From Salipaludibacillus neizhouensis (GTDB taxonomy: Bacteria; Bacillota; Bacilli; Bacillales; Salisediminibacteriaceae), in contig NZ_KZ614147.1 in assembly GCF_002886185.1 (NCBI RefSeq), forward strand, positions 248,001-312,000: DNA of 64,000 nt. The letters are read 5' to 3'. The position numbers and the translations under genes are program-made. Shown piece after piece: positions 1-64,000 of this stretch; the first letter of the stretch is position 1, and each line of letters begins with the position of its first letter. Under the pieces are notes generated by a model, which worked only from the letters and a program-made list of their open reading frames with translations, made no database searches and had not been told where the DNA came from.

Positions 1-79
1 CTTCAAATGTCTTTTGATAATAAGTAAGTTGTTTAAAATCACTTAGGTTAATAGAGTTTAATAAAACATGGTATTTGAG

Positions 80-1366
80 TTATGCAGCTTCCTGTAAGTT
101 ATTAAAGTGTGGAATATCACTAAGCATCTTTTCTTCACTGAACTCACACTGTTTAGTGCCTACTGTAAATAAGATTCGTATTAGTTTATTGCATATGGCA
201 ATTAAAGACGGCATTTTTTTTAACGGATTGTCTGGACGGGTCGTATAATACTCATGCAGATCTTTAAAGGCTTGGTTCTTAGCGACTAACGGCATTACAA
301 CTCGAAAGAGGAGAGCTCTGAGCTTCTTTCTCCCTCGTTTTGTAATGGTTGTGCGTCCTTTATGAAGTCCTGATGTATTTTCCCGTAAGTTTAGTCCAGC
401 TAGTTTAATAATTTGTTTTGGATGAGAATAGTTTCTTAGATCGCCTACTTCAGCTAAAAATGCAGCGACCGTATCTTTCCCTATTCCTGTGATTGCCACC
501 ATATTATGAACACCAGGAACTTGTTTAAGCAATTCATCTAAATGAGCATCTAGTTCTTCGAACTTTTCTTTCAATAAGTCATATTGAGCTAATAAGGTTT
601 TAAGCTCTAATTTAGCCATGTTATTTCCTTGTTTAATGCCGACTGAACAACAAGCCGCCTCTTTTAATCTCCTCACTCTACTTAAACCAACACCTCTTTG
701 GGCGCCCTTTTTGAGGTGTTTTAAAATTTCACCATCAGATAGTTTCAGTAGCTCATGTGGTAGTAGATTAAGCTTTAAAGTACGAAGTGCAGCTTTTCCT
801 TCCCAGTCTTTAAAGGCTGTAAAAAACTCAGGGAAATAGCGGTCTAGCCGATTGTGAATCTTACCTTGTACAGAACGTAGGTCAGTAGATAATAGCTCGC
901 GCACTTTCATTGCTCCTCGAAGTTCTGCATAAACACCTTCAGGGATACTTGGTTCAGCGTAGCGACCGTCTTTGACCAACTGTGCTATGACTTTGGCATC
1001 TTTCACGTCATTTTTTGTTGGTGAATTATCGTCTAATTCTTTGCTTTTCTTAGTGTGCAATGGATTGACCACAACACACTTGATATTTAACTCTTTTAAA
1101 TAATGTGCAAGGTTAAGCCAGTAATGTCCTGTTGGCTCCATACCAACGAAGACTTTATTCATTTGATTATCAACTTGAAGTTGTTTAATCCAACCTATTA
1201 AGCCATCAAACCCTGATTGAGTATTTTCAAAAGTAATAGATTTCCCTAGATCCATTCCTCTGAAATCCTGTGCTCTTGCGACGTGATTAAACTTTGCAAT
1301 ATCAACACCTATAATTAGTGTTTCAGCTGTGATTTGAGCAATTTTGTGATTTTGGTTATAATTCAT
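80..1366 (-). CDS. IS110-family transposase (DEDD recombinase)
   Basis: Transposase of an IS110-family insertion sequence, 428 aa from the chosen start. The N-terminal RuvC-like DEDD domain shows D22 (VDIAK), E77 (GMEPTGHYW) and D120/D123 (NDVKDAKVIA). The C-terminal Transposase_20 domain (about 290-380) carries the TSG serine motif and a GRKKLR stretch. The start is placed at the ATG after an AAGGAGGACTCACTA ribosome site rather than eight codons upstream. Family members lack terminal inverted repeats and use a structured bridge RNA from a non-coding end to choose target and donor. The gene is intact. The element's outer ends cannot be set because one lies near or beyond the left window edge. 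Family call is firm; group (IS110 versus IS1111) is not resolved. Confidence 0.93.
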   Translation of the reverse strand: MNYNQNHKIAQITAETLIIGVDIAKFNHVARAQDFRGMDLGKSITFENTQSGFDGLIGWIKQLQVDNQMNKVFVGMEPTGHYWLNLAHYLKELNIKCVVVNPLHTKKSKELDDNSPTKNDVKDAKVIAQLVKDGRYAEPSIPEGVYAELRGAMKVRELLSTDLRSVQGKIHNRLDRYFPEFFTAFKDWEGKAALRTLKLNLLPHELLKLSDGEILKHLKKGAQRGVGLSRVRRLKEAACCSVGIKQGNNMAKLELKTLLAQYDLLKEKFEELDAHLDELLKQVPGVHNMVAITGIGKDTVAAFLAEVGDLRNYSHPKQIIKLAGLNLRENTSGLHKGRTTITKRGRKKLRALLFRVVMPLVAKNQAFKDLHEYYTTRPDNPLKKMPSLIAICNKLIRILFTVGTKQCEFSEEKMLSDIPHFNNLQEAA

Positions 1367-1502
1367 TAGTGAGTCCTCCTTGGTTATCAATTAAGGGTCC
1401 TTTTGCGCGCAAAGCTTTGGACACCTCGTATCATACCAAGAGGACTCTTTTTCTATCAAACTCTAAATTCTTTAATTACAGGAATGCTCCCCGTTAGTTT
1501 AG
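1367..1502 (-). promoter_or_regulatory. IS110 upstream region: promoter and candidate bridge-RNA segment
   Basis: This 136-bp non-coding stretch precedes the transposase. It holds a promoter-like pair, TTGATA at 1454-1459 and TATGAT at 1430-1435 with an 18-bp spacer. Downstream are folding segments: CCTCTTGG opposed to ACGAGG, and a TTTGCGCGCAAA palindrome near 1404 flanked by GTCC and GGAC. In IS110-group elements the bridge RNA comes from the non-coding end upstream of the transposase, so this is the natural candidate. It is short for such an RNA, and no guide loops were assigned. The promoter is seen in the sequence; the RNA is inference. Confidence 0.35.
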
Positions 1503-1964
1503 TTAACTTTTAAACTCTATAAAGTGGCTTGAATTGGGATAGAGATTTCCCTTCGAAAATCCTAAAGAAGTATAAAATTTATCAGCCTGTTCCGTATCTG
1601 TATGAAGCACCAAAATTTTATAATGTCTTTTTGCATCGTCAATTATTTTTTTTACTAAAAGGCTTCCAATACCGTTTCTCCTATACTCTCTTCTAACATA
1701 AAACCTTCTCAACCTACCAATAGATTGTTCATTTGAGAATGGGTCTTTATTTAATCCACCAATAGCAACAAGAACACCTTCCTTACTAAACACGCCAAAT
1801 AAACCTTCTCCAGAATGATTAAAAGTATTACTGCCACTTTTATAATCATTTACTAATCTTTCTACAAAACGAAAGCCATCTTCTTTGCTTTGCTTTACCA
1901 AACTATCCAAATCACAATACAACAGATTTATTTGCTTTACCTCATATTCCCCCAATTTACCCAC
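1503..1964 (-). CDS. GNAT-family N-acetyltransferase
   Basis: Probable acetyl-CoA-dependent N-acetyltransferase of 153 aa; substrate unknown. The acetyl-CoA binding motif A is visible as RRFYVRREYRRNGIGSLLV (about residues 86-104, with the R-x-x-G-x-G/A signature), preceded by a beta strand (VLVAIGG) and followed by the typical YTSLGF C-terminal motif. The ORF opens with GTG; a TTG four codons in, spaced better from GGGTGGG, is an alternative start. It sits between the IS110 transposase and a secreted nuclease and looks like cargo of the accessory region. It appears full length. The family is clear; an antibiotic-modifying role cannot be inferred. Confidence 0.8.
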   Translation of the reverse strand: MGKLGEYEVKQINLLYCDLDSLVKQSKEDGFRFVERLVNDYKSGSNTFNHSGEGLFGVFSKEGVLVAIGGLNKDPFSNEQSIGRLRRFYVRREYRRNGIGSLLVKKIIDDAKRHYKILVLHTDTEQADKFYTSLGFSKGNLYPNSSHFIEFKS

Positions 1965-2356
1965 CCTTCGAATTACGTAATTTTTGTTGAACTATTCTCC
2001 CAGTTTGTCTAAGTGAAAAGTTTTATAAACTCTCACATATTCTAGTATCATTTTAACATAAATCCCCTAATTACTTTTCAAACTCTTAGGAACTACTCTT
2101 CAACCATTTGCCCCTATACACAAAGAAAGAACGCAAATCTTATTACAGATTTGCGCCTGTTTGTTGAAGAATGAATCGCTAGCAATTTGGTAAAAGTAAC
2201 CTAGCTTATTGCACTAACGCTTGCCCATTAGTGCAAAATAATTATATTTTCACCATACAAATTTAGATGATATGACCATTAACTTCAATTGTTCCTGAGA
2301 CACCCATTCGGAAAATGTTCTTTCATTCATTTATTTTGTCTCAAAGTTCTAGAGGC
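1965..2356. other. Intergenic stretch with two strong hairpins
   Basis: No gene seen in this 392-bp AT-rich gap. It contains two near-perfect inverted repeats: ACGCAAATCT/AGATTTGCGC around 2132-2156, enclosed by TTCAAC (2099) and GTTGAA (2163), and TTGCACTAA/TTAGTGCAA at 2208-2235. Each could act as a terminator for the flanking leftward nuclease gene or be part of a small dispersed repeat. Neither has a clean T-tract directly after the stem. Confidence 0.6.
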
Positions 2357-3439
2357 TTACTCTCCAACCATCCCATCTCCATCATTATCTCGCATATAGG
2401 GGTATAACCAATGATCACTCGTTATTGGCATACTGAAACCACCTGCTTTTGCTTCTTTAATTGTCACCTGTCCATTACCGTTAGTATCAACGCTAGAAAC
2501 ATCACCGTTTGTGCTTGAGGTAGTTGAATCGGAAGGCTCACTCTCTGTTAAACCGAGTGATTCGTTTACTTCATCAGGATTCACATTGTCAAATGTATCA
2601 ACGATTTCGTTACCCATTAAAGTATAGGTATACTGATAACTTGAAGGAATCTGCGTTTCCGTATTCGGATAAGTAATAATTGCTTCAAAACTAGTGGCTC
2701 CACCTCCGCTACGGATCGCATTTTCCATATAAGCTTGATCACCATGTCGGTTGAGCGTACTTTCTTGTGGGGTAATATTATAAGCATTCGATACCCCTCC
2801 GAGAGAATCAGCAATAATATGTCCTTCATCTAAAACGTCACTTTCGACACCAAGAACCTTTGCCTCATCAGAGTAGTATCTACCAGACGATAATACAGGT
2901 TCGTTATTGTCATCTTGTATAATGATTTCGTCAGCAATGACACGTACTAGTTGCCCGTATTCATTAGTAAATGCCCAATATTCACGGTCCCCATAACCAA
3001 TGTCAACGACGACGTTAGATTCACGATATCCAGACAAATCACCACCATCAACTTCAATAAGTTTGTATCCTGAGAACAGATCTTCATTTGTTTCAGGTGG
3101 TGTTTCCTTTACTACTGGTTCATCAACAACCTTAGTGGTAGCTTCTTCCTTTTCACTATTGTTATTTGTATTAGCTGTGGTTACTTCTTGTGGATCTGTT
3201 TCTCCATCTAGTTCTCCATCTGTTTCACTATTTTTGTTTGTATTAGCAGTGGTATCTTCTTGTAGATCTGTTTCTCCATCTAGTTCTCCATTTGTTTGAC
3301 TATTGTTATTTGTATTAACTGTGGTTACTTCTTGTAGATCTGTTTCTCCATCTGTATTGGATGCATCTTCTACGTTGGTACAACCAAACATAAAGATGGT
3401 CGTTAAAAGTAAGATTAAATAGTTCATTTTCTTTTTCAT
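2357..3439 (-). CDS. Secreted lipoprotein DNA/RNA non-specific endonuclease with EF-hand tail
   Basis: Predicted extracellular membrane-anchored nuclease, 360 aa. Residues 1-20 form a lipoprotein signal peptide with Cys20 in a MFGC lipobox. Residues about 30-100 are three acidic, Asn/Thr-rich 24-residue repeats, likely a flexible linker. The catalytic region (about 125-285) resembles the Endonuclease_NS_2 type: DEGHIIADSLGG at 204-215 supplies the general-base His207, followed by the NITPQ...NR metal-site pattern (Asn221, Asn230, Arg231). The C-terminus has a canonical EF-hand loop, DTNGNGQVTIKE (318-329), and an Excalibur-like DNDGDG end. Calcium binding is inferred. An AGGAGAGTCCTAAC site precedes the ATG. 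It could degrade extracellular DNA for nutrition, competition or uptake. Confidence 0.85.
   Translation of the reverse strand: MKKKMNYLILLLTTIFMFGCTNVEDASNTDGETDLQEVTTVNTNNNSQTNGELDGETDLQEDTTANTNKNSETDGELDGETDPQEVTTANTNNNSEKEEATTKVVDEPVVKETPPETNEDLFSGYKLIEVDGGDLSGYRESNVVVDIGYGDREYWAFTNEYGQLVRVIADEIIIQDDNNEPVLSSGRYYSDEAKVLGVESDVLDEGHIIADSLGGVSNAYNITPQESTLNRHGDQAYMENAIRSGGGATSFEAIITYPNTETQIPSSYQYTYTLMGNEIVDTFDNVNPDEVNESLGLTESEPSDSTTSSTNGDVSSVDTNGNGQVTIKEAKAGGFSMPITSDHWLYPYMRDNDGDGMVGE
3177..3360 (-). repeat. 72-bp tandem repeat inside the nuclease gene
   Basis: Units begin at 3177, 3249 and 3321 with exact 72-bp spacing, keeping the reading frame and encoding a 24-residue unit rich in Glu, Asp, Asn and Thr (GETDLQE core). 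The third unit is partial, grading into the mature N-terminus. Copies differ at only a few bases, which points to recent duplication. Copy number is expected to vary between strains. Confidence 0.85.
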
Positions 3440-3490
3440 GTTAGGACTCTCCTATAATAGTTTCATGTTGTTCATTCTAAAAATCTCGGA

Positions 3491-3510
3491 AGGTTAACAT
3501 AAGTTAACCT
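3491..3510. promoter_or_regulatory. GGTTAAC palindrome, possible binding site
   Basis: AGGTTAAC at 3491-3498 faces GTTAACCT at 3503-3510 across a 4-bp spacer. The heptamer equals the repeat unit of the candidate replication origin at 5257-5376. The site lies in the 260-bp gap between the nuclease gene and the leftward HTH gene, where no other gene is seen. It may be a protein-binding site or a short hairpin. Confidence 0.4.
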
Positions 3511-3699
3511 ATTGATACTTCCAATTACTTTACGAACATCAGCATTCGCAAGAGAATTCCAATGTGAAATCCAATGCGTTTCGAAATGTGAATTTCTTTA
3601 TTAATCTCTGAGCTTTTTAATCTTGATTAATAGATGCTGAGGATAACTTAAAACCATAAATCAAATAATCATTGTAAGATGAGCAAACCTCAAATCTAC

Positions 3700-4020
3700 T
3701 TATTTCATAAATACTTCAATTAACTCAAAAAGCTTCTTTTTATCTTTTTCGGATAAATTCTCTCCTTTATACTTTAGCGGGCGATACTTTAAATTATTTA
3801 GTTCAATTTCTTTTGATATTTCCTCATCATTTAATCCAACTAAGAAATCCAAGGAGACATTGAAAAAATTTGCTATTTTAATCAAGTTGTCTATTGGTGG
3901 TGTTCGATCTCCTAGCTCATAGCTAGTTATTTGACTTTTATTCAGTTCTAACTTATCCGCTAACTCTTTTTGACTCAAATTTATTTCTTTTCTTAACATT
4001 GAAACCTTTTTTCCTATCAT
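3700..4020 (-). CDS. XRE/Cro-CI family HTH transcriptional regulator (candidate repressor)
   Basis: Small DNA-binding protein of 106 aa. Residues 1-60 are an HTH_3 fold, with the recognition helix around LELNKSQITSYELGDRTPP, a signature of phage and integrative-element repressors. The C-terminal 40 residues are charged and short, so there is no LexA-like peptidase domain. The ATG is preceded by AAGGTGAT. It is transcribed away from another HTH gene at 4158, with 137 bp between them, an arrangement typical of lysogeny switches. By analogy it would silence the rightward promoter in that gap. Inference: the target is the perfect inverted repeat at 4091-4131. Confidence 0.85.
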   Translation of the reverse strand: MIGKKVSMLRKEINLSQKELADKLELNKSQITSYELGDRTPPIDNLIKIANFFNVSLDFLVGLNDEEISKEIELNNLKYRPLKYKGENLSEKDKKKLFELIEVFMK

Positions 4021-4080
4021 CTATATCACCTTCTCTTTCTATTCTAATCGAAACGAAGCTTATTAACACGGACTAAATGT

Positions 4081-4131
4081 TTGACATAATACTAAAAGTG
4101 AACTAATATTTAATATAAGTTCACTTTTAGT
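4081..4131 (+). promoter_or_regulatory. Promoter overlapping a perfect 14-bp inverted-repeat operator
   Basis: A consensus-like promoter reads rightward: TTGACA at 4081-4086, a 17-bp spacer and TAATAT at 4104-4109. A perfect inverted repeat, ACTAAAAGTGAACT at 4091-4104 and its complement at 4118-4131, covers the spacer, the edge of the -10 box and the likely transcription start. A dimeric repressor bound here would block the promoter. Either flanking HTH protein could be that repressor. Confidence 0.8.
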
Positions 4132-4157
4132 GAATAAAGAAAGGGATGATTATATAT

Positions 4158-4541
4158 ATGCATAATACAATTTATACTTACAAAGACGTTTCATCGGATG
4201 TTAGCCGTAAATTATTTGATCTAAGAAAATCACACAATTTATCTCAGAGACAAATAGCTAAAGCTATAGGACATAACCAATCTCATATTAATATGTTGGA
4301 AACGGGAAAACGCGAATTAACACTCGAAACGTTATACAAGTTTGCAGTTTTCTATGATGTCTCAATGAGTGACCTACTAGCTATAACTAATAAAACTTCT
4401 ACTGTCACTGAAGAACCGTCAGAAATGCAAAAACTAATTAATGAACCTTCTGTACGAAATCTACTAACAAAAGCAACACTAGAAGAATTAAAGTTGTTAG
4501 CACGAATTTATCTATCTAGTAGGAATGTCGCTATTGAATAA
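4158..4541 (+). CDS. XRE-family HTH regulator, first gene of the rightward operon
   Basis: DNA-binding protein of about 127 aa. An HTH_3 domain spans roughly residues 15-70 (LSQRQIAKAIGHNQSHINML is the helix-turn-helix). A 50-residue tail follows, ending in a helical LTKATLEELKLLARIYL segment. Two starts are possible; the ATG at 4158 fits the AAAGGGATGAT ribosome site better than the ATG at 4146. The next gene overlaps its 3' end by 17 bp, so the pair is probably translationally coupled. It may be an antitoxin-like or activator partner of that gene, or the Cro-like half of the switch. The fold is clear; the role is inferred. Confidence 0.82.
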   Translation: MHNTIYTYKDVSSDVSRKLFDLRKSHNLSQRQIAKAIGHNQSHINMLETGKRELTLETLYKFAVFYDVSMSDLLAITNKTSTVTEEPSEMQKLINEPSVRNLLTKATLEELKLLARIYLSSRNVAIE

Positions 4542-5166
4542 TAATGTGGATCCTCAAATAAACCTAGTCAGCAAAAATGTAATAGAACTCGTTCGATCTT
4601 TAATACGTTATCACACTGAATCCCTCACAGAAAAACAACTAAACTTTATTCTTTATGAAGTATTTGGTGAAACAGGAAAAATATTTTCGGGTAACATTTC
4701 TACTTTCTTCGAGCACAAAGAAGAATATGATCGGCAATATCACTTAGGTCATGTATACTTATTGCATTTTCTTAACTACGATATTGCAAATGGCTATGAG
4801 TATTATCTCGGTCAGACTCGACGTAAAATAGACATACGCATAAAAGAACATGAAAGGGATTATGAGAGTGCTGTTGTTTTAGTAGACACGATAGAAAGCC
4901 TCAATCCTTTCTTAACGGAAACACTAATCACCAATCTATGGGACAGTAAATCGAAGCGCACGATAAAAAAAGGCAGTAACTATCCCTCAAGCTTATTCAA
5001 CCTAACAAATTACGACCTAGGATGGTTTAAGAGTAAAAAAAAGTTTAGCATGGTGATAAATGACTCTATTCAATATTCAAAGCCCTTACTAGAAGACTCT
5101 ATTCGCCCATTTGTTGAACAGATTAGTACTCTAATTAACCGTATTAAAACACAAGGATCTAATTAA
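4525..5166 (+). CDS. GIY-YIG-like nuclease domain protein, coupled to HTH gene
   Basis: Unrecognised protein of 213 aa with a pattern like a divergent GIY-YIG nuclease. GHVYL at 75-79 and YYLGQT at 93-98 correspond to the two signature strands. Arg105 and His109 in RIKEHE fit the catalytic helix, and Glu132 in FLTETLI fits the metal-binding glutamate. The first 70 residues are helical and the last 60 basic (KSKKKF), possibly nucleic-acid contacts. The gene begins inside the preceding HTH gene. In many integrative elements this slot holds an ImmA-type protease or a toxin, so a toxin, defence or element-control nuclease is plausible. The domain assignment is by eye and the function is not known. 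Confidence 0.6.
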   Translation: MSLLNNNVDPQINLVSKNVIELVRSLIRYHTESLTEKQLNFILYEVFGETGKIFSGNISTFFEHKEEYDRQYHLGHVYLLHFLNYDIANGYEYYLGQTRRKIDIRIKEHERDYESAVVLVDTIESLNPFLTETLITNLWDSKSKRTIKKGSNYPSSLFNLTNYDLGWFKSKKKFSMVINDSIQYSKPLLEDSIRPFVEQISTLINRIKTQGSN

Positions 5167-5256
5167 GAGTAACAATGGGAGAAATTATCAATACAATTTC
5201 TATAGTTAAATTAAATTCGAGCTTAAACCATTAATACTATTGAAACTAAGACAAGA

Positions 5257-5376
5257 GGTTAATTGGGTTAATTAGGTTAATCACATTTATATTATAGATT
5301 ATATTTTATACTTAATATCATAAATTATTATTAAACTTTAATATATAAACCATTAACCCTGTTAACCCTGTTAACC
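5257..5376. other. Candidate replication origin: 3+3 inverted 9-bp iterons around an AT-rich core
   Basis: Three head-to-tail copies of GGTTAATTR start at 5257, 5266 and 5275. Three copies of the same heptad in the opposite orientation have their TTAACC cores at 5353, 5362 and 5371. Period is exactly 9 bp on both sides. Between them lie about 70 bp that are roughly 90% A+T, suitable for melting. The locus is directly downstream of the helicase gene of the element. This layout, two iteron sets flanking an AT-rich region beside a D5/SF3-type Rep gene, is the one described for staphylococcal pathogenicity island origins. Function here is inferred. Confidence 0.75.
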
Positions 5377-5386
5377 TTATCACTAG

Positions 5387-5440
5387 AAAAATAAAAATAG
5401 AAGACAACCAAAGCCATTGCGACTTTGTTGCCTTCTATTT
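5387..5440 (-). terminator. Intrinsic terminator of the leftward replication operon
   Basis: AAATAGAAG at 5395-5403 pairs with CTTCTATTT at 5432-5440, extended by CAAC/GTTG and AAAG/CTTT. On the minus strand the stem is followed by T-rich sequence (TTTTTATTTTT). It sits four bases past the helicase stop codon and ends leftward transcription before the iterons. Confidence 0.8.
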
Positions 5441-5443
5441 CTC

Positions 5444-6768
5444 TTAGATCGTAGTATTAGTATTCAAGGTCAATCCAACCATAAATCGTTTATTCTTTGC
5501 TCCGACCTTCTTTTTAAACCCCCTTTCTTCTAGTGAAGCAATAAATTCTGTCTTTGTTAAAACAGATTCGTTATTAGTTGCTCGAAAACTTTTATATTGC
5601 TCATACAGTACTTTAATTTCTACATTAACAAGATTAGCTATTGAGCACATTTCATCTAGAAATTGTTTGAGTGGATCCATGTCTTCTCTATACTTGTTTA
5701 CTTCCTGCATAATCGATTCAGGCTCATTTAGCCCTTCTTGTTTCCACAATTTGAAGCCGTCTACTGCCCACTTTAGAATTCCCTGTTGTTCACTTCTAAG
5801 CTTATCAGAGAGATTCCGATCTTTTTTCTCCGTTTCTAGATTCATATTAAAAGGGATGATCCTGAGTCTTCGCCATATTCCTTCATCATTACCTAGTATG
5901 ACAGGTTTGTAATTTGAGCTAAAGAAAATCTTGAATTCCGGTTTAAACTCAAAGTATTCTTTTCTTAGGAACCTAGCTGTAACTTTGTCTCCTCCCGTTA
6001 GTTGTTTAACCTGCGCCTCCGCTAAAACTTTACCTTTTTCAGATTCAACTGCTACAACAAAACGTGTTTTATTTAGTCTTGCAATATCACTATTTATTGT
6101 ATTTTCATATTGCTTTGTTATAAATGTTTCTGGATTAGTCTGTTTAGCATATCCACCTAAAATATCTTGAATAGCCTCTATAAACTTTGATTTTCCATTT
6201 CCCCCATTACCTATTAAGAAAAAGAGAACTTCTTCTGAGGTATTAGCAGATAACGAGTATCCTATTGCTTTCTGAACAAAGTGTATAAGTTCATAATCTG
6301 TTTCACCTAACTTGTTAATAAAAACCTCCTTCAGAAACTTCTCCCATCTATCAGCTTTCGCATTCGGATAATAATCTACCGGTGCAATTTTAGTAATATA
6401 CTTTGATGGATCATGTGGCAGTAGGTTTCCAGTTTTTAAGTCGATAATTCCATTGTTAACATTCAACAAGTCTGGGTCTACATCTGGCTAATCGTTTACT
6501 ACACTTACCATAGGCTTAAGATCTTGAATGCTGTGTATTCGAAGACTTCTAGTCTCACAACGTTCTGCCCATTTAAACATTGCTTTTCTATAATCATCAT
6601 TATCAACTCTTTTAGCTTCTTGATAAATTAGACTAAATGTCCGGTTTGTAATGGTTTCGATCTCTTTTTTTCGATATTCAACCCATCTTTTTCCAGACCA
6701 TACTAGCCAACCTCGTTCATTGCAGAACGAATTTTATATTCATCCCTCTGAATCTCTTGGGCTATCAT
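5444..6768 (-). pseudogene. D5/P4-type SF3 helicase (Rep), broken by a frameshift and an amber stop
   Basis: The reading frame from 6469 encodes 341 aa of a D5-type superfamily 3 helicase: LLNVNNGIIDL (D5_N region), Walker A GNGGNGKS at 87-94, motif C FFSSN, and the arginine-finger segment RRLRIIPF. Upstream the homology continues (ERGWLVWSGKRWVEYR and on) but is interrupted by an in-frame TAG at 6488-6490. Before that, the likely start ATG at 6768 (MIAQEIQRDEY) is in a different frame that stops at 6703-6705. So at least one indel and one nonsense change separate start from ATPase. The protein would initiate replication at the adjacent iterons. Sequencing error or translation of the 341-aa part from TTG cannot be excluded. 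Confidence 0.75.
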
Positions 6769-6784
6769 TGGTGGTTTTACCCAC

Positions 6785-6928
6785 CTAGCCAACTAGTTTT
6801 CTTATATGGTCCAACTGTGACCGTGTGAAGGTGAAGTCTAAATCTTCTAAAACAATAGCCGTTTCACCAGAGTTATATTTCATGTGGTAGTTGATGGAGT
6901 CGAGTGCTTTTTCTTCTGAACTTCTCAT
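6785..6928 (-). CDS. Small hypothetical protein (47 aa)
   Basis: A 47-aa frame starting MRSSEEKALDSINYHMKYN and ending LDHIRKLVG. Its ATG overlaps the stop of the preceding gene in an ATGA quartet, strong evidence that it is translated as part of the leftward operon. It is predicted mostly helical and acidic. No family recognised. It ends 16 bp before the helicase start. Typical of small phage or satellite genes of unknown function. Confidence 0.55.
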   Translation of the reverse strand: MRSSEEKALDSINYHMKYNSGETAIVLEDLDFTFTRSQLDHIRKLVG

Positions 6929-7089
6929 ACTTTTTCTACCAAGTGTTTGTATTTTCGGTCGAATCGTTCTATGGATTTCTTTCTCAATTCCTTCGCACCC
7001 TCACAATTACAACTGATCAATCGATAAGCACCTAAGAAAGCATCTTCAACTATTTTCCCTTGGTCATTACATTTATCGCACTTAATCAT
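6925..7089 (-). CDS. Small zinc-ribbon-like phage protein (54 aa)
   Basis: A 54-aa frame, MIKCDKCNDQGKIVEDAF at the start, with a CxxC pair (C4, C7) and a CxC pair in ISCNC (C27, C29). The four cysteines can form a zinc-binding knuckle, like that in the N-terminus of the adjacent DnaC-like gene. It overlaps that gene by four bases (ATGA) and the next small gene by four bases. Comparable small zinc proteins occur beside phage helicase loaders. Specific function unknown. Confidence 0.6.
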   Translation of the reverse strand: MIKCDKCNDQGKIVEDAFLGAYRLISCNCEGAKELRKKSIERFDRKYKHLVEKV

Positions 7090-7880
7090 GACAAACCCCT
7101 CAGTCTGTGGTTGAGTTTCTTTCGGTCACCCTTTACTACCACGATGAACTTCTTGCACATTTCGTATATCCGGCTTGCTAGTGCTTCGTCTAATTCGAAC
7201 ATGTCATCAATAATTAGTTCTGACGAGATAAGGACGGGCATATGATTCAAGTATCGGTGGTTGATGACCGAGTACATTTGTTCTAATTGCCATTCTGTAG
7301 CGCGTGGCGTACCCTTTACCGGCTTGAATAAGTCATCTACGAATAGCACGTCCACTTTTTTCATACGGTGTATCTTTGCTTCCAACTTTTGAAAGTCATC
7401 CTTCAAGTCGCTAAATCCTTCTACATAAGGGAAGTAGAGGACAGATACATTTTTACGCATAAGGTTGTTGGATACTGCCATGAGTATGTGCGTCTTCCCT
7501 GCGCCTGATTGGCCTAACAAAGCTATGCTGTTACCTCTGTCTTCTCGTATGTCTTTAAATTCTTTGAGGTACGACATCGCACATTGATACATGTCTTTTA
7601 TTTGAGAGTCTTTATCCGTTGTGTCAAAATTCTGAAATCCGAGTTTAGCAAACTCTTTCGTTATAGCGCTGTTCTTCATAATCCGTTCTGTGCGTTTTCT
7701 TTCTACACATTCGCAATCATGCCAAAACTCATAACCCTCTGCATTTTTAATAATGAATCCCATGAAATCATTACATTCTTCACACTCTATCTCTTCCGAT
7801 CCACCCTGTTCTATTGCCGAGGATGGCACCTTCTCTTTCATCCTTTGGATAACTTTTTCCATTCTTTCCATTCCATCCAT
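7086..7880 (-). CDS. DnaC/DnaI-like helicase loader ATPase
   Basis: AAA+ ATPase of 264 aa, related to phage DnaC and Bacillus DnaI, which load the replicative helicase onto DNA. The N-terminus carries a zinc-binding pattern (C33, C36, C56, C58). Walker A is GQSGAGKT at 123-130, and Walker B is VLFVDD at 178-183. A sensor region ISSELIIDDMF and a C-terminal SRIYEMC segment follow. The start ATG has AAAGGGTGAT upstream. It overlaps the preceding replication gene by 101 bp, more than expected, and the next small gene by 4 bp. In the element it would recruit the host helicase to the origin. Confidence 0.88.
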   Translation of the reverse strand: MDGMERMEKVIQRMKEKVPSSAIEQGGSEEIECEECNDFMGFIIKNAEGYEFWHDCECVERKRTERIMKNSAITKEFAKLGFQNFDTTDKDSQIKDMYQCAMSYLKEFKDIREDRGNSIALLGQSGAGKTHILMAVSNNLMRKNVSVLYFPYVEGFSDLKDDFQKLEAKIHRMKKVDVLFVDDLFKPVKGTPRATEWQLEQMYSVINHRYLNHMPVLISSELIIDDMFELDEALASRIYEMCKKFIVVVKGDRKKLNHRLRGLS

Positions 7881-8616
7881 TTACATCACCCTTTTGATTT
7901 AGGTATCCTTCAAACTTAGAACTAAATAACGTGTCTGGTCGAAGGTACTTACTCATATCATCTTTCTTTAGCCATTCACCTGATTTCACATCGATCACTC
8001 GTTTAAAGTCCTCTAGTCTGAATCCTTCGTTCCATCTTGCTTTTATCAAGTCTTTCGTTTTATTAGTCGTATGTTTATATTTAGATGAAGTCGCATCGTT
8101 GAGATAGGTGACTATCTCGACATAAGGTATATCATTACTTGGTTTATCAATACTTAGTTCATCAATACTTAGTTCATCAGTACTTAGTTCATCAGTACTT
8201 AGTTCATCAGTACTTAGTTCATCAGTACTTAGTAGTTGCGGATTATCCATTGATGGTTTATCCATTGATGGTTTATCCATGTATGGTTTATCCACTAGTG
8301 GTTTATCCATGTATGGTTTATCCCTATATGGTGTTTCAAATACTGACGTTTCCCAATCAAGTTTACCTTCACTATTTCGCTTGCGGTATCTCTTCATATA
8401 TCCCATTAACTTCAATTCTTTAATGGCTGATTTCAAGGAGTCTTTACCGTCTCTAGCATGTTTTTCTAACTCGGTATCATAAAATGTCCAGTCATCAGGC
8501 ATGGATAACATATAAGCAAGTAACCCTTTTGCCTTCCAAGTTAATTCAACGTCATTTAATGCGGTTCGATTCATTACAACGTAGTTATTTTCTTTTTTAT
8601 CTCTGTAGATGCCCAT
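7780..8616 (-). CDS. Phage-type replication protein (wHTH plus Phg_2220_C-like domain)
   Basis: Replication initiator or loader partner of 278 aa. Residues 1-95 form a winged helix of the helix_turn_helix_36 type (LTWKAKGLLAYMLSMPDDW). A low-complexity linker of repeated MDKP and STDEL units fills about 100-165. The C-terminal segment (YLNDATSSKYKHTTNKTKDL to YLRPDTLFSSKFEGYLNQK) matches the Phg_2220_C pattern. The final 35 residues are Gly/Arg/Trp-rich, overlap the DnaC-like gene, and look like readthrough after a lost stop. The ATG at 8616 is chosen because AGAGGTGA precedes it; a GTG three codons upstream overlaps that site. Such proteins usually pair with a DnaC-like loader, as here. Confidence 0.85.
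   Translation of the reverse strand: MGIYRDKKENNYVVMNRTALNDVELTWKAKGLLAYMLSMPDDWTFYDTELEKHARDGKDSLKSAIKELKLMGYMKRYRKRNSEGKLDWETSVFETPYRDKPYMDKPLVDKPYMDKPSMDKPSMDNPQLLSTDELSTDELSTDELSTDELSIDELSIDKPSNDIPYVEIVTYLNDATSSKYKHTTNKTKDLIKARWNEGFRLEDFKRVIDVKSGEWLKKDDMSKYLRPDTLFSSKFEGYLNQKGDVNGWNGKNGKSYPKDEREGAILGNRTGWIGRDRV
8145..8335 (-). repeat. Two 15-bp minisatellites within the replication gene
   Basis: About six copies of TTCATCARTACTTAG (roughly 8145-8231) and about six of TTTATCCATNNATGG (roughly 8247-8335) run in tandem. A 15-bp unit keeps frame, encoding repeating STDEL and MDKP pentapeptides. The array forms the linker between the two domains. Similar Asp/Thr/Asn linker repeats are common in this protein family; copy number is probably strain-variable. 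Confidence 0.85.
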
Positions 8617-8706
8617 TGTCCTCACCTCTGTATATAATCCTTTTAATGTGGTAAAATGTAGTTAAGAATGTTTTAGCTTGCGCCCTCTTACTTGGTGGTT
8701 AGAGGG

Positions 8707-8856
8707 TTATTTTGTATACCTTTCAAAACAGTGTGAATTACAAAAACTTGGATTGTCTTTCGGGTACGAGCTTTCATACTTTGTCGATTCACCACAATTC
8801 TTACAAATGATTGGTGGTTCTTCCCATTTCGCTTCAAACAATATGATATCCTCCAC
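8707..8856 (-). CDS. Small zinc-finger-like protein (about 49 aa)
   Basis: A short frame from a GTG at 8856 reads EDIILFEAKWEEPPIICKNC and then a second Cys pair, FCNSHC, before TAA at 8707. Two CxxC motifs suggest a zinc ribbon, and this composition is typical of coding sequence. It overlaps the end of the primase remnant by 23 bp in another frame. The start is uncertain: no convincing ribosome site is seen, and the true 5' end may have been lost when the primase gene was deleted. Function unknown. Confidence 0.45.
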   Translation of the reverse strand: MEDIILFEAKWEEPPIICKNCGESTKYESSYPKDNPSFCNSHCFERYTK

Positions 8857-9251
8857 CGGAGTCCACAATCATTGTCGGCTTTATCCCAAAGCTTTCTAGA
8901 AGGGATAAACCTTCTTTTTTTTGCGGTAAATTAATTGCTGAATGCTTCCCATCAGAAGTATCTATATCAATCCATACTGCTGGAATAGAAAGTACTTCAT
9001 CATTTCCACCTCTAGAATAACCAATTGGTTTACTTTGCCTCAAACCGATATACATGGTGCTTAAGTTTAAGCTTCTGGATCATCATAGATGCTTCATATG
9101 ATTTATCGATCTTAAATGAGTAAGATTCTAAAAACTTGCTTGGTCCTTTGTTGCCACTTTCATCGATAAGAGCAGGACTTATAACAACGTATCCCTCTTG
9201 TCCTTCATATAGCTCTTTCAAAAAACTTGTAGAATCTATCAATGACTTCAT
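8834..9251 (-). pseudogene. Remnant of an AEP (PrimPol-type) DNA primase, frameshifted and truncated
   Basis: N-terminal part of an archaeo-eukaryotic-type primase split over two frames. The first frame (from ATG 9251) encodes 73 aa ending LKLKHHVYRFEAK. The second resumes as YIGLRQSKPIGYSRGG and includes the catalytic DxD in AVWIDIDTSDG and the SGGGYH motif. Homology would be continuous if TATAT near 9050 were TATATAT, so a 2-bp deletion in a TA run is the simplest explanation. The frame then ends right after GGGYHIV, so the rest of the primase domain is missing. It would have primed replication of the element. Now probably inactive. Confidence 0.7.
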
Positions 9252-9331
9252 CCTCTCTAAATAACTTAAGACTATTAAAAATAGTTAGTCTTCACATTCT
9301 TATCATCTAGCCCGCCAGCATATCATTTTTG

Positions 9332-9598
9332 TTATTTCTTATGCTTATTCATAAATGCAGTGATGTCCTCTCGATCGATTAAAAATTTTCCGCGAATTTC
9401 AATAATTGGCATTTCAAGCTTTTTTAAATGTGTAAAGGAAATTCCAATATATTCGCATGCCTCTTTCTTTGTCATATACCGTTTATGTCCTGCATGCTCC
9501 TTAGCAGTTTCAAATGCTTCTTTACTTAGTTGATAAAACAAATTATAGTAACTCGATTTAAATTCATCTGAAATTTGTAGTGGGATATACTCTTCCAT
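9332..9598 (-). CDS. Excisionase-like HTH DNA-binding protein
   Basis: An 88-aa protein with a MerR-like winged helix of the excisionase (HTH_17) type. MTKKEACEYIGISFTHLKKL is the helix-turn-helix, followed by the wing PIIEIRGKFLIDREDITAFM. It is divergent from the integrase and separated by 368 bp, the usual partner arrangement for recombination directionality factors. The ribosome site AAAAGGAGGTGAGAAA is strong. It is the first gene of the leftward replication block, so excision and replication are probably co-expressed. Role inferred from fold and position. Confidence 0.78.
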   Translation of the reverse strand: MEEYIPLQISDEFKSSYYNLFYQLSKEAFETAKEHAGHKRYMTKKEACEYIGISFTHLKKLEMPIIEIRGKFLIDREDITAFMNKHKK

Positions 9599-9966
9599 TT
9601 TCTCACCTCCTTTTACCTAGTAATAAAGTAGATATATTTCACCTCCTTTATCTATATTACTAAAAGTAATATTAACTGCTATAAACTAATTGTAGTTGCT
9701 TGTAACTACTATTAATAAAGGATTAATCAGATATCTTTAAGTGATCGTTTCCTTATTACCAATATAATTGATTATCATTTGAATTTACAACTAGATATTG
9801 CTATATTTCATAAATCAAGGCAAAAGTCCCAAGCTGTATACATTGATAAAAGTATGGATATTACTGTAAACTATTATTTAATAACATTGGATCTATTGCA
9901 CACTTAGTGAATTCTATGTTATTCATTCCTCTCCTTTTATTGCTCGCCAGCATGAGGAGGAGAAAA
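9599..9966. promoter_or_regulatory. Divergent int/xis control region
   Basis: No gene seen in this 368-bp AT-rich gap. Near 9600-9660 a roughly 27-bp imperfect direct repeat contains two leftward ribosome sites (GGAGGTGA), one directly before the excisionase-like gene and one 38 bp further upstream. GTAGTT/AACTAC forms a small hairpin near 9690-9710. The region must carry promoters for both directions, but no consensus pair stands out. Confidence 0.5.
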
Positions 9967-11127
9967 TTGGCTAAGATCACTAAATACGAAAAGAAGAATG
10001 GGACAGCTTATATGATAAAGGGATATATAGGTATTAACCAAAAAACTGGTGAAAAAGTTCAAACAACAAAGATGGGATTTAAAACTAAAAAAGAGGCTAA
10101 ATTATTTTTAACTCAGATGCAAAGGGATTTAGAAGACTATGGGGGCTTTACAAATGAAAATATTACATTTCAAGAAGCCTTTGAAGAATGGTTTACTCAA
10201 CATTCAAAAGAAGTTAAGCCTACTACTGAATATGCTATTAAGTCTAAGTTCAACAGAATCTTACCTGAATTCGGACACCTCAAAATTAAAAATATCTCAG
10301 GGACTGATTGCCAGAGAGTTATAAACAAATGGGCACTTGAGTTAAAAACTTTTAAAGACTATAAGATACAAGCTAACTTGGTCTTTAATTATGCCTTGCG
10401 TATGGAATTCATTAATAGGAATCCCATGGATAAGGTTACATTACCTAAGAGGAAACAAGAAACAACCATTGTCCTTGGGGGTGATAGTAAGGAGAGATTT
10501 TATACTAAAGACGTCCTGAAGCTATTTTTGAAAGTGATAAAACATAAACCTATGCCTTATACCATGTTTCACCTTCTCGGATATACAGGAGCTCGTAAGG
10601 GGGAATTACAATCGCTTCATTGGTCTGACATAGATTTTCATTTAAAAACTATTGAATTCAATAAGACATTAAGTACTCTAAACGGCAAAAAAGAACTATG
10701 TACTCCGAAAACCAAGTCATCTTATCGTAGAATCGCAATTAGTGATCAAACAATTCATGTCCTCAAAGAATGGCGAAAAGAACAAACTGAGTTTTATAAG
10801 GAACATGCTGTTCTCTTAAAATCCGATCACTTACAACCTGTATTTACAACTTATTTTGCAAAAAGCATGGATTACTGCAGATTAGCCTACCTTAATGACC
10901 AACTGATCAGTATATACAAAGACCAACCAGACCTACCTAAAATTACTGTGCATGGTTTTAGGCACACTAATGCTAGTTTGTTGTTTGTGTCAGGAGCATC
11001 TATTAAAGATGTCCAATATCAGCTAGGTCATTCTGATATTAAAACAACGATGAATATATACACTCACGTAACAAACGAAGCAAAAGATAAAACAGCCATA
11101 CAATTCCAGAATTACATGGATGAATAG
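9967..11127 (+). CDS. int: Tyrosine site-specific recombinase (integrase)
   Basis: Integrase of 386 aa that inserts and excises the element. The N-terminus (1-58) resembles an AP2-like arm-binding domain (AYMIKGYIG, KMGFKTKKEA). A SAM-like core-binding domain follows (65-160). The catalytic domain shows Arg210 (GYTGARKGEL), a lysine in PKTKSS (248-250), His329-x-x-Arg332 (HGFRHT), His355 (LGHSD) and the nucleophile Tyr365 (NIYTH). The start is a TTG at 9967 preceded by AGGAGGAGAAAA; upstream in-frame codons lack a ribosome site. It faces the rpsI 3' end, 100 bp away, as in elements that use that gene as target. It appears intact. Confidence 0.93.
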   Translation: MAKITKYEKKNGTAYMIKGYIGINQKTGEKVQTTKMGFKTKKEAKLFLTQMQRDLEDYGGFTNENITFQEAFEEWFTQHSKEVKPTTEYAIKSKFNRILPEFGHLKIKNISGTDCQRVINKWALELKTFKDYKIQANLVFNYALRMEFINRNPMDKVTLPKRKQETTIVLGGDSKERFYTKDVLKLFLKVIKHKPMPYTMFHLLGYTGARKGELQSLHWSDIDFHLKTIEFNKTLSTLNGKKELCTPKTKSSYRRIAISDQTIHVLKEWRKEQTEFYKEHAVLLKSDHLQPVFTTYFAKSMDYCRLAYLNDQLISIYKDQPDLPKITVHGFRHTNASLLFVSGASIKDVQYQLGHSDIKTTMNIYTHVTNEAKDKTAIQFQNYMDE

Positions 11128-11149
11128 AAAAGTGGGTGAAAAGTGGGTG
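11128..11149 (+). repeat. 11-bp tandem direct repeat after int, candidate arm-type site
   Basis: AAAAGTGGGTG occurs twice with no gap, starting on the base after the integrase stop codon. Short direct repeats next to the recombination site are typical binding sites for the N-terminal domain of lambda-type integrases. The crossover core is expected between here and the rpsI stop codon. No matching core was recognised at the left of the window. Confidence 0.5.
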
Positions 11150-11166
11150 AATTTATAATCAACCAC

Positions 11167-11205
11167 GAAAAAACCCTCCTTGCTCGCAATGAGCAAAGAG
11201 GGTTG
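11167..11205 (-). terminator. Intrinsic terminator of rplM-rpsI
   Basis: On the minus strand AACCCTCTTTGCTC and GAGCAAGGAGGGTT form a 14-bp stem with a 5-base loop (about 11171-11204), followed directly by TTTT. It lies 23 bp after the rpsI stop. It separates the ribosomal operon from the oppositely transcribed integrase. Confidence 0.9.
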
Positions 11206-11227
11206 AACCCTTGATATAAAAGGGATA

Positions 11228-11620
11228 TTAACGCTTTGAGAACTGAGGAGCACGACGTGCACCTTTAAGTCCGTATTTCTTACGCTCTTTCATACGAGAG
11301 TCACGAGTTAAGAAACCAGCTTTTTTAAGTGATCCGCGGTATTCTGGATCTGCAATAAGAAGTGCACGAGCAACGCCGTGACGGATTGCTCCAGCTTGAC
11401 CAGTGTAACCTCCACCTTCAACTTTAACAAGGATATCGTACGTACCCTCTGTTTGTGTTTCATTAAGTGGTTGTTTAACGATAACTTTTAATGTTTCAAG
11501 GTCAAAGTACTCGTCGATGTTTCTATTGTTGATCACGATCTTACCATCTCCAGGTACGAGACGTACACGTGCGACAGAGTTCTTACGACGACCTGTTCCA
11601 TAATATTCAACTTGTGCCAA
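11228..11620 (-). CDS. rpsI: 30S ribosomal protein S9
   Basis: S9 of the small subunit head, 130 aa, the usual length. It starts [19 protein letters not shown], and its conserved C-terminal tail [11 protein letters not shown] reaches toward the P-site tRNA. It follows rplM by 19 bp with an AGGAGGG ribosome site and shares the L13 leader. The complete tail shows that integration next to it did not damage the gene. In several Firmicutes the 3' end of rpsI is an integration target, which fits the neighbouring integrase. Confidence 0.97.
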
Positions 11621-11639
11621 GAAAATCCCTCCTTCTATA

Positions 11640-12077
11640 TTAACCTTTTAATTCAAAAACTTCAGGCTTTTGAGCAGCGTGTGGATGCTCAGTACCAGTG
11701 TACACGTTAAGCTTCTTATACATTTGACGACCTAAAGATCCTTTAGGAAGCATTCCTTTAATAGAAAGTTCAAGAAGTTTAACTGGTTTACGGTCACGCA
11801 TTTCTCCTGCACTCATTGACTTCAATGAACCAGGGTATTGACTGTGACGATAGTACATTTTGTCCTGTAATTTATTTCCTGTTAAATGAATCTTTTCCGC
11901 ATTAATAATGATTACGTGATCTCCTGTATCAATATGCGGTGTGAACATTGGCTTGTGCTTTCCGCGAAGAAGGCTAGCTACTTCAGTCGATAAACGACCT
12001 AGTGTCTTGTCTTCAGCGTCAACCACATGCCATTTACGTTCAACTTCGCTTGGCTTTGCCATATATGTTGTGCGCAT
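11640..12077 (-). CDS. rplM: 50S ribosomal protein L13
   Basis: L13, an early-assembly large-subunit protein, 145 aa as in Bacillus subtilis. Recognised from [32 protein letters not shown] and the C-terminal [18 protein letters not shown]. The ATG follows AGGAGGGAAACAC. First gene of a two-gene operon with rpsI, preceded by a strong promoter and an L13-type leader, so autoregulation by L13 is likely from knowledge of that leader family. Confidence 0.97.
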
Positions 12078-12099
12078 GTGTTTCCCTCCTAATTAACTA

Positions 12100-12172
12100 T
12101 AACTATCACAAAAACTTTCCAACATTTCAACGTTCGATTCCGTACCCGGGGCTAGTGGGCATAAGAATACCA
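12100..12172 (-). promoter_or_regulatory. L13-type ribosomal leader RNA
   Basis: The leader between promoter and rplM contains TTATGCCCACTAGCCCCGGG and then TACGGAATCGAACGTTG, a compact structured segment resembling the L13 leader of Firmicutes, which binds L13 to down-regulate rplM-rpsI. Position directly upstream of rplM supports this. Assigned from memory of the motif, not from a covariance search. Confidence 0.7.
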
Positions 12173-12178
12173 TAGATC

Positions 12179-12207
12179 ATCATATAACATCTGAAAGCTG
12201 ATGTCAA
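12179..12207 (-). promoter_or_regulatory. Sigma-A promoter of rplM-rpsI
   Basis: TTGACA (12202-12207) and TATGAT (12179-12184) are separated by exactly 17 bp, reading leftward into the L13 leader. Near-consensus housekeeping promoter in the gap after truA. Confidence 0.85.
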
Positions 12208-12245
12208 CAAAATGTTACACCAGGATTCGTTGTCATTCAATTTTT

Positions 12246-13019
12246 TTATAATTCTTCTATATACTTTTCCAAATGATCTCTTTCATAAAAAACTTGTGCC
12301 AAATATAACCCACAGCCAGGAGCTGTTGGTCCAGCTAACGTTCTGTCCATACTTACGATAATTTGAGAGATATCTGATGGTTTAATGTCTCCAAGTCCAG
12401 CCTGTATAATCGTACCCATTAAAATACGTACCATTTGATATAAAAAGCCACTGCCTATAAACCGGAACGTCCACTCATTCTCGTATCTCGTAATGTTAAC
12501 TCTAAAGATCGTACGTACTTTATCTATCACATCAGTTTTAGGAGACGACAGGCTCGTGAAATTATGTGTGCCTAATAAATACTCAGCGGCTTCACTCATA
12601 GCTGACAGGTCTAAATTTTTTGGTAAATGATAGACGTAGTTGCGTTTAAAAACATCTGGTTGAACAGCTGTATTCATGCGATAAACGTATTCTTTCCCAA
12701 CCGCATCATAACGTGCATGAAAGGCGGAAGGGACATACTGACAAGACTTAACATGCATATCATTTGGTAGGATACTATTCAGGGCCACTGCCCAGCGATC
12801 CTCAGGTATCGATAGGGGTGTATCGAAGTGAACTGGTTGATTCAGCCCATGGACTCCTGCATCCGTTCTTCCTGAAGAAGTAGAAGGCCAGAATTCTGCT
12901 TTATGAATAATACGTAATGCCTTTTCTATTTCTCCCTGCACAGAACGTGATACCGGCTGCCGTTGATACCCATGGAAATTTGTCCCGTCATACGATAAGA
13001 TCGCAAGTACTCTCTGCAT
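12246..13019 (-). CDS. truA: tRNA pseudouridine(38-40) synthase
   Basis: TruA converts uridines 38-40 of the anticodon arm to pseudouridine; 257 aa, slightly longer than usual. The catalytic aspartate lies in the SGRTDAGVHG motif (about residues 49-58). YDGTNFHGYQRQ near the N-terminus and FLYQMVRILMG near the C-terminus are family signatures. It lies 13 bp after ecfT and closes that operon, as in Bacillus subtilis. The rplM promoter begins just beyond its stop codon. Confidence 0.96.
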   Translation of the reverse strand: MQRVLAILSYDGTNFHGYQRQPVSRSVQGEIEKALRIIHKAEFWPSTSSGRTDAGVHGLNQPVHFDTPLSIPEDRWAVALNSILPNDMHVKSCQYVPSAFHARYDAVGKEYVYRMNTAVQPDVFKRNYVYHLPKNLDLSAMSEAAEYLLGTHNFTSLSSPKTDVIDKVRTIFRVNITRYENEWTFRFIGSGFLYQMVRILMGTIIQAGLGDIKPSDISQIIVSMDRTLAGPTAPGCGLYLAQVFYERDHLEKYIEEL

Positions 13020-13032
13020 GAAGCGTCACTCC

Positions 13033-13845
13033 TTATGTGTAGACCCTAAAAATAACCGTTATTAAAGCAAAAATCAGCAATACACCTATTGCAATAGTAT
13101 CGTTACGCTTCCATTGTAACCGCCGAAATTTAGTCCGTCCTTTACTACCATTATAACCACGAGCCTCCATAGCTGTTGCTAAATCTTCCGCACGCTTAAA
13201 CGACTGTATAAAAAGTGGCACCAAAATTGGAATAAGCGCTTTTAATCGTGTCCACAGCGAACCCTTAGAGAAGTTGGCGCCTCGTGCCATTTGTGCATTT
13301 ATGATTTTAGAAGTTTCTTCCAATAATGTAGGAATAAACCTCAAAGCAATAGACATCATTAATGCTAATTCATGCGTCGGAACTCCCATAGCTGCTAACG
13401 GCTTCATTAATCGTTCTAATCCATCCGTTAGATCCATAGGCATCGTTGATAATGTTAGAAGAGAAGCCATCAGCACTAACAAAAATAATCGCAAGGCTAT
13501 TAAACTTCCCTCGATTACGCCACCTGAATAAATAGTAATCCACGAGAGATCCAGAAGCACCCTTCCGTCATTAGTCATAAATAAATGCAATAAAAATGTT
13601 AATAGTATAATAATAGCAATAAAATGCATTCCCTTTATGTAATAACGAAAAGGTATATTTGCCAATAAAAATGTTACTCCTGTAAGAATCGCTGCCAACA
13701 TTAAAACAACTGGGTGACGACTGATAAAAAGAAAAACGATAAAGATAAAAATCGCAATAATTTTCGCGCGGGGGTCCATTCGGTGTATAAACGATTCTCG
13801 AGGGACGTATTGTCCGATAATCACATTATCAAAAATCGTGATCAC
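13033..13845 (-). CDS. ecfT: Energy-coupling factor transporter transmembrane protein EcfT
   Basis: Membrane scaffold of the ECF vitamin/metal transporter, 270 aa. It couples the two ATPases to interchangeable substrate-binding S components encoded elsewhere. Several hydrophobic helices are evident (IIAIFIFIVFLF, FIAIIILLTFLLHLF). The two cytoplasmic Ala-Arg-Gly motifs appear as QMARGANF and MEARGYNG, which bind the ATPases. The frame starts with GTG and overlaps ecfA2 by 17 bp; a second GTG eight codons on is an alternative start. Part of ecfA1-ecfA2-ecfT-truA. Confidence 0.94.
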   Translation of the reverse strand: MITIFDNVIIGQYVPRESFIHRMDPRAKIIAIFIFIVFLFISRHPVVLMLAAILTGVTFLLANIPFRYYIKGMHFIAIIILLTFLLHLFMTNDGRVLLDLSWITIYSGGVIEGSLIALRLFLLVLMASLLTLSTMPMDLTDGLERLMKPLAAMGVPTHELALMMSIALRFIPTLLEETSKIINAQMARGANFSKGSLWTRLKALIPILVPLFIQSFKRAEDLATAMEARGYNGSKGRTKFRRLQWKRNDTIAIGVLLIFALITVIFRVYT

Positions 13846-14710
13846 GACCCTTCACATTTAGAAATGAAAGGATACTTTCTACCGTTGCCTCTTTCGTAAA
13901 CTTACCTGTTTCCAGTTCGATCCCTGACTTGGACTGAATAGCCGAGAGAAGCTTTACAGACTCTGGTACCGATAGACCATTCTCCTTAAGTTTCTCGACT
14001 TGAGAAAAGATCTTTTCAGGCGTCCCAATTTCCAGAACCTTACCCGAACTCATCACAATGACCTGATCAGAAAACTTTGCAGCATCCTCCATACGATGCG
14101 TCACTAAAACGATCGATCTTTTTTCTTTTGCTTTATACCATTCTGAAAACAATGCCATCATTGCAGCTTGACCTTGAGGGTCCAATCCAACTGTTGGTTC
14201 ATCTAAAACAAGTAAAAGAGGTTCAATTGCTAGAACACCGGCAATTGCTACCCTTCTCATTTGGCCTCCGCTTAATTCAAAAGGGGAACGAGTAAATAAA
14301 TCAGCTCCGATACCAACCAATTCCAAATATTCAGTAGCTTTTCTTTCGGCTTCTACTTTTGATAGACCAAAATTTATCGGACCGTATGCAACATCCTGTA
14401 ATACCGTCTCATGGAACAATTGATGCTCTGGGAATTGAAATACCATCCCCACTTGCCGACGTAAATCAAAGAGTTGCTTTTGTTTTGTATCAGAGCTAAT
14501 GGTCCAATCTCCTACCTTAATTTCACCTTTGGATGGTTTAATGAGACCATTGATGTGTTGAAGGAAAGTGGACTTACCTGAGCCTGTATGACCGATAATA
14601 GAAGTGAATTGCCCTGAATCAAGTTTTATATTTAGACCACTTAATGCTTGTCTCTCAAACGGTGTATCCTTCATATACGTATAACTTAGATTATTCGTTT
14701 GTAACTGCAT
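13829..14710 (-). CDS. ecfA2: Energy-coupling factor transporter ATPase EcfA2
   Basis: ABC ATPase of the ECF transporter, 293 aa. Walker A GHTGSGKST (about 40-48), Q-loop FQFPEHQLF, signature LSGGQMRRVA, Walker B LLLVLDEPTVGLDP and the switch His in VTHRMED are all present. It would form a heterodimer with EcfA1 to power vitamin or metal uptake through EcfT. It overlaps ecfA1 by 25 bp and ecfT by 17 bp, indicating coupled translation. Confidence 0.95.
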   Translation of the reverse strand: MQLQTNNLSYTYMKDTPFERQALSGLNIKLDSGQFTSIIGHTGSGKSTFLQHINGLIKPSKGEIKVGDWTISSDTKQKQLFDLRRQVGMVFQFPEHQLFHETVLQDVAYGPINFGLSKVEAERKATEYLELVGIGADLFTRSPFELSGGQMRRVAIAGVLAIEPLLLVLDEPTVGLDPQGQAAMMALFSEWYKAKEKRSIVLVTHRMEDAAKFSDQVIVMSSGKVLEIGTPEKIFSQVEKLKENGLSVPESVKLLSAIQSKSGIELETGKFTKEATVESILSFLNVKGRDHDF

Positions 14711-15525
14711 ATAGCATTCACCAACTCTTCATGAGTTAACACATTCTCATCTATCAATATTTGATATTTTCGAAGTTCCCTCGCAACATCAACTATAAAT
14801 GGAGACGAAAGATTGTTTGCCCTCAAAATTTCTCTGTTTGCAAGTAATTCCCTGGGTATTCCTTCATAGACAATACTCCCGTCATTTAGCACAATAACCC
14901 GATCAGAAGCGATAGCCTCATTCACATCATGTGTGATTGCAATGATGGTTACACCGTCCTCTTTATTCAGTTTTCGAACAATAGTAAGCACTTCGTTTCT
15001 GCCCTGAGGGTCCAGCATCGATGTTGCTTCATCTAATACAATAACCTTCGGCTTAAGCGCAAGTGCGCCAGCTAAAGCCACACGTTGCTTCTGTCCACCT
15101 GATAAGTTATGCGGCTCTGTTTTCTCAAATCCTTCGAGACCTAGCCGCTGAATACAATCCTTTACACGTTGATGCATTTCGTCATACGGTATTCCCGCAC
15201 TTTCTAGCCCAAACGCCACATCATCCTCAACAGTCGGTGCCACAAGCTGATTATCTGGATTTTGAAAAACCATCGATACATCTCTTCGAATGGAAGACCA
15301 TTCTGCTGAGTCAACAGTATTCTTACCACATGAAACTACTTCCCCTGTCAGAGGTATCAATAGGGCATTAAAAAACTTCGCTAAGGTGGATTTACCAGAA
15401 CCATTTGGACCGAGAATGGTAAGCCACTCACCTTTTTTGACAGTTAAGGAGATATCCTTCAACACATACGGTGTACTATCCTGATATCTGAAACTCAAAT
15501 TACAAACACTAATTTCATTAGGCAT
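14686..15525 (-). CDS. ecfA1: Energy-coupling factor transporter ATPase EcfA1
   Basis: First ATPase of the ECF module, 279 aa. Walker A GPNGSGKST (about 39-47), Q-loop FQNPDNQLVAPTVEDDVAFG, signature LSGGQKQRVALAG, Walker B VIVLDEATSMLDP and His in ITHDVNEA are complete. It begins 214 bp after rplQ, past the ribosomal terminator, so the transporter operon probably has its own promoter. Gene order rplQ-ecfA1-ecfA2-ecfT-truA-rplM is conserved in Bacillaceae. Confidence 0.95.
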   Translation of the reverse strand: MPNEISVCNLSFRYQDSTPYVLKDISLTVKKGEWLTILGPNGSGKSTLAKFFNALLIPLTGEVVSCGKNTVDSAEWSSIRRDVSMVFQNPDNQLVAPTVEDDVAFGLESAGIPYDEMHQRVKDCIQRLGLEGFEKTEPHNLSGGQKQRVALAGALALKPKVIVLDEATSMLDPQGRNEVLTIVRKLNKEDGVTIIAITHDVNEAIASDRVIVLNDGSIVYEGIPRELLANREILRANNLSSPFIVDVARELRKYQILIDENVLTHEELVNAICSYKRII

Positions 15526-15588
15526 TAAAGTACTCCTTCTAAAGAAAGCAAGTGTAATAACATTGAAAAAAAATCTCTACTTTCAACA

Positions 15589-15620
15589 GTAGCACCTACT
15601 AAAATACGTAGGTGCTACTC
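15589..15620 (-). repeat. Perfect 11-bp inverted repeat upstream of ecfA1
   Basis: AGTAGCACCTA faces TAGGTGCTACT across a 10-base loop in the 214-bp gap between rplQ and ecfA1. It lies about 65 bp before the ecfA1 start, and a run of eight T follows at 15567-15574 on the minus strand after an intervening 14 bases. It could be a leader hairpin or a weak attenuator of the transporter operon. Confidence 0.5.
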
Positions 15621-15667
15621 AGAAAATATGTTTATTATTGTATCTAATCTCACTCAACGTAAATACT

Positions 15668-15718
15668 AAAAAAGGGCCAAGACCGACATCTGTTGCCAGA
15701 CGTGGTGTCTCGCCCTTT
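15668..15718 (-). terminator. Intrinsic terminator after rplQ
   Basis: On the minus strand AAAGGGCGAGAC pairs with GGTCTTGGCCCTTT around a variable middle, followed by TTTTTT (near 15668-15673). It lies 22 bp after the rplQ stop and ends the long S10-spc-alpha transcript. Confidence 0.85.
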
Positions 15719-15739
15719 GAAGAATCAATGCATCACGAG

Positions 15740-16102
15740 TTAAACGAGCTCAATAATAGCCATCTCTGCACCGTCTCCACGGCGAGGTCCAAGCTTCATA
15801 ACTCGAGTATAACCGCCTTGACGGTCTTCATATCGTTTTGCTACATCATCAAAAAGTTTTTGGACTGCGTACTGTCCAGTTTCTTCATCAGCAATCTCAT
15901 TACGGATAAATGCTGCAACTTGACGACGAGCATGCAAGTCACCACGCTTACCAAATGTGATCATTTTCTCAACGATTGAACGAAGCTCCTTCGCTTTAGG
16001 CTCAGTAGTTTCAATTCTTTCGTTAATGATTAAATCAGTAGCTAAGTCACGGAATAGTGCTTTACGGGCACTACTGTTACGACCTAATTTTCTGTATGCC
16101 AT
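15740..16102 (-). CDS. rplQ: 50S ribosomal protein L17
   Basis: L17 near the peptide exit tunnel, 120 aa, standard length. Signature [20 protein letters not shown] at the start and the [21 protein letters not shown] end. Last gene of the alpha cluster, 72 bp after rpoA with an AAGGAGGGACTAAC ribosome site, and followed by a strong terminator. Confidence 0.97.
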
Positions 16103-16174
16103 GTTAGTCCCTCCTTCTCAGGTGAATATACATCTACAGGAACAGTTTGATCACTCAAACTGGCATGGGTAGAT

Positions 16175-17119
16175 TTATTCTTCGTCTCGAAGACCAAGAC
16201 TAAGCTCTGCAAGTTTCTCTTGCACCTCTTCTAAACTCTTGCGTCCAAGGTTACGAACTTTCATCATGTCTTCCTCTGATTTTTGTGTTAATTCTTGTAC
16301 GGTGTTAATACCTGCTCGCTTAAGACAGTTGTATGAGCGAACAGATAAGTCTAATTCTTCGATGGTCATTTCAAGAACCTTTTCTTTCTGGTCCTCTTCC
16401 TTTTCAACCATGATCTCTGCATGTTGTGCTTGATCGGTTAAACCTACGAAGATATTTAAATGTTCATTCATGATTTTTGCACCAAGTGACACAGCTTCTT
16501 CCGGACGAATACTTCCATCTGTCCACACGTCCAAAGTTAATTTATCGAAGTTAGTAATTTGACCAACTCGAGTATTTTCAACTTGGAAATTCACACGTGA
16601 AACAGGTGTGAAGATAGAATCCACTGGGATAACCCCGATTGGTAAATCGTCAGAGTTGTTTCCTTCTGCAGGAACATATCCTCTTCCACGACTTGCCGTC
16701 ACTTTCATCTGGAACTGTGCTCCTTTAGAAAGAGTGGCAATGTGCAGGTCAGGGTTTAGAACCTCTACATCGCTGTCATGCATCAAATCTGCTGCAGTAA
16801 CAATTCCTTCTCCCGAAGCATCAATTTCTAGTGTTTTTTCATCATCTGAATAAATCTTTAGTGCGAGTTTCTTCAAGCTGAGAATGATGGATGTAACATC
16901 TTCTACGACACCTTCAATGGTTGAAAACTCGTGAAGCACTCCATTAAACTGAACGCTTGTCACTGCAGATCCGGGTAATGACGAAAGCAGGATTCGGCGA
17001 AGGGAGTTCCCCAGCGTTGTTCCATAACCTCGTTCTAGAGGTTCTACGACAAATTTACCGTAGGTTACGTCTTCACTCATTTCGACAGCTTCAATTTTCG
17101 GTTTTTCTATTTCAATCAT
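16175..17119 (-). CDS. rpoA: DNA-directed RNA polymerase subunit alpha
   Basis: Alpha subunit, 314 aa as in Bacillus subtilis. The N-terminal domain (1-230) dimerises and assembles the core ([19 protein letters not shown]). The C-terminal domain (about 245-314) contacts UP elements and activators ([30 protein letters not shown]). It is separated from rpsK by an unusually long, structured 178-bp spacer, whereas most neighbours are only 10-60 bp apart. Sits between rpsK and rplQ in the alpha cluster. Confidence 0.98.
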
Positions 17120-17297
17120 TAAACAAACCCTCCTTCAAAACGTCGAAACCCCGGTTGTGAATTAGGCACAACCGGAATCCCTCATTGGGCACACCTTGAC
17201 CTGTCACGAAACTATAGTTCCTTTTCGTGTCCATTTTATGGACCTAGGTTCTTACACCATTATTGACATAGGCATGAATATTCATACCTCTGATGTA
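17120..17297 (-). promoter_or_regulatory. Structured rpsK-rpoA intercistronic region
   Basis: Four consecutive inverted repeats occur here on the transcribed strand: GGTATGAATATTCATGCC, GTCCAT-AAA-ATGGAC, CACGAAAA/TTTCGTG and CCGGTTGTG/CACAACCGG. None is followed by a T-tract, so they look like RNA-stability, processing or translational control elements rather than terminators. A comparable long gap precedes rpoA in Bacillus subtilis. Confidence 0.6.
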
Positions 17298-17690
17298 CTA
17301 TACTCTACGACGTTTTGGTGGTCGGCAACCGTTATGTGGAACCGGGGTGACGTCTCTAATCATGTTCACTTCTAAGCCAGTAGCTTGAAGCGAACGAATT
17401 GCTGCTTCACGTCCAGCTCCAGGACCTTTAACGGAGACTTCTACAGATTTCATTCCATGATCCATTGCAGCTTTAGCAGCTGTTTCTGCAGCTGTTTGTG
17501 CAGCGAATGGAGTCGATTTACGAGAACCTTTGAAGCCAAGTGCACCAGCACTTGCCCAAGATATTGCATTTCCTTGTGGGTCAGTGATTGTGACGATTGT
17601 ATTATTAAACGTTGAACGAATGTGCGCAATTCCGGACTCTATATTTTTACGTTGACGACGCTTTGAACGAGTCGTTTTTGGTTTAGCCAT
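17298..17690 (-). CDS. rpsK: 30S ribosomal protein S11
   Basis: S11 of the small-subunit platform, 130 aa, near usual length. Clear signatures: [38 protein letters not shown] and the end [12 protein letters not shown]. It follows rpsM by 18 bp with an AAAGGAGGTCATG ribosome site. It binds 16S rRNA near the mRNA exit channel with S7 and S18. Confidence 0.97.
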
Positions 17691-17708
17691 AATCTAACAT
17701 GACCTCCT

Positions 17709-18074
17709 TTACTTTTTCTTGTTCGCAACAGTTCGACGAGGACCTTTACGTGTTCTTGCATTGTTCTTCGTCTTTTGTCCACGAACAGGTAGTCCTCTAC
17801 GGTGGCGAATACCACGATATGAACCAATTTCAATGAGACGCTTGATATTAAGAGATACTTCTCTGCGAAGATCCCCTTCAACTTTTACTCCGTCTACTAC
17901 TTCACGGATTTTACCTAATTCATCTTCTGTTAAATCACGAACGCGTGTGTCTTCAGAGACACCAGCTTGTTCCAGAATTTTGATAGATCTTGACTTACCA
18001 ATTCCGAAAACGTACGTGAGAGATACGACAACTCGCTTATCACGAGGAATGTCGACACCAGCAATACGTGCCAT
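17709..18074 (-). CDS. rpsM: 30S ribosomal protein S13
   Basis: S13 of the small-subunit head, 121 aa, which makes inter-subunit bridges and touches P-site tRNA. Signatures: [16 protein letters not shown], the GIGKSRS helix-hairpin segment, and the basic end [34 protein letters not shown] ribosome site precedes the ATG. It follows rpmJ by 20 bp within the alpha cluster. Confidence 0.97.
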
Positions 18075-18094
18075 ACTTTACACCTCCTGGGTTG

Positions 18095-18253
<159 letters not shown>

Positions 18254-18472
18254 TTATTTATAACGATATGTGATACGACCGCGAGTTAAGTCGTACGGAG
18301 ATAATTCTACAGTAACCTTGTCTCCAGGTAAAATGCGAATAAAGTGCATTCGAATCTTTCCGGAAACATGGGCCAAGACTTTATGACCGTTTTCTAACTC
18401 TACGCGGAACATAGCATTTGGAAGCGGCTCAATGACCGTTCCTTCTACTTCAATTACATCTTCTTTGGCCAT
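18254..18472 (-). CDS. infA: Translation initiation factor IF-1
   Basis: IF-1, 72 aa, an S1/OB-fold protein that occupies the ribosomal A site during initiation. It reads [20 protein letters not shown] through [20 protein letters not shown] to the ITYRYK end. It starts 4 bp after the KOW-domain gene, suggesting coupled translation, and precedes rpmJ, as in other Bacillaceae. Confidence 0.97.
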
Positions 18473-18476
18473 GAAT

Positions 18477-18779
18477 TTACTCTCCTTCCTTCAGTAAATT
18501 ACCAACAATATATGTTGAAATTGCAAACCGCAATTTAGCATTAGTAACACGGCCCGTTTCTACAATACTATTCTTCACTTCTGGAACAACAATGTTCATT
18601 CGCTCTACATGCTGGAGGTTTTTTCTTTTCGCACGGTCAACTTTCCTTTTATCCCCGTCCGCGATCCGAATAAAACGTTCATCCAGAATTTCAATAATAC
18701 AAGCGAATTGCTCTTTGTCCCTTCCGTTAAGAATCCGCACAAGTTCACCAACTTGTGGAATCGAGTCAGGATCTTTCAT
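18477..18779 (-). CDS. ybzG: KOW-domain RNA-binding protein (YbzG-like)
   Basis: Small basic protein of 100 aa with a KOW-type fold, as in L14e/L27e-like ribosomal proteins: [20 protein letters not shown], then [20 protein letters not shown]. It occupies the map-infA slot where Bacillus subtilis has ybzG. Probably binds rRNA or ribosomes; no defined role is known. Start ATG has AAGGTGGT upstream. Confidence 0.85.
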
Positions 18780-18792
18780 TTAATGACCACCT

Positions 18793-21551
<2,759 letters not shown>

Positions 21552-21552
<1 letters not shown>

Positions 21553-21992
21553 TAAACCACCTCAGTCGTTCCGCCGGCAGCCTCAATCGCTTCCTTCGCT
21601 GATCCTGAGAATTTATGAGCTTTAACTGTAAGTTTAGACTCTAGAGTTCCTTTTCCAAGTACCTTGATACCACTTTTTTCGTTTTTCACTACACCCGATT
21701 CTACTAAAAGAGCCGGAGTAACTTCTGTACCATCTTCAAAACGATTTAATGTGTCAAGGTTCACGATAGCGTATTCTGTACGGTTAGGGTTGTTAAATCC
21801 ACGTTTTGGTAAACGACGGAAGATAGGCATTTGACCACCTTCAAATCCTGGACGAACACCACCACCCGAACGAGCGTTTTGACCTTTGTGACCTTTACCA
21901 GCAGTTTTACCATTACCAGTACCGATTCCACGACCTTTACGCTTACGTTCTTTACGAGAGCCTACTGAAGGCTTTAATTCGTGAAGTTGCAT
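21552..21992 (-). CDS. rplO: 50S ribosomal protein L15
   Basis: L15, 146 aa, standard length. Starts [20 protein letters not shown], with the glycine-rich N-terminal extension ([20 protein letters not shown]) that threads into 23S rRNA, and the [20 protein letters not shown] end. Located between rpmD and secY; stop and secY start overlap. Confidence 0.97.
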
Positions 21993-22022
21993 ATTGACAC
22001 CTCCTCAACTGTTAATTCTGAA

Positions 22023-22211
22023 TTACGCTTCTACTTCTGTTACTTTAACGAGATGGGAAACTTTGTTTACCATTCCGCGCATTGCTTCGTTATCCTCTTG
22101 AACTACCGTGTGGTGCATTTTACGAAGACCTAAAGTCTTCACAGTCACACGCTGATCTTCTGGACGACCGATCAGACTTCTTACGAGGGTAATTTCTAAC
22201 TTCTTTGCCAT
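22023..22211 (-). CDS. rpmD: 50S ribosomal protein L30
   Basis: L30, 62 aa, the short bacterial form: [20 protein letters not shown] and then [18 protein letters not shown]. Thirteen bp after rpsE with an AAGGAGGGATTTGGC ribosome site, in the conserved rpsE-rpmD-rplO order. Confidence 0.97.
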
Positions 22212-22224
22212 GCCAAATCCCTCC

Positions 22225-22722
22225 TTAACCTAGCAACTCTTCAACAGATTTGCCGCGTAGTTTCGCAACTTCTTCCGGACTTTTTAGGCTTTCAAGTCCT
22301 TGGATAGTAGCACGTACCATGTTAATTGGGTTATTTGACCCTAGTGATTTGGAAAGGACATCGCCTACTCCAGCTAATAATAGCACCGCACGAACTGGTC
22401 CGCCTGCGATAACTCCAGTACCTTCAGATGCTGGTTTTAGAAATACACTACCTGCGCCAAATTTCCCAGTAATTTGGTGAGGAATAGTTGTACCTTGAAC
22501 AGGTACGCGAATCATATTTTTCTTACCGTCTTCGATAGCTTTGCGAATAGCTTCAGGTACTTCAAGTGCCTTACCCATTCCAAAACCAACGTGACCATTT
22601 TTATCACCAACGACAACTAGTGCTGAAAAGCGGAAGCGACGTCCACCTTTTACTACTTTAGCAACTCGGTTAATCGTTACAACTGTTTCTTCAATTTCCA
22701 ATTTTGATGCATCGATATGCAA
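22225..22722 (-). CDS. rpsE: 30S ribosomal protein S5
   Basis: S5, 165 aa, which helps decoding fidelity and mRNA unwinding. VNRVAKVV-type start ([20 protein letters not shown]) and [19 protein letters not shown] are diagnostic. The initiation codon appears to be TTG at 22722, with AAAAGGAGGGAAACACT before it; the homologous position in relatives is ATG. The spectinomycin loop (VVKGGRRF) looks wild type. Confidence 0.97.
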
Positions 22723-22747
22723 AGTGTTTCCCTCCTTTTAGCCTTGA

Positions 22748-23110
22748 TTAAAACTTCAGACCAGCTTTACGAGCACCGTCTGCAAGTTCTTGTACGCGAC
22801 CGTGGTAGAGGTAACCGCCACGATCAAATACTACGGATTCATGACCCTTTTCAAGGGCACGCTTAGCTACAAGTTCTCCGACTTGTTGCGCTGCCTCTTT
22901 GTTCCCGCCTTTTTCTATGTTTAGTTCTTTATCTAAGCTTGAAGCACCTGCAACCGTGACACCAGAAACGTCATCGATTAATTGTGCATAAATGTGCTTA
23001 TTAGAACGGAAAACATTCAAGCGAGGACGTTCAGCAGTTCCTGTGATCGAACGACGAACGTGTGCGTGTCGTTTCTTACGTACCGCGTTCTTGTCAGTCT
23101 TTGTGATCAT
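22748..23110 (-). CDS. rplR: 50S ribosomal protein L18
   Basis: L18, 120 aa, binds 5S rRNA in the central protuberance. Signatures [37 protein letters not shown] and the C-terminal [23 protein letters not shown] at 23110 follows an AAGGAATGACGTTCG site. Between rplF and rpsE in the spc cluster. Confidence 0.97.
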
Positions 23111-23143
23111 CGAACGTCATTCCTTTCTTTCCGTTATTAGGAA

Positions 23144-23680
23144 TTACTTCCCTGTTTTACCTTCTTTGCGTCGTACATATTCACCTTCGTAGCGAACACC
23201 TTTACCTTTGTAAGGTTCAGGTTTTCTTGTTGCACGGATGTTTGAAGCCAATGCTCCGACACGTTCTTTATCGATACCTTTCACGATAACCTCCGTGTTT
23301 TTCGGAACTTCAATTTCCAAACCATCTTCTTGTACGAATTCTACTGGATGAGAAAGTCCAAGATTAAGGACTAATTTATTTCCTGACATTTGCGCTCTGT
23401 AACCTACACCCACAAGCTCAAGCTTCTTATGAAAGCCTTTTGTTACACCTTCAACCATGTTGTTGATGACGCTGCGAGTAGTTCCGTGTAGAGCACGGTG
23501 ATCTTTATGGTCAGAAGGACGTGCTACAACGACTTGATTGTCTTCAACTTTAACAATCATTTCGTGATGAATTTGACGAGTCAATTCACCTTTTGGTCCT
23601 TTTACCGATACTGTCGTATTGTCGATTTTCACTTCTACTCCAGAAGGAATCTCAACTGGCTTTAAACCAATTCGAGACAT
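23144..23680 (-). CDS. rplF: 50S ribosomal protein L6
   Basis: L6, 178 aa, located near the factor-binding GTPase centre. [17 protein letters not shown] start, [20 protein letters not shown] repeat region and the C-terminal [20 protein letters not shown] motif. Ribosome site GGAGGTGTAAGGC. Between rpsH and rplR. Confidence 0.97.
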
Positions 23681-23710
23681 GCCTTACACCTCCATTCTCT
23701 TACGTTCTAC

Positions 23711-24109
23711 TTACCAAATATAAGCTAGTACTTCGCCGCCTACTTTTTGTTGACGAGCTTCTTTATCCGTGATTACTCCAGTTGATGAAGAGATAACCGC
23801 GATTCCTAATCCACCAAGTACTCTTGGTAGTTCATCAGATTTTGCGTAAACGCGTAAACCTGGTTTACTAATTCTCTTAAGTCCAGTGATAACTTTTTCG
23901 TTATTTGCACCGTACTTAAGGAAAATACGAAGGATACCTTGTTTGCTATCCTCAATGAATTCATAATCGCGAATAAATCCTTCGCGCTTTAAAATATCTG
24001 CTACTTCTTTTTTAACCTTTGAAGCCGGAAGCTCCAAACTTGTATGACGTACTGTATTCGCATTACGAATACGAGTCAGCATATCAGCAATAGGATCTGT
24101 CATTACCAT
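23711..24109 (-). CDS. rpsH: 30S ribosomal protein S8
   Basis: S8, 132 aa, a primary 16S rRNA binder. [20 protein letters not shown] start and the conserved end [20 protein letters not shown] strong AAGGAGGTAAATACG site precedes the ATG. In enteric bacteria S8 represses the spc operon; whether this holds in Bacillaceae is not shown by this sequence. Confidence 0.97.
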
Positions 24110-24136
24110 CGTATTTACCTCCTTCCCTAAACGGAA

Positions 24137-24346
<210 letters not shown>

Positions 24347-24351
24347 TCATC

Positions 24352-24891
24352 TTATTTTTGAAACGGCATGCCCATTTGAGTGAGAAGCTCTCGTGCTTCT
24401 TCATCAGTGTTCGCTGTAGTAACAACAACGATATCCATACCTCGAATTTTGTCTACATTATCATAATTGATTTCCGGGAAAATTAATTGTTCTTTAACTC
24501 CCATTGTATAATTTCCACGACCGTCAAATGCTTTTTTAGAAACACCGCGGAAGTCACGAACACGTGGTAAGGATACTGAAATTAGCTTATCCAAGAAATC
24601 ATACATACGCTCTCCACGTAAGGTAACTTTTGCACCGATCGGCATACCTTCACGAAGTTTAAAACCTGCAATAGATTTTTTAGCTTTCGTGATTAAAGGC
24701 TTTTGACCAGTGATTAATCTGAGTTCTTCAACAGCTTTATCCAAAACCTTAGAGTTTTGCACAGCCTCTCCAACACCCATGTTAATAACAATTTTTTCAA
24801 TATGTGGTACTTCCATTACAGAAGTGTAATTGAATTTCTCTGTTAATACAGGAGTAATCTCCTGATTAAATCTATCTTTCAATCGACTCAT
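24352..24891 (-). CDS. rplE: 50S ribosomal protein L5
   Basis: L5, 179 aa, binds 5S rRNA and contacts S13 and P-site t[40 protein letters not shown] and [20 protein letters not shown] are conserved. Follows rplX by 29 bp. Complete and typical. Confidence 0.97.
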
Positions 24892-24920
24892 TGAGTTAAC
24901 CTCCTTCCAGCCACTAGCGC

Positions 24921-25247
24921 TTACTTATCTAAAGATTCGCCAGATTTTTTAGCAATGCGTACTTTCTTACCGTTCTCTACTTTATATCCAACGCGTGTTG
25001 GTTCACCCGATTTAGGGTCAATTGGCATCACATTAGATACATGAATAGCTGCTTCTTGATTAAGAATTCCACCTTGAGGATTTGATTGGGATGGTTTAGC
25101 ATGTTTTTTAACCATGTTAATGCCTTCCACTAGCACACGAGAACTATTCGGGTATGCTTCAAGGATTTTACCTTCTTTGCCTTTGTCTTTACCGGAAATA
25201 ATTTTTACGTTATCTCCTTGTTTGACATGCAATTTAGTTTGAGACAT
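24921..25247 (-). CDS. rplX: 50S ribosomal protein L24
   Basis: L24, an assembly initiator at the tunnel exit, with a KOW motif ([19 protein letters not shown]). Started at the ATG at 25247, which follows AGAGGAGGTGCCCTC, giving 108 aa, about five residues longer than the Bacillus subtilis protein. The further upstream extension lacks a ribosome site. Position rplN-rplX-rplE is standard. Confidence 0.96.
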
Positions 25248-25295
25248 GAGGGCACCTCCTCTTAAGACGTATATATCCATTTATTTTATCTAACA

Positions 25296-25682
<387 letters not shown>

Positions 25683-25708
25683 TCAGGTAAGTAAACATAA
25701 ATATGAAG

Positions 25709-25972
25709 TTAAACGATGACTGACTCTTCAACGATTTCAGTAAGACGGAAACGCTTGTCTTTAGATAATGGACGAGTCTCCATTACACGTACAACGTCAC
25801 CTATTTTCGCTGAGTTATTTTCATCATGCGCTTTTAACTTTTTAGAATCTTTAACACGCTTTCCGTAGAGCGAGTGTGTTTTATAAGTTTCTATAACTAC
25901 TGTTATCGTCTTATCCATCTTATCAGATGTTACACGACCAACATAGCTTTTGCGGTTATTACGTTCTTCCAC
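25709..25972 (-). CDS. rpsQ: 30S ribosomal protein S17
   Basis: S17, 87 aa, an OB-fold primary 16S rRNA binder. [20 protein letters not shown] and [20 protein letters not shown] are characteristic. Initiates at GTG (25972) after AGAGGAGGTTTGCACA. Between rpmC and rplN. Confidence 0.97.
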
Positions 25973-25993
25973 TGTGCAAACCTCCTCTCCGGA

Positions 25994-27283
<1,290 letters not shown>

Positions 27284-27285
27284 AC

Positions 27286-27627
27286 TTATCCCTCCTTCTT
27301 TTCTGATAGAACGAGCGTGATATGGCTCGTACGTTTATTGATTCGACTCGCACGTCCCATAGCACGTGGGCGAAATCTCTTTAATGTAACACCTTCATCT
27401 ACAAATACTTTACTAACAATTAAATTGTCAGGTTCCATTTCATAGTTATGCTCTGCGTTCGCAATGGCTGAATTCAAAAGTTTCTCAACTACAATTGATG
27501 ACTTCTGAGGTGTAAGACGTAAAATAGATACGGCTTCGCCAACTTTTTTGCCTCGAATCAAGTCAACGACTAAGCGAACTTTGCGAGGAGCAATACGCAC
27601 TTGTTTTGCAATTGCTTTTGCTTCCAT
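27286..27627 (-). CDS. rplV: 50S ribosomal protein L22
   Basis: L22, 113 aa, lines the nascent-peptide tunnel constriction. [20 protein letters not shown] start. The tunnel loop [20 protein letters not shown] appears wild type, with no macrolide-type insertion or deletion evident. Between rpsS and rpsC. Confidence 0.98.
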
Positions 27628-27648
27628 GAATAGTACCTCCCCTCTTTA

Positions 27649-27927
27649 TTAACGTCGTGTTTTCTTATCGTCAGATGCATGGCCTTTGTACGTTCTTGAT
27701 GGTGCAAACTCACCAAGCTTGTGTCCAACCATATCTTCCGAAATATAAACTGGTACATGTTTACGACCGTCATATACTGCAATCGTGTGACCGACAAATT
27801 GTGGAAAAATTGTAGAACGTCTAGACCAAGTCTTGATAACTCTACGACTCTCGCCTTCACCCATTGCTTCCACTTTCTTCATAAGATGATCATCGACGAA
27901 TGGTCCTTTTTTCAAACTGCGACCCAT
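27649..27927 (-). CDS. rpsS: 30S ribosomal protein S19
   Basis: S19, 92 aa, in the head, forming a complex with S13 near the A site. [40 protein letters not shown] and the end [19 protein letters not shown]. Ribosome site AAGGGAGGTACACTT. Typical. Confidence 0.98.
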
Positions 27928-27987
27928 AAGTGTACCTCCCTTCGTGATTGACCTACGGTTCGTCTGAAGAACCGTAGCACAACCGCG

Positions 27988-28818
27988 TTATTTTTTACGA
28001 CGACGCACAATGTATTTATCCGTGTCTTTGTTTTTATTACGAGTCTTATATCCAAGGGTTGGTTTGCCCCAAGGAGACATTGGTGATTTACGTCCGATTG
28101 GCGCACGTCCTTCACCACCACCGTGTGGGTGATCAACCGGGTTCATAACAGAACCACGAACAGTAGGACGAATACCTTTCCAACGTGAACGACCAGCTTT
28201 ACCGACATTCACGAGTTCGTGTTCAACATTACCAACCTGACCAATTGTCGCACGGCAAGTTGCTAAGATTAAACGCGTTTCGCTAGAGCGTAAGCGAACA
28301 AGAACATACTTACCTTCTTTACCTAAAACCTGTGCCTCTGCACCAGCAGAGCGGACTAACTGTCCACCTTTACCTGGACGAAGCTCAATGTTGTGAATAA
28401 TAGTACCTACCGGAATGTCTTGCAGTTGAAGTGCGTTACCAATTTTGATATCCGCATCTTTACCTGACAGAATTACAGTACCAACCTTCAAGTTTTTAGG
28501 AGCTATGATGTAACGCTTTTCTCCGTCTGCGTAGTTGATAAGAGCGATATTTGCAGTGCGGTTCGGATCGTATTCAATCGTAGCAACGCGCCCTGGAATT
28601 CCATCTTTATCACGTTTAAAATCCATTATTCTATATTGACGTTTGTGTCCGCCACCTTGATGACGTACTGTCAATCTACCTTGGTTGTTACGTCCACCAT
28701 TTCGCTTAACTGGAGCGAGCAATGATTTCTCTGGTCGATCTGTAGTTAACTCTTGAAAGTCAAGAGTAGTCATACCACGACGACCCGGTGTGGTTGGTTT
28801 ATACTTTTTGATAGCCAT
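27988..28818 (-). CDS. rplB: 50S ribosomal protein L2
   Basis: L2, 276 aa, essential for subunit association and peptidyl transfer. [20 protein letters not shown] start; the conserved [20 protein letters not shown] segment includes the functionally important histidine. Between rplW and rpsS. Confidence 0.98.
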
Positions 28819-28847
28819 CAGCTTTTCCCTCCTTCTCTAATTATTTG

Positions 28848-29138
28848 TTATACACTCTCAAAGAACTCTAGTTCTTTACTATCAGCAGAAAGTTTTACAA
28901 TTGCTTTCTTGCGTTTTGGAGTGTAGCCTGAATGACGGCCGAAACGCTTGAATTTACCTTTGTAGTTCATCGTGTGAACACTAACTACTTTCACGCTGAA
29001 GATTTCTTCAATAGCATCTTTGATTTGAGATTTATTCGAACGAGGGTCTACCTCAAACGTATATTTCTTATCAGCCATCAAGTCTGTTGTTCGCTCAGTG
29101 ATGAGCGGGCGCTTAATAATATCTCTTACGTCTGCCAT
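28848..29138 (-). CDS. rplW: 50S ribosomal protein L23
   Basis: L23, 96 aa, docking site for trigger factor and SRP at the tunnel exit. [40 protein letters not shown] and [19 protein letters not shown]. Its ATG overlaps the rplD stop by one base, implying coupling. Confidence 0.97.
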
Positions 29139-29761
29139 TATGCAAGCACCTCCTCTACCTGTTTCACAGCATCTTGAGTAATGATTAGCTTCTCATGTTT
29201 AAGAATATCAAGTACATTTACTCCATCAGCTGTTATGAATTTTACTCCTGGAAGGTTACCAACAGATAATGCAACAGCAGCGTTGTAATCAGATGTTACA
29301 ACTAGTGTCTTCTTTTCTGCAGATAATCCTGAAAGAATTACTTTCATTTCCTTCGTTTTAGGAGTTTCAAGGCTCAATCCTTCCACTACGCGAATGTTTT
29401 CATCATTCACCTTGGAAGAAAGAGCAGATTTTAAAGCCAAACGACGTTGCTTTTTAGGCATTTTAAAACCATATTTACGCGGTGTTGGACCGAATGTAAC
29501 TCCACCACCAACCCAAATTGGCGAACGGATAGATCCGTGACGAGCACGTCCCGTTCCTTTTTGACGCCATGGTTTTTTACCACCACCGCGAACATCTGCG
29601 CGACCTTTTGTTGAATGCGTTCCTTGACGTTGAGATGCTTGTTGCATCAAAACTGCTTCAAATAGGACACTTTCATTTGGTGTAATACCGAAAACATCGG
29701 CTGAAAGTTCAATATCGCCTACTTCTGAGCCAGCTTGGTTATATAAAGTAACTTTAGGCAT
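29138..29761 (-). CDS. rplD: 50S ribosomal protein L4
   Basis: L4, 207 aa from the ATG at 29761 ([20 protein letters not shown]), which follows GGAGGAGCCCAG; the longer upstream frame lacks a ribosome site. The tunnel loop [20 protein letters not shown] is conserved and wild type. L4 regulates the S10 operon in Escherichia coli; no evidence for that here. Confidence 0.97.
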
Positions 29762-29787
29762 CTGGGCTCCTCCTTTCCTTTTCAATA

Positions 29788-30417
29788 TTAGTCAGCTTTG
29801 ATCGCTGATTTCACAGTAATATAACTTTTGTTAGCTCCAGGAACATTTCCTTTAACTAATAACAAATTAGTTTCTGTATCTACTTTTACTACTACAAGAT
29901 TTTGAACGGTAACTTGCTCTCCACCCATGCGACCAGGAAGTAATTTACCAGGGCGTACGTGGTTAGGGGCAACAGGTCCCATTGAACCAGGACGACGGTG
30001 ATAACGCGAACCGTGAGACATTGGTCCTCGAGATTGGTTATGACGCTTGATAGCACCTTGGAAACCTTTCCCTTTAGAAGTACCAGTTACATCTACAGTT
30101 TCACCTTCAGTGAATGTATCTACTTTAATTTCCTGACCAATTTCATAGTCCGCAACTGTAACATCACGCAGCTCTTTAACGAAGCGCTTAGGGGTTGTCT
30201 TCGCCTTTTCCGCATGACCTTTTGCAGGTTTAATCACACGATTTTGTTTCTCGTCTGAAAAACCAAGTTGAATTGATTCATAGCCTTCACCTTCGATTGT
30301 CTTCTTTTGAAGAACAACGTTAGGTTCAGCTTGGATAACTGTTACCGGAATTGCCTCTCCAGTTTCAGAGAAAATTTGAGTCATACCTAATTTTCTACCT
30401 AAGATTCCTTTAGTCAT
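29788..30417 (-). CDS. rplC: 50S ribosomal protein L3
   Basis: L3, 209 aa, which reaches to the peptidyl transferase centre. [20 protein letters not shown] start and the [20 protein letters not shown] loop with [15 protein letters not shown]. Ribosome site ATAGGAGGTGTAACTC. Second gene of the S10 cluster. Confidence 0.98.
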
Positions 30418-30454
30418 GAGTTACACCTCCTATAATTCTATTCTATAATATTAT

Positions 30455-30898
<444 letters not shown>

Positions 30899-30927
30899 AT
30901 TATACAAGATTCATTGATCACATGCAA
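30899..30927 (-). promoter_or_regulatory. Proximal promoter of the S10 operon
   Basis: TTGCAT at 30922-30927, a 17-bp spacer and TATAAT at 30899-30904, reading leftward to rpsJ. A T-G precedes the -10 box region. Strong housekeeping promoter. Confidence 0.85.
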
Positions 30928-30964
30928 CATTTATTTAAAAAAACTTTATTAGCACACTTTGCCT

Positions 30965-30993
30965 ATTATACAAGGTGATTTAAAATAATTCAA
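30965..30993 (-). promoter_or_regulatory. Distal promoter of the S10 operon
   Basis: TTGAAT at 30988-30993 and TATAAT at 30965-30970 with a 17-bp spacer, 66 bp upstream of the proximal promoter and in the same orientation. Tandem promoters fit a very highly expressed ribosomal operon. Confidence 0.8.
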
Positions 30994-31023
30994 GAAGTCT
31001 TTTTAGAAAGGAGAAATTTTCTA

Positions 31024-31062
31024 ATAAAAAAACTGATCAGGATGATTGCTCACCCCGATCAG
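31024..31062 (-). terminator. Intrinsic terminator of tuf
   Basis: On the minus strand AGCTGATCGGGG and CATCCTGATCAG form the stem (about 31031-31062) followed by TTTTTTT. It separates the str operon from the S10 promoters. Confidence 0.9.
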
Positions 31063-31096
31063 CTTTCACTTGTCTCTTGCTATTCAATCAAATATC

Positions 31097-32287
31097 TTAC
31101 TCAGTGATTGTAGCTACGACACCAGCACCAACAGTACGTCCACCCTCACGGATAGAGAACTTAGTACCTTCTTCGATAGCGATTGGTGAAATTAATTCAA
31201 CAACCATTTCTACGTTATCTCCAGGCATAACCATTTCTACACCTTCAGGAAGATGAGTAACACCAGTTACGTCTGTAGTACGGAAATAGAATTGTGGACG
31301 GTAGTTTGTGAAGAATGGAGTGTGACGTCCACCTTCTTCTTTTGATAGAACATAAACTTCCGCTTTGAACTTTGTATGCGGAGTGATTGTTCCAGGCTTA
31401 GCAAGTACTTGACCACGGTTGATATCTTCACGAGCAACCCCACGAAGAAGTGCACCAATGTTGTCTCCAGCTTCAGCATAGTCAAGAAGCTTACGGAACA
31501 TTTCAACACCAGTAACAGTAGTTTTCTTAGGTTCTTCAGTAAGACCGATGATTGAAACTTCGTCACCTACGTTTAGTTTTCCACGCTCAACACGACCAGT
31601 AGCAACAGTACCACGACCAGTGATAGAGAAAACATCCTCAATTGGCATCATGAATGGCTTATCTTTGTCACGGTCCGGAGTTGGAATGTAGTCATCCACT
31701 TGTTGCATTAACTCTAGGATGATGTTTTCGTGCTCTTCGTCACCTTGAAGTGCTTTAAGAGCAGAACCTTTTACTACAGGAACATCGTCACCAGGGAAAT
31801 CATAATCAGAAAGTAGATCACGAACTTCCATTTCTACTAATTCAAGTAGCTCTTCATCGTCAACTTGGTCAGTTTTGTTTAAGAAAACAACGATTGAAGG
31901 TACACCTACTTGACGAGAAAGCAAGATATGCTCACGAGTTTGTGGCATTGGGCCATCAGCAGCAGATACTACTAGGATAGCTCCGTCCATTTGTGCAGCA
32001 CCAGTGATCATGTTCTTTACATAGTCAGCGTGGCCTGGGCAGTCAACGTGTGCATAGTGACGAGAATCAGTTTCATATTCAACGTGTGCAGTGGAGATAG
32101 TGATTCCACGCTCGCGCTCTTCTGGTGCTCCGTCAATTTGGTCATACGCCATTGCAGAACCTTTACCTGACTTCTTGAAAAGTACAGAAGAGATTGCTGC
32201 TGTTAGTGTAGTTTTACCGTGGTCGACGTGACCAATTGTACCGATATTAGCATGCGTTTTGGAACGATCAAATTTTTCTTTACCCAT
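31097..32287 (-). CDS. tuf: Translation elongation factor Tu
   Basis: EF-Tu, 396 aa, delivers aminoacyl-tRNA to the ribosome. G1 [10 protein letters not shown]3 DCPGHADY, G4 NKTD and the three-domain layout are intact; the G4 residue is Thr where Bacillus subtilis has Cys, a tolerated position. Kirromycin-contact region looks ordinary. Follows fusA by about 100 bp and ends the str operon at a strong terminator. Confidence 0.98.
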
Positions 32288-32391
32288 GATCGAAATCCTC
32301 CTTAATATTTTTAGATATTTTTATTTTTTAAAGATGAAAGACTGTATCTTAACACCTTTCTTTTCTTACAATAAATCACTGATAGGGACGA

Positions 32392-34470
32392 TTATCGTCC
32401 TGTGCTTTTCTTGATGATGTCTTCTGAAATACTTTTCGGTACTTCTTCATAGTGGTCGAAAGTCATTGTATAATTTCCGCGACCTTGTGTGTTTGAACGA
32501 AGGGATGTCGCATATCCGAACATCTCTGCTAAAGGAACCATCGCTTTAACTGTTTGTGCATTACCGCGAGCTTCCATACCTTCTACACGACCACGACGGG
32601 AAGTGATATCACCCATGATGTCACCCATGTATTCTTCAGGGATAACAACTTCTACTCTCATTAGTGGTTCAAGTAGAGCTGGGTTACATTTAGTTCTAGC
32701 CTCTTTAAATGCCATTGATGCAGCTACTTTAAATGCCATCTCATTCGAGTCAACATCATGGTAAGAACCATCATATAATCTTGCTTTAACATCAATTACA
32801 GGGAAACCTGCGAGTAGACCGTTGTCTAAAGAATCTTTAACCCCGGCGTGAACTGAATTGATATATTCACGTGGTACTACCCCACCTACAACATTATCAA
32901 TAAATTCGAAACCTGCACCCTCATCATTAGGTGAGAATTCGATCCATACGTGACCGTACTGACCTCGTCCACCAGATTGACGTACAAACTTACCTTCACA
33001 TTTCGCAGCTTGGCGAATTGTTTCACGATAAGATACTTGAGGAGCACCTACATTAGCTTCTACATTAAACTCACGTTTCATACGATCAACAAGGATATCT
33101 AAGTGAAGCTCACCCATACCAGCGATGATAGTTTGACCTGTTTCGTCATCTGTGTGCGTTTTGAAAGTTGGATCCTCTTCTGCGAGTTTAGCAAGTGCCA
33201 TACCCATCTTATCTTGGTCGGCTTTTGATTTTGGCTCAACAGACAATGAGATAACTGGATCTGGAAACTCCATAGATTCAAGGATAACGTGATTTTTTTC
33301 ATCACTTAACGTATCCCCTGTTGATGTGTCCTTCAAACCAATCCCTGCAGCAATATCACCGGAATAACAAGTAGGAATTTCCTCACGGTGGTTTGCGTGC
33401 ATTTGTAAGATTCGTCCCATACGCTCACGCTTCCCTTTGGAAGTATTGCGAACATAGGAACCAGCATCTACTTTACCAGAATAGACTCGGAAGAATGTTA
33501 GTTTACCAACAAACGGGTCTGTAGCAACCTTAAATGCTAAAGCAGAAAAAGGTTGGTCATCCCCGGCTTTACGGATAACTTCTTCCTCAGAATCTGGTTT
33601 GATACCTCTGATAGCTTCAACATCTGTTGGAGCTGGTAAGTAATCAATAACGCCATCCAACAACAGTTGAACACCTTTATTTTTAAAAGCCGATCCACAT
33701 AGAACAGGATAGAACTCTACACTAAGTGTAGCAGTACGAATAGCTTGCTTTAACTCAGCTTCCGTAATCTCTTCTCCTTCTAAATACTTCATAGTGAGAT
33801 CTTCATCTAATTCAGACACAGCTTCTACAAGTTTGTCACGATACTCTACCGCCTGAGCTTTATACTCTTCTGGAATTTCACGAGCTTCACTACGAGTTCC
33901 TAGGTCATCTAAATAGAAGAATGCTTCCATTGTAACGAGATCAATAATTCCTTCAAAATCGTCTTCAGCACCAATTGGTAACTGTATCGCAGCAGCGTTA
34001 GCTCCTAAACGATCTTTTAACGTTTTGAGTGAATATACGAAATCTGCACCTAGTTTATCCATCTTATTTACAAAGACGACTCTTGGCACACCATATGTTG
34101 TTGCTTGACGCCAAACTGTTTCAGTTTGTGGTTCTACACCGGACTGAGCATCTAATACTGCTACTGCACCATCTAATACTCTTAATGAACGTTCAACTTC
34201 GACTGTGAAGTCTACGTGTCCAGGAGTATCGATAATATTTATCCGATGACCTCTCCACTGTGCTGTTGTGGCAGCAGACGTAATTGTGATCCCACGCTCT
34301 TGCTCTTGGTCCATCCAGTCCATTTGAGAACCGCCATCGTGAGTTTCACCAATTTTGTGAATGCGCCCTGTATAGAAAAGAATACGCTCTGTAGCTGTCG
34401 TTTTACCGGCATCAATATGAGCCATGATTCCGATATTACGAGTCTTTTCTAAGGAGAATTCTCTTGCCAT
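32392..34470 (-). CDS. fusA: Translation elongation factor G
   Basis: EF-G, 692 aa, the translocase. G1 [10 protein letters not shown]3 DTPGHVD and G4 NKMDK are present, as are domain IV ([24 protein letters not shown] region) and the C-terminal [20 protein letters not shown]. No change was recognised at common fusidic-acid positions, but this was not checked residue by residue. Lies between rpsG and tuf. Confidence 0.98.
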
Positions 34471-34566
34471 TAGTCAATTTCTCCTTCCCTTATTATGAAA
34501 ACGTTTAGTTGTATTGAAGGGGAACCAATTCGCAATTGAATTGATTCCTTATCCAAACCTTTAATT

Positions 34567-35037
34567 CTACCAGCGATAATGAGCAAATGCTTTATTCGCT
34601 TCAGCCATACGGTGAGTATCCTCACGCTTTTTAACAGCTGCGCCAGTGTTATTAGCAGCATCCATAATTTCATTTGCAAGACGCTCTTCCATTGTTTTCT
34701 CTCCACGAAGACGAGCGTAGCTTACTAACCAACGAAGTCCTAATGTCGTACGACGCTCAGGTTTCACTTCGATAGGTACTTGATACGTTGCTCCACCTAC
34801 TCGGCGTGCTTTAACCTCAAGTACTGGCATGATATTCTTTAATGCTTGTTCGAAAACTTCCTGTGGATCATTACCTCCACGTTCACGGACAAGATCAAAT
34901 GCTTTATAAAGTATAGTTTGTGCTTTTCCTCTTTTACCATCAGACATAATACGGTTAATTAAACGCGTAACTAATTTAGATTGATAAATCGGGTCAGCTA
35001 GTACGTCTCTACGAGGTACGGGTCCTTTACGAGGCAT
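34567..35037 (-). CDS. rpsG: 30S ribosomal protein S7
   Basis: S7, 156 aa from the ATG at 35037 after [32 protein letters not shown] start, [20 protein letters not shown] and the [10 protein letters not shown] end. It organises the 16S 3' major domain and E site. A hairpin (GGAA-CAATT / AATTG-TTCC, about 34525-34552) follows in the gap to fusA. Confidence 0.97.
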
Positions 35038-35087
35038 TGAAGTCCCTCCTTTCACGAATTAATAGTAGTTTTTGTTTCTGAAAATCT

Positions 35088-35501
35088 TTATTTCTTAGGT
35101 CTCTTCGTTCCATACTTAGAACGGCTTTGCATGCGGTTCTCAACACCAGCTGTGTCAAGAGCTCCACGTACGATATGATAACGTACCCCCGGTAAGTCTT
35201 TCACACGTCCGCCACGGATAAGTACAACACTGTGTTCTTGCAGGTTGTGCCCAATTCCAGGGATGTATGCAGTTACTTCGATTTGGTTCGTCAAACGAAC
35301 ACGGGCATATTTACGAAGTGCCGAGTTCGGCTTCTTCGGTGTCATCGTACCTACACGAGTACAAACTCCACGTTTCTGTGGTGAATCCTCATCTGTTTGA
35401 ATCTTTTTAAAACTGTTATAACCTTTATTTAAAGCTGGAGAGTCAGACTTTCTAATCTTCGACTGACGTCCCTTACGCACTAATTGGTTAATTGTAGGCA
35501 T
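35088..35501 (-). CDS. rpsL: 30S ribosomal protein S12
   Basis: S12, 137 aa from the ATG at 35501, which follows [38 protein letters not shown] start. The decoding loops [20 protein letters not shown] and [20 protein letters not shown] keep the lysines whose loss gives streptomycin resistance (Lys in KPNSA and in RVKDLPG), so it looks wild type. First of rpsL-rpsG-fusA-tuf. Confidence 0.97.
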
Positions 35502-35519
35502 TGGTTTTCCTCCTCTCTT

Positions 35520-35614
35520 AATTGAAATATGCAAGACCACTGGTCCAGGTGGTCCACAAATGGGTAAAAGGAAAGCTTTCACCAACAGGGGCGAGCCTGT
35601 TGGTAAAAACTATT
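35520..35614 (-). promoter_or_regulatory. Hairpins between rplGB and rpsL
   Basis: ACCAACAGG/CCTGTTGGT is a perfect 9-bp stem at 35581-35604. A second inverted repeat, ACCAC/GTGGT, lies near 35539-35556. No T-tract follows on the coding strand, so they seem to be leader structures of rpsL rather than terminators. Confidence 0.55.
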
Positions 35615-35863
35615 TTACTTTTTAATAGCTACGATTGCTGCATTTACGTCAATACCACAGGCTTTTCCAAGCCTTTTCATAGAATCAACGGAATTAACTT
35701 GAACACCTTTGTCATTTGCCAAAGTCATGACCTTGTCTAACACTTGATGATCAGCATCTTCTGCAACAAAGAGCTCTTTTACCAGCTCATTTTCCAGTGC
35801 TTTAAGCGTCTGCTTCGTGCCTACGACTTTATTAGCTGCCTGGGCTACTTTTTCATAAGACAT
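35615..35863 (-). CDS. rplGB: L7Ae-family kink-turn RNA-binding protein (YbxF)
   Basis: A kink-turn binding protein of 82 aa, L7Ae/L30e fold: NKVVGTKQTLKALENELVKE, then LFVAEDADHQVLDKVMTLAN and GKACGIDVNAAIVAIKK. The Bacillus subtilis homologue binds k-turn RNA and associates with ribosomes. It occupies the same rpoC-rpsL slot. Role beyond RNA binding unclear. Confidence 0.93.
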   Translation of the reverse strand: MSYEKVAQAANKVVGTKQTLKALENELVKELFVAEDADHQVLDKVMTLANDKGVQVNSVDSMKRLGKACGIDVNAAIVAIKK

Positions 35864-35945
35864 CTGTAATCCTCCAAAGCATCAGGTATTTGGCACACTA
35901 GGATATAGTACCACCGTCGTATTTCAGTGTCAATACCTATTTCAC

Positions 35946-38900
35946 TTATTCCTTCATTGCTACTTCTTCAACAACTTCATTTTTATCTGTTTTTGATTTA
36001 TCAGCTGCTGACATTTGGCGGTAACGTTGCATACCTGTACCGGCTGGAACTAATTTACCGATTATAACGTTTTCCTTCAACCCGACTAATTCATCGCGTT
36101 TACCTTTAATAGCCGCATCTGTCAAAACACGTGTTGTTTCTTGGAAGGAAGCTGCAGATAAGAAAGAATCCGTCTCAAGCGATGCTTTCGTAATACCTAG
36201 TAGAACCGGACGACCTGAAGCAGGGCGGCCATTTCTTAGAAGTATATCACGGTTTGCATCGTTGAATTGATGGATTTCCACGAGTGAGCCTGGTAATACA
36301 TTTGTATCACCTGCATCAATAACACGAATTTTACGCATCATTTGACGAACCATAACTTCGACGTGTTTGTCTCCGATTTCAACACCTTGCATACGGTAAA
36401 CTTTTTGTACCTCTCTCAGCAGATACTCCTGAACTCCCTGAACACCTGATACAATCAAGAGTTCTTTAGGATCGATAGAACCTTCTGTTAGTTCTTGGCC
36501 AGGCAACACTTTCTCTCCGACTTCTACTTTCATCCTGGAGCCGTAAAGTGTTGGATAGTTCCGTACCTCAATAGCACCCTGTACAACGATTTCTTTCTTA
36601 TCGTTAACCTCTTTAATTTCGATAACTTCCCCTTCAATCTCGGAAATAATCGCAAGACCTTTAGGATTACGAGCTTCAAAGACTTCCTGAATTCTCGGTA
36701 AACCTTGAGTAATGTCATCTCCAGCTACCCCGCCGGTGTGGAAAGTACGCATTGTTAACTGTGTACCTGGCTCACCAATAGATTGCGCTGCGATAATACC
36801 TACTGCTTCACCAACTTCTACTTCAGAACCAGTAGCAAGGTTTCGACCGTAGCACTTCTTACATACACCATGTTTCGTATCACATGTGAATGCGGAACGA
36901 ATTAGTACCGTTTCCACTCCAGCATCTTCAATTACTTTGGACATGTCTTCTGTAATGTCCTGGTTACGTTCAACGAGGATCTCATTCGTTTCAGGATGGT
37001 AAAGTCTTTGGAAAGATACGCGACCAACTAAACGATCGTATAAACTTTCAATGATTTCATTACCTTCTTTTATTGCTTTAACAATTAACCCTCGATCAGT
37101 GCCACAATCGTCATCACGAATAATAACATCTTGAGCCACGTCTACTAGGCGCCGAGTGAGATACCCTGAGTCCGCTGTTTTAAGAGCAGTATCTGCAAGA
37201 CCTTTACGAGCACCGTGAGTGGAGATAAAGTACTCCAGTACTGTTAGACCTTCACGGAAACTGGATTTAATCGGAAGCTCAATAATTCTTCCGGACGGGT
37301 TAGCCATCAGACCACGCATACCAGCAAGCTGGGTAAAGTTAGAGGCGTTACCACGCGCTCCAGAATCACTCATCATAAAGATAGGGTTATTAATATCCAA
37401 TGTGCCCATCAATTTATTTTGAATCACATCTTTTGCTGCACTCCAGATAGCAATTACTTTATCATATCTCTCTTCTTCCGTGATTAGACCACGACGAAAC
37501 TGTTTTAAGATCCGCTGTACTTTTTCTTCAGAATCATCAAGGATCGCTTGTTTGTCAGCAAGAACAACAATATCGGAAACCCCAATAGTGATTCCAGCTT
37601 TCGTTGAATAAAAGAACCCTAAATCCTTCATCTTATCCAACATCACAGATGTTTCAGAAATCTTGAATTTCTTAAAGACCTCCGCAATGATGTCACCTAG
37701 GAAACCTTTCTTAAATGGTAGGACAAGATCACGTTTTTTAAATTCTTCTTTCACATCCGTCCCTCTTGGTACAAAGAACTTCGACGGAGTCTCTAACTCA
37801 AGATTCTCAATCGTAGGTTCGTTAATATAAGGGAACGATTCTGGAAGAATTTCATTGAAAATCACTTTACCTACCGATGTAAGGATAAGTTGGTCTTCAA
37901 ATTCATCTCTAAAGTTTAATTTACTTAATGATGAAACAGGGACAGCGATTCTTGTATGAAGATGTACATATCCATTTGTATATGCGGTCATTACTTCATT
38001 AGGATCGTTAAAAATTCTTCCTTCGCCAATTGCACCTTTTCTCTCAATGGTCAAGTAGTAGTTACCTAATACCATATCTTGAGATGGTGTAACAACAGGT
38101 TTACCATCCTTTGGGTTTAAAATGTTTTGAGCCGCAAGCATAAGGATACGAGACTCCGCTTGCGCTTCAGCAGATAATGGAACGTGCACTGCCATTTGGT
38201 CACCGTCAAAGTCAGCGTTATATGCTGTACAAACGAGTGGATGGAGTTTAATCGCACGACCTTCAACCAACGTTGGTTCGAAAGCTTGAATTCCCAATCT
38301 GTGAAGCGTTGGTGCACGGTTTAATAAAACCGGATGTTCTTTAATTACTTCTTCCAAAACATCCCACACTTCAGGGTGGACACGCTCGACTTTTCTTTTC
38401 GCACTCTTGATGTTATGAGCAAACCCTTTACTGACGAGCTCTTTCATAACGAAAGGCTTGAATAACTCCAACGCCATTTCTTTTGGAAGCCCGCACTGGA
38501 ACATCTTTAAATGAGGTCCAACTACGATAACGGAACGACCTGAGTAATCGACACGTTTTCCTAATAAGTTTTGACGAAAGCGTCCTTGTTTACCTTTCAA
38601 CATATGCGAAAGGGACTTCAATGGACGGTTACCCGGTCCAGTAACTGGACGACCTCTTCGACCGTTATCAATAAGGGCATCTACAGCTTCCTGCAGCATA
38701 CGCTTCTCATTTTGAACGATAATGTTTGGTGCGCCTAGATCTAACAGACGCTTTAATCGATTGTTACGGTTAATAACACGGCGATAAAGGTCGTTTAAAT
38801 CAGATGTCGCGAATCTTCCTCCATCAAGTTGAACCATTGGTCGTAACTCTGGTGGTATAACAGGAAGGACATCTAGCACCATCCAAGAAGGATCGTTTCC

Positions 38901-39557
38901 TGAGTGTCGAAAAGCCTCGATAACTTCCAAACGTTTAATGGCTCTCGTTCTTCGTTGTCCTTGGGCTGTTTCTAACTCTTCTTTTAAACTTACTGCTTCT
39001 TTGTCGAGTTCAATGTCTTCTAAAAGTTTACGAATCGCTTCTGCACCCATTTGTGCAGAGAATGTACGACCGTATTTCTCTCGGTAAGCCCGGTACTCTT
39101 TTTCAGAGAGCAACTGTTTCAACTCTAATGGTGTATCTCCAGTCTCAGTTACAACGTAAGATGCAAAGTAAATTACTTCTTCGAGTGACCGTGGAGACAT
39201 ATCCAATACAAGACCCATACGACTCGGAATCCCTTTGAAATACCATATGTGAGACACAGGGGCAGCTAATTCAATATGCCCCATGCGCTCTCGACGAACC
39301 TTTGATCTAGTAACTTCAACACCGCAGCGATCACAAACGACACCTTTATATCTGACGCGTTTGTATTTTCCACAATGACATTCCCAGTCCTTTGTAGGTC
39401 CAAATATCCGTTCACAGAAAAGCCCGTCTTTTTCTGGCTTCAATGTTCTGTAGTTAATCGTTTCCGGTTTCTTGACTTCTCCTCGAGACCAAGAACGAAT
39501 CTTATCTGAGGATGCAAGACCGATTTTCATATACTCAAAATTATTCACATCTATCAA
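35946..39557 (-). CDS. rpoC: DNA-directed RNA polymerase subunit beta'
   Basis: Beta' subunit, 1203 aa. N-terminal zinc finger [20 protein letters not shown], clamp and rudder, the catalytic NADFDGDQ (Mg2+ triad), bridge helix region and C-terminal zinc site ([14 protein letters not shown]). A second CGKC-like set is complete. Initiation is assigned to TTG at 39557, preceded by GGGAGGTTAACCCC, which matches the N-terminus of relatives ([20 protein letters not shown]). It begins 36 bp after rpoB. No insertion relative to Bacillus was noticed. Confidence 0.98.
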
Positions 39558-39593
39558 GGGGTTAACCTCCCTTTCAGCATTCAAGTTCTTACG

Positions 39594-42500
39594 TTACCCG
39601 TTGGATTCTCCACTGGACTCTAGGTTTAAGTTAAGCTTATCATTTGATTGATCATCATCATCATCAAGCTCTAGCATGTCGATTTCTTCGTCATTACTAG
39701 ATAGCATTTTCACATCCATACCAAGACTTTGAAGTTCTTTAATCAATACTTTGAAAGATTCTGGAACACCTGGTTCTGGAACGTTTTCTCCTTTGACAAT
39801 TGCCTCGTACGTTTTCACACGGCCGATCGTGTCATCTGATTTAACCGTTAGGATTTCTTGCAGTGTATAGGCGGCACCATATGCCTCTAATGCCCATACC
39901 TCCATCTCACCGAAACGTTGACCACCAAATTGTGCTTTACCACCTAAAGGCTGCTGTGTAACGAGAGAGTAAGGTCCTGTTGAACGTGCATGTAATTTAT
40001 CATCAACCATGTGAGCAAGTTTAATCATGTACATAATACCCACAGAAACACGGTTATCAAATGCTTCTCCAGTACGACCATCATAAAGGACCGTTTTACC
40101 ATCTCTGGACATACCAGCCTCTTCAATCGTACTCCATACATCTTCTTCTTCTGCTCCATCAAAAACTGGTGTAGCGATGTGAATTCCTAGTTGTCTAGCA
40201 GCCATACCCATGTGAAGCTCTAATACTTGCCCGATATTCATACGCGATGGAACCCCTAGTGGGTTAAGCATAATATCAATGGGAGTACCGTCAGGCATAT
40301 ATGGCATATCTTCCTCAGGTAAAATGCGGGAAATAACACCTTTGTTACCGTGTCGCCCTGCCATTTTATCTCCTTCGTGAATTTTACGCTTCTGTACGAG
40401 ATAGACACGAACAAGCTGGTTTACACCAGGTGGAAGTTCATCCCCGTCTTCACGGTTGAATACCTTCACGTCAAGAACGATACCGTCCCCACCATGTGGA
40501 GTTCTTAGTGATGTATCACGAACTTCCCTTGCTTTTTCACCGAAAATCGCATGAAGTAATCGCTCTTCTGCAGTTAGTTCCGTTACCCCTTTAGGCGTAA
40601 CCTTTCCGCATAGAATATCTCCATCTTTCACTTCAGCACCTGTTCGAATAATACCGCGTTCATCCAGGTTACGAAGCGCATCTTCCCCTACGTTCGGAAT
40701 ATCGCGGGTAATCTCCTCTGGTCCGAGCTTTGTATCTCTAGCCTCAGATTCGAATTCTTCAATATGAATAGATGTATATACATCATCTTTTACAAGACGC
40801 TCACTAAGGATAATCGCATCCTCATAGTTGTAACCATCCCATGTCATAAATCCGACTAGAACATTCTGACCTAGTGCCATTTCTCCCTTTTCCATAGAAG
40901 AACCGTCAGCAAGGATTTCGCCTTTTTCTACAATCATACCTTCACTTACGATTGGGCGCTGATTATAGGAAGTACCTTGGTTCGAACGTTCGAATTTCAT
41001 TAATTTATATTGTTTTAGATTACCTTCTACTTCTTTGCCATCTACTTCTTCGATTACGCGAATATCAATATATCTAGCTGATACTCGTTCAACTCTACCT
41101 TTCGTCGCGGAAACAACAGAAGCACCCGAGTCTTTCGCATTCACATACTCCATACCAGTTCCTACTAATGGAGAATGTGGTTCTAAGAGCGGAACTGCTT
41201 GACGCATCATGTTGGCACCCATTAACGCACGGTTAGAGTCATCGTTTTCTAAGAAAGGAATACACGCAGTAGCGGCGGAAACAACCTGTTTTGGTGATAC
41301 ATCCATGTAATCTACTCGATCACGAGGAACAATAATGTTCTCCCCACGGAAACGACAAATAATATCATCGTCCATAAAAGCACCATTCTCATCTAACTTT
41401 GCATTTGCCTGAGCAACTACATAGTTATCCTCTTCGTCAGCAGTTAAGTAGTCTACCTGTTTGGAAACGAGTTCGGCATCATGATCAACCTTACGATATG
41501 GCGACTCTATGAAACCAAATGGGTTGACCTTCGCAAAACTTGATAATGAGTTAATTAAACCGATGTTCGGTCCTTCAGGTGTCTCAATCGGACACATACG
41601 TCCGTAGTGGGAATAATGAACATCTCGCACTTCAAAGCCAGCACGCTCACGAGTTAAACCACCAGGTCCAAGGGCAGAGAGACGACGCTTATGCGTTAAT
41701 TCCGCTAATGGGTTTGTCTGGTCCATAAATTGAGATAGCTGAGAGCTACCGAAGAACTCTTTAATAGAAGCAATAACAGGTCGAATATTAATCAACGCTT
41801 GTGGTGTAATCATATTTGCATCCTGAATCGACATGCGCTCACGAACTACACGTTCCATTCGAGATAAACCAATTCTAAATTGGTTTTGCAGTAATTCCCC
41901 TACAGAACGTAAACGGCGGTTTCCTAGATGATCAATATCATCGGTATTACCAACGCCATGCAACAAGTTAAAGAAGTAACTGACAGACGAGATAATATCC
42001 GCCGGTGTAATGTTTTTAATTTTTTCATCAATTTGGCCATTAGCTATTACCCGAATTGGTAATTCATCATCTCCAGCTTGCTGTGAATAAATTAAAACAG
42101 ACTGAAGCTCTACTTCTTCATCGTTAATAACTCCGCCTTGAAGAGTAATGTGTTTGAAACCAACATTGTTATTCAAGTATGGAATAAGTTTATCCAAAAG
42201 ACGGCGATCAATTAGGGAACCTTCTTCTGCCAGTATTTCACCAGTATCTGGATCAACTAACGTTTCAGCCAATTTCTGGTTAAATAAACGATTTTTAATA
42301 TGAAGCTTTTTATTCATTTTATAACGACCTACATTTGCTAGATCGTACCTTTTCGGATCAAAAAAGCGGGATTCTAGTAGACTTTTGGCGCTATCTACAG
42401 TTGGTGGTTCTCCCGGACGTAAACGCTCATAGATTTCCAACAACGCTTTTTCTGCAGTGTCAGTATTGTCTTTTTCAAGCGTATTACGTAAATACTCATC

Positions 42501-43139
42501 TTCTCCTAACAAGTCAATGATCTCTTGATCAGAGCCAAACCCAAGCGCACGCAATAAAACTGTTACCGGGATTTTTCGTGTACGGTCAATACGAACATAC
42601 ACAACATCTTTGGCATCAGTTTCTAATTCTAGCCAAGCACCACGATTCGGTATTACCGTTGTAGTGAAGCCGCGCTTCCCATTTTTGTCTATTTTTTGAC
42701 TAAAATACACACTTGGTGAACGAACAAGCTGTGAAACAATAACTCGCTCTGCACCGTTAATAACGAATGTACCTGTGTCTGTCATGAGAGGGAAATCTCC
42801 CATAAATACTTCTTGCTCTTTTACTTCACCGGTTTCCTTATTAATAAGGCGAACCTTTACTCGAAGTGGAGCAGAATACGTGACATCACGTTCTTTCGAT
42901 TCATCCACAGGATACTTTGGATCTCCTAAGCTATAATCAATAAACTCAAGAACTAAATTTCCTGTAAAATCTTCAATTGGTGAGATGTCTTGAAACATCT
43001 CTCGTATACCCTCATCAAGAAACCATTGATAAGAAGCCGTCTGAATTTCTATCAAGTTTGGAAGATCCAAAACTTCATTAATTCTTGCGTAACTTCTCCT
43101 CTGGCGGTGGCGTCCATACTGAACTAGTTGACCTGTCAA
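39594..43139 (-). CDS. rpoB: DNA-directed RNA polymerase subunit beta
   Basis: Beta subunit, 1181 aa, starting at TTG (43139) after GAGGGGTGAATAAG; TTG is also used in Bacillus subtilis. The rifampicin pocket reads [20 protein letters not shown] followed by [13 protein letters not shown], wild type at the usual resistance positions. [20 protein letters not shown] and the C-terminal anchor are typical. The tail is acidic with a run of Asp ([11 protein letters not shown]). Preceded by a 540-bp non-coding region that may hold promoter and leader. Confidence 0.98.
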
Positions 43140-43681
43140 CTTATTCACCCCTCAAACCTAACGTTTTTATCATCAAAAGGAATCCAAAGATACTTGGCTC
43201 TTCCTTTGACAGATACGTAATTAATTCTTGCTAACCTTACCGAATAGCTTGCCATACTTCTAAAAAATTTGTCCTGTTAAAAAACATCGCTGATAAGCAA
43301 CCAATAATTAGCATTCGGACAGATTTTTGCCTAACGCTAATTAGTTACTCTACTTTCACTATCAACATGAATCTTTCACATAACCAAAATAAAAGGTTTT
43401 AAGAGAACCTTTGTAGAATATTGATATGTGGTGAGAAAATTAGATTATTAAATAAAGAAAAAAAGGGTTATAAAGTCTCCTATCACTTTCCTGCATAAAA
43501 GACGTTCATAGTTTGTCCAAATCACCCTTTTTATATACATCAATATTTATTAAAAACCTCTTTAATTCACCGACAATTCAACGTTTTCTACTTTTAGAGA
43601 CATTAATAGAGCATAAAAACCCTATTCTCGATTTTTATGTTCATACGCATTAAATAACACTATCACAAACAAAATCCATAG
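43140..43681 (-). promoter_or_regulatory. rpoB upstream region with terminator-like hairpins
   Basis: No gene seen in these 542 bp. On the transcribed strand AAAAAGGGT (about 43535) is complementary to ACCCTTTTT about 65 bases later (about 43462), with an inner AAAGT/ACTTT stem. A second small hairpin, AAAGGTT/AACCTTT then TATTTT, lies at 43385-43412. They could terminate ybxB readthrough or form an attenuating leader. No confident -35/-10 pair was identified. Confidence 0.5.
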
Positions 43682-44284
43682 TCAACATTTTTTTCCATGG
43701 AAAACAAAATAACCTTTTTCTTTCACTTCCGTCGTAACTTCAAAGTTTAACTGTTCGAGTTTTTTCTTGGTAGATGCTGCACCTTGCTTCTTTTGAATAA
43801 CCACCCAAATTTCACCTTTTTCATGAAGTGCAAGTGCGGTTTGTTCATAAAGTTGAAAAACAACTGCTTTACCGGCTCGAATTGGAGGATTTGTTATCGC
43901 AACTGCAAAAGAATCTTCTTTTACGTTCTCTAGTAGATCACTTTGATATATAGAGACATTTTTCGCACCATTTAATTTAGCATTTTCCTCTGATAGTGAT
44001 ACGGACCTCTCATTAATATCTACCATGTGAACTGTTCGATCAGGTATCAGTTTTGCAACAGTAATTCCAATTGGCCCCCATCCACAACCTATATCTAGTA
44101 TTGGTCCCTTAATATCGGGCTCACGAAAAGCTTCAATTAATAATCTACTTCCAAAATCAAGTCCACCTTTGGAGAATACGCCACTATCCACACTAAACTT
44201 AAATGTTTCATCTTTCACATTTACTTGGATATGTTTAATATTGCTTTTAACAGCAGGTTTTTTAGAATAATAATGATCAGACAT
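43682..44284 (-). CDS. ybxB: Class I SAM-dependent methyltransferase (YbxB, RsmC-like)
   Basis: A 200-aa methyltransferase resembling RsmC-type rRNA guanine-N2 enzymes. The SAM-binding motif I is ILDIGCGWGPIGI (about 62-74), the acidic motif II is VDIN, and the catalytic NPPIRAGK motif (about 131-138) is typical of base-modifying N-methylases. It sits between rplL and rpoB as in Bacillus subtilis. rRNA modification is inferred from the family. Confidence 0.92.
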   Translation of the reverse strand: MSDHYYSKKPAVKSNIKHIQVNVKDETFKFSVDSGVFSKGGLDFGSRLLIEAFREPDIKGPILDIGCGWGPIGITVAKLIPDRTVHMVDINERSVSLSEENAKLNGAKNVSIYQSDLLENVKEDSFAVAITNPPIRAGKAVVFQLYEQTALALHEKGEIWVVIQKKQGAASTKKKLEQLNFEVTTEVKEKGYFVFHGKKC

Positions 44285-44322
44285 CCTTCGTTCACGCCCT
44301 TTACATCTCTATTCATTTGGAT

Positions 44323-44362
44323 AAAGAAAGCTCGCTTTGGGATCCAAAGCGAGCTTTCTTTG
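44323..44362 (-). terminator. Intrinsic terminator after rplL
   Basis: A perfect 18-bp inverted repeat, AAAGAAAGCTCGCTTTGG with its complement, and a 4-base loop at 44323-44362. T-rich sequence flanks both sides, so it may work in either direction. It lies 17 bp past the rplL stop codon and would attenuate transcription into ybxB and rpoB. Confidence 0.85.
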
Positions 44363-44379
44363 TTTATCTAAAAACTAAA

Positions 44380-44739
44380 TTACTTAACTTCTACAGAAGC
44401 TCCTGCTTCTACTAACTTAGCTTTGATTTCTTCAGCGTCTTCTTTGCTTACGCCTTCTTTAACTGGAGCTGGAGCACCATCAACAAGTCCTTTAGCATCT
44501 TTAAGACCAAGACCTGTGATTTCACGAACAACTTTGATTACTCCGATTTTAGCAGATCCAGCTGATTCAAGGATAACATCAAATTCAGTTTGCTCTTCAA
44601 CTGCTTCAGCAGCGCCACCAGCAGCTGCAACAGGAGCTGCTGCAGAAACACCAAATTCTTCCTCAATAGCTTTTACTAAATCATTTAATTCTAATACTGA
44701 CATTTCTTTAATCGCGTCAACCATTTCTTGCTTAGTCAT
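44380..44739 (-). CDS. rplL: 50S ribosomal protein L7/L12
   Basis: L7/L12 stalk protein, 119 aa. N-terminal dimerisation helices ([20 protein letters not shown]), the Ala/Gly hinge [20 protein letters not shown], and the C-terminal GTPase-activating domain ([20 protein letters not shown]). Multiple copies bind L10. Seventy bp after rplJ, in the usual order. Confidence 0.98.
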
Positions 44740-44809
44740 AATATTATTCCTCCTATTTTGATAGTTCTGCCGTTAGGCTAATTTTTTTAATATAGTGTTA
44801 CAAGATTGC

Positions 44810-45313
44810 TTACGCACCTTGCTCTTCTTCTTTTTGATCTGCAACTGCTTTAGTAGCCACTGCAAATCCGCGGATTGGAGCTTGCATAACGTTGAGTAGC
44901 ATAGATAGTAAACCTTCGCGTGATGGAAGAGATGCTAATGCTTTGATCTCCTCTAGTGATGCAACACGTCCTTCAATAATACCTGCTTTAAGTTCTAATG
45001 CGTTGTGGTCTTTTGCAAAGTTATTAAGAATCTTTGCCGGAGCAATAACATCATCATTACTAAAAGCAATCGCCGTCGGCCCAACTAACTGCTCATCAAT
45101 TCCTGACAAGTCTGTTGTTTCAGTTGCACGACGTACCATAGAGTTTTTATATACTTTAAAATCAACATTCGCTTCACGTAATTGCTTACGAAGCTCTGTA
45201 ATTTCAGATACATCTAACCCGCGATAGTCTACTACGATCGTAGCAACACTATCTTTTAATTTACCTGCGATCTCATTTACAACTTGACTCTTCTTTTCGA
45301 TCACTGTACTCAT
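44810..45313 (-). CDS. rplJ: 50S ribosomal protein L10
   Basis: L10, 167 aa from the ATG at 45313, which follows GGGAGGTGTCAGT; the longer frame upstream lacks a ribosome site. [20 protein letters not shown] start, the RNA-binding [20 protein letters not shown] region, and the C-terminal helix that carries L7/L12 dimers. Controlled by the L10 leader immediately upstream. Confidence 0.97.
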
Positions 45314-45346
45314 ACTGACACCTCCCAATGACATTTTGTCACACAC

Positions 45347-45514
45347 CGTTTACCGTTTGAAAGCTATAAAAAAGCCCCCATGTATAGACATGGAGGCAAG
45401 TATAATCTATTCCCTATTGTATTAATAGGTTTTCGACGCTACAAACCTCGGCAGGAAATTAAGCACTGTGTGCACCTACTGTCTACGGTATGATCGATTA
45501 AATTCACAATTACG
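45347..45514 (-). promoter_or_regulatory. L10 leader RNA with attenuator
   Basis: The leader carries the diagnostic segment GTGCACACAGTGCTTAATTT then CCTGCCGAGG, known from Firmicute L10 leaders that bind the L10-L12 complex. It ends in an intrinsic terminator at 45367-45398: GCCTCCATG, a 6-base loop, CATGGGGGC and TTTTTT. The expected outcome is premature termination when L10 is in excess. Confidence 0.88.
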
Positions 45515-45543
45515 AGTATAACTCCCTATGACAGGGAAGTCAA
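45515..45543 (-). promoter_or_regulatory. Promoter of rplJ-rplL
   Basis: TTGACT at 45538-45543, a 17-bp spacer and TATACT at 45515-45520. The -35 box abuts the rplA stop codon. It lies just upstream of the L10 leader. Confidence 0.85.
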
Positions 45544-46236
45544 CTACAGTTTATAATTAGATGCGTTAATTTTTAAGCCAGGTCCCATTGTAGCTGCAAT
45601 TGCAACATTACGAATGTAAGTCCCTTTTGTTGCTGAAGGCTTAACTTTTAACAACGTATCCATCATCGTTTTGAAGTTTTCAACAAGCTTGTCGTTATCA
45701 AAGGAAGCTTTACCAATTGGTACGTGAATATTCCCTGATTTATCAACGCGGTATTCAACTTTACCTGCTTTGATTTCATTAACAGCTTTTTCAACATCAA
45801 AAGTTACTGTACCAGTTTTAGGGTTAGGCATTAAACCTTTAGGTCCTAATACTCGTCCTAGTTTACCAACTTGAGCCATCATGTCTGGAGTAGCTACAAC
45901 CACATCAAAGTCTAACCAACCTTGAGTTACTTTATTGATCATATCTTCTTCCCCAACAAAATCAGCACCAGCTGCTTCAGCTTCTTTTGCTTTGTCTCCT
46001 TTAGCGAAAACAAGAACACTTTGTGTCTTACCTGTTCCGTTAGGAAGAACGACTGCTCCACGAATTTGTTGATCCGCTTTTTTAGGATCCACTCCTAAAC
46101 GAGCTGCTAATTCAACCGTTTCATCAAATTTTGCAGTAGCCGTCTTTTTCACAAGCTCAATTGCTTCTTCTACATCATATAATTTCTCGCGGTCAACTTG
46201 TTTGATCGCGTCTTGATATTTTTTACCTTTAGCCAT
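45544..46236 (-). CDS. rplA: 50S ribosomal protein L1
   Basis: L1, 230 aa, the mobile stalk protein that escorts deacylated tRNA from the E site. [40 protein letters not shown] and [20 protein letters not shown] are conserved. It follows rplK by 123 bp, a gap holding a three-way-junction-like structure. Confidence 0.98.
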
Positions 46237-46285
46237 TGTTCTTTCCTCCTCATGTGGTTTTAGCGGTTAGACCTCCCACTATTAA

Positions 46286-46338
46286 AGGTTGCGAACCTGA
46301 AAGTTTCAGGCAGGACCTATGTCCTGTAATCGCAACCT
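46286..46338 (-). promoter_or_regulatory. Three-way junction-like RNA structure between rplK and rplA
   Basis: AGGTTGCG (46331-46338 on the transcribed strand first) and CGCAACCT (46286-46293) form an 8-bp closing stem. Inside it are two hairpins: CAGGAC-loop-GTCCTG (46311-46326) and CCTGAAA/TTTCAGG (46296-46310). No T-tract follows. A candidate regulatory or processing site for rplA translation; L1 is known to autoregulate through mRNA structures in other organisms. Confidence 0.6.
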
Positions 46339-46359
46339 CAATCTTCTAACATCGGTCCA

Positions 46360-46785
46360 TTAGTCTTCAATAACGATTCCCATGCTACGGGCAGTACCTT
46401 CAACCATACGCATCGCTGCTTCTACATCAGCTGCGTTTAAATCAGGCATCTTTGTTTCTGCAATTTCTTTTACTTTATCACGCTTTAACGTTGCCACCTT
46501 ATTGCGATTCGGTTCACCAGAACCTGAATCAATACCAGCTGCCTTCTTTAGAAGAACTGCTGCAGGTGGAGTTTTTGTGATAAAAGAAAATGAACGGTCT
46601 TCAAATACCGTAATCTCAACTGGGATAATTAAGCCCGCGTCTTCTTGCGTACGAGCGTTAAACTCCTTACAAAATCCCATAATGTTAACCCCTGCTTGAC
46701 CTAGAGCCGGCCCAACCGGTGGTGCTGGATTCGCTTTCCCAGCTGGAATTTGCAATTTAACTACTTTAATGACTTTTTTAGCCAC
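46360..46785 (-). CDS. rplK: 50S ribosomal protein L11
   Basis: L11, 141 aa, part of the GTPase-associated centre and the thiostrepton site. Starts at GTG (46785) after AAGGAGGTGTGTCGC; an upstream extension in the same frame is not supported by a ribosome site. [20 protein letters not shown] with the thiostrepton-related prolines, and [12 protein letters not shown] end. Also needed for RelA activation. Confidence 0.97.
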
Positions 46786-46914
46786 GCGACACACCTCCTT
46801 AAGTCCGTGATGTGGTAACCGAGCATATAAGTTATTCAGAAGATCTGAGGCAAAGCCTGTCGAAACTCTGATTTCAATTACTGCTCTCCCACTCATAAAT
46901 CCTACTTTTTTGCA

Positions 46915-46943
46915 GGAAAAAACGTGAACAGAATGTCCACGTT
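46915..46943 (-). terminator. Intrinsic terminator or attenuator after nusG
   Basis: AACGTG and CACGTT pair across an 11-base loop and run into TTTTTT on the minus strand. It lies 65 bp past the nusG stop and about 130 bp before rplK. It would end the secE-nusG transcript or attenuate entry into rplK-rplA. Confidence 0.75.
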
Positions 46944-47007
46944 GTTTAAACAACATTCAAATTTTATCACTTCAATGACAAGATAGCAAGAAGTTTTCTC
47001 TGTAAAG

Positions 47008-47541
47008 TTAAAGTTTTTCTACTTGAGTGAATTCAAGCTCTACTGGAGTTTCTCTACCAAACATGTTTACATGCACTTTTAGCTTCTGTTTTTCAATAGA
47101 TATATTTTCGATTGTACCGATAAAGTTAGCAAATGGTCCTTCTTTAACTTTTACCGATTGTTTCAATTCGAAATCTATTTCCGGTTGTGGAGATTCCACG
47201 CCCATTTGTCGTAAAATGGCCTCGACTTCTTCAGGAAGTAATGGAGTAGGTTTTGAACCTCCGCCAGAAGAACCGATAAATCCGGTAACACCAGGTGTGT
47301 TACGAACAACATACCAAGAATCATCTGTCATGAGCATCTCTACAATAACATAACCGGGAAATATTTTCTTCGTAACTTGCTTTGACTTTCCGTTCTTAAT
47401 TTCTGTTTCTTCCTCAACCGGAACTAGAACACGGAAAATTTTATCCGTCATCCCCATTGTTTCTACTCTTTTTTCTAAATTTGTTTTCACTTTATTCTCA
47501 TAACCTGAGTAAGTGTGAACGACATACCAATTCATTTCCAT
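47008..47541 (-). CDS. nusG: Transcription termination/antitermination factor NusG
   Basis: NusG, 177 aa, same length as in Bacillus subtilis. The NGN domain (MEMNWYVVHTYSGYENKVKT to about 115) binds RNA polymerase, and the KOW domain (about 125-177, KEGPFANFIGTIENI) contacts Rho or S10. The best ribosome site, AGAGGAGGGA at 47566-47575, is 24 bases from the ATG with a small hairpin between, an unusual spacing. Between secE and rplK. Confidence 0.97.
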   Translation of the reverse strand: MEMNWYVVHTYSGYENKVKTNLEKRVETMGMTDKIFRVLVPVEEETEIKNGKSKQVTKKIFPGYVIVEMLMTDDSWYVVRNTPGVTGFIGSSGGGSKPTPLLPEEVEAILRQMGVESPQPEIDFELKQSVKVKEGPFANFIGTIENISIEKQKLKVHVNMFGRETPVELEFTQVEKL

Positions 47542-47681
47542 GTGTGTTCAGGACAATAAAGTCCTTCCCTCCTCTAACCAAATCATATTTGATAGTATAG
47601 CCAGCGCCCTCTAAAAGGATGATAACCGATTCATTTCCGAAACATTACTTGATGTTCGTATAAAACTTCTTCTAACATAAC

Positions 47682-47876
47682 TTATTCCGTAATTAATCGA
47701 ATAAGGGATGAGATCCCATAATCAGCTATTGCAAAGTAAATTGCAATAAAAATTACTGTAAAAACAACGACGATGGTATATCGAGTTAATTCTTTTCGAT
47801 TCGGCCAAGATACTCGTTTCATTTCAGTTGAAACTTCTTTCAAAAACTTTAATGGCTTTTTCATTGTGTCGGCCAC
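47682..47876 (-). CDS. secE: Preprotein translocase subunit SecE
   Basis: SecE, 64 aa, the short Gram-positive form with one C-terminal transmembrane helix (YTIVVVFTVIFIAIYFAIAD) and the conserved amphipathic FLKEVSTEMKRVSWPNRKEL segment that clamps SecY. Initiates at GTG (47876) after GGAGGTGGAATAA. Between rpmG and nusG. Confidence 0.96.
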   Translation of the reverse strand: MADTMKKPLKFLKEVSTEMKRVSWPNRKELTRYTIVVVFTVIFIAIYFAIADYGISSLIRLITE

Positions 47877-47900
47877 TTATTCCACCTCCAATATATGTAA

Positions 47901-48050
47901 CTACTTCGTCTCCGAATGAGTTGTATGCTTTTCGCAAGTGCTACAATATTTATTTATCTGAAGTCGCTCTGTCCGACCTTGAGTTGTTTTCGTTGTTGAA
48001 TAGTTCCTTGAATGACAATACTCGCAAGCAAGCGTCACTTTATGTGACAT
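47901..48050 (-). CDS. rpmG: 50S ribosomal protein L33, zinc type
   Basis: A 49-aa L33, beginning [20 protein letters not shown] and ending [16 protein letters not shown]. Two CxxC motifs (CEYC, CSTC) mark the zinc-binding form. It occupies the slot directly before secE, as in Bacillus relatives. Start ATG at 48050 with AAAGGAGAATGGTC upstream. First gene of the rpmG-secE-nusG unit. Confidence 0.95.
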
Positions 48051-48091
48051 GACCATTCTCCTTTTATTTCACGTTTAATACATACCCATAA

Positions 48092-48121
48092 AATTTATCA
48101 CATTGGTTCCTTTGGTGTCAA
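48092..48121 (-). promoter_or_regulatory. Candidate promoter of rpmG-secE-nusG
   Basis: TTGACA at 48116-48121 and TAAATT at 48092-48097 with an 18-bp spacer, in the gap after the sigH terminator and 42 bp before rpmG. Good -35, fair -10. Confidence 0.55.
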
Positions 48122-48175
48122 TGCTTGTTCATCATCAGCATAGACGTCTGAGAATTATTTCATAACATGTAATAC

Positions 48176-48197
48176 AAAAAAACAGGGTCGCCCCTGC
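48176..48197 (-). terminator. Intrinsic terminator of sigH
   Basis: CAGGGGCGACCCTG followed by TTTTTTT, immediately after the sigH stop codon. The stem is CAGGG/CCCTG with a 4-base loop. It isolates sigH from rpmG-secE. Confidence 0.85.
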
Positions 48198-48857
48198 TTA
48201 AGATAATTTCATGTCTTTTATTTCAACAAAGCGTTCGAGTTTTCTTTTTACACGTTGCAGCGCATTATCAATCGATTTCACATGTCTTTTTAGATCGACG
48301 GATATTTCCTGATAACTCCTGCCGTCAAGATAAAGCATGAGTACCTTCCGCTCCAAGTCACTAAGAATTTCACTCATTTTAAGCTCGATATGGTCAAATT
48401 CCTCTTGATTGATTAGAAGTTCTTCAGGATTGCTCACCTTGGTCCCACAAATAACGTCAAGAAGTGTCCGATCTGACTCTTCATCGTAAATGGGCTTGTC
48501 CAAAGAGACATAGGAATTTAACGGGATGTGTTTTTGTCTAGTTGCTGTCTTGATGGCGGTTATAATTTGCCTCGTAATACAAAGCTCTGCAAAGGCTTTA
48601 AACGAGGAAAGCTTGTCCCCTTGAAAATCACGTATAGCCTTATACAAACCGATCATGCCCTCTTGCACAATGTCCTCATGATCTGCTCCGATTAAGAAGT
48701 AAGATCTCGATTTTGCACGCACAAAATTTTTGTACTTAGTAATTAAATATTCAAGCGCAGCACTGTCGCCTTCACGTACGTATTCTACAAGACTTTCATC
48801 GTCTAGATGGCGAAAATTCTCTTGTAGTATGCCCTTCTCGATGAATTTCAAAGCCAC
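48198..48857 (-). CDS. sigH: RNA polymerase sigma-H factor
   Basis: Stationary-phase and early sporulation sigma factor, 219 aa. Region 2 (DALDYLITKYKNFV-type: ALEYLITKYKNFVRAKSRSY) and -10 recognition helix; region 4 (SDLERKVLMLYLDGRSYQEI) with HVKSIDNALQRVKRKLE reads -35 DNA. Highly similar to Bacillus subtilis SigH. Starts at GTG (48857) after GGAGGGATTGCG. Its presence implies a spore-forming lineage, though not necessarily sporulation. The upstream gap has a direct repeat ATTCGCAAAA near 48940-48965. Confidence 0.96.
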   Translation of the reverse strand: MALKFIEKGILQENFRHLDDESLVEYVREGDSAALEYLITKYKNFVRAKSRSYFLIGADHEDIVQEGMIGLYKAIRDFQGDKLSSFKAFAELCITRQIITAIKTATRQKHIPLNSYVSLDKPIYDEESDRTLLDVICGTKVSNPEELLINQEEFDHIELKMSEILSDLERKVLMLYLDGRSYQEISVDLKRHVKSIDNALQRVKRKLERFVEIKDMKLS

Positions 48858-49026
48858 CGCAATCCCTCCGACCTATCTTTTTCTGTCATTCGAAAAAGTT
48901 AGTCACTCCCATGACTCCACTCATAAGTGTTCAAAGAAAAATTTTTGCGAATATTTTGCGAATTATTTTAATTGTCTAATTATAACAATATTATACATGG
49001 GTAAAATCGATAACGTCAAGGTGTTA

Positions 49027-49536
49027 TCAGTTACCTCTGCGCCATTTTTCAAAAATTTCTGCCATTTCATCAGTAATCGGTAATTTTGTTTTAGCTTTTA
49101 CTTTTTTCGTATTGTTTACTTCTGTTTCAATTCCTTTTTCAATTTGAAGCATTTCTGTCCGTAACTCTCGTGCAGATTTTCTGAAAGCACCGCTGGCAAA
49201 GATAACCCGTTGCTCTACGAAATCTGAAGTTGCGACGTAGATTTGCGTGTCTATCCGCTTCCATTCAATGACTAATCGCTCAATCCGTTCGTCCGCTGTT
49301 TCCTTTTCTCTTGTATAAATAACATTTAAAGAAAAATTACTATATTTTTTACCAACGCCAGGAACCATGTGAGCATCGAAGATAATTGTTACTTCTATTC
49401 CAGTGAATGCCTGATATTCCGCCATTTTTTCAATAAGAATGTCCCTCGAACCTTCAAGATCCTTTTTTTGTAATTCTCGAAGTTCTGGCCAGTCTCCAAT
49501 AATATTGTAGCCATCCACTAGTAATACTTTTCTCAT
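49027..49536 (-). CDS. rae1: Ribosome-dependent mRNA endonuclease Rae1 (YacP, NYN domain)
   Basis: NYN/PIN-like nuclease of 169 aa. The N-terminal VLLVDGYNIIGDWPEL motif carries the first catalytic aspartate, and later acidic residues are in VTIIFDAH and YVATSDFVEQ. The Bacillus subtilis homologue cleaves mRNA at the ribosomal A site. It directly follows rlmB (1 bp gap) in the cysES-mrnC-rlmB-rae1 operon. Confidence 0.92.
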   Translation of the reverse strand: MRKVLLVDGYNIIGDWPELRELQKKDLEGSRDILIEKMAEYQAFTGIEVTIIFDAHMVPGVGKKYSNFSLNVIYTREKETADERIERLVIEWKRIDTQIYVATSDFVEQRVIFASGAFRKSARELRTEMLQIEKGIETEVNNTKKVKAKTKLPITDEMAEIFEKWRRGN

Positions 49537-49537
49537 T

Positions 49538-50293
49538 CTACCTGTTCTCCGCAGTCGGACGCCTTCTTAAAACTTCATACATGAGAAGACTTGCTGCAAC
49601 GGAGGCGTTCAAGGATGTCACCTTACCCATGAGAGGAATTCTAATAAGAAAATCACACTTCTCTTTCGTGAGACGGCTCATTCCTTTTCCTTCACTCCCA
49701 ATAACCAGACACAAAGGCATATCTACTTCAACTTTTTTGTAATCATCCTGCCCTTTGGCATCTGTACCGATAAACCACATTCCATCTTTTTTAAGCTCGT
49801 CCATTGTCCTCGCCAGATTCGTTACCCGGGCAACTGGAACATGTTCAATTGCACCAGCCGAAGCTTTGGCAACCGTCGATGTTAAACCGACTGCCCTTCG
49901 CTTTGGGATGATTACACCATGCGCGCCCGCTGCGTCTGCCGTTCTTAAAATTGATCCTAAATTGTGAGGGTCTTCCAGCTCATCTAACATGATCAAGAAG
50001 GGGGATTCTCCCCTTTCAGCAGCACGTTCTAAAAGTACCGATATATCCTGATATTCATAGGCTGCAATTTGCGCGACAACACCTTGATGATTCGAGTCTG
50101 GCACCATATGATCTAGTTTTTTTCTAGGAACGCTTTGGATTTGTACCTTGTTCGTTTTGCTCGCTTGAATGACATTCGTCATCGAACCTTTTAAGGAACC
50201 CTCAGCAATCCAAATCTTGTTGATCGGGTGATTCCCTTTTAAAGCTTCCAATACTGGATTTCTTCCTACTATATAATCTGAGTTCTCTGCCAT
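49538..50293 (-). CDS. rlmB: 23S rRNA 2'-O-ribose methyltransferase, SpoU family
   Basis: RlmB-type enzyme, 251 aa. An N-terminal L30e-like substrate-binding domain (GRNPVLEALKGNHPINKIWI) and a C-terminal trefoil-knot SPOUT domain. Motifs: ELEDPHNLGSILRTADAAG, LVIGSEGKGMSRL and IPLMGKVTSLNASVAASLLM. Between mrnC and rae1; modification of 23S rRNA is inferred from the family. Confidence 0.94.
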   Translation of the reverse strand: MAENSDYIVGRNPVLEALKGNHPINKIWIAEGSLKGSMTNVIQASKTNKVQIQSVPRKKLDHMVPDSNHQGVVAQIAAYEYQDISVLLERAAERGESPFLIMLDELEDPHNLGSILRTADAAGAHGVIIPKRRAVGLTSTVAKASAGAIEHVPVARVTNLARTMDELKKDGMWFIGTDAKGQDDYKKVEVDMPLCLVIGSEGKGMSRLTKEKCDFLIRIPLMGKVTSLNASVAASLLMYEVLRRRPTAENR

Positions 50294-50294
50294 T

Positions 50295-50708
50295 TTATCC
50301 CTCCTCCCTTTCTAAAATATCGAAACTCATCGAAACGATTTCATCCATTCGCTCCTGTTTTTCCGTTAAATACAAATAACCAATTAATGCTTCGAAGGCT
50401 GTACTGTATCGGTATGTCGTATGGTCAGTATTCTTAGGAACTGTGCCAGACTTCGCATTTCTGCCACGCATTGCTACCGACACTTCTTCTTTCGCTAAGA
50501 ACCCCTCCTCCAGCAAGATGTGAAGCACCTTTGCCTGCGCTTTGGCCGAAACATAGCTTGTTGCTTCCTTGTGTAATCTATTTGGCCGCACTCGCCCTTT
50601 AGAGATGAGTCTGTAGCGAACATACGTCTCAAGTACGGCGTCTCCCATGTACGCTAAGGCTAAGGCATTTAACTGTTCCGGTTCTTGGACAACTTCTTTT
50701 AGTTTCAT
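50295..50708 (-). CDS. mrnC: Mini-ribonuclease III (23S rRNA maturation)
   Basis: Mini-III, 137 aa, an RNase III catalytic domain without a dsRNA-binding domain. [20 protein letters not shown] contains the catalytic Asp, and [20 protein letters not shown] the second acidic site. In Bacillus subtilis it trims both ends of 23S rRNA. The ATG shares its A with the cysS stop (TGATG), giving tight coupling. Confidence 0.95.
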
Positions 50709-52111
50709 CACTCAGAACCCCTCTTCCAACGAGTTCCCTGAGGCGTATCTTCGAGAATAATACTTTGCTCTTTTAAACTATCGCGAATTTCGTCGGCTCT
50801 AGAAAAATTACGATCTTTCCTAGCCTGAATACGTTCTTCAATCAATGCTTCAATTTGACCATCCAGTAACTCCTCCGCTCCTAATTGCATGCCTAAAACG
50901 AAGGCCATATCATCAAATTGAGTGAGGAAAGCTTGAAGTATTTCCGGATTCGAATGTTTTTCTTCCAAATAAGAATTACTTACTCTAACTAAATCAAACA
51001 TTGCGGAAACGGCATTTGCACTATTAAAATCATCGTCCATCGCTTCCGTAAAACGGTCTCTTTGTTCTGTGATTTGTTTCAACCAACGGTCGTTCTTTTC
51101 ACCAAGTCCCACTGTTTCAGATAAACGGTGCGATAGGTTGAAGTACGTTGTCTTAATGCGTTCTAAACTACTTTTCGCACTGCTAAGCTGGTCATCATTA
51201 AAGTTAATTGGACTTCTATAATGCGAATTTACGATGAAAAAACGCACGACTTCCGGGTCAAATTGTTGAATGATGTCTTTTACGAGCACAAAGTTCCCCA
51301 GTGATTTCGACATTTTTTCATTGTCAATGTTAATATATCCATTATGAATCCAATAATTAGCCATTTTTTTCTCATTTAAAGCTTCTGATTGAGCAATTTC
51401 GTTTTCATGGTGCGGGAACGACAAGTCCTGACCACCCGCATGAATATCAATTGTTTCCCCTAAGTACTTCTTCACCATCGCCGAGCATTCTATGTGCCAG
51501 CCTGGCCTTCCTTTTCCCCACTCACTCTCCCAGGAGATTTCACCAGTCTTCGCAGCTTTCCATAATACAAAGTCCAATGGATCTTCTTTTTTGTCCCCTA
51601 CCTGGATTCTTGCGCCTACCCGAAGATCATCGATCGATTGATGGGACAACTTCCCGTAACCATTAAATTTGCGTGTACGGAAATAGACATCCCCAGCAGA
51701 TTCATAGGCATATCCTTTTTCTACAAGTTGCTCAATAAACGAAATGATTTCCGGCATAGATTCTGTAACACGTGGATGCAAATCGGCCTTTTTTACGCCT
51801 AAAGATGCTGTATCATGATGATATGCTTCGATAAATCGCTCTGCAATACCCATAACATCCTCACCCATATCTTCGGCAGCTTTGATAATCTTGTCATCCA
51901 CATCAGTAAAGTTGGAGATGTACTGCACTTCATATTCTCGGTACTCAAAGTACCTTCGTACCATATCAAATACGACTGCGGGCCTTGCATTACCAATGTG
52001 AATATAGTTGTATACAGTTGGTCCACAAACATACATTTTTACTTTGCCCTTTTCCATAGGCTTAAATGTCTCTTTTTGTCTTGTTAACGTATTATATAAT
52101 TGTATCGTCAT
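50708..52111 (-). CDS. cysS: Cysteinyl-tRNA synthetase
   Basis: Class I synthetase, 467 aa. HIGH motif as [14 protein letters not shown] motif as KMSKSLGN. Zinc ligands include the Cys in VCGPTVYN, the Cys in WHIECSAM and His in PHHENEIAQ. Domain order catalytic, linker, anticodon-binding is normal. Overlaps cysE by 4 bp (ATGA). Expression is expected to respond to uncharged tRNA-Cys through the T-box upstream of cysE. Confidence 0.97.
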
Positions 52112-52791
52112 CCATTTTTCCTCCCTGAATTCTCGGTAACCATTGGTCTTTCGTTTATTTCTTTCAATTCCTTCACTTCTTTTTTCAATCGGATAAGTTC
52201 TTGTTCCAAAGATCTAAATTTATCAGCTACCGGGTCCGGTAAATTGATGTGATTAAGGTCATGATCTATTCTTATGCCATCTTGAACGACTATTCTGCCT
52301 GGAATACCGACCACTGTTGAGTTTGGCGGGACCTCTTTTAATACAACAGAACCCGCGCCAATATTAGAGTTTTTCCCTATTCGCATAGAGCCTAACACTT
52401 TAGCACCTGTAGCTACCAGGACGTTATCCTCTAAGGTTGGATGACGTTTTCCTTTTTCTTTCCCTGTACCGCCTAACGTTACTCCTTGAAAAATAGTGAC
52501 ATCATTGCCGATCTCACAGGTTTCACCAATGACCACTCCCATACCGTGGTCTATAAATAATCGCTGACCGATAACTGCCCCTGGGTGAATTTCAATCCCA
52601 GTTAAAAATCGGCTTACTTGGGAAACAAATCTCGCAATAAAAAATAACCTCTTTTTCCATAACCAATGAGCAAAGCGATGAGACCATATTGCGTGGACTC
52701 CAGAATAATTTATCATGACTTCAAATCTGTTTCTTGCTGCAGGATCCTGTTCTAAGACAACATCAACATCGTTTCTAAGCGTCTTAAACAT
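52108..52791 (-). CDS. cysE: Serine O-acetyltransferase
   Basis: Makes O-acetylserine, the committed step of cysteine synthesis; 227 aa. A short helical N-terminus precedes a left-handed beta-helix of hexapeptide repeats ([40 protein letters not shown]). Active-site His in [10 protein letters not shown]. The C-terminus is a charged coiled-coil tail of about 45 residues. First gene after the T-box; paired with cysS as in Bacillus subtilis. Confidence 0.95.
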
Positions 52792-52854
52792 GAAAGGTCC
52801 CCCCTTTCTACTTATAATATTTATGAAGAATATTGTTTAAAAACCTCTAAAAAT

Positions 52855-53110
52855 GCCAAAAAACGCCTATGTGCCCTAATAGGACACAGAGACGCTTTTT
52901 GGCGCGGTTCCACTCTGTTTGAGCACAAAAAAACAAAGTGCTCCACTCTGAAAGATAACGGTCTTTCACCCGCCTAAAACTACTTTGGAAAGTTATCCGT
53001 TTGGAAATAGGACTCAGAGGGGCATTCGAAAGGAGATTATCTTAAGTCACTTTCAGCCACGGTGACTCTCTCTAATAAGATGACACATCCTTTTTACTTT
53101 TCCTCTTCAG
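52855..53110 (-). promoter_or_regulatory. Cysteine T-box leader of cysE-cysS
   Basis: A T-box riboswitch. The conserved T-box reads GAGTGGAACCGCGC (52902-52916), part of the antiterminator. The terminator, GCGTCTCTGTGTCC / GGGCACATAGGCGTTTTTT, lies at about 52861-52900. Stem I includes GGCTGAAAG. The specifier codon appears to be TGC (53022-53024), in GAATGCCCCTCTGAG, matching cysteine and the genes controlled. Confidence 0.9.
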
Positions 53111-53169
53111 CGATTTAACTATAAAAATAATGAAATTTAGTCATTGACTCTCTATTAAAAGAAACACAT

Positions 53170-54624
53170 TTAGAGTAATTTGGCTAATCTTTGGTTTACA
53201 ACAGCTTTCCCTAATAAAGCAATAGCTTGAGGTAAATCCGGTCCATGCATTTGACCAGTTGCAGCAACTCGAACAGGCATAAATAACTTTTTCCCTTTAT
53301 GTCCCGTTTCCTTTTGTACTGCTTTAATGGCTTTTTTCACATGTTCTGCAGTGAATTCTTCCAAATCATTTAGTTTTGTTTTTAATGCAGCAATAACTTC
53401 CGGAACTTGTTCCTCTGCAAGAATTTCCTTTGCTTCTTCATTATAATCGATTTCTGCACGGAAGAACAACTCTGTTAACTCAACAATTTCCGCTCCATAA
53501 CTCATTTTCTCCTGATGGAGGATAATTAAGTCATGCGCCCACTGTGTTTGAGCTTCGGACATATCTTTTGGTAATCGTCCTGCTTGAATAAGATGAGGAA
53601 GAGCAAGCGCTACTACTCTATCTTCTGCTGCTTCTTTCATGTATTGGTTATTCATCCACGCTAGCTTCTGTGTGTCAAACACAGCTGGTGCTTTAATCAC
53701 TCTGTCTAATGAAAATTGTTCAGCTAGTTCATCGATGGACAGGATTTCTTCTTCTCCGCCTGGAGACCAGCCTAATAAGGCAATGAAATTCACGATTGCC
53801 TCTGGTAAATAGCCGAGATCTCTATATTGTTCGACAAACTGAATAATGGATTCATCACGCTTACTCATTTTTTGCTTGTCTTCATTCAAGATTAACGAAG
53901 CATGAGCAAACTCCGGAGGCGTCCATCCAAATGCTTGAAAAAGCAAGACTTGTCGTGGAGCATTCGATAAATGTTCTTCTCCACGAATAACATGGGAAAT
54001 TTCCATCAAGTGGTCATCAATTACTACTGCAAAATTATACGTAGGTATGCCGTCCTGGCGAACAATAACAAAGTCGCCAACACCGTCGGACTCAAAGGTT
54101 ACATCTCCACGCACCGCATCATTCACATGAATTTCTTCTTTCTCCGGCACAAGAAAACGTACGACGGGTTTCCGTCCCTCCGCTTCATAGGCTTGCTTCT
54201 GTTCAGCAGTCAAATTACGGTCACGCCCACTATATTTCGGAGTTTCTCCACGAGATCGTTGGTCTTCACGCTCTGCCTCAAGCTCTTCTGTAGTCATGTA
54301 ACAATGATAAGCCTTGCCTTCATCTAAAAGCTGATCAACAAACTTTTTATAGATGTCTAAACGCTCCATGCTTCGGTAAGGGGAATGGGGACCGCCAATG
54401 TCGATGCTTTCATCCCAATTTATCCCTAACCATTTCATACTTTCCATTAACTTTTCCATTGCCGTGTCCACATTTCTGGCTTGATCTGTATCTTCAATCC
54501 GTACAATGAACTTCCCGTTTAGATTGCGGGCAAAAAGATAGTTAAAGAGTGCTGATCTAGCTCCTCCAATATGTAAATGGCCCGTAGGACTAGGGGCAAA
54601 CCTTACTCGAATTTCCTGACTCAT
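53170..54624 (-). CDS. gltX: Glutamyl-tRNA synthetase
   Basis: Class I synthetase, 484 aa. HIGH-type motif [20 protein letters not shown] and KMSKR motif KMSKRDES are intact. In Bacillaceae this enzyme is non-discriminating, charging tRNA-Gln with glutamate for later amidation. Start ATG follows AGGAAGGTGTCATACT-like sequence. Lies between ispF and the T-box. Confidence 0.97.
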
Positions 54625-54780
54625 AGTATGACACCTTCCATTCTTATATTCATTACTGTATTAAAATGTTCAATGGTGAAATGAATTAGATTTGTTTCAT
54701 GTTGCTAAGAGCTTTCAAGTCTTTCCCTTTTCTTCAGTAATTACATTCTAACATCAAGTTGTTTTCCAAAGATACTTTCT

Positions 54781-55260
54781 TTATTTGTTGTTTTCCACAA
54801 GTAAAACCACTGCCTGAGCTGCTATTCCTTCTTCTCTTCCGGTAAAACCGAGTTTTTCTGTGGTTGTTGCCTTCACATTTATTTGCGAAACCTCCGCTTG
54901 TAGTAATTCAGCAATTTGCTCCCGCATCTTCTGAATGTGGGGAGCCATCTTTGGCTTTTCCGCCATTATTGTACAATCAATATTTCCAAGTTTAAAACCT
55001 GACTTTTTAACAATTTGCCACACGTGCTCTAATAGTTTTGCAGAATCTGCACCTTTGAATGCTTCATCTGTATCCGGGAAGTGTTTACCTATGTCTCCCT
55101 CTCCAATTGCTCCTAAACAGGCATCGGCAATCGTATGTAGCAGCACATCTGCATCGGAATGTCCTAATAAACCTTTGGGATGCGGAATGGTAATTCCACC
55201 TAGTATTAAAGGTCTTCCTTCTACTAATTGATGAACGTCAAAACCTTGTCCAATTCTCAT
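54781..55260 (-). CDS. ispF: 2-C-methyl-D-erythritol 2,4-cyclodiphosphate synthase
   Basis: MEP-pathway enzyme, 159 aa. Zinc ligands in GFDVHQL (Asp, His) and His in [31 protein letters not shown] is conserved, and the end [20 protein letters not shown] is diagnostic. Overlaps ispD by 4 bp (ATGA). With ispD it supplies isoprenoid precursors for quinones and cell-wall lipid carriers. Confidence 0.97.
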
Positions 55261-55955
55261 GATTCCTTTTCACCCTTTCGTTTTTGAATGATTGCTTCTG
55301 CGAAAAGCAGATCTTCGGGAGTGGTTACTTTGAAATTATCATATCCGCCTTCAATAATCGAAACCGGCTGGTTCATGTATTCCATTAAACTTGCATCATC
55401 TGTCCCTATGTAACCTTGTTTCACGGCTGTTTCGTGTGCCTGAAGAATATTTTTTAAGTAAAAAGCTTGTGGGGTCTGTATTGACCATAAATGGTTGCGT
55501 TCCACCGTCTTCGCTACAAGAGTTCCGTTCACTTGTTTTATCGTGTCTTTCACCGGGACACCAACAATGGCTGCGCCTGTTTCTTCTACACTAGCAACCA
55601 ACTCTTTGATCACTTGGATTCGGATAAATGGACGCGCTCCATCGTGTATTAATACGACCGGGTTTCCGGACAAAACTTTTAAGCCTTCATGGACACTGTT
55701 TTGTCGTTCCTTTCCTCCAACAACGAAATGGCTCACTTTAGCAATACTGTATTCTTTCATCAAGTCTTTCATCATAGCTATTTCTTCTTGATTTACTACT
55801 AGAACGATCTCCGAACATAGAAGATCCTCCTCAAACACACGAAGCGTGTGAACGAGAAGGGGAATATGATCGATTAATAAAAATTGCTTGTTTCTTCCCG
55901 TCTTCATTCGCTTCCCTTGCCCAGCTGCAGGAATTACAACATGATAGTTTTTCAT
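55257..55955 (-). CDS. ispD: 2-C-methyl-D-erythritol 4-phosphate cytidylyltransferase
   Basis: MEP-pathway enzyme, 232 aa from the ATG at 55955, preceded by AAAGGAATGGTACCG; a start three codons upstream overlaps that ribosome site. [20 protein letters not shown] is the nucleotide-binding motif. [10 protein letters not shown] and TPQAFYL are typical. Couples MEP to CTP. Downstream ispF overlaps. Confidence 0.96.
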
Positions 55956-56037
55956 CGGTACCATTCCTTTTTAAAACTTACTTCTATGTTTATTCTCGCA
56001 TGCAGATTAGCTTTATAGCAAGTCTGTAGTCAAAAAA

Positions 56038-56115
56038 ATGCAATAAACCTCACTAGTTTGCAAGTAATACATGCAAATACTCTTAACGAGCAGAAAGCGT
56101 CCAGGTTTATTGCAT
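56038..56115 (-). terminator. Long-stem terminator-like element between yacL and ispD
   Basis: ATGCAATAAACCT and its perfect complement are 13-bp arms separated by 52 bases and followed on the minus strand by TTTTTTT. The interior has its own TTTGCA/TGCAAA hairpin. Likely the yacL terminator, but the large, structured interior is unusual for a simple terminator. Confidence 0.6.
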
Positions 56116-56164
56116 CAGTCTAAACGTAAACAATTATTTTTCGATAAACAGGTTTTCTAAAAAT

Positions 56165-57247
56165 TTATAGCGCTTTTTCCATTAGTTTCGGACGGGCAAA
56201 TATCATTCTACCTGCAGATGTTTGTAATACACTAGTAACGACTACTTCTATATTTTTACCAATATAATTTCGTCCTTCTTCCACAACAATCATTGTCCCA
56301 TCGTCTAAATATGCGATGCCTTGATTCTGTTCTTTTCCATCTTTGATTACCTGTACACCCATTTCTTCCCCGGGTAAAACAACAGGTTTTACAGCATTTG
56401 CTAAATCATTGATGTTCAAAACAGCTACCCCTTGAAGATCGCAAACTTTATTTAAATTGAAATCATTTGTTACAACATATCCGTTCATAAGCTTAGCTAA
56501 TTTAACAAGCTTACTATCTACTTCTTGTATTTCCTCAAAATCACCTTCATAAATCTCCACATTCACATCAAGTTCTTTTTGAATTTTGTTTAGAATATCG
56601 AGTCCTCTTCTTCCGCGATTGCGTTTTAATACATCAGATGAATCAGCGATATGCTGCAATTCTTCTAGTACGAACTCTGGAATAATAAGCGTACCTTCAA
56701 TAAATCCTGTCTGACATATATCCGCAACTCGACCATCAATAATAACACTTGTATCTAAGATTTTAAGTTTACTATGATCATTTCCTTCGATTTCAGGATT
56801 CTTTTTGGATCCTGCCCTAGGGAATAAACCCAATAACTCGTCACGCTTTTGAAACCCAACCTGAAAACCCAGATAACCAAATAATAAAGTAATCAAGACT
56901 GGAAGGATAGAGCTCAAAATGGGAATTTCTACTTGATTAAATGCCCACGAAATTACAAATGCAAGCATTAAACCTACCACTAATCCCATTGTTCCAAACA
57001 AAAGATCTGTTATCGGGAACTTAAGAAGAGTTTCCTCTATTAGCCGGATAAAGTTAACAATACTGTCAACAAACCAATAAAGTAATAAGAATAATATAAG
57101 TGCACCTAAAATCGCGCCAGTATAAGCGTTTGCCAACCAATTTGGTATGGAGTCTACATCAATAACCTGGAATAATTCAGGCATAAAAATGTATCCGACT
57201 GTTCCACCGATAAATAGAATCACTATTTGTACAATTTTATGAAGCAT
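56165..57247 (-). CDS. yacL: Membrane PIN/TRAM domain protein YacL
   Basis: Protein of 360 aa from the ATG at 57247 (ribosome site GGAGGTGAAGTAT). Four N-terminal transmembrane helices (about 5-130), then a PIN nuclease-like domain (LKILDTSVIIDGRVADICQT with catalytic Asp; VVTNDFNLNKVC) and a C-terminal TRAM domain (YIGKNIEVVVTSVLQTSAGR). Conserved next to disA-radA in Bacillaceae; RNA cleavage or tRNA surveillance is suspected but undefined. Confidence 0.9.
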   Translation of the reverse strand: MLHKIVQIVILFIGGTVGYIFMPELFQVIDVDSIPNWLANAYTGAILGALILFLLLYWFVDSIVNFIRLIEETLLKFPITDLLFGTMGLVVGLMLAFVISWAFNQVEIPILSSILPVLITLLFGYLGFQVGFQKRDELLGLFPRAGSKKNPEIEGNDHSKLKILDTSVIIDGRVADICQTGFIEGTLIIPEFVLEELQHIADSSDVLKRNRGRRGLDILNKIQKELDVNVEIYEGDFEEIQEVDSKLVKLAKLMNGYVVTNDFNLNKVCDLQGVAVLNINDLANAVKPVVLPGEEMGVQVIKDGKEQNQGIAYLDDGTMIVVEEGRNYIGKNIEVVVTSVLQTSAGRMIFARPKLMEKAL

Positions 57248-57439
57248 ATACTTCACCTCCTATACTTATTATAGACAATAGAAAATTTTCCAAACATAAA
57301 ACATTAAAATTACAAAAAAATACTAAATTCATAGTAATACTTTATCACCAGCTTACTTAATTGTCAATAAAAGTAAATTAGTAATTATATCGTTATTTAG
57401 TTCTTACGTCAACACTTGTTTATTTTTGACAAGCCAATA

Positions 57440-58522
57440 TTAGATGTGTCTATCCACAAAAAACTGCTCCTGAATTCTTCTTAAACCCTCTTTTATTTTC
57501 TTTGCTCTTGCCGTGCCAATCCCATCCACTTCATCCAATTCCTCAATGGTCGCTCGCATAATTTTAGGTAGATCTTTGTATCGATCAACAAGATTCTCTA
57601 CCACCAACGGAGGAATTCTAGGTATTTTATTTAAAATGCGATACCCTCTTGGACAGATGGAGTGTTCGGATAAATTTAGATTTTTTCCGTAACCTAACAA
57701 TTTTACAATTACTTGATCCTCAAGTAATTCATCATTAGAAAGCTTTGTCAACTTTTTCAATATATCTTCCGCGGTATGCTTTCCTTCTTTCCTATAATCC
57801 TTGATCAGAAGTATCGCTTCTTTTTCAGTATTCATAACGAGTTCTTCCAACTGCATCGAAATAAGTCTTCCTTCATTCCCAAGTTCATTGACGTAGTTTA
57901 AGATCTCACTCTTAATTCTAAGGACCATTTCAATTCGGTGCATGACTTGAGAAACCTCTTGGAAAGTAACTAATTCCTCAAACTCGAGTGCGCCTAAATT
58001 GGTAATACTTTGATCCAGGACTGATTTATACTTTTCCAAAGTTTGAATAGCCTGATTGGCCTTCGTTAAGATAACACCAATATCTTTTAATGCATATCGG
58101 TACTCCCCCTGATATAACGTGATCACATTTCGTCTTTGTGAAATAGAAATCACCAGGTTTGCTGTTTGTCTGGCTACACGTTGAGCAGTTCGATGGCGTA
58201 TTCCTGTTTCTGTCGATTCGATCATGTTATCTGGAACGAGCTGCGTGTTCGCGTAAAGAATTCTGCCCGCATCCTCACTTAATATAATCGCCCCGTCCAT
58301 TTTAGCTAACTCATATAAATAGGCAGGTGAAAAGTCACTATTAATAAAGAACCCGCCATCAACAAGCCTCGTCATCTCATTATTGTAACCTAGAACAATT
58401 AGTCCTCCTGTTTTTGCTCGAAGAACGTTATCAATACCTTCTCTCAACGCTGTTCCGGGCGCCACGAGTCTCAAGACATTATTTATAAAACTTGAATCAT
58501 AATTCAAACGTTGGTGATCCAC
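57440..58522 (-). CDS. disA: DNA integrity scanning protein DisA (diadenylate cyclase)
   Basis: Makes cyclic di-AMP; 360 aa. The DAC domain (1-140) has the DGA motif in KMDGAIIL and RHRTA in [11 protein letters not shown] helical spine follows, then a C-terminal helix-hairpin-helix domain ([20 protein letters not shown]) that binds branched DNA. It opens with GTG (58522) after GGGGGAGTTTCAA and overlaps radA by 26 bp. Signals osmotic and DNA status. Confidence 0.97.
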
Positions 58523-59903
58523 TTGAAACTCCCCCTAACGTTAGATTTAGTGCTTCATTTACACTGTTAATACCTATGACTTCAATACCATCAGGTACTT
58601 TCCAGCCTCCAAGGCACTTTTTAGGAATAATGACGCGCTTAAACCCTAATTTTAAAGCTTCCTGCACGCGTTGTTCTACTCGAGACACACGCCGGACTTC
58701 TCCTGTTAACCCCACTTCTCCAATGATCACATCTGCCGGTGCTGTAGGTGAATCACGAAAACTAGAAGCTATTGATACGGCTATAGCAAGATCAATCGAC
58801 GGTTCATCCAAACGAACTCCCCCCGCTACTTTTACATAAGCGTCATGATTCTGGAGCATCATACCTACTCTTTTTTCTAATACAGCCATAATTAAAGATA
58901 TCCGATTGTGATCAACACCAGTAGCCATCCTTCTAGGGTTACCAAAGCTTGTTGGAGATATAAGTGATTGGATTTCCACTAAGACTGTGCGAGTACCTTC
59001 CATGGAGGCAACAACTGCTGAGCCTGCAGCTCCTGAGGATCTTTCTTCAAGAAATATTTCGGAGGGGTTCAACACCTCTTCTAAACCTAACTCTTTCATT
59101 TCAAAAATACCGATCTCATTTGTGGAACCAAACCGGTTCTTCACAGCTCTTAAAATGCGATAACTATGATGACGATCACCCTCAAAGTAAAGAACACAAT
59201 CGACCATATGTTCAAGAATTCTCGGTCCTGCAATAGATCCTTGTTTTGTCACGTGACCTACAAGGAATATGGCAATACCTGTTGTTTTTGCAATACGCAT
59301 AAAGGCCGACGTAGATTCACGTACTTGCGTAACACTTCCTGGAGCACTTGTCACACCATCCAGATAAACGGTTTGAATAGAATCAATAATGACAAGAGAA
59401 GGATTCATCTCATCGATTACCTTTTCAATATGTTCTACATCTGTTTCAGCTAGTACAAATAAATTATCATTCCCAATTCCTAAACGGTCGGCACGGAGTT
59501 TTGTTTGTTTCACCGATTCCTCTCCGGAAATGTAGAGAACCCGCTCTTTCCGCTCAGATAATGTTGCCGAAACTTGTAAAAGTAATGTGGACTTTCCAAT
59601 ACCCGGATCGCCACCAACTAAAACAAGAGAGCCAGGTACAATCCCTCCGCCCAAAACTCTGTTAAGTTCATTGATATGCGTGCTTATTCTTTCTTCATCT
59701 GTGCGTTCAATTTTTGTAATCGGTTGAGGTTTCGTTACCCTCGTTGCGGTTGCCGAACCAAACCCTCTTTTTCTCGCTGTGGTTTCAGCCTCCACCTCTT
59801 CTACAAGGCTGTTCCAACTTTGACATCCAGGGCATTTCCCCATCCATTTTGCTGATTCATACCCGCAGTCCTGGCATACAAATTTTGTTTTTCTTTTTGC
59901 CAT
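58497..59903 (-). CDS. radA: DNA repair protein RadA
   Basis: RecA-like branch-migration helicase, 468 aa. N-terminal zinc finger CQDCG...CPGC (C10, C13, C24, C27), Walker [10 protein letters not shown], the RadA-specific KNRFG motif ([11 protein letters not shown]), and a C-terminal Lon-like domain ([20 protein letters not shown]). Promotes recombination intermediate processing and regulates DisA in Bacillus. Ribosome site AAAGGAGACAGCCAG. Confidence 0.97.
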
Positions 59904-60042
59904 CTGGCTGTCTCCTTTACATGATGAATTTTCAGATTTCCGATAGTATCTTATTAAAATCTATGTCCTTTTACCTTGTCAAACAACCTTTTCTTTCTCA
60001 TTATAACAAGAATCTTCTTTTAGAGCTTGTTTCAAAGATGTA

Positions 60043-60077
60043 AAAGGGAGAAGCCTCAATAAGCGACTTCTCCCGTT
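60043..60077 (-). terminator. Intrinsic terminator of the ctsR-mcsA-mcsB-clpC operon
   Basis: GGGAGAAG and CTTCTCCC form a stem with a 13-base loop, followed by TTTT on the minus strand, just after the clpC stop. Separates clpC from radA. Confidence 0.8.
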
Positions 60078-60084
60078 TCAATTC

Positions 60085-62553
60085 TTATTTTTTTTCTGGT
60101 TCTGGTTCTGGTTCAAGTTTACCTTGGGAGGTAACAACATATTCTCCGTCTTTTAGTTCCAGCTTAACGGATTCACCTTTGGAAATATTTCCTCGAAGAA
60201 GTTCTTCGGATAACCGGTCTTCTACTTGTTTTTGCAGAGCGCGACGTAATGGTCTTGCTCCATATTCAGGATCAAAACCTTCATCAGCGATTTTCGTTTT
60301 CGCTTCTTCTGAAAGGTCGAATCCAATTCCTTGCTCTTTTAATCGCTTGGTCAATTGATTTGCCATAAGTGTGACAATCTGTTGAATATGAGATTTCTGT
60401 AAGGAATGGAACACGATAATCTCATCGATACGGTTTAGGAATTCAGGCCGGAAGCTTTTCTTCAATTCTTCCATTACCTTTCCCTTCATATCCTTGTACT
60501 CTGCGCCTTCTTGTTGAGCAGTAAAACCAAGGCTAGATCGTTTAAGTGTGCTAGCCCCCACGTTAGAAGTCATGATAATTGCAGTATTTCTAAAATCCAC
60601 ACGACGTCCTTTTGAATCTGTTAAGAATCCGTCTTCAAGCACTTGAAGAAGAATATTGAATACTTCCGGGTGAGCCTTTTCTATCTCATCTAACAAAATA
60701 ACAGAGTAAGGCTTGCGGCGAACTTTTTCTGTCAGCTGTCCACCTTCTTCATGACCTACATAACCTGGAGGGGCTCCAACTAATCTGCTCGTCGAATGCT
60801 TTTCCATATATTCCGACATGTCTATACGAAGGATCGCATCTTCATCACCAAATAGCGATTCCGCAACTGCTCTTGCAAGTTCTGTTTTACCTACACCAGT
60901 AGGTCCTAGGAATATAAACGATCCAATTGGACGTTTCGGATCCTTTAAACCAGCTCTTGCGCGACGAACGGCTTTAGAAACAGCAGTCACTGCCTCATCT
61001 TGACCTATTACACGATTGTGCAAGATTTCTTCCATACGCAGAAGTCGTTCTGTTTCTTCCTCTGCTAACTTGTTAACAGGAACTCCTGTCCAAATAGATA
61101 CTACTGATGCAATATCTTCTTTTGTTACTTCTGAATTTTCTTGTCCTTGCTTTTCTTTCCACTCATTTTTTAGAGTTTCCAGCTCTTCTCGCTGCTTTTG
61201 TTCTTTATCCCTTAAAGATGCTGCTTTTTCAAATTCCTGGCTTTGCACTGCTGCATCCTTTTCTTTGCGAAGTTCATCAAGAGTTTGTTCTTTCTCTTTT
61301 AAATTCGGTGGTGCGGTATAAGAACGCAAACGAACTTTCGAACCAGCTTCATCAATTAAATCAATTGCTTTATCCGGCAGGAATCGGTCCGCAATATAAC
61401 GATCAGACATTTGAACAGCAGCCTCAATCGCTTCATCCGTAATTGTTACTCGGTGATGAGCCTCGTAACGATCACGTAAACCACTAAGTATCTGAATAGA
61501 CTGCTCAGGTGTCGGCTCATCCACTTGGATTGGCTGGAATCGACGTTCAAGTGCAGCATCTTTTTCAATATATTTACGGTATTCATCAATCGTAGTAGCA
61601 CCGATACATTGAAGTTCGCCTCTTGCAAGGGATGGCTTCAAAATATTAGAAGCATCAATTGCTCCTTCTGCTCCACCTGCACCAATTAACGTATGCAATT
61701 CGTCGATGAATAAGATAACGTTCCCGGCTTGACGGATTTCTTCCATCACCTTCTTTAAACGATCTTCAAATTCACCGCGGTATTTTGTCCCCGCAACGAC
61801 AGTTCCCATGTCTAATGTCATTACGCGTTTACCGCGAAGTGTTTCAGGAACCTCGTTATCTACAATTTGCTGTGCAAGTCCTTCCGCAATCGCCGTCTTA
61901 CCTACACCTGGCTCCCCAATTAAAACGGGGTTGTTTTTAGTACGTCGACTAAGCACTTGAATCACACGTTCAATTTCCTTAGCCCTTCCGATCACCGGAT
62001 CAATTTGATCTTCTTTCGCAATGGCCGTTAAGTCTCTTGCTAAGCCGTCAAGTGTTGGTGTATTCACATTTGATGAGCCTGCTCCTGAAGAAGATTGTTG
62101 TTGGCTGTTCGCCGACTCACTACTTCCTAAGAGGTGAAGCACTTGCTGTCTTGCTTTATTTAAACTTACGCCAAGGTTATTCAAAACTCGTGCAGCTACG
62201 CCTTCTCCTTCACGAATTAAGCCCAATAGAATATGCTCTGTTCCAACATATGAGTGACCAAGCTTTCTGGCTTCATCCATAGATAATTCAATAACTTTTT
62301 TAGCTCTTGGAGTGTAGTGAACTTGCTTTGTAGTTTCTTCTCCACGCCCTATAAGATTTTCTACTTCTGTTTGAATTTTTTCAGCACCTAAGCCCAAAGC
62401 CGTTAAGGCCTTTGCTGCAATTCCTTCACCTTCACTAACTAAACCTAACAAAATATGTTCTGTCCCTATATTACTGTGCCCTAATCTACTTGCTTCTTCT
62501 TGGGCTAATGCTAATACTTTTTGAGCTCTCTCTGTAAATCTCCCGAACATCAT
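60085..62553 (-). CDS. clpC: ATP-dependent Clp protease ATPase subunit ClpC
   Basis: Hsp100 unfoldase, 822 aa from the ATG at 62553 ([20 protein letters not shown]), preceded by GGAGGTGCAGC. Two Clp-N repeats, NBD1 (Walker [10 protein letters not shown], Walker [11 protein letters not shown]), the coiled-coil M domain (about 410-470), NBD2 (GPTGVGKTE). Partners with ClpP and the adaptor MecA and takes arginine-phosphorylated substrates. The C-terminus ends in an EPEPEPEKK tail from a short GGTTCT-type repeat. Confidence 0.97.
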
Positions 62554-62575
62554 ATGCTGCACCTCCGTGATATAA

Positions 62576-63646
62576 TCAATCTGCTAATTCCAGTTTTAAT
62601 CGCTCTCTAATAAGCGCTGCTCTTCGTTGATCCCGATCTTCTGACAATAGCGCCTCACCTGCATACTGCTGTAAAAACCCAGGTTGAGTTAAAATCATGA
62701 GTTCATTTAAAATATTTCCTTTTACGTCTTTAATTAAACCCATATCAATTCCCAATCTTACATCTGACAATCGCTTCATTGCTTCTTTAGATTCAATCCT
62801 GCGGCTATAAGCCAAAATACCATATGAGCGGTAAATACGATCTTCCAATAAAATTTGTGATTGCTGAAGAAGTGATTCTCTGGCCGCACGCTCATGTTGG
62901 ATCAACTGACTCACAACACTACGCAAATCTTCTACAATATCCTGTTCCTTTTTTCCTAAAGTAGTCTGGTTTGAAATCTGAAATAAATTTCCCTGAGCCT
63001 CACTACCTTCGCCGTAAATACCTCTCACAACAAGGCCAAGTTGATTAATTGCTGGTAAAATTCGATTAAACTTCTTTGTTAAAACTAAAGCCGGTAAATG
63101 CATCATGACCGAGGATCGAAGGCCTGTTCCCACATTTGTAGGGCAACTTGTTAAGTATCCACGTTTCTCATCAAAGGCAAAATCAAGTTTTTCTTCCATC
63201 CAGTCATCCATATCGTTGGCGTATCTCAATGACTCATCAAGTTGAAACCCGGAGAGCAAACATTGAATACGAAAGTGATCTTCCTCATTAACCATTATAC
63301 TTAATGACTCATCCTCGCTTAATAAAACAGCGCCTGCTTTTGTTTCTCTAGAAAGGTTAGGACTGATTAAATGTTTTTCCACTAACACACGTTTTTCATT
63401 TTCTTTTAATTCATTCATCTGGAGTAATTCCAACACTCCAAACTTTATATGGTTTTGACCAGCATATTTCTCCTTTACCTGAGAGATAATTTCTCCTAAT
63501 TGGTTTTCTTTCGCAATAATTGGATAGGGTATATGCTGTAAGTTTCTTGCTAATCTAACTCTACTGCTAATCACAATATCTGACTCTGGCCCTTCATTTT
63601 TCATCCAAGGGCTAATCGCATCGTTCATAAAGGATTCGATAGACAT
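62576..63646 (-). CDS. mcsB: Protein arginine kinase McsB
   Basis: Arginine kinase, 356 aa from the ATG at 63646 ([20 protein letters not shown]), after AGGAGGGTGATTGATC. Resembles phosphagen kinases: [26 protein letters not shown] with the catalytic Glu, and [19 protein letters not shown]. It tags CtsR and damaged proteins for ClpCP. Its upstream in-frame TTG overlaps the mcsA stop region. Confidence 0.97.
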
Positions 63647-63648
63647 GA

Positions 63649-64000
63649 TCAATCACCCTCCTTTTCCTGCAAATTATTTTTCAGAGAACGGATTTTATCT
63701 CTTATCTTAGCAGCCTGCTCAAACTCCTCATTTTCTATTTGGGTCTTCAAAGTACTTCTTAGATTCTCTATTTCCCGGTGAACATGCAAATCCTTCCCTT
63801 TTCTTTTAGGTATTTTACCCGCATGCTCCGCGTTTCCTCCATGAATTCGTCTGAAGATAGGGTCTAACTTTTCATCAAAAGTCCGATAGCACTCTGCGCA
63901 ACCGAATCTTCCAATCTCCGCAAACTGCTGGTACGTCAACCCGCAGTTTTTACATGTGAGTTCTTCCCGCTGAGTCTTTAAGGAAGGACTTTCTTTTGTC
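63649..64000 (-). CDS. mcsA: McsA, activator of McsB (5' end outside window)
   Basis: C-terminal 117 residues of McsA; the frame stays open to the window edge, so the N-terminal part with the first zinc site is missing here. The second zinc site is visible as [20 protein letters not shown] and AEC, in two CxxC pairs. A UVR-like coiled coil follows ([19 protein letters not shown]). It activates McsB; ctsR is expected just beyond the edge. The gene overlaps the mcsB ribosome site. Confidence 0.93.

What the first reader, a model, noticed from the sequence alone, without database searches (positions are those of the whole stretch)
5257..5376. Symmetric iteron origin flanking an AT-rich core
Seen directly: three 9-bp GGTTAATTR repeats face three inverted copies across about 70 bp of nearly pure A+T, with exact 9-bp periodicity on both sides. 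It lies right after the element's helicase gene and its terminator. The layout parallels replication origins of staphylococcal pathogenicity islands, where Rep binds two iteron sets around a melting region. An island with its own replicon next to rpsI in a Bacillaceae would be a new satellite or integrative-replicative family.
Basis: partly seen in the sequence, partly recalled or inferred. Interest (0 to 1): 0.82.

Follow-up and report, generated by a model that had tools for sequence, protein, structure and literature searches.

The report
Orphaned phage-type replication origin in island
Two facing sets of three short DNA repeats around an A/T-rich core match a layout found next to the same helicase gene in many phages and phage-like islands, so this is likely the old replication origin of a mobile island, and it is probably silent now because its starter gene is broken and a different replication module sits inside that gene.

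Summary
The repeats are real: three GGTTAAY units (9-bp spacing, 5257-5283) face three inverted ones (5350-5376) across 66 bp of 92% A+T, 3' of a D5-type primase-helicase gene; the triple occurs nowhere else in the 5.5-Mb genome. Relatives carry the same layout in the same place: temperate phages phi105, A9Y and A2 (its record marks a rep_origin there) and intact 15-17 kb islands at the same rpsI site. Of 50 non-redundant clusters (window included), 26 reach a layout score of 2 and 11 reach 6, against 4.0% and 0% of 801 control windows. Iteron sequence tracks the helicase's C-terminal domain, as expected if that domain binds it. So the origin call is well supported by inference; a working replicon is not. 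The primase-helicase gene is broken, a DnaD/DnaC module with its own in-gene repeats lies in the gap, and no other homogue at E<=1e-20 is in the genome. The element is 37.9 kb with defence genes. Wider points: a 2018 paper calls this origin organisation unique to PICIs, but complete phages have it; and in many relatives a 24-bp palindrome flanks the iterons on both sides, for which I found no description. Binding and firing are untested.

The parts
5257..5283 (+). left iteron set, three 9-bp units GGTTAAYNN
   Evidence: sequence; 0 in 100 shuffles; unique in genome
5284..5349 (.). A/T core (92.4% A+T, 66 bp), predicted melting region
   Evidence: in 27 higher-scoring clusters (window included) the median inner gap is 71 bp and median A+T 0.80
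5350..5376 (-). right iteron set, three inverted 9-bp units GGTTAAYNN
5222..5242 (+). weak candidate for the origin-flanking palindrome seen in relatives; not significant by itself
   Evidence: 3.8 bits, E 1.7, 10th of 32 listed hits in 12.5 kb; second-best place of 7.7 kb with the matrix
5409..5427 (-). terminator-like stem-loop between helicase and repeats
   Evidence: longer arms 5390-5411 / 5424-5445
5444..6469 (-). open C-terminal part of a D5-type primase-helicase: P-loop ATPase plus predicted winged helix; gene broken upstream by an in-frame stop at about 6488-6490
   Evidence: Pfam D5_N, DUF5906, Pox_D5; phrog_1829; frames; model and fold match to SaPI5 primase-helicase
8837..9061 (-). 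remnant of the N-terminal part of the same kind of primase gene
   Evidence: residues 71-145 of the 839-aa primase of island L154, 31%, E 1e-9; phrog_2478; the other 5 primases tried did not match here
7780..8625 (-). DnaD-like replication initiation protein lying in the gap of the primase gene
   Evidence: phrog_428, Phg_2220_C
8131..8332 (.). two 15-bp tandem repeat arrays inside the DnaD-like gene, predicted second origin
   Evidence: the replication gene just before the DnaC-like gene of Geobacillus phage GBSV1 also has 15-bp repeats
7086..7880 (-). DnaC-like helicase loader
   Evidence: phrog_50, IstB_IS21
9332..9598 (-). excisionase-like HTH protein
   Evidence: phrog_668 and phrog_66; 45-64% identical proteins beside the integrases of the other rpsI islands
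9907..11127 (+). tyrosine integrase next to rpsI
   Evidence: Pfam and PHROGs; 44-58% relatives in 5 other genomes of the family
11125..11151 (+). 11-bp tandem repeats, integrase-arm-like; a matching stretch lies just inside the other end
11168..11295 (.). right attachment duplication (rpsI 3' end); partner 37.9 kb to the left, outside the window
   Evidence: 124 of 128 identical to contig C2:221278-221405

Best explanation
This is likely the former replication origin of a mobile island, of the type that a D5-type primase-helicase would open by binding facing iterons around an A/T core, and it is probably silent now because the gene for that protein is broken. Shown: the arrays, their place 3' of the helicase, the same layout in relatives, the broken primase-helicase gene, the DnaD/DnaC module in its gap, and the 37.9-kb element bounded by rpsI duplications. 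Inferred: the C-terminal winged-helix domain binds the two iteron sets, probably as two hexamers (the model cited for SaPI Rep), the A/T core melts, and the fused primase starts both forks. Inferred too: the DnaD/DnaC module with its in-gene repeats took over replication and left the older origin behind.
For: Exact arrays, unique in the genome. Relatives' primase genes are followed by facing iterons around an A/T core: of 50 clusters at 90% identity (window included) 26 score >=2, 14 >=4, 11 >=6, against 4.0%, 1.0% and 0% of 801 core-bearing windows elsewhere in the same loci; the same score with direct instead of inverted copies gives 16, 1 and 0 of 50. Isolated phages score A2 12, phi105 6, A9Y 4, and the A2 record marks a rep_origin there. 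Iteron similarity follows C-terminal identity after allowing for the ATPase part (partial r 0.22, 3 of 2000 permutations reach it) more than the reverse (0.116, 182 of 2000); 41 of 70 clusters used. The window's iteron is closest to those of L011, L015, L129 and L058. Fold: predicted winged helix at the C-terminus (my reading of the listed elements), Foldseek match to SaPI5 primase-helicase, TM 0.71. In print, SaPI Rep recognises an origin directly downstream with its C-terminal domain (passages of PMC7581432). Gene breakage and module in the gap. Only one homologue at E<=1e-20 in the genome.
Against: No binding, melting or replication data. 24 of 50 clusters score below 2 and 11 of 50 have no core by my threshold, among them the Listeria cluster of 14 loci and plasmid pGEOTH02, so the layout is common but not universal. 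The open C-terminal part keeps its P-loop and iterons keep exact spacing, which could mean they still serve something. The module-replacement reading rests on one relative for the N-terminal remnant.
Confidence: 0.8

Rival explanations
1. The origin still works: the shortened helicase, or an initiator brought by a visiting phage or helper, would bind the iterons and replicate the island.
For: Iterons and the helicase's ATPase and C-terminal parts are open and well kept; SaPI-type elements can have primase and initiator as separate genes (passages of PMC6092414).
Against: The gene is broken within and before the D5_N part; no second homologue at E<=1e-20 in the genome; no intact primase; a DnaD/DnaC module is present instead.
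Confidence: 0.12
2. The repeats are operators for the nearby HTH regulators (3700-4020, 4146-4541) and control transcription, not replication.
For: Two HTH proteins lie within 1.6 kb; operators are often short inverted repeats.
Against: The layout follows the D5 gene, not the regulators, across phages and islands; no promoter-like site inside the arrays in the scan.
Confidence: 0.05
3. An accident of A/T-rich sequence.
For: A loose count of facing 8-mers is reached by 11 of 200 shuffles.
Against: Exact triple arrays: 0 in 100 shuffles, unique in 5.5 Mb; same place and layout in relatives.
Confidence: 0.02

Closest known systems
Origins of phage-inducible chromosomal islands (SaPI and other PICIs)
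   Same: Origin immediately 3' of the initiator gene; [quoted passage not shown] D5-type helicase whose C-terminal domain is said to recognise the origin (PMC7581432 passages).
   Different: Here the primase-helicase gene is broken, a DnaD/DnaC module lies in it, and the element is 37.9 kb. I did not compare with a PICI origin sequence directly.
Origins of temperate phages with a D5-type primase (phi105, vB_BteM-A9Y, Lactobacillus phage A2)
   Same: Same gene 3' neighbour, same facing layout; A9Y has the same GGTTAAT unit.
   Different: The phages have an intact primase-helicase; in relatives extra outer iterons and flanking palindromes are seen, which are weak or absent here.
Intact rpsI islands in the same bacterial family (L148, L149, L154)
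   Same: Integrase and excisionase relatives beside rpsI, primase-helicase, facing repeats around a core.
   Different: Intact 785-861-aa primase-helicase; 15.2 and 17.1 kb for the two with both ends found; two carry a tail tape-measure-like protein.

Membership tests
Origin of a D5-type primase-helicase replicon | lies immediately 3' of a D5-type helicase gene | tested here: met
   68 bp from the stop of the open part
Origin of a D5-type primase-helicase replicon | two facing iteron sets around an A/T-rich core | tested here: met
Origin of a D5-type primase-helicase replicon | initiator binds the iterons | not testable with these tools
   only indirect: iteron type tracks C-terminal domain
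Origin of a D5-type primase-helicase replicon | intact primase-helicase gene to drive it | tested here: not met
   in-frame stop and missing middle part
PICI (Gram-positive type) | integrase and site-specific attachment duplication | tested here: met
PICI (Gram-positive type) | xis, then pri-rep (sometimes fused), then ori, read away from int | tested here: inconclusive
   order xis, primase remnant, D5, ori is kept, but pri-rep is broken and interrupted
PICI (Gram-positive type) | regulators next to int, divergent from xis | tested here: inconclusive
   in L148, L149 and L154 yes by ORF order; in the window the HTH pair lies at 3700-4541, far from int
PICI (Gram-positive type) | small size (about 15 kb; size range recalled) | tested here: not met
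   37.9 kb between the duplications
PICI (Gram-positive type) | phage-dependent induction and packaging | not testable with these tools
   needs phage experiments

The most novel reading that the evidence does not exclude
Origins of D5-type primase-helicases from Bacillus to Lactobacillus share a hidden second component: a near-constant 24-bp palindrome (AAACCCTTG-ATAY-type) placed in mirror image outside the two iteron sets, while the iterons themselves change. It would be the site where the fused primase starts the two leading strands, so iterons set specificity and the palindrome is the common start signal. The same palindrome sits at the rpsI attachment core, hinting at a shared recognition site for replication and integration.
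Probability: 0.25. Interest if true: 0.72.

Novelty: new member of a known kind. Interest (0 to 1): 0.5.

Why it matters
An origin organisation that was described as unique to PICIs and used as a hint of their common descent (PMC6092414) turns out to be shared by complete temperate phages with the same primase family. It therefore marks the replication module, not the satellite lifestyle, and should not be used alone to call an element a satellite. The window also shows a replication module lying inside an older one while the older origin stays readable. The iteron/C-terminal-domain pairing and the flanking palindrome give direct, cheap binding tests.

Tried and rejected
Rejected: a covarying hairpin for the flanking palindrome. 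Native arms pair no better than swapped ones (3.83 against 3.73 of 6; 694 of 5000 permutations reach it; with G-T 391 of 5000), so I treat it as a double-strand site. No Rfam family at gathering threshold in five relatives or in window 3600-9700. A near-identity search of the L148 origin in phages found nothing. One scan of genome contigs found a single distant archaeal relative, not used further. The palindrome is not convincingly present at the window's own origin; the best window hit is at the attachment site. The first-look idea that the element is a plain prophage was not borne out: no phage structural gene among the ORFs that I scanned, but not every ORF of the 37.9 kb was scanned. All 10 paper searches are used. 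Two named the origin beside a phage primase or the palindrome, others SaPI/PICI origins (25, 71, 74, 87, 99) and Bacillus satellites or rpsI (70, 75, 88); I saw listings and, for four papers, passages or one section. None described the palindrome, but the library lacks most subscription journals.

Full report
WHAT IS THERE. Three GGTTAAY units with 9-bp spacing at 5257-5283 face three inverted ones at 5350-5376 across 66 bp of 92.4% A+T. The triple is found only here in the 5.5-Mb genome, once per strand, control 0, and not in 100 shuffles of the window. A looser symmetry count is weaker (11 of 200 shuffles).

NEIGHBOURHOOD. On the - strand, before the repeats, lies the open C-terminal part (341 aa, 6469-5444) of a D5-type primase-helicase (Pfam D5_N, DUF5906, Pox_D5; phrog_1829), then a terminator-like stem. 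The gene is broken: an in-frame stop at about 6488-6490 and a missing middle part. The 839-aa primase of a related island (L154) matches the window at 9061-8840 (residues 71-145) and 6730-5462 (residues 400-824); residues 146-399 have no match at E 0.05. The other five primases tried matched the C-terminal part only. In the gap lie a DnaD-like initiator (7780-8625) and a DnaC-like loader (7086-7880). The DnaD-like gene holds 15-bp tandem repeats at 8131-8332; the replication gene just before the DnaC-like gene of phage GBSV1 has 15-bp repeats as well. I infer a second origin there.

THE ELEMENT. The rpsI 3' end is duplicated, 124 of 128 bases, at window 11168-11295 and 37.9 kb to the left, outside the window, with 11-bp integrase-arm-like repeats just inside both ends. 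The window holds the right 11.3 kb. To the left lie AriA and AriB (PARIS), a bSEFIR protein, a SocA/Panacea protein and a truncated HsdM. No phage structural gene was seen in the ORFs scanned, which were not all ORFs.

RELATIVES AT THE SAME SITE. Among 35 genomes of the family, 6 (the own one included) have the integrase at E<=1e-60 and 5 (own included) a D5 relative at E<=1e-20. Two rpsI islands have both ends: G001, 15.2 kb, and G008, 17.1 kb, each with an intact primase-helicase (861 and 785 aa). A third, G312 from the wider order (839 aa), runs to a contig end. All three have facing repeats around a core 3' of that gene: 1, 0 and 0 of 200 shuffles reach the count. G012 and G017 have integrase and excisionase at rpsI but no D5 relative at that threshold.

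RELATIVES BEYOND. The nearest named relatives are DNA primases of phi105, vB_BteM-A9Y and others. The A2 record marks a rep_origin directly 3' of the primase. I scored the 560 bases around the primase stop in 92 loci (80 from viral contigs, 12 others with the window), 50 clusters at 90%. 39 have a core; the inverted layout scores >=2 in 26, >=4 in 14, >=6 in 11, against 4.0%, 1.0%, 0% of 801 core-bearing windows in the same loci; the direct-orientation version gives 16, 1, 0. Misses are real: 24 of 50 below 2, among them phage Wrath, the Listeria cluster (14 loci; repeats are visible by eye) and pGEOTH02. The score is also blind to A/T-only words, so L004 (the G001 island) scores 0. A looser score on 115 loci, 70 clusters, was run without a null. 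In 27 higher-scoring clusters (window included) the spacing is mostly 8-11 bp, the median inner gap 71 bp, median A+T 0.80.

WHO BINDS. For 41 of 70 clusters (score >=6, minus five that I dropped by hand: L005r, L133, L138r, L091, L097) iteron similarity correlates with C-terminal identity given ATPase identity (partial r 0.22, 3 of 2000) more than with ATPase identity given C-terminal identity (0.116, 182 of 2000). A model of the 341-aa part (pLDDT 85.4) ends in elements that I read as a winged helix; Foldseek ranks African swine fever PrimPol chains first (TM up to 0.86) and SaPI5 primase-helicase 7ola at TM 0.71. SaPI Rep is reported to recognise its downstream origin through the C-terminal domain (passages of PMC7581432).

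A SECOND CONSERVED PART IN RELATIVES. Outside the iterons many relatives carry an imperfect 24-bp palindrome, e.g. AAACCCTTGATACGACTGGGTTT. I picked 59 sites by eye in 35 clusters; left copies are mostly reversed (23 of 32), right ones mostly not (5 of 27 reversed), by an ad hoc rule. With a matrix trained on half of the clusters, the best place of the whole locus lies at the origin in 34 of 35 held-out clusters (2.1 expected by length) and in 8 of the 35 clusters without picked sites (2.6 expected). The first figure is favoured by my choice of clusters. There is no stem covariation. The same palindrome sits at the rpsI stop in the inserted loci and in some genomes without this integrase. At the window's own origin it is weak (3.8 bits, E 1.7).

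COMPARISON WITH PRINT. PMC6092414 (section 6 and passages; [quoted passage not shown] Searches show it in complete temperate phages. PICI-like elements at rpsI in group B streptococci are mentioned in PMC7487436 (passages).

VERDICT. A true origin relic, by inference; an ordinary member of a known kind in an unusual state (older origin orphaned, newer module inside its gene). The value lies in the general layout and the palindrome.

Noticed in passing
L010-L017, L046-L147 (origin regions of relatives): A conserved 24-bp palindrome flanks the iteron sets in mirror image in many relatives while the iteron sequence varies; function unknown.
   Followed up: partly
window 11203-11230; L045 3313-3340; L148 3202-3231; L149 18384-18413; L152 2249-2274; L154 5031-5057: The same palindrome sits at the rpsI stop, the attachment core, and also in some genomes without this integrase (L028, L034 by model; L030, L032 by eye).
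   Followed up: partly
L026 2282-3208 and 3209-4558; L026 5014-6090; L045 5951-6427: Defence cargo in the same element: PARIS AriB/AriA, a bSEFIR protein, a SocA/Panacea protein.
   Followed up: no
L148 12587-16255; L149 6352-9909: Intact rpsI islands of 15-17 kb carry a long tail tape-measure-like protein (phrog_167 for L148; 72-73% relative in L149); no other structural gene was found among the 10 L148 ORFs scanned.
   Followed up: partly
L150/L151 and L152: In G017 and G012 the integrase and excisionase relatives sit at rpsI without a D5 primase at E<=1e-20; neighbouring ORFs look like cargo and were not searched.
   Followed up: no
window 80-1390: A transposase-like ORF (IS110-like by recall, not searched) lies inside the 37.9-kb element.
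   Followed up: no
window 8131-8332: In-frame 15-bp repeat arrays inside the DnaD-like gene, predicted origin of the newer module.
   Followed up: partly
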